DNA of 64,000 nt. Source: Gloeocapsopsis crepidinum LEGE 06123 (lineage in GTDB: Bacteria > Cyanobacteriota > Cyanobacteriia > Cyanobacteriales > Chroococcidiopsidaceae). The stretch's first letter is position 1. Each line of letters starts with the position of its first letter. A program made the translations under genes and the position numbers. The stretch is from NCBI RefSeq assembly GCF_015207655.1, contig NZ_JADEWN010000002.1, forward strand, positions 62,001 to 126,000, written 5' to 3'. Shown here one piece after another: positions 1-64,000 of the stretch. A model generated the notes under the pieces. It had not been told where the DNA came from. It did no database searches and saw only the letters and a list, made by a program, of their open reading frames with translations.

Positions 1-1865
1 TAGAAGATCTCTATCTTCCCTATCGCCCGAAACGACGCACTAAGGCAACTATTGCGAGAGAAAAAGGGTTAGAACCGCTTGCGGAGTTGATTAAATCTTT
101 AAATACTAAAAACGCATCATTAGTATCCCTCGAAAAGGAAGCAACAAAGTATTTATCCGAAGAAGTCAAAACCATAGCAGAAGCGCTGAGTGGCGCTGGA
201 GACATTCTTGCGGAAGAAGTTTCAGAAAAAGCACATTTACGTGCCTATGTGCGAGATTACCTTATTCAGAATGGAGTATTTAAATCTCAAATTAAAAAAG
301 AGTATCCTGAAGGTACAACTAAGTTTGAAACTTACCGAAATTTTAGTGTCTGCGTTCAAGATATTGCCCCGCACAACCTGCTAGCCTTACTACGAGGTGA
401 GAATGAAAAAATCTTAGCTTTAGAATTAGCTTTTGATGAAACAGAGGTTTTATTTAACATAGCAGCACAAGAAATCAAAACTAAAGTTCCAGAAATTCGT
501 GACTTCTATCGCGAAATGCTTAAAGACGCCTTCAACCGCTTGATGAAAAATTCTTTAATCGGTGAAGTTATTACTCAAAAGAAAGCTGAAGCAGATATTG
601 AGTCAATTAAAACCTTTGAAACAAATTTGAGAGAATTATTGTTATCTCCACCCGCTGGAATGAAACCGACACTAGCGATCGATCCTGGATTTCGGACAGG
701 TTGTAAAGTTGCTGTACTAGATGAAACAGGAAAGTTTTTAGATTATCACGCAGTATTTCCTCATGCTTCTGCAAACGAGCGATCGCAAGCCGCAAAAACA
801 ATTCAAAAATTGATTGAAGAATACAAAATTGAACTGATTGCGATCGGTAATGGGACAGCTAGCCGCGAAACTGATGAATTTGTTTCAGAAGTTTTAAAAA
901 CAGTAGAGCAAAAGCCAATTAAAGTAATTGTAAACGAGTCGGGTGCATCAATTTATTCAGCAAGTAAAGTTGCGATCGCAGAATTTCCCAATCTAGATAT
1001 TACAGTACGCGGTGCAATTAGTATTGGTCGTCGGTTGCAAGACCCTTTAGCAGAATTAGTAAAAATCGATCCTAAATCAATCGGTGTTGGGCAATACCAA
1101 CACGATGTCGAGCAAAAGTTGCTCAAAAAAAAGTTGGATGAAGTTGTAGAAAGCTGTGTTAATTACGTTGGTGTAGATTTGAATACTGCTTCTAAAGAAT
1201 TACTAAATTTTGTGTCTGGAATTAGTTCTACAGTCGCAAATAATATTGTTGCTTATCGCAATCAAAACGGTGCTTTCAAGAGTCGCCAGGAGCTACTTAA
1301 AGTCGCTAAACTAGGACCAAAAGCTTTTGAACAAGCCGCAGGTTTTTTACGGATTCGTGGAGGAAAAAACCCTTTAGATAACACTGCAGTACATCCTGAA
1401 AGTTATAGTGTTGTAGAGGCGATCGCTGCGGACTTAAATATATCTCCAGTACAAATTACCCAAGCTGCCCAAAAACTCAAATCAATTTCTCTGAAAAAAT
1501 ATGTGACAGCGACGATTGGCGAACCAACATTACGCGATATCATCAACGAATTAGAAAAACCTGGAAGAGATCCTCGCGCAGAGTTTAAGTATGCTACTTT
1601 CAAAGAAGGAATTAAAGAAATAACTGACCTTCAAATTGGCATGGAATTAGAAGGTATTGTGACAAATGTTGCTAACTTTGGTGCATTCGTAGATATTGGA
1701 ATTCACGAAAATGGCTTAATTCATATATCACAATTATCACATCGTTTTGTGAGCGATCCTAAACAAATTGTTAAGGTAGGACAAATTGTGCGAGTTAAAG
1801 TATTAGATATTAATGAAAAGCAAAAACGGATTAGCTTATCAATAAAGGCAGTCAAAAGTAACTAG
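1..1865 (+). CDS. tex: Tex-family S1 RNA-binding protein, 5'-truncated
   Basis: The reading frame is open from the first bases of the window (codons from base 3), so the gene begins upstream; about 620 codons are present and roughly 100 or more N-terminal residues are missing. Seen: the Tex-type segment DLYLPYRPKRRTKAT at the very start, a YqgF/RNase H-like domain (LAIDPGFRTGCKVAVLD), helix-hairpin-helix regions in the middle (ELLNFVSGISSTVANNIV), and a C-terminal S1 domain (GIVTNVANFGAFVDIG). Tex/YhgF proteins bind nucleic acid and associate with transcription and RNA metabolism in the cytoplasm. The stop codon lies one base from the stop of the convergent GGDEF-EAL gene. Confidence 0.93.
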   Translation, partial: EDLYLPYRPKRRTKATIAREKGLEPLAELIKSLNTKNASLVSLEKEATKYLSEEVKTIAEALSGAGDILAEEVSEKAHLRAYVRDYLIQNGVFKSQIKKEYPEGTTKFETYRNFSVCVQDIAPHNLLALLRGENEKILALELAFDETEVLFNIAAQEIKTKVPEIRDFYREMLKDAFNRLMKNSLIGEVITQKKAEADIESIKTFETNLRELLLSPPAGMKPTLAIDPGFRTGCKVAVLDETGKFLDYHAVFPHASANERSQAAKTIQKLIEEYKIELIAIGNGTASRETDEFVSEVLKTVEQKPIKVIVNESGASIYSASKVAIAEFPNLDITVRGAISIGRRLQDPLAELVKIDPKSIGVGQYQHDVEQKLLKKKLDEVVESCVNYVGVDLNTASKELLNFVSGISSTVANNIVAYRNQNGAFKSRQELLKVAKLGPKAFEQAAGFLRIRGGKNPLDNTAVHPESYSVVEAIAADLNISPVQITQAAQKLKSISLKKYVTATIGEPTLRDIINELEKPGRDPRAEFKYATFKEGIKEITDLQIGMELEGIVTNVANFGAFVDIGIHENGLIHISQLSHRFVSDPKQIVKVGQIVRVKVLDINEKQKRISLSIKAVKSN

Positions 1866-1866
1866 T

Positions 1867-4800
1867 TTAAACAAAAACATTTTGTTGAATTAAGGCAGTT
1901 GCAGCTTCTTTGTGTAATGGTTGAGAAAAGAAGTATCCTTGCCCATATTCACATTCTAAAGCCTGAATTTGCGTAAGTTGCTCTGAAGTTTCAATTCCTT
2001 CAGCAACTACATTCATATTTAAGTTATGTGCCATTCTTGTAATTGTCTTTACAAGTTCTGGATTCTCATTATCTCTACCCATTCGTTTCACAAAAGAACG
2101 GTCAATTTTTAAGGCATCAATAGGAAAACTATGCAAATAACTGAGCGATGAATAACCAGTACCAAAGTCATCAATGTACACTTGAATACCTAGCTTTTTG
2201 AGCTGTGCGAGCATATTTGCTGCTAGGTCTGCATTTTCAATTAAAACACTTTCTGTAATTTCTATCTTCAAACTCTGCCCAGGCAAGCTAGTCTCCTGTA
2301 AAATTCGGTCAATTTGTTTAATTAAATCTGGTTGAGCAAATTGTTTGCCAGAAAAATTAATATTGATTGACAAAGGTGAAGCTGTGAATTGTTCTTGCCA
2401 AATATGTGTTTGATGACAAGCTTCGTGTAGCACCCAGTAGCCAATAGGAATAATTAAGCCAGTTTCTTCAGCTACAGGAATAAACTCTAGTGGTGAAACA
2501 ATACCATGAACTGGGTGATTCCACCGCAGTAGTGCCTCAAATCCAGTAATTTGGTTGCTACGTAGTGAGACAATTGGTTGGTAGTAAATTTGCAACTCTT
2601 GGCGTTCTACAGCGCGTCGTAGGTCATTCTCTAATTGCAATAATGATACTGCTCGTGTATGCATTTCTTTATCAAACACTGCATGGCGGGCTTTACCAAG
2701 TGATTTAGCACGATACATAACAGTGTCAGCATCTCGGAGGATATCTTCGGGTTGATTGTATTCAGTTGTACTTAGAGCAATACCAATACTTGTTGTAATG
2801 AACACTTCGTAACCATTAAGATTAAACGGCGATGTCAGTTCTTTTTGAATTCGTTCTGCTATTAAAGTTGCATCTTTAACATCTTTTATATCGTCAAGTA
2901 AGATCACAAACTCATCGCCACCTAAACGGGCGACTGTATCTGTAGAACGTAAGCAAACTTCTAACCTACGAACAAAAGCAATCAGTAATTGATCTCCAAC
3001 TAAATGCCCAAGACTGTCATTAACTAATTTGAAGCGATCTAAGTCTAAAAATAGGACAGCAAATAAATAACTATGACGCCTTTTAGTTCGTACTAAAGCA
3101 TGCCCTAGTCGCTGCATAAATAGTGCTCGATTAGGTAAACCTGTCAGAGAGTCATGAAAAGCTTCGTAGAGTAATTTTTCTTCAGCTAAGGTTCGTTCAG
3201 TAATTTCTGCTTGCAACTCTTTATTAATTTGTGCTAGTTCTGCAGTTCTTTGTTTGACACGAATTTCCAAGTCATCGTGGGCTTTGCGTAATGCTTCTTG
3301 CGATCGCTTGCGTTCACAAGCCTCAATTGAGACAGAAACCAAGTCAGCAATTGAAGCTGCAAAATTCTTCTCCTCAATACTCCAATGACGGTTAGAGCTT
3401 AGGTGTTCGTGACAGACTACTCCTACCATAGAACCTCCTAGCCAAATTGGTGCATCCAACATTGATGTAATGTTATTAGCGTAAAGATACAGTTGGGCTA
3501 GTTCTTTTGTTCTAGGATCAGTGTGAGCATCATAAGCTGCAATGGTTCGTTCTTCTTGTAGTGCTTCAAAGTAGGTAGGATAGTGGGCTGCTGCTAATTC
3601 TGCACCTTGAGAATGCTCGTCTGTACTTTTGCGATACAAGTCAACACAAAGTAATTTTTTGTACAGTTCATCGTCGTATAACCATACTCCGACACGTTCT
3701 ACTTCTAAAGTATGTGCTGCTGCTTCTGTAATTTCCTGTAAATTAGTGTGTAAATCGCTACAATCTAACATTTTATGTTTTGCTAGTTCAGCGAGGACTC
3801 TATTGTATGTGTGATAGCGTTCTTCGCTTTGGCGTTGCTCTTCAATCGAGTGTTCCAACGCTTCTAACATTTCATTAATTGTACCAGCTAAGCTAGAGAG
3901 TTCATCTTGTCCACTAATAGAAAATACTCTTGCTGCAAGATTGCCACTTCTACCAATTCCTTGGACATCAGCGCTTAATCGCGATAGTCGTGACAAAATG
4001 AGTTTTTCAATCAACAATAGCGTGGCAACAACAAACACAATACCCACAATCAACAAAGATGACAGCAAATGACGAATACTAGCTTGACCTTGTTGATAAA
4101 TTAATCTTGGTGTATCTACGCGCAGTAGCAGCGCTGGTTTGTTATAAATATCCTCAATGACAGTGTATCCAGCAATTTGTTTATCTAACGATCTGACGAT
4201 GATTGATCCTTGATCCGAAGAACTGAGGGCAAAACGCAGTCGTTGAATATCCTGTGGTAGTTGTGTATCATCAAAACGATACACCTTTACAGATAAATGA
4301 GTTTGTTCAGCAAGTTTGGCGATCGCTGAATCATTCAAATAACGACCCATGATCAATGTCCCTCGAATCGGACCACGACTCTCACTATTGAGAATTGGTC
4401 TTGAGGCAATCATCATCGGACCTTCTGGTAGCATTACCAAACCTGATATAGAACTTTTTATATTTGAGTGCTGTAAAACTGTTTTAGCTGTAAGATGCGT
4501 CTGAAAGTTAGGCAAAAGAGAAATTTCTTGTCCGCGTTCTAAGTCATAGCCTTTATCAAAAACAATCTTCCCAGAAGCACGAACATAAAGCATCAAATTT
4601 AACTTTAATCGATTAATGCTGACATTACTAAGATATGCGGTAATGTATTCTTGATTAGAATCTTCTACGAACGAATAAGTTTCATCCCATTCAGCCCAAT
4701 CGCGTGTTGTTAATCTCAATTTGGCAATTTCATCAGACAAGGCCTCATGAACTCTTTTAACATTAGAACGACTATCTTCTTGCTCTAATTTCAAGAAACC

Positions 4801-4896
4801 ACGTAACAAAATAGTTGACGAGGTAGCGTATATAACCCCAATTAAACTGATAAGAGTGACGCCGATGAGTAACAGTGTTTTCTTTCGCAGTGTCAT
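1867..4896 (-). CDS. CHASE4-HAMP-GAF-GGDEF-EAL cyclic-di-GMP enzyme
   Basis: A 1009-residue membrane receptor that should make and/or break cyclic-di-GMP. Order of parts: membrane helix about 7-30; a periplasmic CHASE4-like sensor about 45-250 (RDWAEWDETYSFV); membrane helix about 274-298; HAMP about 300-352; GAF about 385-525; coiled coil 525-575; GGDEF domain with intact GGDEF at 659-663 and an RxxD (RSTD, 650-653) five residues before it, which is the product-inhibition site; EAL domain about 758-1000 with E787-A-L, DDFGTG (909-914) and EGIE (966-969). Both catalytic sites look complete, so it may be bifunctional. Such proteins usually control attachment, motility or matrix production, consistent with the polysaccharide genes that follow, but that link is inference. 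Confidence 0.93.
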   Translation of the reverse strand: MTLRKKTLLLIGVTLISLIGVIYATSSTILLRGFLKLEQEDSRSNVKRVHEALSDEIAKLRLTTRDWAEWDETYSFVEDSNQEYITAYLSNVSINRLKLNLMLYVRASGKIVFDKGYDLERGQEISLLPNFQTHLTAKTVLQHSNIKSSISGLVMLPEGPMMIASRPILNSESRGPIRGTLIMGRYLNDSAIAKLAEQTHLSVKVYRFDDTQLPQDIQRLRFALSSSDQGSIIVRSLDKQIAGYTVIEDIYNKPALLLRVDTPRLIYQQGQASIRHLLSSLLIVGIVFVVATLLLIEKLILSRLSRLSADVQGIGRSGNLAARVFSISGQDELSSLAGTINEMLEALEHSIEEQRQSEERYHTYNRVLAELAKHKMLDCSDLHTNLQEITEAAAHTLEVERVGVWLYDDELYKKLLCVDLYRKSTDEHSQGAELAAAHYPTYFEALQEERTIAAYDAHTDPRTKELAQLYLYANNITSMLDAPIWLGGSMVGVVCHEHLSSNRHWSIEEKNFAASIADLVSVSIEACERKRSQEALRKAHDDLEIRVKQRTAELAQINKELQAEITERTLAEEKLLYEAFHDSLTGLPNRALFMQRLGHALVRTKRRHSYLFAVLFLDLDRFKLVNDSLGHLVGDQLLIAFVRRLEVCLRSTDTVARLGGDEFVILLDDIKDVKDATLIAERIQKELTSPFNLNGYEVFITTSIGIALSTTEYNQPEDILRDADTVMYRAKSLGKARHAVFDKEMHTRAVSLLQLENDLRRAVERQELQIYYQPIVSLRSNQITGFEALLRWNHPVHGIVSPLEFIPVAEETGLIIPIGYWVLHEACHQTHIWQEQFTASPLSININFSGKQFAQPDLIKQIDRILQETSLPGQSLKIEITESVLIENADLAANMLAQLKKLGIQVYIDDFGTGYSSLSYLHSFPIDALKIDRSFVKRMGRDNENPELVKTITRMAHNLNMNVVAEGIETSEQLTQIQALECEYGQGYFFSQPLHKEAATALIQQNVFV

Positions 4897-5584
4897 GTGT
4901 GCAATCTCAGGGGTTAAATCAAACGCTGGTAAAACACATCCTCGTTTTCCAATATAATTTTGAAACTTCTAATACTCAAAGAACCATCGAACCTTCTTCT
5001 TTACTACCGTACATCCACTACAATTTTCTCAAGCTTGCATTTGAGCTTAATCATATTTCCGTAGAATTACGATTGTTCCCTTCAATACACGATTTGTTAT
5101 ACTTTTATGCCTTATAGTATTTAATAATATTTAAATATTTACATTACTTTATAGCTTACTCTGGCTTATATGTAGGTGAAGTAGGTACGAGTAGATCTGC
5201 ATTATCACTCTGCGCAATAAATTAGACAAATCTTTATTAATCAACAGTAAATACACTGAACAGAGCTAATACTGAGTTCACCTCTATCAGTGAAACTACC
5301 ATAGCACCTCAGTAAAGTTAGCGTTAAATTAAGCTTGTTTAGCAAAAATACTTTGTAAAGCATCCTAGCTAAATCTGAAGTATGGTTCTTTCCAACTTTT
5401 TTGGGTTGATGTAGAATCATTAATTTAAAGTATGAAAATATTTCTAGTGTTGCTTTTTAGTTAGTGAAAATCAGTAAAAAATTGATAACTACAAATCTGC
5501 AATCAAAGTACCTCATGAGGTTTGTATAAGCTGTTTTTGCTAAATAGGATACGCACATAGCTTAGAGTGTTTTTTGGAGGAAAA
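4897..5584. other. 688-bp AT-rich intergenic region
   Basis: This region separates the divergent GGDEF-EAL and SET genes and must hold both promoters. It is AT-rich with many short stops in all frames. An 80-codon open frame at 4875-5117 has no ribosome-binding site and an unconvincing product. I see no tRNA, no clear terminator and no long repeat. Confidence 0.5.
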
Positions 5585-6103
5585 ATGTTGGCATTATCTG
5601 CAGCTTCTTACTTATTAACTAATGAAAAATTTTACATAGCTAATAGTAAATTTGGTCAGGGTCTATTTGCCAAAAAAGATATTAGAGTAGGAGAAAATAT
5701 TTTAATATTTACTGGTGGTATTATTGATTTTGACCAAGCAATCCTAAAGGCACCACCATATGAGGGTGATGCTTTGCAAATTGGTAAAAGTATTTATGTA
5801 AACTTAGAGCCTCCTGGTCGTTTTGTTAATCATTCTTGTGATCCTAATGCTGGTATTAAAAATGATATTGAATTAGTGGCGTTGAGAAACATTAAAGCAG
5901 GTGAAGAGATCTACTTCGATTATTCTACAACTATGGATGAGGATTACTGGAGCTTGCAGTGCGGTTGTGGAAGTATAAATTGCAGAAAAGTTATTAAAGA
6001 TTTTAAGCATTTACCATATCATGTTAAACGCAAGTATTTAGATTTAAATATTGTGCAAAAGTTTATTGCTGTGCAGTACCCTACTACGGCTAAAGCTAAG
6101 TAA
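5585..6103 (+). CDS. SET-domain protein (putative lysine methyltransferase)
   Basis: A 172-residue cytoplasmic protein made of a single SET domain plus a post-SET-like tail. Seen: the N-terminal SET motif SKFGQGLFAKKDIRVGE, the catalytic/SAM motif RFVNHSCDPNAG, GEEIYFDYS, and a Cys cluster CGCGSINCRK like the post-SET zinc site of eukaryotic-type enzymes. The ATG at 5585 is chosen because GGAGG lies 4 bases upstream; the frame stays open a few codons further up. SET proteins transfer methyl groups from SAM to lysine side chains; the target here is unknown. It stands alone. AT-rich codon use relative to neighbours may point to transfer. Confidence 0.88.
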   Translation: MLALSAASYLLTNEKFYIANSKFGQGLFAKKDIRVGENILIFTGGIIDFDQAILKAPPYEGDALQIGKSIYVNLEPPGRFVNHSCDPNAGIKNDIELVALRNIKAGEEIYFDYSTTMDEDYWSLQCGCGSINCRKVIKDFKHLPYHVKRKYLDLNIVQKFIAVQYPTTAKAK

Positions 6104-6252
6104 TTACAACAAATGCTGTAGTGATATCTGTCAATCTATGTTGAAGTCTTTATCAATTTGCACAGATCCGCTGAAAATGTAATGTGTAATGACACTACTG
6201 TTTCAGGTATACTCACCATCAGCAAGAGGTAATTACCGAGTAAGAAAAACCA

Positions 6253-7248
6253 ATGCCACCAGTCAAGCAGACAATTTTAGTTACTGGAGGAGCAGGGTAC
6301 ATTGGCTCCCACGCAGTCATGGCACTACAACATGCTGGATATGAAGTAGTCATTCTTGATAACTTGGTATATGGACATCGAGACTTAGTAGAAAAGTTAG
6401 AAGTAGAGCTAATCGTCGGAGATACTAGCGATCGAGTGCTACTAGACGAACTGTTTGCTACCAAGAAAATTGCAGCAGTCATGCACTTTTCTGCTTATGC
6501 TTACGTAGGGGAGTCGGTTACAGAACCTGCTAAGTATTATCGCAATAATGTGATTGGTACTTTAACTCTATTAGAGGCAATGGTTGCAGCATCAGTAAAT
6601 AAGTTTGTGTTTTCCTCGACTTGTGCTACCTATGGTGTACCACATCAAATACCTATTACTGAAGAGCATCCCCAAAGTCCAATCAATCCTTATGGTGCTA
6701 CCAAATTAATGGTGGAACGCATTCTGAAAGACTTTAGTCCAGCATATGGGTTGCAATCTGTATGTTTTCGCTATTTCAATGCTGCTGGTGCTGATCCCAA
6801 TGGTTTGCTGGGAGAAGACCATAATCCAGAAACACACTTGATCCCACTAGTACTACAGACGGCTTTAGGTCAACGAGAGTCGGTGTCAATTTATGGTACA
6901 GATTATCCAACCCCTGATGGAACTTGTGTCCGAGACTATATCCATGTAACAGATCTTGCCGATGCACATATTCTTGGTTTGAAATATTTAATGCAAGGAG
7001 GAGAGACTACAGTATTCAACTTGGGGAACGGCAATGGATTTTCAGTCAAACAGGTCATTGATACTGCTCAAACTGTCACGGGTAAGGAGATTAAAGTCGA
7101 GAGTAGCGATCGCCGTCCTGGAGATCCGCCAATACTAGTTGGTAGTAGCGAGAAAGCTAGAAAAATTTTAGGTTGGGAACCGCAATATTCTGATTTAAAA
7201 GATATTATTACTCATGCTTGGCGTTGGCATCAGCAGCGACATGGGTAG
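6253..7248 (+). CDS. galE: UDP-glucose 4-epimerase
   Basis: A 331-residue short-chain dehydrogenase/reductase fold enzyme interconverting UDP-glucose and UDP-galactose with bound NAD. Seen: Rossmann motif VTGGAGYIGSHAV near the N-terminus, SSTCATYG, the catalytic Y-x3-K in NPYGATK, RYFNAAGADPNG and GTCVRDYIHVTDLADAH, all typical of GalE. Length is normal. It begins a run of genes for nucleotide sugars and glycosyl transfer and should feed UDP-Gal to exopolysaccharide or lipopolysaccharide. Close relatives acting on UDP-GlcNAc or UDP-xylose cannot be excluded. Confidence 0.93.
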   Translation: MPPVKQTILVTGGAGYIGSHAVMALQHAGYEVVILDNLVYGHRDLVEKLEVELIVGDTSDRVLLDELFATKKIAAVMHFSAYAYVGESVTEPAKYYRNNVIGTLTLLEAMVAASVNKFVFSSTCATYGVPHQIPITEEHPQSPINPYGATKLMVERILKDFSPAYGLQSVCFRYFNAAGADPNGLLGEDHNPETHLIPLVLQTALGQRESVSIYGTDYPTPDGTCVRDYIHVTDLADAHILGLKYLMQGGETTVFNLGNGNGFSVKQVIDTAQTVTGKEIKVESSDRRPGDPPILVGSSEKARKILGWEPQYSDLKDIITHAWRWHQQRHG

Positions 7249-7278
7249 TTGGTAATAGGTAGTAGGATGAAATTACTA

Positions 7279-7307
7279 TAGGAGCTAACAGTTTTAACAA
7301 GCTCCTA
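7279..7307. terminator. Hairpin between convergent galE and sugar transferase
   Basis: TAGGAGCT (7279-7286) and AGCTCCTA (7300-7307) form a perfect 8-bp stem with a 13-base loop, between two convergent genes. The hairpin overlaps the last codons of the sugar transferase. There is no clear T tract on either side, so terminator function is a guess. Confidence 0.4.
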
Positions 7308-7962
7308 CTTTGGCAAATATTACGTATATTGTCTTGACAATTATTTCTAAATCATATAAGGGATACCATTGCTGTTGATAGCGAAGATCGAGGTTGACAA
7401 CTTCTTCAAAATCTTTAACGCTGGAACGACCGCTCACTTGCCATTCACCAGTTATGCCTGGTTTGACATTTAATCTTTGCCAGTGACGTTCGTTGTATTG
7501 AGCGACCTCATCGCCGGTTGGCGGTCGAGTTCCTACTAAACTCATGTCGCCCACTAAAACATTCCAAAATTGAGGTAATTCATCTAAACTAGAGCTTCTT
7601 AAAAAACGTCCCACGCGCGTAATTCGGGGATCGCGTTGATTTTTAAAGATAAGACCTGAGGCTTCGTTACTTACAAGAGATTTTAACTGCTCAGCATTCA
7701 CAACCATCGAACGAAATTTACGGATATGAAACTTACGTCCGTGGAGTCCGTAGCGTTCTTGGCGAAAAAAAATAGGACCTGGACTGTCTAGCTTAATAGC
7801 GATCGCCACTGGGACAAATACAATGGCTAAAATTAGCAGCCCAACAATACTGCCGATAATATCCAAGGAACGTTTAAAAACTGAGTTAACAGAGGGGTGA
7901 ATTTCCTGTACTGACAGCGTGGATGTTGGCGGTTGACATGCAGGAGATTGGGCTTGATACAT
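7294..7962 (-). CDS. Polyprenyl-phosphate sugar-1-phosphate transferase (WcaJ/bac_transf family)
   Basis: A protein of about 222 residues (ATG at 7962; an in-frame GTG two codons upstream at 7968 is an alternative). It has one membrane helix near residues 35-58 (SLDIIGSIVGLLILAIVFVP) followed by the conserved catalytic region: GPIFFRQERYG, FRKFRSM-like IRKFRSMV, DPRITRVGRFLR, SLDELPQFWNVL, SLVGTRPPT and KPGITGEWQVSGRS. Members attach the first sugar phosphate to undecaprenyl phosphate at the inner membrane, starting a polysaccharide repeat unit. It lacks the large N-terminal multi-helix domain of full WbaP/WcaJ, so it is a minimal form. It converges with galE. Confidence 0.9.
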   Translation of the reverse strand: MYQAQSPACQPPTSTLSVQEIHPSVNSVFKRSLDIIGSIVGLLILAIVFVPVAIAIKLDSPGPIFFRQERYGLHGRKFHIRKFRSMVVNAEQLKSLVSNEASGLIFKNQRDPRITRVGRFLRSSSLDELPQFWNVLVGDMSLVGTRPPTGDEVAQYNERHWQRLNVKPGITGEWQVSGRSSVKDFEEVVNLDLRYQQQWYPLYDLEIIVKTIYVIFAKVGAC

Positions 7963-8365
7963 TGTCACAACTACTTTGTGCTCTACTTCAGTAGAATTAC
8001 GTAAACTACTTTCAAATATAGTTGCTCGAAACTACTCTGCCGATGTTTTGAGAAAGCCTTTGGTGAATCTTCATTAATTAGTCAGGTAAATTCACCTAGT
8101 TTAAACTTTGCATGAAGCGAGCCTTATCTGAACTGATGGTTAGCTTTCTTCGTTTTCAAGAGATTTGAGTTAACCCCACAGGTAAGTAAGTGGGTAAAAA
8201 CAAACGTAACTTAAGGGCTGTTATTGGTCAACACTCAACGATTAGTGGAGCAACAATTAACTATTAACCATCAACCAGCATAAATAGAAAAAATTGTATT
8301 TTTTGTACCTTTAGGCGAGCATCTTATACTACCCTAACCTTGACCTCTCATTCTTTACCTTTGTG
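7963..8365. other. Intergenic region with a degenerate MITE-end copy
   Basis: This region separates the divergent sugar transferase and pgsA. Bases 8183-8223 resemble, at roughly 34 of 40 positions, the left end of the MITE-like element at 54829-54941. No matching right end is present, so it looks like a decayed fragment. No RNA gene is recognised. Confidence 0.45.
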
Positions 8366-8941
8366 ATGACTTTGCCTAATTGGGTGACTCTATCTCGTTT
8401 ATTGGTGTTACCAATATTACTATACTTTTTGGAAAATCCCACATCAGATCGCTGGCTGAGTGTAGTCATTTTTTTGATTGCAGCAATGACTGATTGGGTT
8501 GACGGCTACCTTGCCCGCCGACTGAATCAAATTACGGAACTGGGAAAATTTCTCGACCCCTTAGTCGATAAACTACTGATACTTGCGCCTTTGCTAGCTT
8601 TGAATAAACTAGGACAAATTCCTACATGGGGAGTATTTCTGATTTTGGCACGGGAGTTAACTATAGCAGGTTGGCGAGTAACTCCTAGTTTGACTGGTAA
8701 TACCGCGATCGCTGGAGCCAATTTTTGGGGCAAACTGAAAACGGTGAGCCAAATAGCGGCGATCGCGCTTTTAATTGCGCCTTTACCTATGAGTTGGCAG
8801 CTTTTTTCCCTGATCGCCTTCTGGGTTGCGGTTGCCCTGACACTGATTTCTGGTGTTATCTACTTACTACCGACAACAGATAAAATTTCATCATCAACCG
8901 AAAAATCGACTTCTGCAGTATCGCGACCTGAGGTGAGGTAA
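8366..8941 (+). CDS. pgsA: CDP-diacylglycerol-glycerol-3-phosphate 3-phosphatidyltransferase
   Basis: A membrane enzyme of about 191 residues making phosphatidylglycerol-phosphate, the first committed step to phosphatidylglycerol, an essential thylakoid lipid. Seen: N-terminal NWVTLSRLLVLP, and the CDP-alcohol phosphotransferase signature D-W-V-D-G-Y-L-A-R-R followed by G-K-F-L-D-P-L-V-D-K, then several hydrophobic helices. The ATG at 8366 is preferred over the GTG one codon earlier. The hydrophilic C-terminal tail after ISGVIYLLP lies inside the 3' end of the convergent epimerase, giving an 82-base antisense overlap. Confidence 0.93.
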   Translation: MTLPNWVTLSRLLVLPILLYFLENPTSDRWLSVVIFLIAAMTDWVDGYLARRLNQITELGKFLDPLVDKLLILAPLLALNKLGQIPTWGVFLILARELTIAGWRVTPSLTGNTAIAGANFWGKLKTVSQIAAIALLIAPLPMSWQLFSLIAFWVAVALTLISGVIYLLPTTDKISSSTEKSTSAVSRPEVR

Positions 8942-9804
8942 TCATTTTGAAACGAATCTTGTAAACCAGAAATCAAATTGTATTGTGGCTGCCAGTTGAG
9001 TTGAGCTTTTGCTTTATCTACTGCAGCAAAAAAGTGCTGTACGCGCATCGGAAAAGCTTTTCGCTTACCAAAATCGAACTTTTTAGGATCGTAATGCACA
9101 ATTTGTAGTGCTTCACCTGATTTTCCAGCTGCCACAGCGCACGCCCGTGCCAGCCCATCAAAAGTTACATAGCGGTCGCCTGATACATTGTAAATTTCAC
9201 CGATGGCTTGCGTAGAACCTAAGATTTGACACATCGCTTGTGCTAGATCGTAGACGTGACCGAATTGAGTTATGTGTAATCCATTGCCAGGAATAGGAAT
9301 TGGGCGATCGCGAACGATGCGATCAAAAAACCAGCTTTCTAAGTCGTTGTAGTTTTGCGGACCATAAATATAAGTTGGACGAATGGCAGTAAAAGGTAAA
9401 CTCATTTTGGCAAGAAAAGTTTCAGTCTCGTATTTACCCCGATGACGGCTTTTGGGATCGACAGCATCACCTTCTTGATGCGGCATTTGGTCAGCAGGCA
9501 AATACACTCCTGCTGAACTCATATAGACGAAATGCTGCACTCGGTTTTGAAAGATTTCTGCTAAGGGTTGAGTATCGCTGAGTTCTCGCCCATTGTTATC
9601 AAAAATGGCATCAAAATTTTCTGGAAAAAGTTTTTCCTTGAGGTCATTGGGTTGAGTGCGATCGCCCGTAATTTGGGCAACTCCGGAGACTGGTGCTGGT
9701 CGATTACCACGATTAAACAACACAACCTCATGCCCTTGGGCAACAAGTAGTTGTGTGAGGTATACACCAATAAATCGCGTACCACCCATAATTAAAATTC
9801 GCAT
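8860..9804 (-). CDS. CSP41-like NAD-dependent epimerase/dehydratase
   Basis: A 314-residue short-chain dehydrogenase-fold protein. Seen: N-terminal MRILIMGGTRFIG with a variant Rossmann glycine motif, NRGNRPAP, and FVYMSSAGVYLP. It resembles the cyanobacterial ancestors of plastid CSP41 (chloroplast stem-loop-binding protein), which bind RNA in plants, rather than a sugar epimerase: the glycine motif and overall wording fit that group. I cannot tell from sequence alone whether it acts on RNA or on a sugar nucleotide. Its 3' end overlaps pgsA on the other strand by 82 bases. Confidence 0.85.
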   Translation of the reverse strand: MRILIMGGTRFIGVYLTQLLVAQGHEVVLFNRGNRPAPVSGVAQITGDRTQPNDLKEKLFPENFDAIFDNNGRELSDTQPLAEIFQNRVQHFVYMSSAGVYLPADQMPHQEGDAVDPKSRHRGKYETETFLAKMSLPFTAIRPTYIYGPQNYNDLESWFFDRIVRDRPIPIPGNGLHITQFGHVYDLAQAMCQILGSTQAIGEIYNVSGDRYVTFDGLARACAVAAGKSGEALQIVHYDPKKFDFGKRKAFPMRVQHFFAAVDKAKAQLNWQPQYNLISGLQDSFQNDYLTSGRDTAEVDFSVDDEILSVVGSK

Positions 9805-9953
9805 TGTGATTGGTTCCTTGTTCTTCTAGGGTCATTTTCTATGAGATTATCAGGTTGCGTCATTTGCTTGGAACTTATTTTTGAGTAAGACGTCATGGCT
9901 TCGATTACTCAATACAAAGCAGACAAGCTCCTGTATTCTCCAATTAGTTATTA

Positions 9954-11111
9954 ATGTCTTTACAATATGCACTTGTCCATGAGTGGTTAACGCCCAAAGC
10001 TACTGGTGGTTCAGAACTCGTAGTTAAAGAAATCCTCAAACACATTGATGCGGATTTGTATGCTTTGATTGACTTTGAATCAACTAACCCTAACAGCTAT
10101 TTATTTCAGCGTTCGATTGGAACGACATTTTTGCAGCACCTACCTTTTGCTCGTCATGGCATACAGAAATATCTACCGTTGTTACCGCTAGCGATCGAAC
10201 AGTTAGATTTACGTGCTTATGATGCGATCATTTCCTCTTCCCACACTGTCGCCAAAGGAGTTTTAACTAGTCCAGAACAGATGCACATTTGCTACTGTCA
10301 TACTCCGATGCGGTTTGCCTGGGAACTGACATTTGATTATTTACGCAGTAGCCGTATTGGTCAGGGATTGCCAGGAGTTTTGACACGATACATACTCCAC
10401 CGAATGCGCCAGTGGGATGCATTGAGTGCAAATCGAGTCGATTACTTTGTTGCCAACTCACAAAATACTGCACGTCGCATTTGGCGATGCTATCGCCGTC
10501 CTGCAACCGTGATTTACCCACCGGTAGACATCGAACGGTTTCCCTTTGTCAGTGAGAAACAAGACTTTTATGTAACGGTTTCCCGCTTAGTTAGTTACAA
10601 GCAAGTATCTTTGATTGTGCGTGCTTTTAACCAACTCAAAAAGCCTTTAGTCGTTATTGGTACTGGACCAGAACTCAAGCAAATTCGCAACTTAGCACAA
10701 TCGAATGTTCAAGTACTAGGAGCACAGCCGAATGAAGTTGTTGAGCAGTATATGGCTGCCGCCAAAGCATTTGTTTATGCAGCTTGTGAAGATTTTGGTA
10801 TAGCTCTTGTAGAAGCACAAGCTTGTGGTACTCCGGTCATTGCTTATGGAGCAGGCGGAGCGTTAGAAACTGTACGTTCGATTTGGCAATATCCAGACAC
10901 AGGAACTGGTATATTTTTTTCAACCCAAACAGAAGCAGCCTTAATGGAAGCTATCGAAAAGTTTGAAGCCTATCACAAAGCATTTCAGCCTGAGTGGATT
11001 CGTACTCATGCTAATCAGTTTGCTGCTGATGTGTTTAGTGAGAAGTTTCTCGCGTTTTTGCACAACTCGTGGCAAGACCGCTTGACAAAAAAACAAAGTT
11101 TTTTGGATTGA
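9954..11111 (+). CDS. GT4-family glycosyltransferase
   Basis: A 385-residue GT-B fold glycosyltransferase. Seen: the N-terminal acceptor half starting LVHEWLTPKATGGSE, the start of the donor-binding half FYVTVSRLVSYKQV, VIGTGPELKQI, and the E-x7-E motif region EDFGIALVEAQACGTPVIAY, which binds the nucleotide-sugar. The donor is likely GDP-mannose or a similar sugar, given gmd and fcl downstream, but this is inference. It probably acts at the cytoplasmic face of the inner membrane in building a surface polysaccharide. Confidence 0.9.
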   Translation: MSLQYALVHEWLTPKATGGSELVVKEILKHIDADLYALIDFESTNPNSYLFQRSIGTTFLQHLPFARHGIQKYLPLLPLAIEQLDLRAYDAIISSSHTVAKGVLTSPEQMHICYCHTPMRFAWELTFDYLRSSRIGQGLPGVLTRYILHRMRQWDALSANRVDYFVANSQNTARRIWRCYRRPATVIYPPVDIERFPFVSEKQDFYVTVSRLVSYKQVSLIVRAFNQLKKPLVVIGTGPELKQIRNLAQSNVQVLGAQPNEVVEQYMAAAKAFVYAACEDFGIALVEAQACGTPVIAYGAGGALETVRSIWQYPDTGTGIFFSTQTEAALMEAIEKFEAYHKAFQPEWIRTHANQFAADVFSEKFLAFLHNSWQDRLTKKQSFLD

Positions 11112-11243
11112 AGTACTATGCTTGTTCTTGGTTTCCCGATCTCCCATTCCTATTTTAGGATTGTCGGGATCGCATTCGAGCTATCTTGCATCATCAGGCT
11201 TTAAAATCATGACTAAATGTGGTGTGGATTGTTAAGGAGTAAA

Positions 11244-12020
11244 ATGACTGCCCATTCGCTCCTCTCAGGCAAAAGATTACGGGCTTTCGTGCAATCTGGT
11301 TTTCAGAAGCGATCGCCCAGCGATAAAAGTAGAACGTTGTTGCGATCCCTCTTATTCTTATCTGCTAAAAAGCTGTTCATCACAATATCGCTTGATTTTG
11401 TCAGTCGAGAGTTCATCAAAAGACTGTTTGACGTTATCTTCTCTCTGTCGGTTCTGATTTTATTTTCTCCGGTTTATCTACTGTTAGCATTACTCATTGC
11501 TTATAGTTCAGAAGGACCAGTGTTTTACATCCAGGAACGAGTTGGAAAAAACTATCAGTCGTTTGAGTGTATCAAGTTCCGAACAATGGTAACGAACGCT
11601 GATGAGATGTTACTAGAATTAATGGAAGCATCGCCTCATCTACGGCAAGAATTTGCCGACAATTTTAAGCTAAAACAGGATCCAAGAATTACAAAAATAG
11701 GTCGCTTTTTACGATTAACTAGCCTTGATGAATTTCCCCAATTTTGGAACGTTCTTAAAGGAGATATGAGTGTTGTTGGTCCTCGCCCTTTAGTAGCTCA
11801 GGAATTGTATATGTATGGTTCTCATATTGACAAGGTTTTGACAATCAAACCAGGAATTACCGGATTGTGGCAGGTATCAGGGCGTAACGATATTCCTTAC
11901 AACCGGAGAATTCAGATAGATCTTTACTACGTCAAGTTCCACAACTTTTGGCTTGATTTATGGGTAATTGTGAAAACAATCGGAGTCGTTATTGTCCCAA
12001 AAAATAACGGTGCTTACTGA
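11244..12020 (+). CDS. Polyprenyl-phosphate sugar-1-phosphate transferase (second copy of family)
   Basis: A 258-residue protein; the ATG at 11244 is preceded by AAGGAG and preferred over an open frame nine codons longer. A basic N-terminal arm of about 60 residues leads to one hydrophobic helix (VIFSLSVLILFSPVYLLLAL) and the conserved catalytic core: GPVFYIQERVGKN, CIKFRTMV, DPRITKIGRFLRLTSLDEF, DMSVVGPRPL and KPGITGLWQVSGRN. It is a paralogue of the enzyme at 7294-7962, and would start a second type of repeat unit or use a different sugar. It lies between a GT4 glycosyltransferase and gmd-fcl on the same strand. Confidence 0.9.
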   Translation: MTAHSLLSGKRLRAFVQSGFQKRSPSDKSRTLLRSLLFLSAKKLFITISLDFVSREFIKRLFDVIFSLSVLILFSPVYLLLALLIAYSSEGPVFYIQERVGKNYQSFECIKFRTMVTNADEMLLELMEASPHLRQEFADNFKLKQDPRITKIGRFLRLTSLDEFPQFWNVLKGDMSVVGPRPLVAQELYMYGSHIDKVLTIKPGITGLWQVSGRNDIPYNRRIQIDLYYVKFHNFWLDLWVIVKTIGVVIVPKNNGAY

Positions 12021-12402
12021 ACATATGTATATAGAGAACTGTGCTACAGGACTATGCTAGCTATTGCTTAGTGGTTGGTAAGCCAAGCCAAAAGCCTTGC
12101 CTGTTATAAGTAAGCGAGATACTTACGACAATCTTGAGGCTAATGGCTAATTACAAGTTGATTTAATTTCCGCGAACTTAAAACCTGATTTGCACATCAA
12201 TCCATATCTAGATTGTGCCAAACTAAACTGACACTTTGATTGTTTCTTGGCAACAGATGTTAGTTAGCGTAAAGTTTAATTTAACAATTATTGTAGTGTT
12301 CACCAAGCAACACCAAACAAGATATGGTGAACCGCTGGTGCCTATGTTAAGTTGTAGCAGTTTTACTGTACCCAATTTGAAACAGGTTATAAATCACCGA
12401 GT
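12021..12402. other. 382-bp intergenic region upstream of gmd
   Basis: No open frame with a ribosome-binding site and no recognisable RNA gene. It presumably carries the gmd-fcl promoter, but I could not define a convincing -35/-10 pair. Confidence 0.4.
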
Positions 12403-13479
12403 ATGACGCAACGTAAACGAGCGCTAATTACAGGAATTACTGGTCAAGACGGCTCCTATTTGAGCGAGTTTTTACTAGAACAAGGCTACGAAGTTCATGG
12501 CATAATTCGGCGGACATCAACATTCAACACGGATCGGATTGACCATATCTACGAAGATCCCCACAAAGAAGGGGTGAGGTTATTGTTACACTACGGCGAC
12601 CTCACCGATGGAACAACTCTACGTCGGATTTTAGAAGAAACCCAGCCGACAGAAATTTATAACCTTGGTGCGCAATCACACGTACGCGTAAGCTTTGACT
12701 CACCAGAATACACTGTAGATTCGGTTGCGATGGGAACACTAAGGCTACTTGAAGCTATTCGCGACTACCAGCGACGTACTGGTATTGAAGTCCGTTTCTA
12801 TCAAGCAGGTTCGTCAGAAATGTTTGGCTTAGTACAAGAAGTTCCACAGAAAGAAACTACACCGTTTTATCCACGTAGTCCATACGCTTGCGCCAAAGTA
12901 TACGCGCACTGGCAAACCCTCAACTATCGCGAATCTTATGACTTGTTTGCGTGTAATGGCATTTTATTTAATCACGAATCACCACGGCGTGGAGAAACCT
13001 TTGTGACACGCAAAATTACTCGGGCAGTCGCACGGATTGTTGCAGGAAAACAAAAGAACATTTACATGGGTAATCTTGATGCCAAGCGTGACTGGGGGTA
13101 CGCGAAGGACTATGTACGTGCGATGTGGCTGATGCTACAACAACCCGAACCTGATGACTATGTCATTGCAACTGGAGAAACACACTCTGTAAAAGAATTC
13201 CTTAAATTAGCATTTAGTTATGTCAATCTTGACTGGCAAGATTATGTCGAATTCGACGAGCGTTATTTACGCCCAGCAGAAGTTGAATTATTGATTGGCG
13301 ATCCTACAAAAGCTAAGCAAAAACTCGGTTGGCAACCGTCAGTTACGTTTGAGCAGTTGGTCGCACTCATGGTGGAAGCTGACTTAAGAGCTTTGGGTCA
13401 AGAATCACCTAATGGTAACGGTGCGCAAGTACATGATTTGGCTACAATTCGTCAAGAGCTGGGTAGTTTACACTTTTAG
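12403..13479 (+). CDS. gmd: GDP-mannose 4,6-dehydratase
   Basis: A 358-residue SDR enzyme converting GDP-mannose to GDP-4-keto-6-deoxymannose, first step toward GDP-L-fucose. Seen: Rossmann motif [47 protein letters not shown], catalytic Y-x3-K in [12 protein letters not shown], and [18 protein letters not shown], all diagnostic of Gmd. Full length. The stop is 25 bases before the next gene, fcl, which uses its product; the two almost certainly form an operon. Confidence 0.97.
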
Positions 13480-13504
13480 GCAAAACTGACAAGGAATTAA
13501 ACAG

Positions 13505-14446
13505 ATGGCAGCCTTAGATTTGAACGACAAACACATTCTTGTCACTGGTGGGGCTGGATTCTTGGGTCGTCAAGTGATTGAACAGCTGTGTCTAGCAGGA
13601 GCCGAACAGCAAAAAATTACTGTACCGCGATCGCACGAGTGTGACTTACGCAGTTTAGAGAATTGCCAACGCGCAGTCGATCAGCAAGACATCGTCATCC
13701 ACTTGGCGGCTCATGTTGGTGGTATTGGTTTGAACCAAGTGAAACCTGCTGAACTTTTTTATGACAACCTGATGATGGGTGCACAATTGATTCATGCTGC
13801 CTATCAAGCTGGAGTAGAAAAATTTGTTTGTGTTGGCACAATTTGTGCCTATCCTAAATTCACACCAGTGCCCTTCAAAGAAGATGACCTTTGGAATGGA
13901 TATCCAGAAGAAACAAATGCTCCTTATGGTGTCGCAAAAAAAGCCCTTTTAGTACAACTTCAAGCCTACAGGCAACAATATAATTTCAATGGTATTTATT
14001 TACTACCAGTAAACTTATACGGTCCAGAAGACAACTTTAATCCTCAAAGTTCTCATGTGATTCCTGCACTTATTCGTAAAGTCTACGAAGCTCAACAAAA
14101 AGGTGATAAGGAAATTCGAGTATGGGGCGATGGCAGTCCTACCCGTGAGTTTCTCTATTCGGAAGATGCAGCACGGGGCATAGTTATGGGAACATTATCT
14201 TATAACGAGCCTGAGCCTATTAACTTAGGTACGGGCTTTGAGATCTCCATCCGCGATTTGATTTCTTTAATCTGTGAATTGATGGAGTTTGATGGCAAAA
14301 TTGTCTACGAAACCGATAAGCCAAATGGTCAGCCACGTCGTTGTTTAGATACAGAACGAGCGAAAAAATTTGGCTTTACTGCTCAAATTGATTTTAGGCG
14401 AGGATTAAAAAATACTATTGATTGGTATCGGCAACACGCAAACTAA
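13505..14446 (+). CDS. fcl: GDP-L-fucose synthase
   Basis: A 313-residue SDR epimerase-reductase that turns GDP-4-keto-6-deoxymannose into GDP-L-fucose using NADPH. Seen: [29 protein letters not shown], the catalytic site [25 protein letters not shown] and [10 protein letters not shown]. It follows gmd after 25 bases and is followed by a good rho-independent terminator, so gmd-fcl is a complete two-gene unit. GDP-fucose would be used by glycosyltransferases of the surface polysaccharide. Confidence 0.96.
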
Positions 14447-14453
14447 AATGTGA

Positions 14454-14482
14454 GAGGGTGAGGTGATTTCGCCCTCTTTTTT
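14454..14482 (+). terminator. Rho-independent terminator after gmd-fcl
   Basis: GAGGGTGA pairs with TTCGCCCTC (8 pairs including one G-T), closed by a short loop and followed directly by six T residues, starting 8 bases after the fcl stop codon. Confidence 0.85.
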
Positions 14483-14872
14483 AGAATCAAGCTCTTAGCT
14501 CTATTGGTTAAGTTATTCTAAATTCAGAACTTAATTGCGTTCATAGATACGAAATTAAGCTTATGAAAAAGGATTTTTTCCTTCGGAGAACAGTCAGCGC
14601 TTATAGGTGCTTTGGCTGTAGTAGCATTTCTTTTAGCTGCAGAACTCTGCAATTTTATAGTTAGAGATTTTAGGAGGAACTTACAGCTAAATGATGAGCA
14701 AATGAACCAACACAAAAATAGTGAAATAATCGCTCCTAACTTTAAATAAATAGTCTCACTTTTTTAATTAAGTTGACTTACTAGTTCAGTATTCGCTGAG
14801 ACTAAGCCCATCATAATGACTGATGGTGGTTAACTTAATAAACACCAAAACATATACTTTACGAAGCTAATA
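14483..14872. other. Intergenic region between fcl and folate ligase
   Basis: About 390 bases without a supportable gene. A 63-codon open frame on the minus strand at 14524-14715 lacks a ribosome-binding site. Nothing else is recognised. Confidence 0.4.
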
Positions 14873-15436
14873 GTGATTAGTCAGCCTGTAAAAGTAGAAT
14901 TGCGCCGTTTACTGCTTCACAAGCGGCAATCTATGAACTTGAAAGAGTGGCAGGAAAAAAGTCGTCTTATCTGCTCTCACTTACAAGCATCATCACCATT
15001 TACTCAAGCAAAGACCATTCTGACCTATTTTAGTTTTCGTCAAGAACCAGATCTGAGTGCGTTATTTACAGCAAAAAAAAATTGGGGTTTCCCACGTTGT
15101 ATCAATCAATCATTAAATTGGCATTTGTGGCACCCAGGGAACGATACTCGAATTGGAGATTATGGCATTCTAGAACCTCTCCCTTGTGCCCCACTAATCA
15201 AAGCTAATGAAGTAGATTTAATTTTGGTTCCTGCTGTTGCTTGTGATATTCGAGGCTATCGTTTAGGTTACGGAGGTGGTTTCTACGATCGCTTACTCAG
15301 TTCTGCCGAATGGAAGTCAAAGCCTACAATTGGCATTGTTTTTGACTTTGCTTACTTACCTCAGTTACCTATTGAGACTTGGGATATACCTTTGCATATT
15401 GTTTGCACAGAAACTGGCTTGAAAATGATGCAATAA
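14873..15436 (+). CDS. 5-formyltetrahydrofolate cyclo-ligase
   Basis: A 187-residue enzyme that uses ATP to convert 5-formyl-THF to 5,10-methenyl-THF, returning folate to the one-carbon pool. Seen: N-terminal KVELRRLLLHKRQSM, ILTYFSFRQEPD, and the hallmark C-terminal motif RLGYGGGFYDRLL, preceded by DLILVPAVACD. The start is a GTG at 14873; no strong ribosome-binding site is visible, so the exact start is uncertain. It is followed by a strong hairpin. Confidence 0.93.
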   Translation: MISQPVKVELRRLLLHKRQSMNLKEWQEKSRLICSHLQASSPFTQAKTILTYFSFRQEPDLSALFTAKKNWGFPRCINQSLNWHLWHPGNDTRIGDYGILEPLPCAPLIKANEVDLILVPAVACDIRGYRLGYGGGFYDRLLSSAEWKSKPTIGIVFDFAYLPQLPIETWDIPLHIVCTETGLKMMQ

Positions 15437-15459
15437 AACTTCCTCAATTTGATTACGCC

Positions 15460-15487
15460 AGCGCAGAGGACTATTGTCCTCTGCGCT
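15460..15487 (+). terminator. Strong hairpin after folate ligase
   Basis: AGCGCAGAGGAC and GTCCTCTGCGCT form a perfect 12-bp stem around a 4-base TATT loop, starting 24 bases after the stop codon. The T tract that should follow is weak, but position and stability fit a terminator. Confidence 0.7.
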
Positions 15488-15852
15488 CTAACTGCATACT
15501 TTTAAGTAAGTATTTAGTTAGAAAAATACACTTACTATAATATTATATTTAAAATACAAAGTCAAGATTTCTTCTAAATATAATACTGAATTTGATAACA
15601 ATTTTCTAAAATAAGTAAGTTCTTAAATTAAGAGAATAAAATTAAGATTATTATGTCCTAAATGTTGCTCATAAATCTTCTTTAAGTAGAATGAGATTTA
15701 AATCATAAAACCATACTCTGTTTAGATAAATAAAGAATAATGCACAACAATACCAAATTAAAGGCAATACTAAAATCTAATTCTTCTTTCCTTACCTAAA
15801 GGATGGTATTTTTATTTTCATGTGTCAGTAGAGTTACAGATTTTGACAGCAG
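15488..15852. other. Very AT-rich intergenic region upstream of ABC permease
   Basis: About 365 bases of AT-rich sequence with dense stops. No gene, RNA or repeat is recognised. Confidence 0.4.
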
Positions 15853-16716
15853 ATGAGTAAAGTTAAAACCCAAGGACGAGTTAAGAATCAACACATATGG
15901 GCGGGAAAGTATGTGTTGATGTATGGGTTATTAGGGGCGATCGCGCTCATCATGCTATTTCCCTTACTTTGGCTAATTAGCACTGCCTTCAAGTCATCAA
16001 GCGAAAACATATTTCAATTTCCGCCACAGCTGTTACCTAGTCAGCCTACAGTAGAAAATTTTGCACAGGTTTGGCAGACGAATCCTTTTGGACAATATTT
16101 ATTTAACAGTACGTTAGTTGCTATCTTGACAGTCACGCTTAATTTGCTTTTTTGTGCATTAGCAGCATATCCGTTGGCAAGATTAGACTTTCGAGGCAGA
16201 GACTCAATGTTTACCGCGATTGTCGCGACGATTATGATTCCTTTTCAAATTGTCATGATTCCCTTGTATATTCTCACTGTGCAGTTAGGCATGAGAAACA
16301 GCTATTTAGGAATCATTTTTCCTGCACTTGCTTCAGCATTTGGCATCTTTCTACTACGACAGGCTTTTCAGGGCGTTCCCAAAGAGATGGAAGAGGCAGC
16401 ACGCATTGATGGCTGTTCAGAATTAGGTTTATGGTGGTTTGTGATGCTTCCTGCGATTCGCCCTGCATTAGTCACTTTAGCGATTTTTGTTTTTATTGGC
16501 TCTTGGAGTGATTTCTTGTGGCCTTTAATTGTTATTGATCGACCAGAACTATACACTCTACCTTTAGGAGTCGCAACGTTAGCAGGGACGTTTTCTCTCG
16601 ATTGGCGCTTAATTGCTGCAGGTTCTGTAATCTCGATTGCGCCTGTGTTGATAGTATTTTTACTGCTACAGCGCTACATTGTGCCAACCGAGACCGGAAG
16701 TGGAGTTAAAGGCTAG
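15853..16716 (+). CDS. Carbohydrate ABC transporter permease (MalG type)
   Basis: A 287-residue inner-membrane subunit of a CUT1-type sugar importer. Seen: six hydrophobic helices, the LLWLISTAFKSS start of MalG-like proteins, and the EAA loop EEAARIDGCSELGLWWFVMLP that contacts the ATPase. No binding protein, MalF-type partner or ATPase lies nearby, so the rest of the transporter must be elsewhere on the chromosome. The substrate cannot be read from the sequence. Its stop is 3 bases from that of the convergent downstream gene. Confidence 0.93.
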   Translation: MSKVKTQGRVKNQHIWAGKYVLMYGLLGAIALIMLFPLLWLISTAFKSSSENIFQFPPQLLPSQPTVENFAQVWQTNPFGQYLFNSTLVAILTVTLNLLFCALAAYPLARLDFRGRDSMFTAIVATIMIPFQIVMIPLYILTVQLGMRNSYLGIIFPALASAFGIFLLRQAFQGVPKEMEEAARIDGCSELGLWWFVMLPAIRPALVTLAIFVFIGSWSDFLWPLIVIDRPELYTLPLGVATLAGTFSLDWRLIAAGSVISIAPVLIVFLLLQRYIVPTETGSGVKG

Positions 16717-16719
16717 AAA

Positions 16720-17613
16720 TTAACGCGGACGAATAACTTGAGGAGCTGCGATCGCCATTGCATCAAGAGTGCCAGTCTGGTTATATGCTCCTGACCATAC
16801 TGCAACCAACGAATCACATAACTGTAGCATTTCAGCTTCACTGTGCATACCCCATAAGGCAAGTGGTTTGCGAGTAGAATGAGACAATGCTAGTCGCCAG
16901 TTAATAGGAATACTAGGAGCAGCGTTATAGGCACCTGATAAAGCACCAGTGATTGAGCTGACATGCGGTTGACACGCTGCTCGCTTTACAGAAAGCTGAA
17001 AGTCTTCTAGGCTACTTAAGAAACAGTAAAATGCCAAGGCGACCGCACTACGAGGTTGTCCTAACACTGAGACAGCTTTTGCTAGGCTAGCTTGATGTTC
17101 TAATAAACTTTTTACCTGCATCAACTGTTGAGTTAGTAATGATTGAGGCGCTTCTATAAAATGAACGACTAATGAAATTAAGCTAGCTACCTGGAGTTTT
17201 TCTTTCAAAGACAATGCGATCGCATATCCAACAGCTAAAACTCCAGCAACTATTTCTGGATCGTCCTGCCATGATACAAACTGCCGCAAATTGTGTTTCA
17301 ACTGAGTTTCGTTGTCGTGATAGAAAAGTGCGATCGGTAATGCCGCAATAATAGCTTTAACTGGATTAATAGGTCTACTTTGGCTTGAGAAGTAGGAATG
17401 ACCTGCACCCATATCCATTATCTCTTTTTGAATCAAACTTTGCGCTACTGCAGTTCCTAGACGTTCCCATAAAAAATCTTCTGCAGTGGAGCTTGAGGCA
17501 TCTGAATTTATTTCGGTGTTGACGAGGGAAAATCGACTCACATGAGTTAGCATGCCTCCAACTGCCGCGCCTAATAAAGTGCCGCGGAATCGACTACAAA
17601 GTGAGTAACGCAT
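16720..17613 (-). CDS. ADP-ribosylglycohydrolase-like protein lacking metal ligands
   Basis: A 297-residue protein. The N-terminal SRFRGTLLGAAVGGML and the later SSITGALSGAYNAAPSIP match the start and the conserved middle of the ADP-ribosylglycohydrolase (DraG) fold. The usual metal-binding residues are not visible: the GD of the opening motif is GG, and no TDDT or DxxxDD motif appears. I infer a fold relative that is probably not an active hydrolase or uses different chemistry. Family assignment is moderate. Confidence 0.7.
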   Translation of the reverse strand: MRYSLCSRFRGTLLGAAVGGMLTHVSRFSLVNTEINSDASSSTAEDFLWERLGTAVAQSLIQKEIMDMGAGHSYFSSQSRPINPVKAIIAALPIALFYHDNETQLKHNLRQFVSWQDDPEIVAGVLAVGYAIALSLKEKLQVASLISLVVHFIEAPQSLLTQQLMQVKSLLEHQASLAKAVSVLGQPRSAVALAFYCFLSSLEDFQLSVKRAACQPHVSSITGALSGAYNAAPSIPINWRLALSHSTRKPLALWGMHSEAEMLQLCDSLVAVWSGAYNQTGTLDAMAIAAPQVIRPR

Positions 17614-17714
17614 TTCTGCAATTTTTTGAATATGACAACTGAGTCGTTTGTGATAGATAATTGCTCAGCTAATTTAATATTGTGTGTAATCCGTATCTCT
17701 AGCAAGTACAAGCC

Positions 17715-18158
17715 TCAGGATGACTTACTAAGATAATTAACTAACGCCTGTAGCCCCAAGCGATAGCTCTCTGCTCCAAAACCACTAATCTGCCCTAACA
17801 CCACCGGCGCTATATAGGAATGATGACGGAAAGTTTCTCGTTGATAGATGTTGCTGATATGAACCTCTACTGTCGGTAGCATAACTGCAGTAAGTGCGTC
17901 TCGCAAAGCGACACTAGTATGCGTATATGCACCTGCGTTGATCAGTATACCTTGATGCTCATTCCTTGCTGCATGGATAGCATCTACTAAAACACCTTCG
18001 TGGTTTGACTGAAGGGCTACAATAACTACACTTAGCTTCTTGGCTTCTTCTTCTAAGAGGCTATTAATATCTTCTAGATTTGTGAAGCCATAAACCTCTG
18101 GCTCGCGTTGCCCTAAGAGATTTAAATTTGGTCCATGTAGTACAAGAATACTGCTCAA
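17715..18158 (-). CDS. aroQ: 3-dehydroquinate dehydratase, type II
   Basis: A 147-residue enzyme of the shikimate pathway removing water from 3-dehydroquinate. Seen: [19 protein letters not shown] with the catalytic tyrosine region, [16 protein letters not shown], and [18 protein letters not shown] with the catalytic histidine. Full length. The small 46-aa gene lies directly upstream on the same strand, about 30 bases away, so they may be co-transcribed. Confidence 0.96.
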
Positions 18159-18188
18159 TTGCTACATCTTAAAAAGAGGTTTTATGAA

Positions 18189-18329
18189 CTACTGATAGCG
18201 ACGTTGTCTATCATCAACTGGAATAGGAATTGGCTCTGGTTCTGGTTCAGCTTCTGGTCCCAACAAAGTTTCTATTAGCCTACGTGCCCATTCCTTTAAT
18301 TTTTCCAGTACTTTTTCTAAGTAGTCCAT
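18189..18329 (-). CDS. Small 46-residue acidic-tailed protein
   Basis: An intact 46-codon frame begins MDYLEKVLEKLKEWARRL and ends VDDRQRRYQ. AGGAG lies 9 bases upstream of the ATG at 18329. The first half is an amphipathic helix; the middle is a run of Glu-Pro pairs followed by PIPIP; the tail is charged. The codon pattern and ribosome-binding site support a real gene. I believe similar short proteins occur in other cyanobacteria but cannot check. It is 30 bases upstream of aroQ on the same strand. Function unknown; the amphipathic helix might bind a membrane or partner protein. Confidence 0.7.
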   Translation of the reverse strand: MDYLEKVLEKLKEWARRLIETLLGPEAEPEPEPIPIPVDDRQRRYQ

Positions 18330-18627
18330 TGAATCGATTGCTCCTAAAATACGACCTAGATTGCTTCGCTGACCTAAACGAGAAAATTTTGCCTATGGCT
18401 GAATTTTAAGCTTGTAACTTTTACTTAATATTAAACTTATCATATCAGCTGAAACTGGGTTCATGACACCATAGACAGATATCTTGCTAAACACGCCAAG
18501 TACTGGGAGTATTTATCCTAGGATTTTAATTATAGTGGCAAGCAATACAAATCTGTAAGCGTATAGCAACTCTTAATTTTTTCTTTATTAGTAGCATTAA
18601 TTACATGCTCTGATATTTTGTTGTCTA

Positions 18628-19884
18628 TTAATGATCTTTTTCAAGTAGCTTTCGCCGTAGCAAGTCGAGGGCTGTGCAAGCACTTAAGTGACGAATGAGC
18701 GATCGAGAACGATCTTGACCATAGCGGTGTTCAAAGACTTGCACTTTTTCATTTGATTGAGCCAATCCAATGTAAACAAGACCAACTGGTTTAGTAGAAG
18801 TACCGCCATCAGGTCCAGCGATACCAGTAATACTTAATCCCCAAGTTGTTCCTAGCAGCGATCGCACGCCTTCTGCCATTTGAGCTGCGACTGTTCTACT
18901 GACGGCTCCTTCTTGTTGGAGAGCTTGAAGATTTACACCTAACAAAGATACTTTGACTTGGTTATCGTAGGAGATAACTCCGCCCATAAAGTAGCGCGAA
19001 CTTCCAGCAATATCAGTCATCATTTGTCCCAGTCCCCCACCAGTACAAGATTCAGCAACACTGAGTGTCGCATCTTCACGTTGTAACAATTGTCCTACCA
19101 CAGAAGCTAACGAGTCCTCATCTTGACCGTAATAATTTAGCCCTGCAATTGCTTGGAGTTGTTGCTCGATGGGAGCTATGAGTTGTTCCGCTTCAGCTTG
19201 GGAATTGGCTTTAGCTGAGACGCGCAACTTTACTTCTCCACGGCTAGCATAAGGAGCTACTGTAGGATTTGGTAGGTTAAGAAATGCAGATACTTTTTCT
19301 GCCAAAGTAGACTCAGCAATTCCCCAAAACTTTAACGTTCGACTGTAGATAATTTCTTGACCAAATCCTAAGTTTTTGAGGTATGGTACGGCAGTTTCTT
19401 GCCACATTCGTTGCATTTCTGATGGCACACCAGGAAAAGTAAGGATATGCAAATTAGAAATTGGCGACCAGATAATGCCAGGTGCAGTACCGGAAGAATT
19501 AGGCAAAACTTCGGCTCCTTCAGGAATCAATGCTTGCTTGCGGTTACTCGGTGTCATAACACGACCGCGAACAGCATATTTTTGAGCAATATCTGCTAGA
19601 ATTTCTGGTTTTTCGACAAGAGGAACACCAAAAAAATCTGCGAGGGTTTCAGTTGTCAAGTCATCAGGAGTTGGACCAAGACCGCCAGTGAAAATGAGAA
19701 CATTTGAGCGATCGCTAGCAATTTTAATGACCTGTTTGAGTCGCTCTACGTTGTCTCCAACAACAGTTTGATAGTAATGAGGAATTCCTAAACTCGCGAG
19801 TTGCTGTGCTAGGTATTGGGCATTTTTGTTCAAAATATGGCCCAAGAGTAACTCGGTGCCAACACAAATAATTTCAGCAGTCAT
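18628..19884 (-). CDS. cinA: CinA-family protein (nicotinamide-nucleotide amidase domain)
   Basis: A 418-residue two-domain protein. The N-terminal MoCF-like domain opens TAEIICVGTELLLGHILNKN and has FTGGLGPTPDDLT. The C-terminal CinA domain has VAESCTGGGLGQMM and GVISYDNQVKVSLLGV, with the catalytic serine region of NMN deamidase, and GIAGPDGGTSTKPVGLVYIG. Members recycle NMN and clear damaged pyridine nucleotides; the name comes from competence genes. A heptamer repeat (19896-19922) sits 11 bases upstream of the start. Confidence 0.95.
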   Translation of the reverse strand: MTAEIICVGTELLLGHILNKNAQYLAQQLASLGIPHYYQTVVGDNVERLKQVIKIASDRSNVLIFTGGLGPTPDDLTTETLADFFGVPLVEKPEILADIAQKYAVRGRVMTPSNRKQALIPEGAEVLPNSSGTAPGIIWSPISNLHILTFPGVPSEMQRMWQETAVPYLKNLGFGQEIIYSRTLKFWGIAESTLAEKVSAFLNLPNPTVAPYASRGEVKLRVSAKANSQAEAEQLIAPIEQQLQAIAGLNYYGQDEDSLASVVGQLLQREDATLSVAESCTGGGLGQMMTDIAGSSRYFMGGVISYDNQVKVSLLGVNLQALQQEGAVSRTVAAQMAEGVRSLLGTTWGLSITGIAGPDGGTSTKPVGLVYIGLAQSNEKVQVFEHRYGQDRSRSLIRHLSACTALDLLRRKLLEKDH

Positions 19885-19895
19885 ATGATGAGCTT

Positions 19896-19922
19896 TTAGC
19901 GATTAGCGATTAGCGATTAGCT
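19896..19922. repeat. Heptamer tandem repeat TTAGCGA
   Basis: TTAGCGA is repeated nearly four times without interruption just upstream of cinA. Related units recur at 35247-35266. Such short heptamer repeats are a known feature of cyanobacterial intergenic DNA. Confidence 0.85.
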
Positions 19923-19947
19923 ATGAATTAGTTTTTACAGTTTACGC

Positions 19948-20991
19948 TTATTGTCGAGCGTGCTTCCAAACTTGCCAGCTGGTGTAACTCAAAAGTGAGG
20001 TTGCAGCACAGGCGTAAGCAATACCACTAGGTATACCTGCAAAAGCTAGTGCTAACGTTCCAACCCAGAGAGTTAATGAGTAAATGAACAAAACTGCTAA
20101 TCTGTGTGACAGCCCAGCACGTAATAGCCTGTGATGTAAATGACGCTTATCTGCATTAAAAGGCGATTTTCCCTGTCGGAGTCGTGCCAAAATGACTGCA
20201 GACATATCCACAATTGGTACTGCTAAAATCAGATAAGGTAACACTACAGCGGTAACGGCTGTAGTTTTGGCAAGTCCAATAACACCCACGCCAGCTAAGG
20301 TAAAACCTATAAAATAAGCTCCGCCATCTCCCATGAAAATCTGAGCTGGATTAAAGTTATAGCGGAGAAACCCTAACGTACCACCGGCGAGAGCAGCTGC
20401 AATCAAAGCTGCTGCTGGTTGCTGCATAAACAGTGTCACGAATAGCATGACAGTGGCTGCTATTCCTGAAACTCCGGCAGCTAAGCCATCAAGTCCATCA
20501 ATCCAATTAATTGCATTGACCATCCCAACTAGCCAAATCACCGTAAAAGGTAAACTCAGCCAGCCAAGTTGAATCAATCCAACAAAAGGAATACTCAAGA
20601 AGTCGATGTGTACGCCCATCTGCCAAACAACCCCCGCAATGATAACTTGCATCAGGAGGCGCAAGAAAGGCGATAAGCTAAACAAGTCATCTGCTAAACC
20701 AATCAAGAAGAATGCGATACCGCCAAGGGTAACACCCCATACTTCCCATTCTTTTGTTGGCGGTAAGATTCCAAAGCCACCAAGCGCCCAAACAATTAAT
20801 AAAGCTACAACCGTCCCAGTAAAAATGGCAACTCCTCCTAGGCGTACCATAGGACGCTGATGCACTTTACGTTCGTTTGGTCGATCAACTCGCCCACTTT
20901 TGATTCCAAAAGTCTTAACAACAGGAGTCATCCAAAGAACGACTATGGCAGAGAAGAAAAAGGCAATTAGATGGTATAGCTGAATAGGCAT
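19948..20991 (-). CDS. MraY/WecA-family UDP-GlcNAc (or related) polyprenyl-phosphate transferase
   Basis: A 347-residue integral membrane enzyme with about ten helices. Seen: GIKSGRVDRPNERKVHQRP at the start of the catalytic loop, GLADDLFSLSP, NAINWIDGLDGLAAG, MGDGGAYFIGF and the loop KRHLHHRLLRAGLS, which fits the WecA/TagO branch better than MraY. It would transfer a sugar-1-phosphate from a UDP-sugar to undecaprenyl phosphate, starting an O-antigen, teichoic-acid-like or exopolysaccharide chain. It stands apart from the glycosyltransferase cluster. Confidence 0.92.
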   Translation of the reverse strand: MPIQLYHLIAFFFSAIVVLWMTPVVKTFGIKSGRVDRPNERKVHQRPMVRLGGVAIFTGTVVALLIVWALGGFGILPPTKEWEVWGVTLGGIAFFLIGLADDLFSLSPFLRLLMQVIIAGVVWQMGVHIDFLSIPFVGLIQLGWLSLPFTVIWLVGMVNAINWIDGLDGLAAGVSGIAATVMLFVTLFMQQPAAALIAAALAGGTLGFLRYNFNPAQIFMGDGGAYFIGFTLAGVGVIGLAKTTAVTAVVLPYLILAVPIVDMSAVILARLRQGKSPFNADKRHLHHRLLRAGLSHRLAVLFIYSLTLWVGTLALAFAGIPSGIAYACAATSLLSYTSWQVWKHARQ

Positions 20992-21098
20992 CTGCAGATA
21001 CTCAGTTGCAAGACAACGTCTCAGCCAAAGTTTACCTGCATTTGCTGTATTTGTGTGGACATTTAGTAGAGAAAAGTCAAAAAGGAGTGAGGGGCTAG

Positions 21099-21160
21099 TT
21101 TTAAGTTTTGAGTTTTGTTAGCGTAGCGGTGCGTTAGCACGTTTTGAATTACAAGAAATT
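21099..21160 (-). repeat. Composite interspersed repeat, copy 1
   Basis: Core GTTAGCGTAGCGGTGCGTT followed by AGCACGTTTTGAATT, preceded by TTTTGAGTTTTG-type sequence. It matches copies at 27321-27405, 36042-36085 and 59143-59225. It lies in the 247-base gap between the WecA-like gene and glyA, which otherwise holds AACTCA-type heptamer repeats. Confidence 0.85.
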
Positions 21161-21238
21161 TTTAACTCAACACTCAACATTCATAATTCATAACTCTCTA
21201 AGCTCAACACTCATAACTATTGACCCCTAACCCCTTAA

Positions 21239-22522
21239 TTAGGCAAGTGCTGGTACTGAGATATTAAGATGTGGATAAAGCGGGAAGCGATTGCACAATT
21301 GTGCTACCCGTTGCCGACAAGTTTGTGCTATTGTGTCATCTTCTGGATGCAGTAGGCGATCGGCAATAATATTACCAATTTCAGTAAATTCAGCATTTCC
21401 CATACCTCGCGTTGTCATGGCTGGCGAACCAAGGCGTAAGCCACTCGTCACAAATGGTGACTCTGGATCAAAGGGAACTGTATTTTTATTAGCAGTGATG
21501 TTCACACCGCTGACTAACTGATCGGCTTGTTTACCTGTCATGCCGATGCTGCGTAAATCAACAAGCATCAAATGATTGTCTGTACCATCAGAAACAATCT
21601 TAAAGCCTCTCGATTGCAGCTGAGTTGCCAACACACGCGCGTTTTCAATAACTTGCGAGCTATAAATCTTAAATTCTGGTTTAAGTGCTTCTCCGAAAGC
21701 AACTGCCTTACCTGCAATGACATGTTCTAATGGTCCACCTTGACTACCAGGAAACACTGCCTTATCCAGCTTTTTCCCTAGTTCTGCGTCGTGGGTTAAA
21801 ATCAATCCGCCGCGAGGACCGCGCAGCGTTTTGTGTGTAGTTGTAGTGACAACATCACAATAAGGAATTGGGCTAGGATGCAAGCCAGTCGCTACTAAAC
21901 CAGCAATGTGGGCAATATCAGCTAATAAGTAAGCACCAATTTCATCGGCAATACTTCTAAATTTCTCAAAGTCAATAATTCGTGGATACGCTGAATAACC
22001 ACAAATCAATAACTTAGGACGGTGTTGTCGTGCTAGGTCGCGAATTTGGTCGTAATCAAGTTGCTCGGTTTCTTGGCTAACACCATAATGACAAACTTTA
22101 AACCACTTACCAGAGACATTAACGGGAGAACCGTGAGTCAAGTGTCCTCCGTGGGATAAATCCATTCCCATAATTGTGTCCCCAGGTTCCAGCAGTGTCA
22201 GAAACACAGCAAAATTAGCTTGTGCGCCAGAATGTGGTTGGACATTGGCATGCGCCGCACCAAATAGTTGCTTAGCACGCTCAATTGCGAGTTGCTCAAT
22301 TTCATCAATGTACTCACAACCACCGTAGTAACGTTTTCCTGGTAAACCTTCGGCGTATTTGTTAGTTAGTATTGAACCTTGTGCGGCTAAAACTGCTGTG
22401 GAAGTAAAGTTTTCGCTGGCAATTAACTCTAAATGATCGCGCTGGCGCTGCAGTTCTGAGTTAATCAAATCTGCAATAGCAGGATCTGTTTGTGCGAGAA
22501 AGTCTAAGTTAGTGCGAGTCAC
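21239..22522 (-). CDS. glyA: Serine hydroxymethyltransferase
   Basis: A 427-residue PLP enzyme interconverting serine and glycine while charging tetrahydrofolate; in cyanobacteria it also serves photorespiratory glycine. Seen: [38 protein letters not shown], and the PLP-lysine motif [16 protein letters not shown]. Full length. The 252 bases upstream show no riboswitch that I recognise. Confidence 0.97.
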
Positions 22523-22774
22523 TTGCTGATATCCCTAAAAATAATTTAGAACAGTGGTTATCTACCATCATCAATAGATTTTGCTAGCTAATTTTAGCGT
22601 TGATTGCACTTGTCCTGTTTCTTCATGCGCGATCGCACCACCCTGTTCTTTGTAGTGGTCGATTACCTCAACTACTCATCAGTATATTAAGCTGTGTATG
22701 AATTCTTACAGTATTTCTGAACTCATACCATAAAATGGAATTAAGTCAATTGGGGGTTCTAAAGGAGGCAGCGG

Positions 22775-22972
22775 ATGTTAGTGGTTTTGATAGAAGATCA
22801 AATCCTTGCCCCACATCAGGTTTGTCAAAGTTGTTTGCTTGCAGATCAAAGTGGACAACCCCGCTGGCGTCAAGGTCAACTACGCTGCGGTCAAGCACTT
22901 CATAAATTGGCAGCAAGTCAGCCAGATCAGTACCAATGTATAATGGGCTTCAGAATTGCCAATATTGAATAA
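22775..22972 (+). CDS. Small Cys-containing protein (65 aa)
   Basis: A 65-codon frame with a strong AAGGAGG ribosome-binding site 6 bases before the ATG. It contains a C-x2-C pair (VCQSC, residues 17 and 20) and further cysteines at 38 and 55, with QPRWRQGQLRCG and YQCIMGFRIANIE. The cysteines suggest a small metal site or redox role. It resembles short conserved cyanobacterial proteins, but I do not know its function. It is followed by the Tic20-like gene on the same strand after about 120 bases. Confidence 0.75.
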   Translation: MLVVLIEDQILAPHQVCQSCLLADQSGQPRWRQGQLRCGQALHKLAASQPDQYQCIMGFRIANIE

Positions 22973-23093
22973 TCCATCAACCTTGTAGCGTGGAAATCTT
23001 CTCGTTCACGAAATTGATGTCAGTAATTTTAAGAGGACTATAGACCTGCGTTATCCTGTAGCTTAGTGACAGCACAAATTTAGGAGGAGAATA

Positions 23094-23588
23094 ATGGCTT
23101 GGCGCGGGTCAACGACTGTTTGGGATAGAATTTTTGCTAGTCTTGCTTATTTATTACCATTAGTTGATGTTGTTGGGCTTCTACTACGTGTAGGTTTACA
23201 AAATACTATTTTTGGGGAATTTCCTGCACTGAGAATTGTTTTAGTGCCTTTGCTACCTTTGGTGCAAATCTACTTTGGTATACCATTTGTAGGGCTCATT
23301 GTTTTCTTTGTCTTGTTCTTACTAGTTGTCAGGAACGAACGGGTTAGTCACTTTATCCGCTTCAACACAATGCAGGCAATATTAATTACAATTGCGTTAT
23401 TCTTGTGCAGTATTTTGGTGCAAATATTAGCACCTGTGCCTGGTACGACTTTCGCAGTTGCAACGCTCGCTAATACTATTTTTCTCGGTGTAGTTATAGC
23501 GGCTGCCTACGCAGTTGTGCAGTCTTTGCTTGGTCGTTATGCAGAAATTCCTGCGCTCTCTGATGCAGTTTATATGCAAGTCCGCTAG
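23094..23588 (+). CDS. Tic20-family membrane protein
   Basis: A 164-residue protein with four predicted membrane helices, preceded by an AGGAGG site. It opens WRGSTTVWDRIFASLAYLLPLVD, and has RFNTMQAILI in the third region, which matches cyanobacterial relatives of Tic20, the inner-envelope import channel subunit of plastids. The bacterial role is unknown. It overlaps the convergent FAH-family gene by 4 bases. Confidence 0.9.
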   Translation: MAWRGSTTVWDRIFASLAYLLPLVDVVGLLLRVGLQNTIFGEFPALRIVLVPLLPLVQIYFGIPFVGLIVFFVLFLLVVRNERVSHFIRFNTMQAILITIALFLCSILVQILAPVPGTTFAVATLANTIFLGVVIAAAYAVVQSLLGRYAEIPALSDAVYMQVR

Positions 23589-24391
23589 GACTTCTCGAAT
23601 GGTTGCACTACAGTGTATTCTCTAGAAATCACTGTATTTTCCAATCGACCAATTCCCTCAATTTCTACGACAACAAGATCGCCTAATTGTAGTGGTCCTA
23701 CACCAACAGGAGTTCCTGTCAACACGACATCACCAGGAAGAAGTGTCATGATCTGACTAATATACGACACCAGAACATCTGGTGAAAATACCATTTGATC
23801 AATACTGGCAGATTGTACTGGCTGCGCTTGTTCATTAATAAATGTCTGTAAACGCGCTCCAGGACTGAGTTCTCGGACAATCCAAGGTCCCAAGGGGCAA
23901 AAGGTATCAAATCCTTTGGCGCGCGTCCATTGACCATCGCGTTGCTGTAAATCGCGTGCAGTAACATCATTGGCGATGGTATAGCCCCAAATTTTGTTTT
24001 GCGCTTGCGCGGCTGTACAGCCGAAAGTGCGATCGCCAATAATTAATGCTAATTCTCCTTCGTAATCGACTCGCCGCGTTTGGGATGGATAAATAATCTC
24101 ACCGCTAGTAGGAATAATTGCTGTAGATGGTTTGAGGAATAACAATGGCTCTCGCGGGACTTCTGTCCCCATTTCTGCAGCATGATCGGCATAATTTTTC
24201 CCAACTGCAACAATTTTAGAGGGAGAACACGGAGCTAGAATTTGGTAGCTTTCTGGTTCTAAATGTAACTCTGTAGGCTGACCTTGTAACCACGGAGGAG
24301 CATCAAGTACCTGAACGCTTTGGCTAGGTTTGAGTAACCCGTAGTAAATCCGTCCCTCTTGATTTTGAACTCGGACGTAGCGCTGCGCCAT
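23585..24391 (-). CDS. Fumarylacetoacetate hydrolase family protein
   Basis: A 268-residue protein. Seen: IVAVGKNYADHAAEMG, LFLKPSTAIIP, RVDYEGELALIIG with metal-binding acidic residues, GYTIANDVTARDLQQRDGQW and VVLTGTPVGVGPL. These fit the FAHD1/HpaG-like branch, magnesium enzymes that hydrolyse or decarboxylate acyl-keto acids such as oxaloacetate or acylpyruvates. The natural substrate is not readable. Confidence 0.93.
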   Translation of the reverse strand: MAQRYVRVQNQEGRIYYGLLKPSQSVQVLDAPPWLQGQPTELHLEPESYQILAPCSPSKIVAVGKNYADHAAEMGTEVPREPLLFLKPSTAIIPTSGEIIYPSQTRRVDYEGELALIIGDRTFGCTAAQAQNKIWGYTIANDVTARDLQQRDGQWTRAKGFDTFCPLGPWIVRELSPGARLQTFINEQAQPVQSASIDQMVFSPDVLVSYISQIMTLLPGDVVLTGTPVGVGPLQLGDLVVVEIEGIGRLENTVISREYTVVQPFEKS

Positions 24392-24686
24392 AAAGTGCCG
24401 TTATTCTAGGTTTTGAGCTTAACGACTGCCAACTGTTGAGGCAAATCGCAATCTATCATAATCACACCTCAGCATACATTGCATAGGTTGATTAAGTTTG
24501 TAAGATATCATCTCATCTGCAGTTAACTTAGTCTTTTTTAGCAGCGATCGCTCACTACATAGGTTATGGCATAAATGACTAACTTTGCTAGAATTATAAT
24601 TCCTTGTTGCTTGGGAAATTGTTTGATGGCAATACAAACCATTAAAAGGCGCTCAAGCAGCCATGTTGTCCATAAGGAATATCGCT

Positions 24687-25031
24687 ATGGCTTATACTTA
24701 CGAAACAATGTACATTTTGCGTCCTGATCTAGGAGAAGATCAGGTGGCACAAGCTGTGACAAAATATCAGAACATGCTTGAAGAACAAGGAGCAACACAG
24801 CTTGAAGTTCAAAACCGTGGTAAACGTCGTCTTGCTTATGAAATCGCTAAGCATCGTGAAGGTATTTACGTTCAGATGAACTACCAATCTCCTGGACGTG
24901 TTATTGCCCAGCTAGAACGAGCAATGCGATTGAGTGATGAGGTCATTCGCTATCTCACTATTAAGCAAGAAGTTGAAGTTATAGAAAGTACAGATTCACA
25001 ACAATTACCGGAAGAAGCAGTTGTTAGTTAG
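24687..25031 (+). CDS. rpsF: 30S ribosomal protein S6
   Basis: A 114-residue ribosomal protein beginning [31 protein letters not shown] and [10 protein letters not shown] are typical. The ATG at 24687 has AAGGAA seven bases upstream; an ATG eight codons earlier gives an atypical extension. It stands alone, without rpsR or ssb next to it, as usual in cyanobacteria. A strong terminator follows. Confidence 0.96.
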
Positions 25032-25053
25032 TATCTGACTAGAATACGGTATA

Positions 25054-25092
25054 AATCCCGCTTAACTGTATAGAAAGCGGGATTACTTTTTT
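25054..25092 (+). terminator. Rho-independent terminator after rpsF
   Basis: AATCCCGCTT (25054-25063) pairs perfectly with AAGCGGGATT (25075-25084), then a T-rich run follows. It starts 22 bases after the rpsF stop. Confidence 0.9.
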
Positions 25093-25453
25093 ATATATTT
25101 ACATTCTGCGATCGCGCAATGCTGCTATTAGCCACTCAACTAAATAATAAGAAATCTTTTGCTAAAGGCTAATACAAGCTCATAAAAACTTATTTTAACT
25201 AAGTTAAATTCTGGACTCATCAACTGCATGGCGTTTTAACGCGCACTAAGAGTAGATTGATAAGTTAACGGATTCTCTCAAAATAGCCACATCTTATTTG
25301 CACGCATTCTTGATCCAAGGTTTTGTCATCAGGCGACGAGTTCAAATAATTGCAATTTAACACTCCTATTGCAATTGCTCATCTTAATAAGCAAGACTAA
25401 AAATTGTCTCTTTTTGGTTGGATTCCTGCACTGATTACCCTTAAAGAAAAATC
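25093..25453. other. Intergenic region between rpsF and STAS gene
   Basis: About 360 bases between convergent genes, with no supportable gene or RNA. One HIP1-like GCGATCGC site is present. Confidence 0.4.
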
Positions 25454-25828
25454 TTAAGCTGCTAGGATAGCAGGCTCAGTCAAAGTCAAAACAGCATCAT
25501 AACTTTCACAGATTTCAAAAACAGAATCAAGTTGAGTCAGTTCTAAAATTAACTTGATAGGCTCAGGCAAATGACATAACACTAAGCGACAATTGTTTCC
25601 TCGCGCAGCTTTTAACCCTGTAATTAAAGCTACTAAACCGGAGCTATCCATGAAATCAACTTGTGCAAGATCGACCACCCAAAGAGTACCGCGTTGTAGC
25701 ATCAGCCTCATAAACTGAGCCTCTAATAGCTTGCTACCATCACAATCTAATCTTCCTTGTGGTTGAAGTACGAGCATTGGGCAATTTTCGTTTGTAATCG
25801 TCATATAGTTTGTGCGTGTAATTGACAT
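25454..25828 (-). CDS. STAS-domain protein (anti-sigma factor antagonist type)
   Basis: About 124 residues, almost all STAS domain. Seen: LVLQPQGRLDCDGSKLLEAQF, and the phospho-acceptor region VDFMDSSGLVALITGL with the D-S-S-G motif whose first Ser is phosphorylated in SpoIIAA-like proteins. The start is uncertain: ATG at 25828 is used, an in-frame ATG at 25804 and a TTG at 25843 are alternatives, none with a clear ribosome-binding site. No anti-sigma kinase lies next to it, so its partner must be elsewhere. Confidence 0.9.
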   Translation of the reverse strand: MSITRTNYMTITNENCPMLVLQPQGRLDCDGSKLLEAQFMRLMLQRGTLWVVDLAQVDFMDSSGLVALITGLKAARGNNCRLVLCHLPEPIKLILELTQLDSVFEICESYDAVLTLTEPAILAA

Positions 25829-26588
25829 TTGATAAAAACACAAAAATAGAAAATTTCATCTTCTAGAAAAGCAACTTGTAGAATTGCCCAAAAATATGGG
25901 TCTATTACACCTATGCAATCTTTAGATGAAACTGGTAATTACGTCTATTTATCTAAGTGGAAAAGACAAACCTTTGAATCAATCCAGTAATTAATCGACC
26001 TTAAAAGTCTGTAAGGTTCGATTGTATTAATCATGTTTTCTCTACAGTTTTATTAACTGATCAAAAAGCATGAGATACTGCTTAGACTGGATGAGAGGAA
26101 GTATGCCACTAAAAACCTATATTAATTTGTTGTTTTTGTAACATTACTTCAACTAATGCCTTTATTATTTGAACATATTGACTGTCTTCGTAGTTAAGTT
26201 CATAGCTTATGGTCGTTAATGAAGTACGATCCTAAAGCTATACGTTTTAATCCCCCTACTATAAAACACTGACACAGAATGATCTCAGTAGATTTTGGGA
26301 GCTTTACGGAATCTTTATTAGGTAGAGCTGCTTTTTTAAAGCTTTCATAAAGTAAAAACGAAAAATAAAATATTCAACGATAATAGAGGTTTATGTCTCT
26401 GAGCGATGTACCTAACTAAAAGTCCTTAATTGCCAGTTAGCAGCTTTTAGAATATGCATCCAAAAGGGATATATAACTTTAGATAGATTAACTAGAACCT
26501 TAAAACAAAAACCGTATTTCCTATTTGACAGCCCTAGCAAAACCAAGCCAAGATGGAGAAAACGTAAATCTTTGTAAAGGCTGCGGGA
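25829..26588. other. 760-bp intergenic region between divergent STAS and DedA genes
   Basis: AT-rich, stop-dense region. A frame at 26525-26740 is out of phase with dedA and overlaps its start. I see no tRNA, strong hairpin or repeat. Its length suggests long leaders or regulatory DNA for the two divergent genes. Confidence 0.45.
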
Positions 26589-27221
26589 ATGTCTCTGGAG
26601 TTTGTATCACTGGAGAAGATCCAGGAGTTTGCGCATTATTACGGCTACTGGGCAATATTTATCGGTATTTTGCTAGAGAACTTGGGAATTCCCATCCCAG
26701 GAGAAACTGTAACCTTAATTGGAGGTTTTCTAGCTGGTAGTCAAGAACTCAATTATTGGTTTGTTCTAGGTAGTGCAATCTTGGGCGCTGTTCTTGGTGG
26801 CACTTGCGGATATTGGATTGGCAGATATACGGGTTGGGAATTTATTCTTCGTACTGCTGGTTTTTTTCGTATTCCCGCAGTGCGGTTAGAGGAACTGAAA
26901 GACAAATTTAGTCAAAATGCAGCTAAAGCAGTATTCTTTGGGCGATTTATTGCTTTATTACGCATCTTTTCAGGGTTATTAGCTGGAATAGCTGGGATGT
27001 CTTTTGGCAAGTTTTTTGTATACAACTTAGCTGGGGCAGCCGTATGGGCATCTGTGATGGTTACTTTAGCTTTCTTTGTAGGACAGGTTGTGTCTTTAGA
27101 ACAGTTAGTGTCCTGGGTAGGTGAATTTGCCATCTTAGCCTTAGCTATTGCTACTGCTTGGATTGTTGTTCCCTTGTGGTGGGAGTCACGCCAAGTTAAG
27201 AAAATTGCCAGTGAAGACTAA
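26589..27221 (+). CDS. DedA-family membrane protein
   Basis: A 210-residue protein with several membrane helices and the VTT/DedA signature: LENLGIPIPGETVTLIGGFLAG near the start, GAVLGGTCGYWIGRYTGW, and the conserved F-x-R-F-x-P/A-like segment FFGRFIALLRIFSGLLAG, followed by GMSFGKFFVYNLAGAAVW. DedA proteins are lipid scramblases or transporters, several recycling undecaprenyl phosphate or moving phospholipids. The ATG at 26589 is preceded by AAGG at a wide spacing. Confidence 0.93.
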   Translation: MSLEFVSLEKIQEFAHYYGYWAIFIGILLENLGIPIPGETVTLIGGFLAGSQELNYWFVLGSAILGAVLGGTCGYWIGRYTGWEFILRTAGFFRIPAVRLEELKDKFSQNAAKAVFFGRFIALLRIFSGLLAGIAGMSFGKFFVYNLAGAAVWASVMVTLAFFVGQVVSLEQLVSWVGEFAILALAIATAWIVVPLWWESRQVKKIASED

Positions 27222-27320
27222 GAGCAGAGGTGCAGGGAAAGCAGGAGAGATAGAGGGTTTTGAGTTTTGAGTCGTGAAGTGTTGAGTTTAAGAGAGTTAT
27301 GAGTTATGAAGAGTCTTTTA

Positions 27321-27405
27321 ATTCAAAACGTGCTAACGCACCGCTACGCTAACAAAACTCATAACTTAAAATAATTGCCTCCAGCACCTTTGTTCGCTTT
27401 CCAAA
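27321..27405 (+). repeat. Composite interspersed repeat, copy 2
   Basis: Reads ATTCAAAACGTGCTAACGCA, then CCGCTACGCTAAC, then AAAACTCATAACTTAAAATA, then TTGCCTCCAGCACC. It is the reverse complement of copies 1 and 4. Flanking sequence (27240-27480) is filled with AACTCA/GAGTTTTGAG-like heptamers between dedA and argG. Confidence 0.85.
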
Positions 27406-27478
27406 ACTCTTTCAACTCAAAACTCAAAACTAACCACTAGCTACTAATCACTCGCTCCTAGCCCCTAGCCTCTACCCT

Positions 27479-28681
27479 CTAGCCTCTGACTTGCTTTGAC
27501 CAAATTCGAGTTGGTAGTCCCCAAACGTAGATGAATCCTTCTGCAGCTTTGTGATCAAATTGATCGTCAGCACCGTAAGTTGCTAAATCTGGAGTGTAGA
27601 GAGAATTATCAGACCAGCGCCCGACAATCGTTGCGTTCCCCTTGAAGAATTTAAGACGCACAGTACCAGATACACGCTCTTGGGTTTTTTGCACAAAGGC
27701 ATCGAGTGCACCTTTGAGCGGACTGTACCACAACCCGTTATAAATCATTTGGCTGTAAGTTTCTTCAATACCACGCTTGTAGTGGGTGACATCTGCTGTT
27801 AAGGTGAGGCTTTCTAAGTCGCGGTGCGCTTGAATTAAAACCAGCAAAGCTGGTGTTTCGTAAATTTCCCGTGATTTGATCCCGACTAAGCGGTTTTCTA
27901 CCATATCAATGCGCCCAACACCGTGATTACCAGCAATTTGGTTGAGTTGAGCGATCAGTTCTACAGGTGCGATCGCTTCTCCATTTAGTTTGGTAGGCAG
28001 ACCTTGCTCAAAGCTGATTTCAATGTATTCTGGCGTGTCAGGAGTATCAGCGATCGCCTTTGTCATCAAATAAATTTCTTCAAGTGGTTCGGTGCGGGGA
28101 TCTTCTAAAGGTCCAGCTTCAATGCTGCGACCGAGTAAGTTACGGTCAATACTATAAGGCGAGGATTTTTTGACTGGCGCTGGAATACCGAAGCGCTCGC
28201 CATACGCAATTGTTTCCTCACGACTCATTCCCCATTCGCGTGCTGGGGCTAGCACTTTCAAATTTGGGTTAAGTGCAGCAATAGAAACATCAAACCGGAC
28301 TTGATCGTTACCTTTACCAGTACAGCCATGCGCAACCGCATCTGCACCGTACTTTTCTGCGGCTTCTACCAGAAGCTTCGCAATGAGGGGACGCGCCAAA
28401 GCTGTTGACAGCGGATAGCGATTTTCATACAAAGCATTTGCCTGAATTGCAGCAAAGGCATAATCTTTAACAAAGCTTTCTTGTGCATTGATGACAAGCG
28501 ATTCGCTAGCACCTGATTGCAGCGCTTTTTGTTTAATTGGTTCTAACTCATCTCCCTGCCCTAAATCTGCGGCTAAGGTAATAACTTCTGCAACGCCCCA
28601 CTCCTGTTTAAGATAGGGAATACAGACGGAGGTATCTACTCCACCGGAGTATGCTAGTACAACTTTGGTAGCACGACCCAT
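27479..28681 (-). CDS. argG: Argininosuccinate synthase
   Basis: A 400-residue ATP-dependent ligase joining citrulline and aspartate in arginine synthesis. Seen: the P-loop-like [59 protein letters not shown], and [15 protein letters not shown]. Full length. It is not in an operon with argB, which is about 8 kb away. Confidence 0.97.
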
Positions 28682-28931
28682 TGATTCCTCGATTTAGCAA
28701 AACAACGAGTGATTATTATCTAACTAATTTATGCGCATTCTTGTCAGCCATGGCACAGATTTATTTATCATTCCGTCATAAGTCATGATGACTTACAAAT
28801 TGACAACGATCTATGGCAATCGTGTTAATGGGTAAAATTCATGATGAATGCTGGTTGTTTACTTGCTCAGATTCAAGCCTGGCTAAAAGCTAATCGTATT
28901 ATGACTTTTGTAGGTGGTGCTAGGGGGAAGC

Positions 28932-29882
28932 GTGTTTTTTAGTATTGTGATTCCAACTTACAATCGTCAGCCGATTTTAGCGAAATGTTTAATAGCCCTC
29001 GAACAGCAACTTTTAGCAGCTGATAGCGCCATCGAGGGTTACGAAGTTGTCTTGGTAGACGATGGTTCGACAGATGGCACTTTAGAGTGGTTGCAAGACA
29101 ATGCTGCTGAGTTTCCTCACGTGCGATCGCATTTGCAAGATCACCAAGGACCAGCAGCCGCGCGGAATTTGGGTGTAGAGCGCGCGCAGGGAGATACGAT
29201 TATTTTTATTGATAGCGACCTCGTTGTTACAGAAAATTTTCTCCAAGCTCACGCTGACGGGCTACAGCAAGGACAGCAAACCTACGGTAGCGATCGCGTT
29301 TTTACCTATGGTCTTGTAATCAATACTTGCAATTTTGCCGATCCTACGGCAGAACCGTACAAAATTACCGATTTTTCCGCGGCTTATTTTGCGACGGGAA
29401 ATGTGGCGATCGCCCGTCAGTGGCTGGAGAAAGCAGGGTTATTTGATACTCGATTTCAACTTTATGGCTGGGAAGATTTGGAGTTGGGAGTACGCTTAAA
29501 ACAATTAGGCTTAAAACTTGTCAAATGCCCTGCGGCAGTTGGCTATCACTGGCACCCTCCCTTTAACCTCAAGCAAATTCCCAACCTAATTGAAAAAGAA
29601 ATTCAACGCGGGCGCATGGGAGTTCTATTTTATCAGAAACACCCCATTTGGGAAGTGCGCATGATGATTCAAATGACTTGGTTGCACCGTTTGCTTTGGG
29701 GACTGCTTTCACTAGGTGGTAATCTCAACGAACGTAGCTTGGCTCCTGTACTTCAGTGGTTAATCGATCAGGGTAAACCGCAGTTAGCCCTGGAAATTGC
29801 GCGGATTTTTCTAAATTGGTACAACGTTCAAGGTGTTTATTCGGCTTACTCTCAAATGCAGTCTGCTTCCCGCGCCAAGTAG
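28932..29882 (+). CDS. GT2-family glycosyltransferase
   Basis: About 316 residues, GT-A fold. Seen: SIVIPTYNRQPIL, VVLVDDGSTDGTLEWL, GPAAARNLGVERAQGD, the D-x-D motif FIDSDLVV, and the acceptor motif GWEDLELGVRLKQLG. A GTG at 28932 following AGGGGGA is preferred; another GTG six codons earlier at 28914 is possible. The acceptor and sugar cannot be read. It lies alone between argG and rpsB. Confidence 0.9.
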   Translation: MFFSIVIPTYNRQPILAKCLIALEQQLLAADSAIEGYEVVLVDDGSTDGTLEWLQDNAAEFPHVRSHLQDHQGPAAARNLGVERAQGDTIIFIDSDLVVTENFLQAHADGLQQGQQTYGSDRVFTYGLVINTCNFADPTAEPYKITDFSAAYFATGNVAIARQWLEKAGLFDTRFQLYGWEDLELGVRLKQLGLKLVKCPAAVGYHWHPPFNLKQIPNLIEKEIQRGRMGVLFYQKHPIWEVRMMIQMTWLHRLLWGLLSLGGNLNERSLAPVLQWLIDQGKPQLALEIARIFLNWYNVQGVYSAYSQMQSASRAK

Positions 29883-29924
29883 GGATTTTGGTGTGATACA
29901 CTAGTAGAGTTGACCAAAATCGCA

Positions 29925-29986
29925 CATCCAGTTTTTTCGGGTGTTTCCTGTAAGGAAATACACCTGGATGGAGGATTAACCCGAAA
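29925..29986 (+). promoter_or_regulatory. Structured rpsB leader, possible pseudoknot
   Basis: CATCCAG (29925-29931) pairs with CTGGATG (29964-29970); GTGTTTCC (29941-29948) pairs with GGAAATACAC (29954-29963) with a bulge. TTTCGGG (29935-29941), left unpaired between the two stems except for its last base, is complementary to CCCGAAA (29980-29986), just before the AGGAG site at 29989-29993. This arrangement could sequester or expose the ribosome-binding site of rpsB. Ribosomal protein S2 is known to autoregulate rpsB through a leader structure in other bacteria; that it does so here is inference. Confidence 0.55.
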
Positions 29987-29998
29987 TTAGGAGAAAAT

Positions 29999-30808
29999 AT
30001 GCCGGTTGTCTCATTGGCGCAAATGATGGAGGCAGGAGTTCACTTTGGGCATCAAACCCGACGGTGGAATCCTAAAATGGCTCCATATATCTATACCTCC
30101 CGCAATGGAGTGCATATCATTGACTTGGTACAAACTGCCCAGTTAATGGACGATGCATATCAGTATACGCGTACTGCCGCAGAACAAGGTAAGAAGTTCC
30201 TCTTTGTCGGTACAAAAAGGCAAGCAGCCGGAATCATCGCCCAAGAAGCAGCACGTTGTGGTTCGTATTACGTTAACCAAAGGTGGTTGGGCGGAATGCT
30301 GACTAACTGGACAACAATCAAAACACGTGCAGAGCGGTTAAAAGAATTGGAGCGCCGCGAAGAAAATGGAGCACTAGATTTGCTACCAAAAAAAGAAGCT
30401 TCGGTACTGCGCCGCGAGATGGCAAAGCTACAGAAGTATTTGGGTGGAATTAAAACGATGCGTAAAATTCCTGATGTAGTCGTGATTGTAGACCAGCGTC
30501 GGGAGTACAACGCCGTACAAGAATGTCAAAAACTAGGGATTCAAATTGTGTCAATGTTAGATACTAACTGCGATCCCGATGTAGTCGATGTTCCCATTCC
30601 AGCCAACGATGACGCAATTCGCTCAATCAAGCTAATTGTCGGCAAATTAGCAGACGCAATCTATGAAGGACGTCACGGTCAGCTAGAAGCAGAAGAGGAA
30701 TACGATTACGAAGGTGCAGAGGAAGATCTCGAATACGACGAAAGCGAAATCGAGTATACTGACTCATTGCTACCAGACGAAGAAGAGGAACAAACCGAAG
30801 AAGAATAG
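29999..30808 (+). CDS. rpsB: 30S ribosomal protein S2
   Basis: A 269-residue small-subunit protein. Seen: [53 protein letters not shown] and [21 protein letters not shown] lies 5 bases before the ATG. The C-terminus carries about 40 extra, strongly acidic residues (many Glu, Asp, Tyr) beyond the usual S2 core. It is followed by tsf after 61 bases, the common bacterial order. Confidence 0.97.
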
Positions 30809-30869
30809 AATATAGCTTTCTGGAATTATCTGAAAGCTCCAATTTAGTTAAGTAGGAAATTGAGGCAAG

Positions 30870-31529
30870 ATGGCGGAAATATCTGCACAAGTCGTCAAAG
30901 AGCTACGCGAAAGAACCGGCGCTGGCATGATGGACTGCAAAAAAGCGCTGAAAGAAAACGACGGTGATATGGACAAAGCCATTGAATGGCTGCGACAAAA
31001 AGGTATCACCTCTGCTGACAAAAAAGCTGGGCGCGTAGCAGCAGAAGGACTCGTAGGTAGCTACATTCACACTGGCGGTAGAGTTGGTGTATTAGTAGAA
31101 GTCAACTGCGAGACAGACTTCGTGGCTCGTCGTGAAGAATTTCAAACGCTGGTGCGGAACATCGCCATGCAAGTCGCGGCTTGCCCGAATGTCGAGTATG
31201 TCAAAGTAGAAGATATCCCAGCCGATATCGCCCAAAAAGAAAAAGAAATCGAAATGGGGCGGGACGATCTGGCGAAAAAGCCAGACAATATCAAAGAAAA
31301 AATCGTTCAAGGTCGAATTGAAAAACGCTTGAAAGAAATGACTTTGATGGATCAACCCTACATTCGCGATCAAAATATTTCTGTGGAAGATTTAGTGAAA
31401 CAAGCGATCGCGCAATTAGGTGAAAATATCCAAGTGCGTCGCTTTGTCCGCTTTGTCTTAGGCGAAGGTATCGATAAGCAAGAAAGCAATTTCGCAGAAG
31501 AGGTCGCTGCGCAAATGGGCAGTAAGTAA
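30870..31529 (+). CDS. tsf: Elongation factor Ts
   Basis: A 219-residue guanine-nucleotide exchange factor for EF-Tu. Seen: [20 protein letters not shown], the core motif [14 protein letters not shown], and [17 protein letters not shown]. It is the short cyanobacterial form. It follows rpsB by 61 bases and is likely co-transcribed with it. Confidence 0.97.
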
Positions 31530-31587
31530 AATTAGGGGCGAGGGGTGAGTGATTGGTGCGTGAATTTTTTTGAATCTTAAAGAGTTT

Positions 31588-31640
31588 TGGAAAGTGCAGC
31601 GTGCCGGAGGCAACTATTTTGAGTTTTGAATTACAAAGAA
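31588..31640 (+). repeat. Partial composite repeat with GTGCCGGAGGCAA unit
   Basis: Contains GTGCCGGAGGCAACTATTTT followed by GAGTTTTGAATTAC. It shares the GCCGGAGGCAA unit with copies at 27374-27405 (reverse) and 59143-59165 but lacks the GTTAGCGTAGCGG core. Confidence 0.7.
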
Positions 31641-31687
31641 GTGTCTTAACTCATAATTCAACACTCATAACTTCCCCTCACTCCTCG

Positions 31688-31742
31688 ACGCCACTTGCTA
31701 CAACGGGGGACACCCCCGCAACGCAGTGGCTCCCCCTCACCC
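31688..31742 (+). repeat. Palindromic repeat, copy A
   Basis: Outer stem GCCACT/AGTGGC, inner stem CGGGGG/CCCCCG with ACA loop, then TCCCCCTCACCC. A second copy lies at 41299-41352 on the other strand and differs by paired changes in both stems. It sits just upstream of the gene at 31758. Confidence 0.8.
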
Positions 31743-31757
31743 TTAGTTTTTGAGGCA

Positions 31758-32606
31758 ATGGCAACGATTGAACAAATTAAACGAGAGATTGCAGCTTTAG
31801 AAGAAGCGTGTCGCGTTCTTGCAGAAGAACTTTATGCGGCTTACACTAGTTATTTCATAGCCTTAGCGAAAGCTGTACGGCAACAAGCAATCTTAGCTAC
31901 TTATCACTTGTGTACACAGGGCTATCCAGAAGCGTTTTTGAGTTTATCTTTTAGCCAGCGACAGCAATTGCAGCAAGATGTACGTAGGGTAATACGGGAA
32001 GCAATTGATCAGTTATTGGCGATAACACAGGTTGAGGAAAAAGAAAACTTAGAACAAGAAATTAGAGAAGATATCAAACTGGAAGCTACAGAAGAGGCAT
32101 TATTAGAATCTGTTAGTCCTCCTACGACAAGTTTTAGCACTCTGGTGAGATTTCCAACAAATCCGATAGATCTGCTCAAGTGGCAGCAAAATATCGAGCA
32201 GGCGATCGCCTCGCAACTGAAAACGATTTCGCGTGAAATTAACTATCTACTTCAGCAAGCAAAGATTTTGCCAGAGAAACTCCCCTTTCCATTACTCGAT
32301 GCAGCATTAAACGCACCAGAACTTCCAGCTGAAGCGACTGCTGGACCGCCAAATTTATTAAACTTATTAGTAGAAGCAGAAAGCAATAGCAATCAAGAAG
32401 AATCCAGCGTCACTACGCTTGTTGCTATCTATCTACGGCTAGGCGAAATTGAGTTTGCTGATGCGACAATAAGAACTGAGCGCAACCACATTCGTCATCT
32501 AGAAACCCGAAGCCGCACTTTATTGAAAGAATATTACAAGAAACAGCGCGAGCAAGCCATTGCAGAAGCAGAAGCAGCGTGGCGTGCTAGCTGGTTTGAA
32601 GATTAG
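31758..32606 (+). CDS. Conserved hypothetical helical protein
   Basis: A protein of 282 residues starting ATIEQIKREIAALEEACRVL; the ATG at 31758 is chosen because the 21 codons upstream run through the palindromic repeat. It is rich in helices, with coiled-coil stretches at the N-terminus and at the C-terminus (EYYKKQREQAIAEAEAAWRA). No membrane helices, signal or catalytic motif are visible. It resembles proteins found next to recG or tsf in cyanobacteria, from memory. Function unknown. Confidence 0.8.
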   Translation: MATIEQIKREIAALEEACRVLAEELYAAYTSYFIALAKAVRQQAILATYHLCTQGYPEAFLSLSFSQRQQLQQDVRRVIREAIDQLLAITQVEEKENLEQEIREDIKLEATEEALLESVSPPTTSFSTLVRFPTNPIDLLKWQQNIEQAIASQLKTISREINYLLQQAKILPEKLPFPLLDAALNAPELPAEATAGPPNLLNLLVEAESNSNQEESSVTTLVAIYLRLGEIEFADATIRTERNHIRHLETRSRTLLKEYYKKQREQAIAEAEAAWRASWFED

Positions 32607-32746
32607 CATTGTATTACCGCTGCGCAGAGTTAAGAATAATGAATGAAGTTAACTCAAAATTCAAAACTTTGAAATTACCTAGTCCAAATTTAAGTATTAA
32701 AGTTATAAAGAGAACCGATCGCTCTCGGCTGACTTGCTAATCACTT

Positions 32747-35242
32747 ATGACATCACTAGATTTAGGGCGATTGCAAAAAGCATTGGCAGTAGAAGCAGAA
32801 CGCGGCTTTGCTGATTTAATAGGTAAGCAATATCGCTTTAGTGAATTTCTCTGTCTTAGTTTTGGTAAACCTCCAGTAGCTCTGCCGTTAGACGAGCGTC
32901 AGCGGTGGCAAGAAATAGCAGCACAATTTGCCAAATATCCAGAATTGCCATTAGAAGAACGACAACACCTGGTAGCTGAAGCACGGAGATGCGTGTATCA
33001 TACACAACGATATCAGCGTGGGGACAATGTCACAAAGCAAAGTACAAAAGAGCGATCGCCCCACTCAACAAAAACGAAACTCCCGCCGACAACACCCTTA
33101 GTACAACCGCTACAGACAGAAGCCGCAATCCGTATTGCACCGTACCTAGAGCAACCCTTAAAAAGCTTACCCGAAGTAGGAGTGAGAAGAAGTGGTTACT
33201 TAGCAAAACTGGGGTTGTATACAGTACGCGACGTTCTATTTTATTATCCCCGCGACCACATTGATTATGCACGACAAGTCAATATCAAAGAATTGCAAGC
33301 AGGAGAGACAGTAACACTATTAGGAACAGTCAAGCGCTGTACTTGCTTTAATAGCCCGCGCAATCCTAAATTAACGATCCTGGAACTTGTCCTTAAAGAT
33401 AATACTGGTCAAATTCGGATTAATCGTTTTTTTGCAGGAGCGCGATACGGTCATCGTGGTTGGCAAGAACAGCAAAAACGTCGCTATCCTGTAGGTGCAG
33501 TTGTTGCTGCTTCTGGATTAGTCAAAGAAAGCAAATATGGTTTAACCTTAGAAGACCCCGAAATTGAAGTTTTGGCACATCCAGGAGATACGATTGATTC
33601 GCTGACAATCGGTCGAGTAGTACCAGTTTATGCTTTGACTGAGGGCGTAGGTGCAGATATGGTACGCAAAGCGGTTACGGCGGCTTTACCTGCGTGCGTA
33701 CATCTCAAAGACCCCTTGCCATTTCGCCTGCGCGACAAGTATGGTTTGATGGAACTAAAAGCGGCGATCGCTAATATTCACTTTCCCTCAGATAGCACTT
33801 CTTTGGAAGTTGCTCGACGTCGCCTTGTTTTCGATGAATTTTTCTATTTACAACTCGGTTTACTACAACGCCAACACAAAGCACGTCAAATTCAAAACGG
33901 TGCGATTTTAGCACGTACTGGAAAACTTATTCAAACATTTTACCAACTACTACCCTTTGAACTGACTAACGCTCAATCGCGAGTTGTTAACGATATCCTC
34001 GATGACTTACAAAAAACAGTACCGATGAATCGTTTGGTACAAGGAGATGTAGGTTCGGGAAAAACTGTTGTTGCTGTCATAGCAATCCTTGCAGCGATTC
34101 AATCAGGTTATCAAGCAGCGTTAATGGCTCCAACAGAAGTGTTAGCAGAACAACACTATCGCAAATTAGTTAGCTGGTTTAATCTGTTGCATTTACCCGT
34201 AGAACTGTTAACAGGTTCTACAAAAACTGCAAAACGCCGCCAAATTCATGCTCAACTAGAAACAGGTGAATTACCGCTATTGGTCGGTACTCATGCTTTG
34301 ATTCAAGAAAAAGTCAATTTTCAACGTTTAGGTTTAGTTGTGATTGACGAACAACATCGTTTTGGTGTAGGACAACGGGCACAGTTACAGCAAAAAGGCG
34401 AATCTCCGCACGTCTTGACAATGACAGCTACTCCCATTCCCCGTACGCTAGCGCTAACATTACATGGCGATTTAGATGTTAGTCAAATTGACGAACTACC
34501 ACCAGGAAGACAACAAATTCAGACAACAGTTCTATCAGCAAAAGAACGCAGTCACGCCTACGACTTAATTAACCGCGAAATTGCCCAAGGACGTCAAACT
34601 TATATCGTTTTACCTTTAGTAGAAGAATCAGAAAAGCTGGATGTCCGTGCTGCTGTCGAAGAACATCAACGACTCCAAGAAAGTATTTTTCCGCAATATC
34701 AAGTAGGCTTACTTCATGGTCGCATGAGTTCAGTTGATAAAGATACTGCTATTCATCAATTTCGTGACAATCAAACACAAATTTTAGTGTCAACAACCGT
34801 CATCGAAGTAGGAGTTGATGTACCCAATGCAACTGTGATGATGATTGAGAATGCTGAGCGTTTCGGTTTATCACAACTGCATCAATTACGCGGTCGTGTG
34901 GGTCGGGGTGCAGCGAAATCTTACTGTCTTTTGATGAGTAATTCTAAAGCAGAGACTGCACTATCGCGGTTAAAAGTCTTAGAACAATCGCAAGATGGCT
35001 TTTTCATTTCAGAGATGGATATGCGCTTTCGCGGTCCTGGAGAAGTCTTAGGGACAAGACAATCAGGATTACCAGACTTTACTTTAGCAAGTCTTGTAGA
35101 AGATCAAGAAGTTTTGGAATTAGCAAGAGCCGCCGCAGAAACAGTAATTGAACTTGATGCAACTTTAGAACGCTGGCGTTTGATGAAAGCTGAGTTGGAA
35201 TATCGCTATCAAAAATTAATGGGTGGTGCTATCTTGACGTAG
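32747..35242 (+). CDS. recG: ATP-dependent DNA helicase RecG
   Basis: An 831-residue helicase that remodels stalled replication forks. Order: a cyanobacterial N-terminal extension of about 140 residues; an OB-fold wedge domain (LLGTVKRCTCFNSPRNPKL); Walker A GDVGSGKTVVAV; APTEVLAEQHY; motif II DEQHRFG; TMTATPIPRTLAL; motif VI region HQLRGRVGRGAAKSYC; and the RecG tail FRGPGEVLGTRQSGLPDF. Full length. The N-terminal extension has a Ser/Thr/Pro-rich linker at about 85-115. Confidence 0.97.
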   Translation: MTSLDLGRLQKALAVEAERGFADLIGKQYRFSEFLCLSFGKPPVALPLDERQRWQEIAAQFAKYPELPLEERQHLVAEARRCVYHTQRYQRGDNVTKQSTKERSPHSTKTKLPPTTPLVQPLQTEAAIRIAPYLEQPLKSLPEVGVRRSGYLAKLGLYTVRDVLFYYPRDHIDYARQVNIKELQAGETVTLLGTVKRCTCFNSPRNPKLTILELVLKDNTGQIRINRFFAGARYGHRGWQEQQKRRYPVGAVVAASGLVKESKYGLTLEDPEIEVLAHPGDTIDSLTIGRVVPVYALTEGVGADMVRKAVTAALPACVHLKDPLPFRLRDKYGLMELKAAIANIHFPSDSTSLEVARRRLVFDEFFYLQLGLLQRQHKARQIQNGAILARTGKLIQTFYQLLPFELTNAQSRVVNDILDDLQKTVPMNRLVQGDVGSGKTVVAVIAILAAIQSGYQAALMAPTEVLAEQHYRKLVSWFNLLHLPVELLTGSTKTAKRRQIHAQLETGELPLLVGTHALIQEKVNFQRLGLVVIDEQHRFGVGQRAQLQQKGESPHVLTMTATPIPRTLALTLHGDLDVSQIDELPPGRQQIQTTVLSAKERSHAYDLINREIAQGRQTYIVLPLVEESEKLDVRAAVEEHQRLQESIFPQYQVGLLHGRMSSVDKDTAIHQFRDNQTQILVSTTVIEVGVDVPNATVMMIENAERFGLSQLHQLRGRVGRGAAKSYCLLMSNSKAETALSRLKVLEQSQDGFFISEMDMRFRGPGEVLGTRQSGLPDFTLASLVEDQEVLELARAAAETVIELDATLERWRLMKAELEYRYQKLMGGAILT

Positions 35243-35246
35243 ATTG

Positions 35247-35266
35247 TTAGCGATTAGTGATTAGCT
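35247..35266. repeat. Short heptamer repeat TTAGCGA-TTAGTGA-TTAGCTG
   Basis: Three near-identical heptamers right after the recG stop, of the same type as the cinA-upstream repeat at 19896-19922. Confidence 0.6.
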
Positions 35267-35533
35267 GAGAATGCGAGTGGGAGTGAATTTGCTACTAAAT
35301 AAATAAACATCCACCTCCGTAGACTACGGGTAAGGCATGCCTCACTCCAAAATCTCATCTTAATGTACGAAAGTACACTTTGCTTGAATAGCCTTGACTT
35401 TAGTCTAAGGGCATCTGTGATTTATGCAGAATGTCTATTGAGTTGGTAAAACAGATAGAATTTTAACAGAAGTATATAGTTAAACATTGCTACGGGTTGG
35501 CTATATCTACAACTCAGTAAAAATTTATTGGCA

Positions 35534-35968
35534 ATGAAAGTTATGATTCAATTCAAAAGACTATTGAGTGCAACTAGCGTCTTAACAATTATGGTTTCTG
35601 GTGCAGCGCTGATGACGACACTATCACCGCCAGTCGCGGCTCAGTCAGCAATATTTGTTGGTCAAGAAGCTCCTTACAGAGTCAGTCAACCGCAGATGGT
35701 AGGTTCTTTTATCTACGGTAGTCCTATTCCAACTCCTATGCCTGTAGATCCTGTCACTGGATTTTCTGTTCGTCGGACTCCAATAAATTCATGGAATTCT
35801 ACTCCTACGAGGAGAACAGGTACAGTTGTTAACTCTACGCTAGTCAATCCTGTTTTAGTGAATCCCACAATTCGAGATTCAACACTCATCAATCCAGTTA
35901 TTCTCAATTCAGGGCATCGCCGTATTAATAGAGTTCCTTCACGCGTTATTATTATCCCCTCAAACTAG
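35534..35968 (+). CDS. Secreted hypothetical protein with N-x-L repeats
   Basis: A 144-residue protein. The N-terminus is a signal peptide: basic start, hydrophobic stretch LLSATSVLTIMVSGAALMTT, and an AQS-type cleavage region (VAAQSA). The mature part is rich in Pro, Ser, Thr and Asn. Near the end are short repeats of the form NSTLVNPVLVNPTIRDSTL, then INPVILNSG, which would suit a beta-strand ladder. It ends in a basic segment (HRRINRVPSR). It is likely exported to the periplasm or surface. Function unknown. The ATG at 35534 is preferred over a TTG two codons earlier. Confidence 0.75.
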   Translation: MKVMIQFKRLLSATSVLTIMVSGAALMTTLSPPVAAQSAIFVGQEAPYRVSQPQMVGSFIYGSPIPTPMPVDPVTGFSVRRTPINSWNSTPTRRTGTVVNSTLVNPVLVNPTIRDSTLINPVILNSGHRRINRVPSRVIIIPSN

Positions 35969-36041
35969 AACGGGGGAAGCAGAGGAGATCGAGAGTTATG
36001 ACTAGAAGAAGTAGGAATGTTAAGTTATGAGAATTCTTGTC

Positions 36042-36085
36042 ATTCAAAACGTGCTAACGCACCGCTACGCTAACAAAACTTAAAA
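36042..36085 (+). repeat. Composite interspersed repeat, copy 3
   Basis: ATTCAAAACGTGCTAACGCA then CCGCTACGCTAACAAAACTT, same orientation as copy 2, between the secreted protein and argB. Confidence 0.85.
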
Positions 36086-36118
36086 TTCAAAACTCTTTCA
36101 CTCACTCCTCGCTCCTAT

Positions 36119-37012
36119 CTACCCCATAAACTCAGAGGCTACAATCATTGAGCCAATACCACTATCGGTAAAGATTTCTAGCAGTAAAGCGTGAGGAATT
36201 CTCCCATCGATGATATGGGCAGCATGAACGCCTTGTGCGAGCGATCGCACGCAACAGTTAACTTTTGGAATCATTCCACCGCTCACAACGCCTTGTGAGA
36301 TTAGTTCTCGCGCTTGTTGAATGTCTAGTTTATGCAGCAAGCTAGAAGGATCTTTATACTCTTTCAAAATTCCTGGCGTATCAGTCAGTAAAATTAATTT
36401 TTCCGCACCTAATGCGGCAGCAAGTTCACCTGCGGCAGTATCGGCATTGATATTATAAGCTTGACCTGTTTCGTCTGCTGCCACACTTGACACAACAGGA
36501 ATATAACCACTCTTAACTAGCGCCTCCAAAATATTGACATCCATATTAGTGACTTCTCCGACAAAGCCAATACCCTCTTGACCTTGAGGACGTGCTTTGA
36601 TCAAATTACCATCTTTACCACACAATCCAACCGCAGAGCCGCCAGCACGGTTAATTAGAGAGACAATTTCTTTGTTAACGCGACCAACTAACACCATTTC
36701 TACGACATCCATTGTTGCCGCATCCGTGACGCGCAAGCCATTTTTAAATTGTGGTTCAATTCCCAACTTATCTAACCAGCTATTAATTTCTGGTCCACCA
36801 CCGTGGACAACGATTGGTCGTAGCCCTACATAAGATAAAAATACAATGTCGCGAATAACTTTATCTTTAAGCGAACTATCTTTCATTGCCGCACCGCCGT
36901 ATTTTACAACAACGGTTCTTCCGGCAAACTGTTGAATATAAGGCAGTGCTTCACTCAGGACTCGAACACGGGTGGCTTCAGTTTCTCTAATATATTCGCT
37001 ATCGTTGAACAT
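36119..37012 (-). CDS. argB: Acetylglutamate kinase
   Basis: A 297-residue amino-acid kinase phosphorylating N-acetylglutamate in arginine synthesis. Seen: [51 protein letters not shown] and GGMIPKV. In cyanobacteria this enzyme is the main target of the PII signal protein, which relieves arginine inhibition; the sequence is of the arginine-sensitive type with the N-terminal helix. It follows aroK by 86 bases on the same strand. Confidence 0.97.
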
Positions 37013-37098
37013 AAGCAGCTTTTATAAAGCAAAAAGTATGCATTGCAGTTTAAAAGAATTTGCGTTTTTCAACAATCTCAATTGCAACAATTTCAAAT

Positions 37099-37674
37099 CT
37101 AAAGTTGTGTTGTAGGTGTCTCGCCCTTCTTCAAGACTTGAGGAATTGCTGCTAATATTCGCGTAGCAAGTTGTTCTGGCGTTTCTTCCAAATTTACATT
37201 AACTCGGAGATCTGCTTGTGAATAAAGCGGTTGTCGTTGTTGCAATAGAGTTTCTAGCTGTGTGCGCAAGTCACCCGCTTGGAGTAATGGTCGAGTTTCA
37301 TCAGTATTTAAACGGGTATAGAGCAATTCTATCGGTGCATCAAGCCAGACAATTAAACCGTGGTGCAAATAACTCCAATTTTCGCGTCGCAGGACAATAC
37401 CACCACCCGTGGCGATCGCTAAATGTGTATAGGCACAAACTCTTGCTAAGACTTGAGTTTCTATCTGCCTGAATGCTGATTCACCACTTGTCGCAAATAC
37501 TTCGCTTATTGATTGCTGTGTTACTTGAGTAATAATCTCATCTGTATCCACAAATTTATAGCCGAGTTTGGTTGCTAAAACACGCCCTACTGTTGTTTTA
37601 CCAGTCCCCATCATGCCAACTAAGTATAAGTTGACTCCTTTCAATAAATTATTTTGCTCAACTGACTTGTTCAC
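37099..37674 (-). CDS. aroK: Shikimate kinase
   Basis: A 191-residue P-loop kinase of the shikimate pathway. Seen: Walker A GMMGTGKTTVGRVLA, FVDTDEIITQ with the shikimate-binding Asp, ESAFRQIETQ, ATGGGIVLR and the lid LNTDETRPLL. It is placed between the STAND ATPase gene and argB, all on the minus strand, and may share a transcript with argB. Confidence 0.95.
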   Translation of the reverse strand: MNKSVEQNNLLKGVNLYLVGMMGTGKTTVGRVLATKLGYKFVDTDEIITQVTQQSISEVFATSGESAFRQIETQVLARVCAYTHLAIATGGGIVLRRENWSYLHHGLIVWLDAPIELLYTRLNTDETRPLLQAGDLRTQLETLLQQRQPLYSQADLRVNVNLEETPEQLATRILAAIPQVLKKGETPTTQL

Positions 37675-37804
37675 AACCTTATCGTTCAGTTACTTACTAT
37701 TGATTAATATTAAAACTGTAATATAAAAATCTTAAACACTTCATAAATTTCTTTTTTCTCTATGCTTGCTGCACTGAAGTGGTTCATTAAAGAGTTGTTC
37801 TAAC

Positions 37805-39325
37805 TCAAATAAATTTGCTATAAAAATTGTCAGTTTTGGTTACTGTGCTCAAATAGCTTTGAATATTTCCCTTTTTTAAAAAAGAGATATCTTGATGATT
37901 TTTGATACTTTGATAGATGCGATCGCTTAATTGTTCAACTATATAGGCAGTGAAACACTTTTTTTGAATAATCTGAGGGGCATTACTATCTATAATGTTT
38001 CGTCGTTGCAGAAAAGCGATCGCATCCAAAATTTCTAAGTTTGAAGCGTCGAGTGGTATTTCGCTTTGTAAATTTGAGACTAAATTAGACTGAGGGTTTA
38101 GTGTCAGCCAGTACAAGACTTGTTCTTCTAGCACAGATAAACGAGATAACTGCTGAGCGATAACTTCTCTCATATCGCTAAAAATAATATTTCCCTGCGC
38201 TATAAGTTTGGCGATATTATTAGCAAATACATCTTGAACTACTGTCGCAGCAATTTTAATAAATAAGGGATTACCAGAATAGTAATCAACAAGAAAGTGG
38301 CATTCTTCTTCGGAGAAATTGACAATTCCTTTAACTTGCAGAATTGAAGCAACCTCAGTACAACTGAGTCCTGAAATTTTTAATACTCGCACTGGTAAGG
38401 CGGCACCTTGGATAGCTGCAATCTCATGAGGCTGTTCTCGGCTAGTAAAAACTAAGCAGCTTTGATGTGAAGATTCTCCAAGACGTCGAATGAACTCGGC
38501 ATAGCCTTGATAGCCTTCGATATATTTAAAAGAGCGATCGCCAGTATCTAAAAGATCCTCAAGACCATCAAGTACAATCAGGCAACGAAAAGCGCGGAGA
38601 TATTGTAAAAGCTGCGAAATTTGAGCGTGGGTATCTTTAGCAGGGGAAATTGATTCAGTCGCAAAAAACTGCAGCAGTTGCTCTAATATATCTTCTATGC
38701 GTGGTGCGAAGCAGAGCGATCGCCAAATAACATATTGAAAATGTCCTTGAACTTGTTCAGCAATTTTTACTGATAAAGCTGTTTTACCAATACCACCCAT
38801 GCCTAGTAGGGCAACAATGCGACACCGATCGTCAACAATCCATTGCTGTAGCGATCGCAGTTCTTGATTTCGTCCGTAAAAAATTTGAGCATCAATTGCT
38901 TCGCCCCAATCTTGTTTGGGCGTTGTCACGATATTATCCAAGTGTTGATTTGGCAGCGGAGTAGATGCATCATTTATCTTGGCAGTTAAATTTCTATATC
39001 CCGCCTTTTCTAGTAGTTGAGCGACGCGACTCCAATTTTGGATTTTAACAGAGTCTCCTGTTTGAAAACTCAACATCTCTTCTATATACTTATATAATCC
39101 ATTTGATAAATAAACTCTGACTGTACTGCTACTACGGTTTTGATAAATAATGCTGGCTATCTCTGCTGGACTGTAGCCACACAGTAATCCTCTAAGCAAT
39201 GATCTTTCTACAGCAGTCAAAGACTTTTCCTTTGCTTTGGCTAAATCCATGTACAGCTTGTCTAAATTCCAGAGTTCTTCTGCGGCTGTAAATTGTGACT
39301 CTACTAGCTTTGTTTTAGAGTGCAT
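37805..39325 (-). CDS. Short STAND/NB-ARC ATPase with N-terminal effector-associated domain
   Basis: A 506-residue signal-transduction ATPase. Residues 1-115 are a helical N-terminal domain of the kind found before NB-ARC in many cyanobacterial proteins (LTAVERSLLRGLLCGYSPAEIASIIYQ, HTH-like). NB-ARC follows: Walker A GMGGIGKT at 175-182, Walker B LIVLDGLEDLLD near 255-265, TSREQPHE sensor region, and GNPLFIKI of the GxP motif. Usually a long WD40 or TPR sensor follows; here the protein stops soon after the winged-helix part (SDRIYQSIKNH). It may need a partner or be a truncated relative. Three TAACGATT sites lie upstream. Confidence 0.88.
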   Translation of the reverse strand: MHSKTKLVESQFTAAEELWNLDKLYMDLAKAKEKSLTAVERSLLRGLLCGYSPAEIASIIYQNRSSSTVRVYLSNGLYKYIEEMLSFQTGDSVKIQNWSRVAQLLEKAGYRNLTAKINDASTPLPNQHLDNIVTTPKQDWGEAIDAQIFYGRNQELRSLQQWIVDDRCRIVALLGMGGIGKTALSVKIAEQVQGHFQYVIWRSLCFAPRIEDILEQLLQFFATESISPAKDTHAQISQLLQYLRAFRCLIVLDGLEDLLDTGDRSFKYIEGYQGYAEFIRRLGESSHQSCLVFTSREQPHEIAAIQGAALPVRVLKISGLSCTEVASILQVKGIVNFSEEECHFLVDYYSGNPLFIKIAATVVQDVFANNIAKLIAQGNIIFSDMREVIAQQLSRLSVLEEQVLYWLTLNPQSNLVSNLQSEIPLDASNLEILDAIAFLQRRNIIDSNAPQIIQKKCFTAYIVEQLSDRIYQSIKNHQDISFLKKGNIQSYLSTVTKTDNFYSKFI

Positions 39326-39672
39326 TTTTTCATTAACTTTTAATTTCTGTTGCTACACAATAACAATGTAGTTGATTTTTTTTAACGATTAACAGCGTTA
39401 AGCTAACGATTTACATAACGATTGTTAGGTGATAAATTACTTATAACTTAGTTATCTTTGGCTTAATTGATTATCTGATTATTGAAACTTTATCAATTCT
39501 TGTACGTCACAACATGATAGGGTTTGCCTTGCGCTCAAGCAAAGTCTAACTTTAATTACTTGTGTTGCTAACGCTACTATGCCTAACTTGAACTCCAACG
39601 ATCAATAAGTACAAATCTTTGTTAGTTCGTAGGTAGTTCCACCCTTCAGGTGTTATGGATGAGGTTTAAAGC
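39326..39672. promoter_or_regulatory. Divergent intergenic region with three TAACGATT motifs
   Basis: TAACGATT occurs at 39383-39390, 39404-39411 and 39416-39423, all in one orientation, 58-98 bases upstream of the STAND gene and about 250-290 bases upstream of the small 70-aa gene. They may be operator sites. No other gene is seen in this 347-base gap. Confidence 0.4.
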
Positions 39673-39885
39673 ATGGCTTTGATTCGTGAACTAGTGCAGA
39701 AGACACTAAAAACTGGCTACTTAACTATTGAAGCAGAGGAACAACTGCGACAATTACTCACAACTCAATACGACCTAGAAGACTTCAATGCTTTCATGGC
39801 ATTACAGGAAGCTGCCATGATGGGTCAAGTCAAGCAAGAATCTCGCGAACGGTTTCAATACACAGCACTTGAGCAATTCACTTAG
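39673..39885 (+). CDS. Small conserved hypothetical protein (70 aa)
   Basis: A 70-codon frame beginning MALIRELVQKTLKTGYLT. It is helical, without cysteines or membrane segment; EEQLRQLLTTQYDLEDFNAF and LQEAAMMGQVKQESRE look like a small helix bundle. I recall similar short proteins in many cyanobacteria, but not a function. A GATGAG sequence lies 10 or so bases before the ATG. Confidence 0.78.
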   Translation: MALIRELVQKTLKTGYLTIEAEEQLRQLLTTQYDLEDFNAFMALQEAAMMGQVKQESRERFQYTALEQFT

Positions 39886-39977
39886 TGCGCTATCTAGCTA
39901 AAATGAACATTAAATTAAGTAAAATTGTGTCCTAGTATGATTAGCGACGCAGTTAACTGCGTCTGATTTAGCATATT

Positions 39978-40658
39978 TTATTTCAAGGGTGAATTATTCT
40001 CATCCTCAAACTCGTCATCCTCAAAGCCCCAATCCTCATTTTCCTCCGTTGTATTTGTCCTACTACCATAAGGTGGCGTAATCACACGATAGTCAGCATC
40101 ATAGATTGATTCAGTCTTACCGACACTGGAGTTTTTTGGTTCGTTAGAACTATATGAGTAAACAGAAGATTGATTGCTGCTAGGATTAGGTCTGACTTCG
40201 TAAGTTTTAGAGTCTTGGATAGTTGTGTCTGGGCGAGATCCTTGCGGCGTTGTGTTTTCTTCAAAATCCCAGTCATCGTCTGTAGAATTATCGCTACTCC
40301 AATCATCAATTGTGTCACTCGTTGTAGACGCGGATGCTGATGAAGATGTAGCACTCGCTGCTGTTGTGTATTCTTGCTTGACAGTACGTTGATTTTGACG
40401 TGGTGGGGTGCGATCGCCAAAACTACGCCGCTTTACTTGGCTTTGAGCGAAATAATTTGACGTTTTGAATAAACCTGCAATCAGTAATGCAGAAAAGGCT
40501 CCAGCAGCTATACTGAGCAAAATCCACACCGCTAGTGGTAGCGCTAGCGATCGCCCACCCAAAAAGACAAGTGGAAGGACGGGGGACCAGTTTTGCAACA
40601 GTAACAAAGTTAGTCCTCCCAACACCACCAATAGCAAAAGTAGTCGCAAAACAGGCAT
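39978..40658 (-). CDS. LapA-like (DUF1049) membrane protein with acidic tail
   Basis: A 226-residue protein. The first 65 residues hold two membrane helices with the LapA/DUF1049 pattern (LLLLQNWSPVLPLVFLGG, then ALPLAVWILLSIAAGAFSALL). The remainder is low-complexity, rich in Ser, Thr, Asn, Asp, Glu, with repeated DDW/DWDFEE/DWGFEDDEFEDE-like segments, and would be cytoplasmic. It lies 38 bases after ubiX in the same direction. Function of this form in cyanobacteria is unknown. Confidence 0.85.
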   Translation of the reverse strand: MPVLRLLLLLVVLGGLTLLLLQNWSPVLPLVFLGGRSLALPLAVWILLSIAAGAFSALLIAGLFKTSNYFAQSQVKRRSFGDRTPPRQNQRTVKQEYTTAASATSSSASASTTSDTIDDWSSDNSTDDDWDFEENTTPQGSRPDTTIQDSKTYEVRPNPSSNQSSVYSYSSNEPKNSSVGKTESIYDADYRVITPPYGSRTNTTEENEDWGFEDDEFEDENNSPLK

Positions 40659-40696
40659 AGTTTTAGGTGATAGGGTACTACCCTTCTATTTTCGCT

Positions 40697-41410
40697 CTAA
40701 TCACGTCCCTGCCATCGTTGAATAGGAATACAATCAATATCAAGCTGATCCAAAGCACGGGCAACAACAAAATCAACTAAATCTTCAATTGTTTGCGGTT
40801 TGTGGTACCAAGCCGGAATTGCAGGAACAATTCTTGCACCAGCTTCAGCAAGCATTGTTAAGTTTCTTAAGTGAATTAAACTAAAAGGAGTTTCACGCGG
40901 TACAAGAACCAATTTGCGTCCTTCTTTTAGTTGCACGTCTGATGCCCGCTCAAGCAAGTCTGAACTCAGCCCAGCCGCAAGCTTAGCTACAGTACTCATA
41001 CTACAGGGAAGGACAACCATACCGAGAGTGCGGTAGGAGCCGCTGGCAATATTAGCTCCCACATCGCCCCAGTGGTGACAGCAGAGTTTTCCTTGTTCCA
41101 CACCAACACCAGCTTGCTGCCGCCAGAACTGCTCTTGCTGCAAAGGTTCTACTGGCATCCGGATATTTTGCTCAGCTTGCCAAACCATGTACGTTGATTT
41201 AGAAGCAACGAGTTCGACTGCGTATTCAGCAGCTAAGAGAAACTTGAGCGCACGAACAGCATAAATTAACCCTGATGCTCCAGAAACTCCTAAGATCAGG
41301 GGTGAGGGGGAGCCAGTGTCGTGCGGAGGTGTCCTCCGTTGAGACGACTGGCGTTGAGTGGTGAGTGGTGAGTGATTAGACACAAGATTATTGGGTTTAC
41401 TCCTCGTCAA
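40697..41410 (-). CDS. ubiX: Flavin prenyltransferase UbiX
   Basis: A protein of up to 237 residues that prenylates FMN to make the UbiD cofactor, needed for quinone-type decarboxylations. Seen: LILGVSGASGLIYAVRALKFL, PCSMSTVAKLAAGLSSDLLERASDV, LVPRETPFSLIHLRNL, and AGARIVPAIPAWYHKP. The N-terminal 38 residues before LILGVSG are unusual: they are encoded by the second copy of the palindromic repeat plus filler. The only starts are TTG at 41410, which overlaps the upstream RNB-family gene by 14 bases, and GTG at 41383; neither is well placed for a ribosome-binding site. The true start is unresolved. Confidence 0.92.
   Translation of the reverse strand: MTRSKPNNLVSNHSPLTTQRQSSQRRTPPHDTGSPSPLILGVSGASGLIYAVRALKFLLAAEYAVELVASKSTYMVWQAEQNIRMPVEPLQQEQFWRQQAGVGVEQGKLCCHHWGDVGANIASGSYRTLGMVVLPCSMSTVAKLAAGLSSDLLERASDVQLKEGRKLVLVPRETPFSLIHLRNLTMLAEAGARIVPAIPAWYHKPQTIEDLVDFVVARALDQLDIDCIPIQRWQGRD
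41299..41352 (-). repeat. Palindromic repeat, copy B, within 5' end of ubiX
   Basis: On the minus strand: GCCAGT ... ACTGGC outer stem, CGGAGG/CCTCCG inner stem with ACA loop, then TCCCCCTCACCCC. Compared with copy A (31688-31742), both stems keep pairing despite base changes. Confidence 0.8.
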
Positions 41411-43781
41411 GATAAAAATCAGAATCGGAATTAAGATCTTCCAAATCAGAATTAAAATCGTCGTCGTTATCTTCTAGCAAACCCTCATCTTGGAGCAGAT
41501 CGCCTTCAGCGTCACCATTGACTGTGACTAAATCAATTTGTTGGCGGTAGTAGTCTACATTTTTCACTTGGACAGCAACGCGATCGCCTAAGCGGTAAGC
41601 AGTACGACTTTTACGACCAAAGAGTGCTTGTTGCCGCGCGCGATACTCATACCAATCATCTTTGAGCGAGCTAACATGAACTAACCCTTCAACGCGTAGT
41701 TGTTTGCCATTAGCATCTGGAACCGTAATTTCTACAAAAAAGCCGTAGGATTGAACACCAGTGATCAACCCTTGAAAAACTTCTCCAGTCCGCTGTTTCA
41801 TTAATTGTGCTTTTTGCAACCCAGCGAGATCTTCTTCGGCTTCTTGGACTTCTTTTTCGCGATCGTTCAGTTGCACAACAAGTCTGGCAAGATCTGTTTC
41901 TAACTCTTGCTGAATATCTGGTGGTAAGACATTCCACGTGACATTACCGTGAGCAGAACTATGTCGTAGGTTCACCCGCTCTTTGGCTCGTGTTGTCCGG
42001 CGATCGCGTCCTTGTTCAAATAAGGTGTGTAATACGCGCTGCAATAGTAAATCAGCATAACGCCATAAAGGCGAATTTCCTCGAGCGTAAGTTGGCAAGG
42101 CTAAACCAAAGTGCCGTTGGGGAGCAACGCTGTAAACACTTGGCTTAAGTGTCGCTTGCAGAAGATATGTCAGTACTTGCTCAGAGTCAGGTACTTGCGC
42201 AAATTGCTCGGTAAACGCTTGAAAGTCAGCCGATGAAATATTGTCTTCTTGCTCAAGTTGCAGTTCTACACCTAGATTGCTTGCCAACTTGATCATCTCC
42301 TGCACATCTTCAGAATCAGGAGCAGGTTGACTGCGATAGATTGCAGGAATTTCCAAAGTTTGTAGATGTTGTGCGATCGCCTGATTTCCTAACAACAGCA
42401 ACTCAGTTAGTAACGATTTCACTGGCGCGTCATCGGCAACAACCACTCCCAATGACCCCTCATCGTAGTAGGGGTAATCTTCTTGAGGTAGTTTTAGTTC
42501 AAAGCTACCACGTTGATGCCTTTGAGTTTGTGCTGCTTGGCTAATAGCAGATAGCTGGCGGATCAGTTCAACAACTGCGGTGGGTAACTCATCAGACGTC
42601 GGCTCAGTTGGTTCCTGTTGACCATTGAGTGCTGCTTGTTGTGCTTTGATAATGGCTTGTGTTTGTTGTTCGCTGATTTGTTGATCGACCGCGATTACCG
42701 TAGGTTGAATCTCAAACTCAACGATTTGTCCAGTATTAGAGTCAAGAATAAGCAGTACAGACATCGCTAATCTGTCGCTACCCGCTATCAATGAGCAGCG
42801 TTCTTGAACAGCTTCAGGAAACAGTGGTAATACTGTGTCTCTTAAGTAAACACTGCTACCTCGTTTGAGGGCTTCTTTATCTAAAGGTGAATCGGGTAAG
42901 ATGTAATGAGCAACATCTGTGATGTGAATTCCTAAGCGCCATCTTCCTTCTGAAGTTTTTTCTAAAGTCAAAGCATTTTCAATGCAGGCAGCGTCTGCTC
43001 TTTCTTGGGTGACGATCGCTATTGTGAGGAGCGATCGCAAATCGAGTCGCTGTTTAATTTCAGTTTTGGTGATTTGACTTGGCAAGTTGGCAGCTGCAGC
43101 TAGTAAATTTTCACTAAAACTGCGTGGCAGATCGTGCTTACAGCAAACTAAGTCAATATCCGCAGCTGCTTCTGCACTTCCGCCCAGAACCTGTACCACT
43201 CGACCTAGTGGTGGCGACTGTCCTAACGGATAGCGCAAGATTTCGACATGAATGAGATGTTCAATTGCTTCTGTTAAGTTGATATCGCTCGGTACTAAAT
43301 CAATTTCAAATAATAGTCTGTCATCTAGAGGAACTGCACGAAAGCCTTTTTCAGTTTGTTTTAACCGTGCGAGTAAGCTGTGGTTAGCACGTTCTAAAAT
43401 TAAGCGAACTTCTCCTTCAGGACTGCGACGGCGGCTACCTTCTTTTGTCAGTCGCACCAAAACGCGATCGCCATTCCATGCCGTACTTAAATGGCTTTCG
43501 CGGATATAAATATCTTCTGCGCCCTCTTCGTCTTGGATGGCAAAGCAAAATCCCTTACTCGAACAGCGGAGTTTGGCTTCGATAACTCCTTCTTCGGGTA
43601 GGCGTCGATACTTACCGCGTTCTTTAGCTAAAATGCCAATTTTTTCGAGGACTTCCAAGGTAATATGTAGCTTCGTTAGACTAGTGTCTTCGAGACAATC
43701 TAATTTTTTCTCTAGTACCTTGGCAGCGACTAATTTATCATCATGAAAATTCGCAAGTAATGTAGCGATTGAAAATTCCAT
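41397..43781 (-). CDS. RNase II/R (RNB) family protein with replaced catalytic aspartates
   Basis: A 794-residue protein with RNase R layout: helical N-terminus; cold-shock domain about 65-115 (EAKLRCSSKGFCFAIQD); second OB region; RNB domain about 245-600 (HITDVAHYILPDSPLDKEA, RGSSVYLRDTVLPLFP); S1 domain near 665-745 (GEVFQGLITGVQSYGFFVEI); and an acidic Asp/Glu-rich tail. The RNB active-site segment reads VTQERADAACIENALT where E. coli RNase R has VTIDGEDARDFDDAV. Aligned without gaps, the four magnesium-binding aspartates become E260, C266, E268 and N269. The later SPIRRY-type motif is SPLWRY. It is probably inactive as a nuclease or works differently. Co-directional with ubiX. Confidence 0.9.
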   Translation of the reverse strand: MEFSIATLLANFHDDKLVAAKVLEKKLDCLEDTSLTKLHITLEVLEKIGILAKERGKYRRLPEEGVIEAKLRCSSKGFCFAIQDEEGAEDIYIRESHLSTAWNGDRVLVRLTKEGSRRRSPEGEVRLILERANHSLLARLKQTEKGFRAVPLDDRLLFEIDLVPSDINLTEAIEHLIHVEILRYPLGQSPPLGRVVQVLGGSAEAAADIDLVCCKHDLPRSFSENLLAAAANLPSQITKTEIKQRLDLRSLLTIAIVTQERADAACIENALTLEKTSEGRWRLGIHITDVAHYILPDSPLDKEALKRGSSVYLRDTVLPLFPEAVQERCSLIAGSDRLAMSVLLILDSNTGQIVEFEIQPTVIAVDQQISEQQTQAIIKAQQAALNGQQEPTEPTSDELPTAVVELIRQLSAISQAAQTQRHQRGSFELKLPQEDYPYYDEGSLGVVVADDAPVKSLLTELLLLGNQAIAQHLQTLEIPAIYRSQPAPDSEDVQEMIKLASNLGVELQLEQEDNISSADFQAFTEQFAQVPDSEQVLTYLLQATLKPSVYSVAPQRHFGLALPTYARGNSPLWRYADLLLQRVLHTLFEQGRDRRTTRAKERVNLRHSSAHGNVTWNVLPPDIQQELETDLARLVVQLNDREKEVQEAEEDLAGLQKAQLMKQRTGEVFQGLITGVQSYGFFVEITVPDANGKQLRVEGLVHVSSLKDDWYEYRARQQALFGRKSRTAYRLGDRVAVQVKNVDYYRQQIDLVTVNGDAEGDLLQDEGLLEDNDDDFNSDLEDLNSDSDFYLDEE

Positions 43782-44593
43782 TGAGAAAACCGACCTTTGG
43801 TCAAAAAATTATTTGTGTTGTCCTTTGGTGTCATGTGTCGTTGCCTACGCAGCTGTAGCAGCGCTGAGGGAACTTAAGAACAAACTGCAGTTGTTTTACC
43901 TATTTGATAAATACAGGTTCTCTACCCACTTTCTGCAGCTTATGCCTTGATTTCGATTTGCTTGCGGCAGAGTAGCGTTGACATACGATATCAGTGTATT
44001 CCTCTTTGTGAGGAACAGCAGGTACTCCACACATTGGATGCTACAACAATATTAGTGTTATTCACATCCTCAATACCTACAGATGAACCATCGACAGATA
44101 GCAAGCAACACTAACTGCGATGTGAGTTGGCGATGCGCTTGCTGTCCTAGAAGTGAACGGTACACCGGAGTTAAACTCCGGCGGTTGCTAGCTTTACCAG
44201 ATGTGACCTCCGGTAAGCTTTGCTGCAACCACTGCGTTCACCGCATTCCGCGGTCACTGTTCGTTAGACTGCAGTTATGAGTTTAATGATACTGCCGAGC
44301 ATCGTTACCTGATTTGTAGGATTGGTAACACTAAATTCAGCAGCAAGCAGACACCTAAAGAGTGAACCCTACTATATTTTAGATAAGAAATGTACTTAGG
44401 CAAAGGATTTTTCCGGCGATCGCCAAAATAAAACCAAATAAAATAGTAAATAAGGTAATCCGTGCATACTTGGATGAGGTTAAAAGGAAAACCTACAGAC
44501 TTCAAGTGAATTTTTAATCAGACTCAGTTCCAAAGCATGAATTTACTCTCACAAGTTAAACTCTCCTACCTCAAGCAGTAGTTAATCATACTT
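43782..44593. other. 812-bp intergenic region with hairpin cluster
   Basis: Between the divergent RNB-family gene and the dsRBD-like gene. Hairpins: GACAG..CAAGC/GCTTGCTGTC (about 44094-44147); CCGGAGTT-A-AACTCCGG (44165-44181); GGTTGC...GGTAA/TTACC...GCAACC (44183-44230); ACCGC/GCGGT (44240-44254). An upstream TTCCTC/GAGGAA hairpin lies near 43998-44014. The cluster could be a non-coding RNA or REP-like elements. A 65-codon frame at 44083-44280 crosses it but has no supporting evidence. Confidence 0.5.
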
Positions 44594-45427
44594 ATGTTGG
44601 CGCAATTGTTTTTTGCTCGCTATCCTACGGGCAATCTCTTGTCTGAATTAGTCGAGATTTATCAAGGAAAATTTATCGTACAAGCAACCGTTCAAATAGA
44701 TGGCACAACTCGTGTTACAGGTATGGCAGCCGCAGAAACAATTGAACTTGCGGAAGATCAAGCCCGCGAACGAGCTTTACTTGTATTGATGCAACCTGCT
44801 ACTACGACACCAGTATCACCAAGCCTGCTGCAGACGACACCGGACACCGCATCCAAACATCAACCAGAAGCCAAATTAGAATTATCTAATTTACTACACT
44901 CCCCGCAGCACAAAACTGATCGCATTTCTGTAGACTCCCCTACTGCCGCAGCAAGAGAATCAGATCTAGACGTATTGAGCCTCTCAAATATTGACAGCGA
45001 TCAAGCACATCCAGTGTGGAATAATGTTACACCACTGCGAACGCGCGACCAAGAATTTCAGGATGAAACAGCAGTTGCTACAGTCAGTTCGCCGATCGAT
45101 TTATCAGACGCACTGTTAAAAATCGATGTTTTTCTGAAGCGCTTAGGCTGGAGTACGGAGCACGAAAGCGAGTATTTAGAAAGAACTTACAAAAAGCGAT
45201 CGCGTCAATTCTTAACAGAGTCCGAAGTCGTAGAATTCCAAAACTATTTAGAATTACTGGCTAAAACAGGTGATGAAATGAAGCGTCTCAAGTGGAGTGT
45301 GCAACAAGGAAGAGATTATTTACTCCAAACATATAACAAGCGCAAGCGGACTTCATTGACGCATCAAGAGTTACTGGAATTCTTGCAATATTTAGAATCC
45401 CAGCCTTCTTTTCAAGATGTCACTTAA
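44594..45427 (+). CDS. dsRBD-like protein with C-terminal tandem helical repeats
   Basis: A 277-residue protein. Residues about 10-66 look like a double-stranded-RNA-binding fold (NLLSELVEIYQGKFIVQATV, then EDQARERALLVLM). A Ser/Thr/Asp-rich linker follows. The last 100 residues hold two related 40-residue units: RLGWSTEHESEYLERTYKKR and RLKWSVQQGRDYLLQTYNKR, each followed by a helical L-T-x-x-E-x-x-E-F-x-x-Y-L-E segment. I recall this repeat at the C-termini of other cyanobacterial nucleic-acid proteins. Its stop is one base from clpP's stop on the other strand. Function unknown; RNA or DNA binding is inferred. Confidence 0.8.
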   Translation: MLAQLFFARYPTGNLLSELVEIYQGKFIVQATVQIDGTTRVTGMAAAETIELAEDQARERALLVLMQPATTTPVSPSLLQTTPDTASKHQPEAKLELSNLLHSPQHKTDRISVDSPTAAARESDLDVLSLSNIDSDQAHPVWNNVTPLRTRDQEFQDETAVATVSSPIDLSDALLKIDVFLKRLGWSTEHESEYLERTYKKRSRQFLTESEVVEFQNYLELLAKTGDEMKRLKWSVQQGRDYLLQTYNKRKRTSLTHQELLEFLQYLESQPSFQDVT

Positions 45428-45428
45428 A

Positions 45429-46037
45429 CTAACTCGCAACTGCTACAGGACGATTACCAACTGAAGTACGGTTAATGACTTGATCGATGAGTCCGTAGTT
45501 TTGAGCTTCATCGGGAGACATAAAAAAGTCCCGTTCTGTATCTTGCTCGATCCGCTCCATTGGCTGACCTGTGTGCGCTGCCAAATACTCATTAAGACGG
45601 CGCTTGTGGTACAAAATCTCTCTAGCTTGGATTTCAATATCAGTTGCTTGTCCTTGCGCACCTCCCAAGGGTTGGTGAATCATGATGCGAGCATTTGGTA
45701 AACTCATTCGCTTACCTTTAGTACCAGCACTGAGCAGAAAAGCCCCCATACTTGCTGCAAGTCCAGTACAAATCGTACAAACATCCGGTCGAATGTGATT
45801 CATCGTATCAAAAATTCCCATTCCTGCCATTACAGAACCACCAGGAGAGTTGATATACAGATAAATGTCTTTTTCTGAGTCCTCGGCATCAAGAAATAAG
45901 AGTTGGGCAACAATTAAGTTTGCTAAATTGGCATCGATTTGTTGTCCCAAAAAAATAATCCGCTCGCGCAACAATCGAGAGTAAATATCGAAGGCGCGTT
46001 CACCGCGACCTGATTGTTCAATAACAATAGGAATCAT
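45429..46037 (-). CDS. clpP: ATP-dependent Clp protease proteolytic subunit
   Basis: A 202-residue serine protease subunit forming the ClpP barrel. Seen: [21 protein letters not shown], catalytic Ser in [11 protein letters not shown], catalytic His in MIHQPLGG, and Asp in [18 protein letters not shown]. All three catalytic residues are present. It is alone, without clpX or another clpP beside it, as for cyanobacterial ClpP1. The upstream 235 bases are filled with heptamer-type repeats. Confidence 0.96.
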
Positions 46038-46104
46038 GCTAAATTTGCTCGTTGTCTTAGCTTTTCTTAATTTTATCGAGAAGATGTCTAGTTTGGGGCA
46101 CAGG

Positions 46105-46235
46105 GGTGAGGGTAAGAGAGTTATGAGTTATGAGTTATGAGTTTTGAATTAAAAGAATTGTTTTAACTCACCCCTCACCCCTCTTAAACTCAAAACTTAA
46201 AACTTTTTCACTAGTCCCACGCTCCTCGCTCCTCT
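46105..46235. repeat. Heptamer-rich intergenic DNA between clpP and YyaL-like gene
   Basis: Repeated GAGTTATGAGTTATGAGTTT, AACTCACCCCTCACCCCTC and ACTCAAAACTTAAAAC-type units. It is the same low-complexity family seen at 27240-27480, 50270-50395 and 59100-59300. Confidence 0.6.
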
Positions 46236-46274
46236 CCGCTAGACTAAGCAAAGACGGCAAATGCAAATAGAATT

Positions 46275-48365
46275 ATGACTAATCGCCTTGCCCAAGCTCA
46301 AAGCCTTTACTTACGCAAACACGCAGAAAATCCGATTGACTGGTGGACTTGGTGTGATGAAGCTTTGGCAACAGCAAAAGCAGAAAACAAGCCTATTTTT
46401 CTTTCCATAGGCTATTCTAGTTGCCACTGGTGTACTGTCATGGAAGGGGAAGCCTTCTCAGATGCGGCGATCGCAGAGTATATGAATGCTCACTTTATCC
46501 CCATAAAAGTAGATCGCGAAGAACGACCTGACCTCGATAGCATCTACATGCAAGCTTTACAAATGATGGTAGGTCAAGGGGGATGGCCATTAAATATTTT
46601 TATTGCTCCTGATGATTTAGTACCGTTTTATGGAGGTACTTACTTCCCTGTAGAACCGCGCTATGGGCGTCCAGGTTTTTTACAAATATTACAAGCAATT
46701 CGCCGCTACTACGACACTGAAAAACAAGACTTACTAGCGCGTAAAGCTGCGATCTTAGAAGCAATTCAAAAAAGTGCGGTCTTACCTCAAACTCAACAAT
46801 CTGCTGAAGATCTCCTGCGCAAAGGAATAGAAACCAATACTGGTGTTATTACACCGCATGATTATGGCACGCAATTTCCGATGATTCCCTATGCCGAGTT
46901 AGCGCTACGTGGTACTCGGTTTAATTATTCTTGGCGTTATGACATTAAACAAGTGTGTCAACAGCGTGGCTTAGATTTAGCCACAGGCGGAATTTTCGAT
47001 CATGTTGGTGGTGGATTTCATCGTTACACCGTCGATCCGACATGGACAGTACCGCATTTTGAAAAGATGCTCTACGACAATGGTCAAATTGTGGAGTATC
47101 TCGCGAATTTATGGGCTGCTGGAGTTCAAGAACCAGCAATTGAGCGAGCGATCGCATTAACTGTGCAATGGCTCAAGCGGGAAATGACAGCTTCTGAAGG
47201 TTACTTTTATGCAGCGCAAGATGCTGATAGTTTCACTCATCCAAACGAAACTGAGCCAGAAGAAGGAGCTTTCTACGTTTGGACTTATCATGAGTTGCAA
47301 CAGATCCTCTCGCCAGTAGAATTAGCGGAGGTGGAGCAACAATTTACCGTAACTCCCCAAGGCAATTTTGAAGGGCAAAATGTCTTACAACGACGACACT
47401 CCGCTCAGTTGAGCGAAAGCTTAACACAGGCTTTATCAAAGCTATTTATTGTACGTTATGGTGCAGCACCAGAGTCGTTGGATGTGTTTCCACCAGCGCG
47501 AAATAATCAAGAAGCAAAAACTCAAAATTGGTCTGGTCGTATTCCTGTAGTAACAGATACAAAAATGATTGTTGCTTGGAACAGCTTAATGATTTCTGGG
47601 CTAGCAAGGGCGTATGCAGTTTTCAAAAAAGCGGAGTATTTAGAGGTGGCGCTCGAAGCGGCTCACTTTATTTTGAATCATCAGAGTGTGAATGGACGCT
47701 TTCACCGTCTGAATTACGAGGGACAAACAAGTGTGATTGCTCAATCTGAGGATTATGCTTTGTTTATTAAAGCTTTGCTAGATTTGCACCAAGTCATGCA
47801 GGAAAAAGACGAACCAACTGCTTGGCAATTTTGGTTAGAGAAGGCGATCGCGCTGCAAGCCGAATTTGATGAGTATTTGTGGAGCGTAGAGCTAGGAGGA
47901 TATTACAACACCGCGAGTGATGCAAGTCAAGATCTCATTGTCCGCGAACGAAGCTATGCTGATAATGCAACTCCAGCAGCTAACGGAGTGGCGATCGCAA
48001 ATTTAATGCAGCTAGCCTTATTAACCGAAGACCTGACTTATCTTGACAAAGCTGAGCAAGGGTTACAAGCTTTTAGTAGTATCATGGATTCTGCTCCGCA
48101 AGCCTGCCCAAGTTTATTTTCAGCTTTAGATTGGTATCGCAACTGCACTCTCATTCGCAGTATTCCAAAGCAGTTAGAGAGTCTCTTGGGTGAGTATCTA
48201 CCAACAAGTGTCCTTGCTGTAGCAACAGATTTACCAACCAATGCTTTAGCACTAGTCTGTCAAGGACTATCTTGTTTACCTCCGATCTCCAGTCAAGCTG
48301 AACTATTAGAGCAAGTTTGGCAAAGTCAAATTAGGGGTGAGGAGCGAGGGGCGTGGGGCGAGTGA
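46275..48365 (+). CDS. YyaL/SSP411-type thioredoxin-fold protein (DUF255)
   Basis: A 696-residue protein. The N-terminal 170 residues are the thioredoxin-like domain: YLRKHAENPIDWWTW, SIGYSSCHWCTVMEGEAFSD with the CxxC, KVDREERPDLDSIYMQA and GQGGWPLNIFIAPD. An alpha/alpha-barrel-like part follows with GGGFHRYTVDPTWTVPHFEKM, EGYFYAAQDADS and SGLARAYAVF, then SYADNATPAANGVA. The natural role is unknown in bacteria; the family is proposed to act as a redox-linked epimerase or isomerase. The C-terminal GEERGAWGE is encoded by low-complexity repeat DNA. Confidence 0.93.
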   Translation: MTNRLAQAQSLYLRKHAENPIDWWTWCDEALATAKAENKPIFLSIGYSSCHWCTVMEGEAFSDAAIAEYMNAHFIPIKVDREERPDLDSIYMQALQMMVGQGGWPLNIFIAPDDLVPFYGGTYFPVEPRYGRPGFLQILQAIRRYYDTEKQDLLARKAAILEAIQKSAVLPQTQQSAEDLLRKGIETNTGVITPHDYGTQFPMIPYAELALRGTRFNYSWRYDIKQVCQQRGLDLATGGIFDHVGGGFHRYTVDPTWTVPHFEKMLYDNGQIVEYLANLWAAGVQEPAIERAIALTVQWLKREMTASEGYFYAAQDADSFTHPNETEPEEGAFYVWTYHELQQILSPVELAEVEQQFTVTPQGNFEGQNVLQRRHSAQLSESLTQALSKLFIVRYGAAPESLDVFPPARNNQEAKTQNWSGRIPVVTDTKMIVAWNSLMISGLARAYAVFKKAEYLEVALEAAHFILNHQSVNGRFHRLNYEGQTSVIAQSEDYALFIKALLDLHQVMQEKDEPTAWQFWLEKAIALQAEFDEYLWSVELGGYYNTASDASQDLIVRERSYADNATPAANGVAIANLMQLALLTEDLTYLDKAEQGLQAFSSIMDSAPQACPSLFSALDWYRNCTLIRSIPKQLESLLGEYLPTSVLAVATDLPTNALALVCQGLSCLPPISSQAELLEQVWQSQIRGEERGAWGE

Positions 48366-48395
48366 AAGAGTGGTTAGTGGTTAGTCGTTTCTTAA

Positions 48396-50255
48396 TTAAG
48401 GACTGGGGGATACTTTAGGAATTGGTTGACTAGGGGGAATGCGTTCAATAGAAATTAGCGAATCCATGACTGACTTAACAATGGGGGCTGCAACTGTAGA
48501 ACCGTAGGCAATTCCTTTTGGTTCGTCTACAATTGCTAGGACAACGTAACGCGGAGCTTCTATCGGCATCATTCCCACAAAACTGGTAATGACAGCACCA
48601 CTATGATAGCCGCGACTACTTGTGTTAGCTTTTTGCGCTGTACCAGTTTTGCCACCAATGCGGTATCCTAGCACTTGCGATGCTTTGCCGCTTCCTTGAA
48701 GCACTACTGTTTCTAGCATCTCAACCAGAGTTTGTGTTGTTTTTGGAGAGAAAACTGTTCTGGGTTGTGGTAAACTAGGTTGTTGAAGCTGACCTTGGCT
48801 ATCTATTAATCCCCTTACAACATGAGGTGTGACTAACTTACCACCATTAGCTAAAGCAGCATGAAGTTGTACAAGCTGAATTGGTGTGAGTGAAAATCCT
48901 TGACCGAAAGACGCAGTTGCCGGTTCAATTGGGGAAGAAACAAATTTCGCTTGATTTTTTAACTGACCTCGTGCTTCAAAGGGGAGATCTATGCCTACAG
49001 TTTTTCCTATCCCCAGCTTTTGCAGCCAGTTATAGTAAACATCGGGTTTGAGGCGTTGCATAACTTGCACCATGCCGACGTTGCTGGAGTGTTGCAAGAT
49101 ACCAGTAATAGAGAGAGAGAGATTGTCTTCTTTTTCTGCATTGCGGATCGACCAACCGCCAACTTTAATGGTGTCAGGATCGGGGAAGACATCATTGGGT
49201 TGAATGACTTGCTCTTCTAGAGCGATCGCGATATTTATTGGCTTAAAGGTAGAGCCAGGTTCATAAAGATCTGCCAGTAACCAATTTCTAAAGGAGTTGA
49301 CGTCAGAGTTGAAATACTCATTAGGATTATAAGAAGGCTCAGAAACTAAACTCAAGATCGAACCATCTTGAACATCCATTACAATCACGCCACCACGCTG
49401 GGCACTAAACTTTTGCATTTGTTCTCTCAACGCAACTCGTGCAGCGCGCTGCAATCGGGTGTCGAGTGTGAGTTGCAATTTCCAATCCTCACCATGAACA
49501 AAGCCCTCAGGAATGCGATCGCTGAGTAATGCCCCGTTACCAGTTTTCCTAAACTTGATTGTTTGTGCTGAGCGCTCAAGTAATTGTTCCTGGCTGTACT
49601 CTATCCCTGCCTGACCGCGACGGTCGATATCAACATAGCCAACTACATCTGCAACGACATTCTCTTGAGGATACAGACGCGAGTACTCTCGAACTAAATC
49701 TAAGCCATTTGCCCGTAACTTTTTGAGCTTGTCTGCAATTTCTTCTGACAAAGCTGGGGCTAGCCGAATACCACTTTTCTTGTTCTTAAATCCATCGATG
49801 AACAAATCCGTGATATCCGCTGTCGGACGAGCCAAAATTTTAGCAACATCAGTGGCAACAGTTTCTGCTTCTGAGTCACTTTTAAATTGATTGGGATGAA
49901 CGTATAGCGTGTATACCTGACGATCAATCGCTAAGACGTTATCGTTCCGATCAACAACTTGACGGCGAGGAATATACGGATTTACATAGGTGGTCTGTTG
50001 CTGTCGCGCCCTTCTCAACAGTTCTGATGAATGCACAACTTGGAGATGATACAAGTTGCCCGCAAGTACCAAACTACTAGCAAACAATACACCCCACACA
50101 AGTATCAAGCGAAAGTAAGGTGTTGTTCCACCACGTTTTGGGTGTTTATTCAGCGTCTTCCTGGCTTTTTTTTGAGGTTTTGTGCGCTGAGTGTCCATTG
50201 TTACTACCGTACGATGCCTGCGGTCAAAGCTACCAGGAGGGACTGAAGTAGGCAT
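48396..50255 (-). CDS. ftsI: Penicillin-binding protein 2 / FtsI septal transpeptidase
   Basis: A 619-residue class B PBP, cross-linking septal peptidoglycan. Layout: basic cytoplasmic start; one membrane helix at about 52-70 (LILVWGVLFASSLVLAGNLY); pedestal domain with PYIPRRQVVDRNDNVLAID; transpeptidase domain with SxxK in EPGSTFKPINIA, SxN in LQHSSNVGMVQV and KTG in IGGKTGTAQKA. All three catalytic motifs are intact. The ATG at 50255 is listed; an ATG at 50198 gives a shorter basic tail and is equally possible. It follows the ftsL-like gene. Confidence 0.93.
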   Translation of the reverse strand: MPTSVPPGSFDRRHRTVVTMDTQRTKPQKKARKTLNKHPKRGGTTPYFRLILVWGVLFASSLVLAGNLYHLQVVHSSELLRRARQQQTTYVNPYIPRRQVVDRNDNVLAIDRQVYTLYVHPNQFKSDSEAETVATDVAKILARPTADITDLFIDGFKNKKSGIRLAPALSEEIADKLKKLRANGLDLVREYSRLYPQENVVADVVGYVDIDRRGQAGIEYSQEQLLERSAQTIKFRKTGNGALLSDRIPEGFVHGEDWKLQLTLDTRLQRAARVALREQMQKFSAQRGGVIVMDVQDGSILSLVSEPSYNPNEYFNSDVNSFRNWLLADLYEPGSTFKPINIAIALEEQVIQPNDVFPDPDTIKVGGWSIRNAEKEDNLSLSITGILQHSSNVGMVQVMQRLKPDVYYNWLQKLGIGKTVGIDLPFEARGQLKNQAKFVSSPIEPATASFGQGFSLTPIQLVQLHAALANGGKLVTPHVVRGLIDSQGQLQQPSLPQPRTVFSPKTTQTLVEMLETVVLQGSGKASQVLGYRIGGKTGTAQKANTSSRGYHSGAVITSFVGMMPIEAPRYVVLAIVDEPKGIAYGSTVAAPIVKSVMDSLISIERIPPSQPIPKVSPSP

Positions 50256-50396
50256 ATGGCAAGATTCTTAAAGTTATGAGTGTTGAGTCATGAAGTGTTG
50301 AGTTTAAGCAAGTTTTGAGTGTTGAGTTAAGAAAATTTTTAATTCAAATTTCTTTCACTAGCCACTAGTCACTCATCACTCACCCCTCACGCTTGT

Positions 50397-50933
50397 TTAA
50401 TAACCGACAGGGATCGTATCAGACTTAGAATTTTTACGAGTCATAGTTGCCGAAGCAATCGTTTCATCAGGGCGTGCTGGGCGTTGAGGCGCTGGTTTGA
50501 GGAAAATTGCCTGCGTGGGATCGGCAGGAGATAAGCCTGTTTCTGGTTGTTCGGCTTGCTGTGCAATTTTATTTTTAAGCACTTCACTTGCTGTCGTAAG
50601 CTGCCTTTCTTGACGTTGTAAATTTTCTAGTTGGCGATACGCTTGGTTCCATGCCCGTTGAGAATAAACTGTTCCACTGTAAAGTCCTAGCACTACTGCT
50701 ATTAAGCAGAAAATGAGTACATTAGAACTCCGTTGTAAAAGACTCAGGCGGAGCAACCATAATGGTTTCCTAGCACTGGGCAGAATCGGCACGCTATAGT
50801 TGCGAGTTCTATCTTGAGGTATTTTATTTTGCTTCGCTCGCTTGTCAGAATAACTTGCGGGAACAGCATATGTTGATTTCACAGCATCTTTCCGCTGATA
50901 GTTGGTTTCACTAGATTTATAAGCAACACTCAT
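50397..50933 (-). CDS. FtsL-like single-pass cell-division protein
   Basis: A 178-residue protein: basic N-terminus of about 65 residues; one membrane helix (NVLIFCLIAVVLGLYSGTVY); a coiled coil (QAYRQLENLQRQERQLTTASEVLKNK) of about 40 residues; and a Pro-rich periplasmic tail. This is the build of FtsL/DivIC-type division proteins, and ftsI follows after 141 bases on the same strand, as in the dcw cluster. Sequence identity to FtsL is too low to be certain; I infer the role from build and position. Confidence 0.75.
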   Translation of the reverse strand: MSVAYKSSETNYQRKDAVKSTYAVPASYSDKRAKQNKIPQDRTRNYSVPILPSARKPLWLLRLSLLQRSSNVLIFCLIAVVLGLYSGTVYSQRAWNQAYRQLENLQRQERQLTTASEVLKNKIAQQAEQPETGLSPADPTQAIFLKPAPQRPARPDETIASATMTRKNSKSDTIPVGY

Positions 50934-51367
50934 AGACTTTATTGCTTAATAGAGTTATTTAGATATCAAATCAGTCGATTCTGTCTGTAACTAGCAACTG
51001 AGTAGCGCTAGCGACTCATATCAGAATCGCCCCTATCCTATCACCTAGATAGCTTTCAGTTGTCCACTTTCCTAAGGAAGATCTCTACGCAGTAGCTACA
51101 AATGTCTATTGCTGATAACATCGACTACTACTCCAGGTTTGTTCGTGTTTGGTAGTTGGATATTAACATCCTCACTGACACCAGCAATTTTCTGAAAGTA
51201 GCATTGGTTAAAAACCTCTGTCTTAAGAAGGAAGACGGTACATCACTGATGTGATAGGTTATCAAGCTAATACAGTCACGATCGCACTTTTGTAAAAAAA
51301 GTCAACAAATGCGGTATCGTAATCAACGAGTAGATTGTTTCTATCGCAATTGGTGAAAAGAGGAGTT
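50934..51367. other. 434-bp intergenic region
   Basis: Divergent gap between the ftsL-like gene and the small lipoprotein gene; promoters for both must lie here. No RNA gene or repeat is recognised. Confidence 0.4.
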
Positions 51368-51511
51368 ATGAACAAAAAAATCCTTGGTTTTGCTTTATTT
51401 CTAGGCTTGCTTGCCACCTTGGGAGCATGTGATACAACTGGTACTGGTGGTGATACAACACCTACAGTATCTCCTGTAGAACCTACAGTGACTCCAACAA
51501 CATCTCCATAG
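51368..51511 (+). CDS. Small lipoprotein (47 aa)
   Basis: A 47-codon frame with GGAG 4 bases before the ATG at 51368. It starts MNKKILGFALFLGLLATLGA then Cys21: basic residues, a hydrophobic core and a lipobox L-G-A-C, so signal peptidase II should cleave before Cys21 and lipidate it. The mature 27 residues are Thr, Pro, Gly and Val-rich (GTGGDTTPTVSPVEPTVT). Such short lipoproteins are often entericidin-like or spacers; the function here is unknown. Confidence 0.8.
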   Translation: MNKKILGFALFLGLLATLGACDTTGTGGDTTPTVSPVEPTVTPTTSP

Positions 51512-51934
51512 CTATGAAGGAATAGCTTAACGGCATCTCACGGTTGGTCTGTTTAAATAGCTTTTTTCTCTCCTACAAAGCTAAAAGTCTGTTTCCGGTA
51601 GCAGTGCTATTTACTGCCTGCGCTACATAACACGACTTCTTTGCAGGAGAGTACTTTTTTTGAGTTACTGATAGCTAGTTCGTGGGAGAAAAGCGGTGCA
51701 TATCCGACTAAATTGCTTTTGATTAATAAAATCAAACAATTAAGAGACTTTTTAATAGAAAAAGTTATTAATTATAAATTATACTCTATGAGTGACGACT
51801 CAAATATCTAAACATTGAAATACGACAAGAAACCCTACAATCCTACTGAGTCCGTTTTGCTAAATTTCCTCATATTATTGACAATAAGAACAAGTCAGCC
51901 AAAGATGCATCATCCTGCAAACAGTTAATGGGTT
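51512..51934. other. 423-bp intergenic region
   Basis: A weak TAGCTTT/AAAGCTA hairpin near 51556-51582 and a GCAGT/ACTGC hairpin near 51598-51620 follow the lipoprotein gene and could end its transcript. The rest is AT-rich with no gene. Confidence 0.4.
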
Positions 51935-52246
51935 ATGCTCAAAGTTATCAGTAGATTAAGTCTGAGTACTAGCGTGGGTCTTGTGCTGGGATGGCAAGCT
52001 GCGTCAGTTTTGGCATTACCACCTCCAGAAGACATACCAGAAGAGGTGCTGCGTACAGAAATTATCACGGATGCGCGATCGCCTATTGATGGCAAACAAC
52101 TCACAGCAGCAGAATATGCAGATTTGCAAGCTCAGTTGCAAAGCCGCCCAGTGACTCCCCCGCTTTCACCTCAGGTGAGAGAAACGATTACCCTTCTGCG
52201 TCTGCGGCGCTTAATTCGGACATTAATTCCTTTTTTACCAATTTAA
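51935..52246 (+). CDS. Secreted conserved hypothetical protein (103 aa)
   Basis: A 103-residue protein with a signal peptide (LSLSTSVGLVLGWQAASVLA, cleavage after AAS/ALA). The mature part has PPPEDIPEEVLRTEIITDAR and SPIDGKQLTAAEYADLQAQL, a wording I recall from conserved cyanobacterial exported proteins, then a basic helical tail (LRLRRLIRTLIPFLPI). Probably periplasmic or thylakoid-lumen. It lies 163 bases upstream of glgB. Function unknown. Confidence 0.82.
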   Translation: MLKVISRLSLSTSVGLVLGWQAASVLALPPPEDIPEEVLRTEIITDARSPIDGKQLTAAEYADLQAQLQSRPVTPPLSPQVRETITLLRLRRLIRTLIPFLPI

Positions 52247-52409
52247 ATATAAAAAGCTCTTGTGCTGTAGTTATGATGAGTACGGTTATTGAGGACTACT
52301 GAGCAGTTAGTTGCTGATCTTGATACAGCAAAAGATTGCAAATAAATGTAAAGAATATGTATAAATATGACGATAGAAATAACAAATTTGTTTTAGGTAA
52401 GGTAGTTTC

Positions 52410-54701
52410 ATGTCTATAACCATCGCCCCAGATCAGGTTGAGCGCATTGTTTGGAACCAACATCACGATCCATTTGAAGTGCTTGGTTCTCATACAGTAG
52501 AACAAGATGGCAAAACCGTGTGGGTGGTGCGAGCTTATTTACCGAGTGCAAGTGCAGCCTGGGTAATTCGTCCTGAAGAGCGAATTGAATATCCAATGCA
52601 TCCGGTGCATCATCCCCATTTCTTTGAGTGTACGATCGACGTTCCTGAATTAGCAAACTACCAGTTAAAAATCAAAGAAGGCGAATACGAACGAGTCATT
52701 TACGATCCTTATGCTTTTCGTTCGCCACGGTTAACCGATTTTGACCTGCATTTGTTTTCTGAGGGCAATCACCATCGCATTTATGAAAAACTAGGGGCGC
52801 ATCCGACAAGTATTGATGGCGTTCAAGGAGTTTATTTTGCAGTTTGGGCACCAAATGCGCGTAACGTTTCTATCTTGGGAGATTTTAATGAATGGGATGG
52901 GCGCAAGCATCAGATGCGTAAAGGCGCTACAGGAATTTGGGAATTGTTTATTCCAGAAATAGGAGTAGGCGATCGCTACAAATACGAAATTAAAAACTTT
53001 GACGGTCACATTTACGAAAAATCAGATCCCTACGGTTTTCAACAAGAGGTCCGCCCCAAAACCGCATCAATTGTTGCCGATCTCAATGCTTACTCCTGGA
53101 ACGATGCACAATGGATGGAGCATCGACGTCATAGTGATGCTTTAACCCAGCCGATTTCGGTTTACGAAGTTCACTTGGGTTCTTGGTTACACGCTGCTTC
53201 GGCAGAACCTGCAATATTACCTGATGGAGCAACTGAAGCTGTTGTTCCCGTTTCCGAACTACAACCAGGAGCGCGGTTTTTGACTTACCGCGAACTTGCA
53301 GCTAAACTGATTGCTTACGTCAAGGACTTGGGCTATACTCACATCGAACTACTGCCAATTGCAGAACATCCCTTTGATGGATCTTGGGGTTATCAAGTCA
53401 CTGGTTATTATGCTTGTACCTCACGCTATGGCAGTCCGGAAGATTTGATGTACTTTATTGACCAATGTCATCAAAACGGTATTGGCGTCATTGTAGATTG
53501 GGTTCCTGGACACTTCCCCAAAGATGGACATGGTTTAGCTTTCTTTGATGGCACACATCTCTACGAACATGCAGATCCCCGCAAAGGCGAACATAGAGAA
53601 TGGGGAACTTTAGTCTTTAACTATAGCCGCCACGAAGTTAGAAACTTTTTAGTTGCCAACGCTTTATTCTGGTTTGATAAATATCACATCGATGGCATTC
53701 GGGTTGATGCCGTTGCTTCGATGCTGTACCTTGATTATTGCCGCAAACCAGGTGAATGGCTACCTAACCAGTATGGCGGGCGAGAAAATATTGAAGCTGC
53801 TGAGTTTCTTCGGCAAGCAAATCACGTTATTTTTAGTTACTTTCCTGGTATTCTTTCCATTGCGGAAGAGTCTACTGACTGGCCTATGGTATCGTGGCCC
53901 ACATATACGGGTGGATTAGGCTTTAATTTGAAGTGGAACATGGGTTGGATGCACGATATGCTGGACTATTTCAGCATGGATCCTTGGTTCCGTCAATTTC
54001 ATCAAAATAACGTTACGTTCAGCATCTGGTATCACCACAGCGAAAACTTCATGTTAGCTCTGTCTCACGATGAAGTGGTACATGGCAAGAGCAATATAAT
54101 TGGCAAAATGCCAGGCGATCGCTGGCAGAAGTTCGCAAACGTACGCTGTTTGTTTGCCTATATGTTTGCTCATCCTGGTAAGAAAACGCTGTTTATGGGG
54201 ATGGAGTTTGGACAGTGGAGTGAGTGGAATGTTTGGGGCGATTTAGAGTGGCGTTTGTTGCAGTATGAGCCACACCAACAGTTAAAGCGATTTATGAAAG
54301 ACCTCAATCATCTCTACTGCACGGAATCTGCTTTATATACGCAAGATTTTGGACAAGCAGGATTTGAATGGATTGACTGTAGTGACAACCGCCATAGTGT
54401 TGTGTCATTTATTCGTCGCGGCAAAGAACCGGAAGATTTTGTCATTGCTGTTTGCAATTTTACCCCTCAGCCACATTCGCATTACCGCATTGGTGTTCCT
54501 GAATTTGGATTTTATACAGAAGTGTTTAATAGTGATGCTCGTGAATATGGTGGTAGCAACATGGGTAATCTAGGTGGTAAATGGTCTGAGGAATGGTCTT
54601 ACCACAATCACCCTTACTCAATTGACTTGTGTCTACCACCTTTGGGTGTATTTATTTTGAAACTAAATCGAGAGAAAACAGCAGAAGCTTTAAAGAAATA
54701 G
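52410..54701 (+). CDS. glgB: 1,4-alpha-glucan branching enzyme
   Basis: A 763-residue GH13 enzyme that adds alpha-1,6 branches to glycogen. N-terminal CBM48 modules ([33 protein letters not shown]), then the catalytic barrel: [34 protein letters not shown], nucleophile Asp in [14 protein letters not shown], acid Glu in [10 protein letters not shown], and [10 protein letters not shown]. Full length and apparently active. Confidence 0.97.
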
Positions 54702-54828
54702 AAGCACAAAGAGGAATTACGCTGTAGCAACTGGCGTTGAAGAGTGATTAGTTGTCATGACACACAAGGTTAGCTTGCAATTCTTCTTTTCAAATGCTGT
54801 CAGGCAAAAAGATAGAGTCGGCTGGTTG

Positions 54829-54941
54829 TGTATTAAGTCAGTGGGTGAAAAATGCAACTTAGGGGCTGTTAGTGTTGATTGAGAAATTGATGAACAACCA
54901 TAAAACATGCAATCAATAATTACACCCACTGACTTAGTACA
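54829..54941. mobile_element. MITE-like element, 113 bp
   Basis: Terminal inverted repeats TGTATTAAGTCAGTGGGTG (54829-54847) and CACCCACTGACTTAGTACA (54923-54941) match at 18 of 19 positions. There is no coding capacity. The left end contains ACTTAGGGGCTGTTAGTG, which recurs in part at 8183-8223. A TA-rich edge would suit an IS630/Tc1-type element, but no transposase is present. Confidence 0.6.
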
Positions 54942-54985
54942 ACTAATTACTCATTGCGCCTAGCTTTTCATTCCTGCGTATGCCT

Positions 54986-55918
54986 TTATTTTCCAGAATC
55001 AGCAATGCTAGAAGTTAAAGCGATCGCTTCTAATTGCAATAGCTGGTGGTGGGTAGGAGTAACAGGTTGGTGTAGGCTAATGAGTTGAGCTAGCGTTTTT
55101 TTCAGTTGAGTTCTGGGCACAATCGCATCGACAAAGCCATGCTGCAATAAATCTTCTGCGGTTTGAAACTCTTCTGGTAACTTTTCGCGTAACGTTTGTT
55201 CAATAACGCGGCGTCCTGCAAAACCAATTGTTGCTCTAGGTTCGGCTAAAATGATATCTCCCAACATCGCAAAGCTAGCGGTAACTCCGCCTGTTGTAGG
55301 ATTTGTCAAAACTGGAATGTATAAGAGTTGGGCTTCGCGATGGCATTCTAAAGCAGCCGAAATTTTTGCCATCTGCATCAAGCTCAGCATTCCTTCTTGC
55401 ATCCTTGCCCCACCAGACGCACAGACAATAATTACGGGATAGCGCTTTTGGGTGGCGCGTTCAATTAGACGCGTAATTTTTTCACCGACGACAGAACCCA
55501 TACTACCGCCCATAAACCGGAAGTCCATCACTCCCAAAGCGACAGGCAATTTGTCGATTTGTCCGAAACCTGTTTGCACAGCATCGATCAACCCAGTTTT
55601 TTCCTGAGTTTCGCGGAGGCGATCGCTATAAGCTTTGCGATCGCGAAATTGTAACGGATCAGTAGGACTGAGAGACTCATCGAGTGGCTGCCAGGTATTC
55701 GCGTCAATCAATTGCCGGATGCGTTCGTTACTATCTACCCGCACATGATGTCCGCACTCTGGGCAGACCATTTGATTGGCTCTTAAGTCTTTGGTATATG
55801 CCAAAACTCCACAAGCCACACATTTACTCCACAACCCATCAGCAATGTCGCGCTCTTGGCGTTCCTGGCTAATAGGACCAGATTTTCGCCGATTTGCAAA
55901 CCAATCAAACAGAGACAT
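54986..55918 (-). CDS. accD: Acetyl-CoA carboxylase carboxyltransferase subunit beta
   Basis: A 310-residue subunit of the carboxyltransferase making malonyl-CoA for fatty acids. It starts [14 protein letters not shown]; the ATG at 55918 is chosen over one nine codons upstream, which gives an atypical start. A zinc finger C-x2-C...C-x2-C is seen (SKCVACGVL ... MVCPECGHH), then [39 protein letters not shown] and [17 protein letters not shown]. AccA is not nearby. Confidence 0.96.
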
Positions 55919-56247
55919 TAAACTGCGCCATATTTTGAGTAGCAATCTTTATCTTAATCAAGTCGGTAGTCGCTTGGAAATAAAATCATCCAATTTTGGA
56001 CTTTAGATTGTAGAGATTTCATTAAAAAATGGCGCTTGAAATTCTTCTAGCTAATGTTCCCGTTCACCCGTTGCAGATCACTTCTCGAACTCAACCGATC
56101 AACTCTATCGGTCGGTGTGTAACGAGATTGTTCTGCTGTGCAAACAGTCCAACCTCTATAGGCTACTCGACCTTCGCTTTGATGAACTAGATCGATATGA
56201 AAGCTTAAGCGTTAAAATCGGTCGTCGAACAATTCGATGCAGTCACT
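55919..56247. other. 329-bp intergenic region
   Basis: Divergent gap between accD and the phosphatase gene. No RNA gene is recognised. Confidence 0.4.
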
Positions 56248-56793
56248 ATGTATAAATTTGCTTCAGCTGCAGAGGACGAACCCATCGTGTTTGGCTCTGC
56301 TCGTCCTGGATATCGCAACGAGCAAGTGAAAGAGTGGATTAAATTTATGCAGTACCAAGACATCAAGCGTGTCTGCTGTTTGCTTCCTGAATCTCAACTC
56401 ACTCGCTATTCCAATCTGCTTGATGTTTACCGACAGACGTTCGGACTCGACCAAGTTTGTTGGACACCAATTGAGGATTTTCACTTTGCCGACGCTGAAA
56501 TTCTTATCCACCAAATTTTACCGTTCTTAGCTGCCGCCAATCAGAATCATGAGAAAGTTGTTGTTCATTGCTCTGGCGGTGTTGGGCGTACGGGGCACGT
56601 TTTAGCAGCTTGGCTTGTGGTTGGACGAGGACTCTCTAACAAAACCGCGATCGCAACCGTTAAACAAACTGGAAAAAATCCCTACGAAGCAGTCATCGCT
56701 GCCCCTTTCAAAGGTCGCAATCCTTGGAAAGTTGCTGCGGAACTCCAGATGTTGCTGGATGAGTGTAATCGATTTAGAGACAAGTTAGCTTGA
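56248..56793 (+). CDS. Dual-specificity-type protein phosphatase
   Basis: A 181-residue cysteine phosphatase. The P-loop is HCSGGVGRTG, matching H-C-x5-R-T with catalytic Cys and Arg. The general-acid Asp is probably in TPIEDFHFAD. The N-terminal FGSARPGY is typical of cyanobacterial members. It could dephosphorylate protein Tyr/Ser/Thr residues, or a small molecule, as related atypical DSPs do. Confidence 0.9.
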   Translation: MYKFASAAEDEPIVFGSARPGYRNEQVKEWIKFMQYQDIKRVCCLLPESQLTRYSNLLDVYRQTFGLDQVCWTPIEDFHFADAEILIHQILPFLAAANQNHEKVVVHCSGGVGRTGHVLAAWLVVGRGLSNKTAIATVKQTGKNPYEAVIAAPFKGRNPWKVAAELQMLLDECNRFRDKLA

Positions 56794-56905
56794 TGCCGAG
56801 CACTAATAGATACGTTTCAAATTACCGCTACAACCCGAAACGCAAGCGACAGAGCTAGCAAATAGCAAGAGCTAAAATGCTGTTTGCTTGAGTTCAACAG
56901 CAATT

Positions 56906-57136
56906 TTAATCACTAGGCTGTATATCGTTGTCCTCAGTTTCGATCGGACTGAGCAAGAGGAGTGCAGCCCACCGATCTTGGGCTTGGACTTGTACAGCAG
57001 CTGGACTACCACTACCAAAATAAGAGGTAATACCCAAATCAACTATCCGCGCTGGAATATCGTGAGCCGTCAGCAATTGACACATCAACTCTGCTTCCCA
57101 GCGCCTGCTTGTAGTTCTTAAGGTAATCCAAGACAC
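56906..57136 (-). CDS. DUF2007-type small protein
   Basis: A 76-residue protein starting MSWITLRTTSRRWEAELMCQ. Pattern: EAELMCQLLTAHDIPARIVD, then PAAVQVQAQDRWAALLLL, which matches the DUF2007 (putative signal-transducing) fold, a small ferredoxin-like domain. Function unknown. An acidic tail follows. Confidence 0.85.
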   Translation of the reverse strand: MSWITLRTTSRRWEAELMCQLLTAHDIPARIVDLGITSYFGSGSPAAVQVQAQDRWAALLLLSPIETEDNDIQPSD

Positions 57137-57251
57137 GAGTTAATTTTAGCAGAACAGATAAAGCTGAGGGAACTGGAGTCAGAAAATCGTGGCTTTTGTG
57201 GGGCAGGTGTCCCCTTTAGTAGCAAGTGATGTAAAAATGGATTTCCCAAAA

Positions 57252-57278
57252 GCACCCGTAGATAACCCTATCGGGAGC
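57252..57278 (-). terminator. Hairpin downstream of DUF29 pseudogene
   Basis: GCACCCG (57252-57258 region) and CGGGAGC (57272-57278) pair with one mismatch, with TAG/CTA inside. On the minus strand a TTTT follows. It lies 35 bases past the pseudogene's original stop. Confidence 0.5.
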
Positions 57279-57312
57279 ATCTTTTACCAAAAAAATCTGT
57301 TAATTGACTCAT

Positions 57313-57759
57313 TAAATGTTTTTCCAGAACTTTTGAGTTAACAAAGCATCTACATCCTGGGGAAATGGACAAACATCAGGAAAAATCACATCAGGATAAT
57401 CTTCTCTCATAGATGCCAAAGCATCCTGATAAGATTCGGTTAAAATCTATAAAGCTTTTAATACTAGGAGAGTACTTAAATTCCTTTTTCAACTCCCCGC
57501 GAAAATTGCGAATTTCAATCTCCCAACCTCGAAAGCAGTTAGGAAGACAAACATAACAACGCTTCAACAAAGGTTCTAATAGACGAACTAACAAACTGTG
57601 GACTGCTTTACGTTGACTTATTCCCGAAGATTCAACCTCTTCAATCAAATTCTCTCAATCCAAATCTTCTGTATTTCTTGCTTTCAACTTACTAAGTGTA
57701 TCCTCAATCCAGAAAGCAAAATCTTGATCGTAGAGGTTTTTTATTCGTGATTGGGTCAT
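57313..57759 (-). pseudogene. DUF29-family gene, broken by a stop and two frameshifts
   Basis: On the minus strand the frame starts MTQSRIKNLYDQDFAFWIED (ATG 57759, GAGGT upstream). A TGA follows ...ARNTEDLD at the position where the family usually has Trp, and the frame then resumes ENLIEEVESSGISQRKAVHS. After SPSIKSFI the family sequence moves to another frame (ILTESYQDALASMREDYPD), and after CPF it returns to the first frame (QDVDALLTQKFWKN, stop 57313-57315). So one nonsense codon and two compensating single-base indels. DUF29 proteins are common, often multi-copy and of unknown function in cyanobacteria. Sequencing error could explain some of the changes, but not easily all three. Confidence 0.85.
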
Positions 57760-57937
57760 AATTTTACCTCTAATTTTGTATATTTTTATCAAAATTACGT
57801 TTATAAAGAGCGTTGTGTAGTACTGTTTTGCTTTAAAGTTACTGTATATGGGCAAGCAGAGGAGCAAAAGGGCAGAGGAAATTGGATAGTCATGATTTGT
57901 CGCAACCATGTTTTAAATTGGTATCAATCCTTTGCTG

Positions 57938-58762
57938 CTAAAGGGCGGGAAAGATTAAACGGAAGTATGCAGTAAGAATCGCCTCACCACTAAAGATTGT
58001 CATCAATGCACCTAGAGCAAGAAAAGGACCAAAGGGCATTTTTTGCCGCCTAGAGAGGAACCCCAAGGCGATCGCCCCACCACCAATAAACGCGCCAATA
58101 GCACACGCTAAGAACCCTGCCAACAGAAGATATTTCCACCCTAGCCAGGCACCTAACATTGCAGCTAATTTGGCGTCTCCTGCACCCATTGCGGCTTGTC
58201 CTAATGCAATCGAACCGAAAAATGCGATCGCATCAAATATCCAAATTCCCAACACCGCGCCCAAGACACTCAACATCAACTGATGTACTACTTCATTGAA
58301 AGGAAGTTGTGCGATCAAACTTGCAACGACACCAAACATTAAACCTACAACTAATCCTGATTGTGTCAATGAATTTGGTAGCGTCATTGTATCAAGATCA
58401 ATCAGTGACAACGCTAATAGCCAACCGCAGAATATCCAATATCCGACAGTTTGCACTGAAAACCCAAATCTCCAAAAAACAAGTAAAAATATCAAGCCTG
58501 TCACGGCTTCTACAAGCGGATAACGTATGGCAATGGGAGTTTTACAATGACGGCAGCGCCCTTTTAACCACAGCCAGCCTAGAACTGGAATATTTTCCCA
58601 TTTACCTAAACGATGTAAGCAACGCGGACAGCGGGAAGGCGGCGAAACAATCGATAATTTAGCTGGTAAGCGGTAAACAACTACATTGATAAAGCTACCA
58701 ATTGATGCCCCTAATGCAAACACAATAAAAGTAGCAAAGCTAGTAAAGAGAAAATCAATCAT
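57938..58762 (-). CDS. pilD: Prepilin peptidase (type IV pili)
   Basis: A 274-residue membrane enzyme, family A24, that cuts and N-methylates type IV prepilins. Seen: GASIGSFINVVVYRLP, the zinc-type cysteines in SRCPRCLHRLG and RCRHCKTPI, and both catalytic aspartates, in SLIDLDTMTLPN and MGAGDAKLAAMLGAW. About eight helices. It would serve twitching motility and DNA uptake. Confidence 0.95.
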   Translation of the reverse strand: MIDFLFTSFATFIVFALGASIGSFINVVVYRLPAKLSIVSPPSRCPRCLHRLGKWENIPVLGWLWLKGRCRHCKTPIAIRYPLVEAVTGLIFLLVFWRFGFSVQTVGYWIFCGWLLALSLIDLDTMTLPNSLTQSGLVVGLMFGVVASLIAQLPFNEVVHQLMLSVLGAVLGIWIFDAIAFFGSIALGQAAMGAGDAKLAAMLGAWLGWKYLLLAGFLACAIGAFIGGGAIALGFLSRRQKMPFGPFLALGALMTIFSGEAILTAYFRLIFPAL

Positions 58763-58839
58763 CAGGAGTGATTACAAATGAGTGTAGGGCTTTTTGCCTT
58801 CATTATTCCCTACTTCTTTTCAGAAGCACTCTCAATCAG

Positions 58840-59070
58840 TTAGTAAGAATTAGATTCATCGCTTTCAATTTCTGCAATGGGAATAAATTCCTCTAGAGGT
58901 AGAAGAATTGGTCTTTTGGAAAAAAGTAACCTACCACGACATGTTAATCGATGAATTGCTACACCAGTCGGTTGTTCTGCGGTGTCTGAACGCAATTCTC
59001 GATAGGTTAAATATATCTGGCGTGCCGATTTTAGTAGTATGGGATCGCTCAATTTTAGTAGGTCGATCAA
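58840..59070 (-). CDS. Possible small hypothetical protein (76 aa)
   Basis: A 76-codon frame with a TTG start (59070). It has THRLTCRGRLL-like sequence (VAIHRLTCRGRLLFSKRP) and an acidic tail (EEFIPIAEIESDESNSY). Codon use looks coding, but there is no good ribosome-binding site and no family I can name. It lies between the prepilin peptidase gene and repeat DNA. Confidence 0.5.
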   Translation of the reverse strand: MIDLLKLSDPILLKSARQIYLTYRELRSDTAEQPTGVAIHRLTCRGRLLFSKRPILLPLEEFIPIAEIESDESNSY

Positions 59071-59142
59071 GTTCGTTTAGATTCTATCTCCACTTTAAGG
59101 AATTTTGAGTTTTGAATGCGTGAGTTTTGAATTGTTCGCGAA

Positions 59143-59225
59143 CAAAGGTGCCGGAGGCAAATATTTTAAGTTTTAAGTTTTAAGTTTTGTTAGCGTAGCG
59201 GTGCCTTAGCACGTTTTGAATTAGA
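59143..59225 (-). repeat. Composite interspersed repeat, copy 4
   Basis: Contains AGGTGCCGGAGGCAAATATT, TTAAGTTTTGTTAGCGTAGC and GGTGCCTTAGCACGTTTTGA. It differs from copies 1-3 at one base in the core (GTGCCTTAGC for GTGCGTTAGC). Surrounding sequence up to leuB is AACTCA-type repeat DNA. Confidence 0.85.
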
Positions 59226-59309
59226 AGAACTCTCTTAAACTCAACACTTATAACTCATAACTCAGAACTCTCTTAAGCTCAACACTTCCCGACTCAACAC
59301 TCCTAAGCG

Positions 59310-60401
59310 TTACTCGGATTGTTCGAGGACTTGAATTAAAGCTTCACCCATCGCATGGCAGCCTAAGAGATTCATTCCAGGGGACATAATATCTCCTGTG
59401 CGATCGCCGCGATCTAAAACTTGCAATACTGCATTTTCGATTTGATCAGCAGCTACGGGTTGATTTAATGCGTACCGCAGCATCATTGCCGCACTAAGAA
59501 CCTGTGCTAAGGGGTTGGCTTTATCTTGCCCAGCAATATCAGGGGCGGAACCGTGGACAGGTTCAAACACTCCAGGACCAGAAGCACCTAAACTGGCAGA
59601 AGGTAACATACCAATACTTCCTGTCAGCATTGCCGCTGCATCTGAGAGAATGTCGCCAAAGAGATTACCTGTGACTATGGTGTCAAATTGTTTGGGATAG
59701 CGTACCAACTGCATCGCGGCATTATCGACGTACATATGCGAAAGTTCGACATCAGGATATTCGGCGGCTAATTGGGTGATGCGATCGCGCCACAACTGCG
59801 ATACTTCTAAGACATTTGCTTTATCTACTGAACAAAGTCTTCCTTGGCGTTTTTGTGCGGTTTCAAACGCGACGCGTCCAATTCTGTCAATTTCTGCTGC
59901 AGTGTATGCCATCGTATTGACACCGCATTTTTCTCCGGTTTCGGTAGTGAAAATGCCTTTGGGTTGACCAAAATAAACTCCACCTGTGAGTTCGCGTACA
60001 ACCATGATATCGACACCTGCAACAATCTCAGGCTTCAAACTAGAGGCATCGATCAGCTGTGGTAAAATTTTTGCTGGGCGCAAATTGGCAAATAAACTCA
60101 AGCCCGCACGAAGTCCAAGTAATCCGGTTTCTGGGCGTAAATGACGCGGTAGATTGTCCCACTTATAACCACCGATCGCTGCGAGTAAGACAGCATCACT
60201 ATCCTTGCACATTTCTAGTGTAGTAGGTGGTAGCGGTTCTCCTGTCGCATCAATTGCGGCACCTCCAATGAGGGCTTCTTGAAATTCAAAGCGGATGTCT
60301 AGCAGTTTACCCACTACCTTCAGTACATCTACCGCGACTAACATAATTTCTGGACCAATGCCATCGCCTGGTAATAGGGTAATGCGGTACTGAGTAGTCA
60401 T
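59310..60401 (-). CDS. leuB: 3-isopropylmalate dehydrogenase
   Basis: A 363-residue NAD enzyme of leucine synthesis that oxidises and decarboxylates 3-isopropylmalate. Seen: [36 protein letters not shown], the substrate motif [26 protein letters not shown] and [16 protein letters not shown]. Full length. A heptamer repeat lies 45 bases upstream of its start. Confidence 0.97.
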
Positions 60402-60445
60402 AGTTTTTCTGGCAACGCTTGCAAGTCATTGATCATACAGCAAAG

Positions 60446-60479
60446 GAGGGGTGAGGGGTGAGGGGTGAGGGGTGAGGGA
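60446..60479. repeat. Heptamer tandem repeat GAGGGGT
   Basis: GAGGGGT is repeated almost five times without interruption in the gap between leuB and the divergent ABC transporter gene. Confidence 0.9.
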
Positions 60480-60571
60480 TAAAATTGTTGAAGATGGTTA
60501 CAGTTTTGAGAACGGATGATATGTAGCTTGAAACAGGGTTAGGCTAGTGTCAAATATTTTACCAAGCATTT

Positions 60572-61519
60572 ATGGCAAGAGAACTCGCGGTTCGTACTTG
60601 CGGTTTAACTAAGCAATTTGATCGTCACGTTGCAGTTAATGATGTCGATTTACAGATCGCGGCGGGTGAAGTTTATGGGTTGATTGGACCAAATGGCGCT
60701 GGTAAAACAACATTGATTCGGATGTTAGCAACAGCGGAAGAACCGACGCAGGGTGAGATTTATATTCACGGCGATCGCCTACTATTAGACCAAAGTAATA
60801 CTACGCTGAAACGACGCTTGGGCTATCTCCCTGACGATTTTCCTTTGTACGACAATCTCACAGTTTGGGATTACCTCGATTATTTTGCACGGTTGTATTT
60901 TTTGAGAGAACCGCGTCGCACACAACGATTGTATGAAGTTTTAGAACTCGTACAGCTGCAATACAAGCGTAAAAGTTTGATTGCAACGCTTTCGCGGGGT
61001 ATGAAACAGCGTTTGAGTCTAGCGCGAACAGTTCTTCACGAACCAATATTACTATTACTTGACGAACCCGTTTCTGGTCTTGACCCTGTTGCGCGAATGC
61101 AGTTTCGCGAAATTATCAAGGTACTCCAAGAAGCCGGAATGACAATTTTAATTTCCTCGCACGTTTTAAGTGACTTAGCCGAATTATGCACCTCGGTAGG
61201 AATTATGGAACTCGGTTATCTCGTTGAAAGTGCGCGGTTGCAAGATTTGTATCAGCGCTTGAGTCATCGTCACATCTTGTTAACGACTTTGGGAGATTTC
61301 AAGCAACTGCAAGCAGAATTAAACAATAATTCCTTAGTCAAAGCTTGGGAAGTTATGGCAGAAAAGCAGTTGAGAGTTGATTTTGATGGTGATGAGGAAG
61401 ACTGTGCAGAATTATTGCGATCGCTGATTGCAGCGAATATTCCTTTAACTGAGTTTCATTGCACGCAAGAGGATTTAGAAACAATTTTTCTCAAATTAGG
61501 TCATCAACAAGCATCTTAA
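60572..61519 (+). CDS. ABC transporter ATP-binding protein
   Basis: A 315-residue ATPase. Seen: Walker A GPNGAGKTTLIRM, signature LSRGMKQRLSLARTVLHEP (Gly replaced by Arg at the third position), Walker B ILLLLDEPVSGLDP, and the H-loop SSHVLSDLAELC. It belongs to the ABC-2/CcmA/YhaQ-type exporter group. About 75 residues after the core form a C-terminal regulatory part. The permease gene follows 64 bases downstream, so the pair forms one exporter. Substrate unknown. Confidence 0.93.
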   Translation: MARELAVRTCGLTKQFDRHVAVNDVDLQIAAGEVYGLIGPNGAGKTTLIRMLATAEEPTQGEIYIHGDRLLLDQSNTTLKRRLGYLPDDFPLYDNLTVWDYLDYFARLYFLREPRRTQRLYEVLELVQLQYKRKSLIATLSRGMKQRLSLARTVLHEPILLLLDEPVSGLDPVARMQFREIIKVLQEAGMTILISSHVLSDLAELCTSVGIMELGYLVESARLQDLYQRLSHRHILLTTLGDFKQLQAELNNNSLVKAWEVMAEKQLRVDFDGDEEDCAELLRSLIAANIPLTEFHCTQEDLETIFLKLGHQQAS

Positions 61520-61583
61520 AGTTAAATCTAGAATACAGCGATCGCGTTAGTTTCATTATTTACAAATGCATGAATAAGCTCAT

Positions 61584-63269
61584 ATGAAAATCAACTGGAT
61601 TGAGCGGTTAGGAGACAAAAATCCCCAATTTTTGCGAGAACTTCAAGAACTGCAATTTAGTAGCTTATTATTTGCTGTAGCCATTTCTTTTTTAGGGCAA
61701 TTTTTATTATTTATATTTTATCAAAGTCAACTACCTATTTCATATGATTCAACACCAATTAGTCACAAATTCTGTATAAACGATCCAGTTTCTGAGTATG
61801 AAAATCAGCTCTATTGCCTGCGAGACAATGCTGGTAACTTTGTTATTCATTGGCAATTGTGGTGGTTAAATTTATTTACATTTTTAAGCCTATTTGGAAT
61901 TGCAACTCTTTTAGCAGGAGGAGTTTATTTATTAGTTAACAATTTAGCTACCGAACAAAGGCGCGGTACACTTAATTTTATTCGCCTTACTCCTCAATCT
62001 CCTCAAACTATTTTATTGGGTAAATTGCTGGGAGTTCCTAGTTTACTTTATTTCGTATTTATACTTGCTATTCCATTGCATTTATGGGCAGGGTTGAGTG
62101 CCAAAATTCCTTTACTTTTAATTCTAAGTTTTTACCTTGTCTTGATTGTTGGATGCTTTTTCTTTTACAGTGCAGCAATTCTATTTGGTTTAGTCAGTTC
62201 TTCTCTCAAATTGGCTTCCTGGTTAGCTAGTGGTACTGTTTTGCTGTTTCTGCTTGCAAACCACTATTCAATTACGGGTACTTTAGTAGATTGGCTATTT
62301 TTATTTTCTCCAACTCAAATAGTTCCTTACTTAGTTGAAGCAACGCATTTAAATTCTAATTCTATAGACGGATGGCTAATTTTACCTTCCTCACTTTACT
62401 CAAGACACTGGTTCCATATCCAAATAGGATCAAATGCTACTAATTTATTGATGAGTTCTTTGTTAAATTATAGCTTGTGGAGTTATTGGGTTTGGCAAGC
62501 AATCAAACAGTGTTATTCTAAGCCTAAAAAACCTTTACTAACTAAGAAACAAAGTTATTTTTTAGTAGTTTGTTTTGAACTTGTAATGATCGGTTTTACT
62601 TTAGTAAAAGGAGACGTACCTGCTTGGAAAGAAGGGATGATTTACCATTATCGGTATTTGCTCATATTTAATTTAGTCATGTTTTTGGCATTAATTATGT
62701 TAATGACACCTTCCCGACAGGGCATAAATTGGGTAAGATCCAGCCAGAAACACAATAGAAATGGGCAGCAATTCGTACAAAATTTGATGCGACAGGATTC
62801 AGTGCTATTAACAATAGGAGTTAATTTAGCGATCGCATTTGCATTTTTAATTCCTTGGATACTGTTCAACTTAGAAGCATCAGATCAAATTCCAGCTTTA
62901 TTAAGTTTATTAATCTGCTATAACTTTATTTTAATTTGTGCAGTAATTACGCAAATTATTGGATTGCGAATAACTCAAAAACCAGCCCTCTGGATCACTG
63001 GAACTTTTGGCATTATTACTATATTACCTGTTATCGTTATTAATCTACTCGCACGCAATTCCGATGAAACTTCGATGTTGTGGCTGTTTACACCTTATGC
63101 TTGGGCAGTCACTAAATCAGCTAGTCAAGTTAATATTTTGTTTGCCATTTTGATCCAGTGGACAATTTTAGGTTTATGTACTTTACAGATGAGGCATGAC
63201 ATCAAAAAGCTTGGTGAATCTGCATCTAAAGCATTGTTTACTGAAAGCAACCTACACAGCAAGAGGTAA
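61584..63269 (+). CDS. ABC-2-type transporter permease
   Basis: A 561-residue membrane protein with about 12 hydrophobic helices, larger than common six-helix ABC-2 permeases. Early EQRRGTLNFIRLTPQSP is the typical cytoplasmic segment after the second helix of this type, and it repeats in weaker form in the second half, so it may represent two fused permease halves. The last 25 residues are polar. It is partner to the ATPase upstream. A start ATG at 61584 follows no strong ribosome-binding site. Confidence 0.88.
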   Translation: MKINWIERLGDKNPQFLRELQELQFSSLLFAVAISFLGQFLLFIFYQSQLPISYDSTPISHKFCINDPVSEYENQLYCLRDNAGNFVIHWQLWWLNLFTFLSLFGIATLLAGGVYLLVNNLATEQRRGTLNFIRLTPQSPQTILLGKLLGVPSLLYFVFILAIPLHLWAGLSAKIPLLLILSFYLVLIVGCFFFYSAAILFGLVSSSLKLASWLASGTVLLFLLANHYSITGTLVDWLFLFSPTQIVPYLVEATHLNSNSIDGWLILPSSLYSRHWFHIQIGSNATNLLMSSLLNYSLWSYWVWQAIKQCYSKPKKPLLTKKQSYFLVVCFELVMIGFTLVKGDVPAWKEGMIYHYRYLLIFNLVMFLALIMLMTPSRQGINWVRSSQKHNRNGQQFVQNLMRQDSVLLTIGVNLAIAFAFLIPWILFNLEASDQIPALLSLLICYNFILICAVITQIIGLRITQKPALWITGTFGIITILPVIVINLLARNSDETSMLWLFTPYAWAVTKSASQVNILFAILIQWTILGLCTLQMRHDIKKLGESASKALFTESNLHSKR

Positions 63270-63470
63270 GTTGCTGCGACTATTCTTTACAAGAAAGTGT
63301 AAAAGAACATACAGAAATATTTTAGGTAATCTCTTTCAATAAACTAACGCTTAGGAAAACTATAAAGAACATAATAATGCACCAATCAAGATCTGAGTGT
63401 GAAAATCTAGTGCATCTTGATTGAATTTATAGTGCTAGTTGAATTTCATTGCGACTGAAACGGAGAACTC

Positions 63471-64000
63471 ATGACAGTAGAAGTAGCTCCTAAAACTATA
63501 GATAAAAATTCAGATAAAAATTCGAGTAACTTAATTTTTGGATTAGAGGACAATCCTCCGTTCCGCACTGCTATTCTTGTGGCACTACAACACGTCTGTG
63601 TCATTTTTGTTCCTAGTGTAACTCCAGCAATTCTAATTGGTCGTGCTTTAAACTTAGACGCTACCAGCATTAGCTATATCATTGGTATGACGCTGTTGGT
63701 TGCTGGGTTTGCAACATTCGTCCAAGCAAGGCGCATCGGTCCCATCGGTTCAGGTTTACTTAGTATTCAAGGACCTAGTTTTGCATTTTTACCGCCTATT
63801 TTCAGCATCATTGCGACAATGAGTGCAGCAGGAAGTACCCCAGAACAAACCCTTGCGCTTATTTTAGGTTTGGGCTTTTTTGGCTCATTCATTCAAATTA
63901 TATTAAGCCGTTTTCTACATTTTGCTCAAATTATTTTTCCACCCATCGTTACTGGAACCGCTGTCACTCTTATTGGTTTAACTCTAATTCGATTTGGGAT
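63471..64000 (+). CDS. Xanthine/uracil permease family protein, 3'-truncated
   Basis: A frame open from ATG 63471 (GGAGA site 5 bases upstream) to the window end, 176 codons. Seen: FGLEDNPPFRTAILVALQHV, which is the start of NCS2 transporters, then VPSVTPAILIGRAL, the QGPSFAFLPP motif equivalent to the NAT segment, and FPPIVTGTAVTLIGLTL. It should import a purine or uracil with protons. The C-terminal half is beyond the window. Confidence 0.92.
   Translation, partial: MTVEVAPKTIDKNSDKNSSNLIFGLEDNPPFRTAILVALQHVCVIFVPSVTPAILIGRALNLDATSISYIIGMTLLVAGFATFVQARRIGPIGSGLLSIQGPSFAFLPPIFSIIATMSAAGSTPEQTLALILGLGFFGSFIQIILSRFLHFAQIIFPPIVTGTAVTLIGLTLIRFG

Follow-up and report, generated by a model that had tools for sequence, protein, structure and literature searches.

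Within the 64,000-nucleotide stretch of the Gloeocapsopsis crepidinum LEGE 06123 genome analyzed here (the window; contig NZ_JADEWN010000002.1, positions 62,001 to 126,000), two short palindromes, A and B, differ by base changes that are matched in the opposite arm, which raises the question of what these sequences are and whether the hairpin itself is selected or needed for their copying. The stems are as the initial annotation gave them, i.e. GCCACT/AGTGGC and CGGGGG/CCCCCG in A, and GCCAGT/ACTGGC and CGGAGG/CCTCCG in B, and the claimed pairing of the changes was borne out. A covariance model, made from 15 copies found by BLAST, matched 46 nt at both places, namely 31688-31733 on the plus strand (A) and 41309-41354 on the minus strand (B), and a scan of the window with it found these two copies and no others. 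The earlier position of B (41299-41352, other strand) was a few bases off. Since the final base of the 46-nt match belongs to the target sequence, the unit is 45 nt long:

31688..31732, plus strand: copy A, 45-nt element of class 1 (ACGCCACTTGCTACAACGGGGGACACCCCCGCAACGCAGTGGCTC); model match 77.5 bits, E 3.1e-17
41310..41354, minus strand: copy B, 45-nt element resembling class 2 (GTC/GAC middle stem), within ubiX in its 5' coding part; scores 69.5 bits with the model, E 3.2e-15

When folded as 46-nt stretches, offset by 2 and 4 bases from A and B, both sequences were more stable than dinucleotide shuffles: A had a z of -3.6, equaled by 1 shuffle in 200, and B a z of -4.0, equaled by 0 in 200. 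Searching the genome by BLAST with A plus its surroundings gave at least 39 matches (40 scored out of 123 candidates), at least 18 of them on the hairpin and at least 21 on an adjoining AT-rich repeat. With the covariance model, at least 51 matches were found in the genome at E<=1 and at least 37 at E<=0.001, both counts being lower bounds from 150 scored candidates. What had been described as a two-copy repeat is consequently present in at least 37 copies, and A and B are members of one non-autonomous mobile element of 45 nt. The reading of A and B as a mobile element whose hairpin is selected is one to which we give a probability of about 90%.

For the structure, 145 copies were collected from 14 genomes, representing the best-scoring part of 398 matches; nine of 154 rows were excluded, namely eight fragments covering model positions 14-34 only and one short match in L024. 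The unit is 45 nt (46 alignment columns) in 127 of the 145, and the 96 distinct copies among these 127 made up the covariation set. The element opens with an unpaired 5'-AC and closes with TC-3'; in between come, in this order, a stem of 5 bp, the bulged T, a stem of 3-4 bp, an internal loop of 4x3 (WCAA/CAM), a stem of 6 bp and a loop of 3 nt. Standard pairs fill 1357 of the 1440 cells, a share raised by the use of a structure-aware model in picking the collection, and 11 of the 15 pairs show both-sided change (159 cells). The same holds for the 15 copies found by BLAST, i.e. from sequence alone, with 19 both-sided cells against 6.7 +/- 2.0 in shuffled alignments (0 of 500 as high). The 51 distinct rows of an alignment fitted to the covariance model contain 92 such cells against 26.7 +/- 4.5 (0 of 500 as high), and structures slid along this alignment reached 24 at most. 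Mutual information, which makes no use of a structure, ranked column pairs 7-39, 20-28, 10-37, 11-36 and 12-35 highest, all of them predicted base pairs. Paired substitutions are thus found across the copies, as the difference between A and B had suggested.

The unpaired parts are far more uniform. The bulge at position 8 is T in 95 of the 96 copies, with position 9 pairing and covarying with 38 (TA in 82, CG in 10 of the 96), and the asymmetric internal loop is kept, with C32 and A33 in all 96 copies, A15 in 94 and A16 in 95. The stems occur in 16 outer and 28 middle combinations, and since they are this diverse while the bases of bulge and loop hardly vary, recognition by shape is favored and a simple arm-to-arm correction disfavored. 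Two main classes are distinguished by their internal loop, ACAA...CAA and TCAA...CAC, and a third inner core (AAGTCGG...) is found in L083, in the host of L075, and in L262. Wobble pairs give no significant indication of which strand folds (22 G-T against 13 A-C, p 0.18). The loops are enlarged in L084 and L124, giving units of 86 and 78 nt with apparently a further palindrome inside, and matches of 78-79 nt recur in the genome G012. In L094 and L124, both hosts of nested copies, the left and right half-stems are mismatched, as if the halves came from different copies or were altered on insertion. The notion that the outer palindrome is an independent repeat that receives a smaller core was rejected after a pattern search of the genome: the outer arms, at 3-33 nt spacing, gave 19 matches against one for a reversed-pattern control, and these were 15 full elements, one decayed element and three unrelated sequences.

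In search of empty sites, 14 sites were compared with relatives. Six of them gave a clean empty site, namely A against G013, a copy nested in the B of G015 against this genome (G000), L031 against G015, L042 against G014, L041 against G015, and one G011 copy against G012; taking out the 45 nt ACG...GGCTC (...GGCTT in L041) and joining the 12 bases on each side left 1, 2, 0, 1, 2 and 1 mismatches, respectively, in the 24 joined bases. For the copy nested in B, the mismatches fall on the two bases immediately left of the junction, and for the G011 copy on the single base there. Neither duplication nor loss of target sequence was found at these six sites, and the insertions are exactly 45 nt, although the absence of the element from a relative could also be a precise loss instead of an insertion. 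A is missing in all five relatives compared (G015, G014, G013, G012 and G011), its surroundings being more diverged in G015, G014, G012 and G011 than in G013. B is common to this genome and G015, in the latter holding the nested 45-nt copy, and is absent from G014, G012, G011 and G013, with the adjoining heptamers gone too. L032 is shared with G015, a second G011 copy is missing from G012 and G013 along with its surroundings, and L038, L043 and L045 were too diverged for comparison. At the sites of L034 and L044 another type of the element is present in G015 and G014. These copies (L265 in G015, L262 in G014), when set against this genome's own L034 and L044, mark either hot spots or the replacement of one copy by another. 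The added copies, the covariation and the empty sites together support the original proposal that the hairpin is selected or needed for copying, and mobility with the structure kept at unrelated sites favors a role in copying rather than in a host function.

The target is likewise recognizable. Among 100 distinct sites, the first base after the element is C in 83, the second C or T in 87 and the third C in 87, and most insertions are at N^CYC, with heptamer arrays or older copies as frequent targets. Tandem repetition of 6-8 nt (score >=0.6) surrounds 51 of 126 copies, compared with 1.0% of control positions, and the tandem repeats are already there in the empty sites of L031, L042 and L041. 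Class 2 copies serve as targets themselves, at ^CTCAACGG. Along the chromosome of G012, the orientation of the copies (68 places after near neighbors were merged, from 72 on contig C1) showed no two-arc, i.e. replichore, pattern (P 0.45) and a weak clustering (runs P 0.018).

Copy A is intergenic, located between tsf and the gene at 31758..32606:

31674..31687, plus strand: left target flank of A (CCCCTCACTCCTCG), found in the unfilled relative G013
31733..31742, plus strand: right target flank of A (CCCCTCACCC), the element lying 5' of CCC; found in the unfilled relative G013
30870..31529, plus strand: tsf (EF-Ts), upstream of A; TIGR00116
31758..32606, plus strand: gene downstream of A, no NCBIfam match; ATG context conserved in six aligned genomes
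32747-35242: recG, following the gene at 31758..32606

The stretch 31617-31686, to the left of A, contains an inverted pair, TTTTGAGTTTTGAATTA / TAATTCAACACTCATAA, and its right part matches at least 21 other places in the genome, constituting a separate AT-rich repeat. Other dispersed repeat families are seen in the intergenic stretches 35269-35440 and 36015-36100, which match relatives in many places, at about 70-98%.

Copy B is situated in coding sequence:

41355..41376, minus strand: CACTCAC heptamer array upstream of B; absent, as is B, from four relatives in the alignment
40697..41410, minus strand: ubiX reading frame (flavin prenyltransferase), with B near the N terminus; matched from residue 38 by NF004685 and TIGR00421 (NCBIfam)

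The ubiX start is likely the GTG at 41381-41383, judging from a context common to six aligned genomes, and in the alignment with G013, B and the heptamers add 22 codons. The UbiX of G015 is 15 residues longer than that of this genome, and the PriA of this genome is 15 residues longer than that of G015. Of the 145 copies, 40 are found in stretches that stay open for 30 codons or more on each side and at least 150 in all. Twenty of these 40 were searched against Pfam, and 17 of the 20 ORFs have a domain (L152, L154 and L150 do not); in 12, domains extend across the insert or lie to either side of it, and in the remaining five the domain lies to one side or merely touches it. The 12 are:

L060 and L062: CobN/Mg-chelatase
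L041: PriA
L043: pyridine-nucleotide oxidoreductase/AIRS protein
L069: DUF3536
L044: protein with UvrB-interaction, CarD/TRCF and DEAD domains
L081: DinB/FGE-sulfatase
L106: polyketide synthase
L126: CbiG
L155: MutL (upstream domain slightly below the curated cut-off)
L134: hydantoinase
L138: histidine kinase (upstream domain slightly below the curated cut-off)

From its combination of domains we take the L044 host for Mfd. Seven of the 12 copies are in sense and five in antisense orientation. As 45 nt equals 15 codons, copies sit in frame within conserved genes (mfd-like, priA, cobN-type and mutL, and B in ubiX). The mean number of open frames per copy is 4.91 against 4.06 +/- 0.10 in shuffles, a statistic that ignores the kinship of the copies and is therefore not taken as a sign that stop codons are avoided. 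In plasmids, annotated genes lie over the copies in three of ten records, i.e. H1 (DUF3987), H3 (polyketide synthase) and H7 (hypothetical).

The covariance model found copies at E<=0.001 in 14 out of the 19 family genomes. The counts, all lower bounds, are at least 79 in G012, 45 in G015, 37 in this genome, 32 in G011, 24 in G016 and 20 in G013. None were found at this threshold in G002-G006, members of a single genus whose sixth member, G001, has seven. In a sample of the phylum, surveyed with stricter filters than the family, 34 of 386 genomes matched at E<=1e-6, all labeled as the same or own order. An exact long pattern of the element was found at 19 loci in genome contigs, 18 of them in records named Nostoc, Calothrix, Hassallia, Mojavia, Amazonocrinis, Atlanticothrix or Nostocales, and one in a Xenococcaceae MAG. 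Among the ten cyanobacterial plasmid records with the element are NC_019746.1 (Gloeocapsa sp. PCC 7428; 204466 bases), with a copy at 1322, and NC_019699.1 (Chroococcidiopsis thermalis PCC 7203; 370830 bases), with one at 214286. No phage record matched at E<=0.01. Two IMG/VR contigs match the element; one of these, IMGVR_UViG_3300036045_000523 (66 kb; L234-L237), is filed as viral, has 11 whole or partial matches, and may be a piece of a cyanobacterial plasmid or chromosome.

How, then, are such copies made? Insertion without duplication, a hairpin with a bulged T and a target preference fit a single-stranded DNA hairpin moved in trans. A trans-acting enzyme would recognize the imperfect hairpin by its shape, probably as a single strand of DNA laid bare by replication, and would join it 5' of the CYC motif with no staggered cuts in the target. 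In genes, copies would survive because they amount to 15 codons, are open in most frames and may be tolerated in linkers. A 45-nt mobile hairpin that is recognized in trans by its shape, probably as single-stranded DNA, and joined 5' of CYC is the explanation we lean towards, with reservations; the single-stranded DNA step, taken by itself, is put forward tentatively. No mobilizing enzyme was found, and neither of the candidates considered, i.e. reverse transcriptases (RTs) and Y1 transposases, was supported.

The enzyme could be a Y1/HUH transposase of the IS200/IS605 or RAYT type, moving the element in trans either now or before its own loss. IS608 and its relatives have an imperfect hairpin with a bulged T and produce no target duplication, just as is seen here, and Y1 matches occur in 17 of the 19 family genomes (67 matches). 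Copy number, however, does not track Y1: G011, with at least 32 copies, has a single Y1 match of 35 residues with a stop, and G002, with two good Y1 matches, has zero copies. Furthermore, the 21 of the 67 Y1 loci that were scanned had no strong copy of the element, and the three weak matches were L207 (24.4 bits), L028 (21.7 bits) and L209 (12.4 bits). The conserved target bases would also be on the wrong side for IS200/IS605, if the top strand is the one that moves. Taken together, this makes a Y1 origin unlikely. This genome has two Y1 matches of equal score, L027 and L028; the weak element match of L028 is about 1.1 kb from the Y1 gene, and the L027 gene is flanked by GC-rich palindromes that by eye are unlike the element.

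Alternatively, the element may have moved via an RNA copy, the hairpin RNA being inserted and reverse-transcribed by the RT of a group II intron or a similar RT. The covariation resembles that of RNA, target duplication is absent, and G-T pairs are somewhat, though not significantly, above A-C. The RVT_1 profile, which could miss a very divergent RT, nevertheless had no match at E<=0.001 in G000, G011, G012, G013 and G016, five copy-rich genomes including the one with the highest count. RTs are, conversely, present in G002, G003, G004 and G006, which have no copies (G005 has neither). The DNA of G015 is 95-96% identical to that of this genome (over two long matches in the A-B region) but lacks A, L031 and L041, so these insertions look recent, and they are found in an RVT_1-negative genome. 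The mixed orientation of the in-gene copies, seven sense and five antisense, also speaks against the RNA route. We accordingly regard it as improbable, though a divergent or since-lost RT may have served.

The paired changes themselves might have arisen as a replication artifact, without any selection on the hairpin. Correction of quasi-palindrome arms by template switching is known and yields matched changes in both arms, as observed between A and B. Yet such correction would be expected to remove the bulge and the asymmetric loop as well, and these are almost invariant (T8 in 95/96, C32/A33 in 96/96, A15 in 94 and A16 in 95), and no copies drifting towards perfect palindromes were noticed among the 145, although the structure-aware choice of copies could hide these; we find this explanation very improbable. 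Hardly credible, lastly, is a regulatory RNA or terminator of the host that recombination has spread, for while the hairpin is stable, would form in RNA too and occurs in no phage record, no Rfam 15 family reached its gathering score in the window, no sub-threshold match covered the A hairpin, A and B lack a T run, copies sit in coding sequence in both orientations, and presence differs between congeners.

Among known systems, the closest kind by description is the small dispersed repeats (SDR1-8) of Nostoc and its relatives. Elhai et al. in 2008 reportedly described SDRs as tiny dispersed cyanobacterial repeats of 21-27 nt with compensatory changes in a common hairpin, situated in heptamer arrays, with nested copies, and confined to one cyanobacterial subgroup; they are said to have proposed an RNA route, in which hairpin RNA is inserted and reverse-transcribed. 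The element analyzed here shares the compensatory mutations in the hairpin, the heptamer arrays, the nested insertion and the restriction to a coherent subgroup (its own or the same order, as found in the phylum sample). It differs in its inserted unit of 45 nt, although the SDR length could describe the core, and the RT result does not favor the RNA route. According to PMC4390886, SDR5 inserts within HIP1, in contrast to the insertion mostly at N^CYC seen here; the SDRs of Elhai et al. 2008 are also treated in PMC3116915. For the in-frame habit, the nearest counterpart by description is the Rickettsia palindromic elements (RPEs), which are likewise palindromic and in frame in unrelated conserved protein genes. 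RPEs are given as about 150 bp in PMC10969869, whereas the present element is 45 nt, is intergenic as well, and resides in cyanobacteria.

REPs and REPINs are similar in being short, imperfect dispersed palindromes without a gene of their own. PMC3733652 describes REPs as having an unpaired tag, GTAG or CGTC, at one of their ends; here, the unpaired ends are AC and TC and there is no such tag. The inserted unit is also a single hairpin instead of the inverted doublet of a REPIN, and, unlike in REP/REPIN-RAYT systems, a Y1 gene is not tracked (all Y1 matches taken together). MITEs, too, are short non-autonomous mobile palindromes, of 70-300 bp according to the same source (PMC3733652), compared with which the element is shorter and lacks a target site duplication. 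Among the matches listed, our literature search showed no report of in-frame insertion of cyanobacterial repeats, a weak negative given that the primary SDR paper was outside its coverage, and among the matches listed for searches with sequence strings of the element, the titles were unrelated to cyanobacterial repeats. The element might be, all in all, a selfish hairpin of 45 nt, among the smallest mobile elements with clean empty sites, moved by an enzyme that is neither an RT nor a Y1 transposase, and with a codon-multiple length that makes it a portable 15-residue peptide in essential genes; as a whole, we hold this picture to be doubtful.

Clean empty sites are now available for a mobile hairpin of just 45 nt, and its possible routes of movement are narrowed by several copy-rich genomes without a detectable reverse transcriptase. 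The in-frame palindromes in conserved genes, of the type found in Rickettsia, are extended to cyanobacteria, where their hosts include proteins of repair and replication, i.e. an Mfd-like protein, PriA and MutL. Copies occur in Gloeocapsa sp. PCC 7428 and Chroococcidiopsis thermalis PCC 7203, so that ideas on how the element is moved, and by what, can be tested in named strains.
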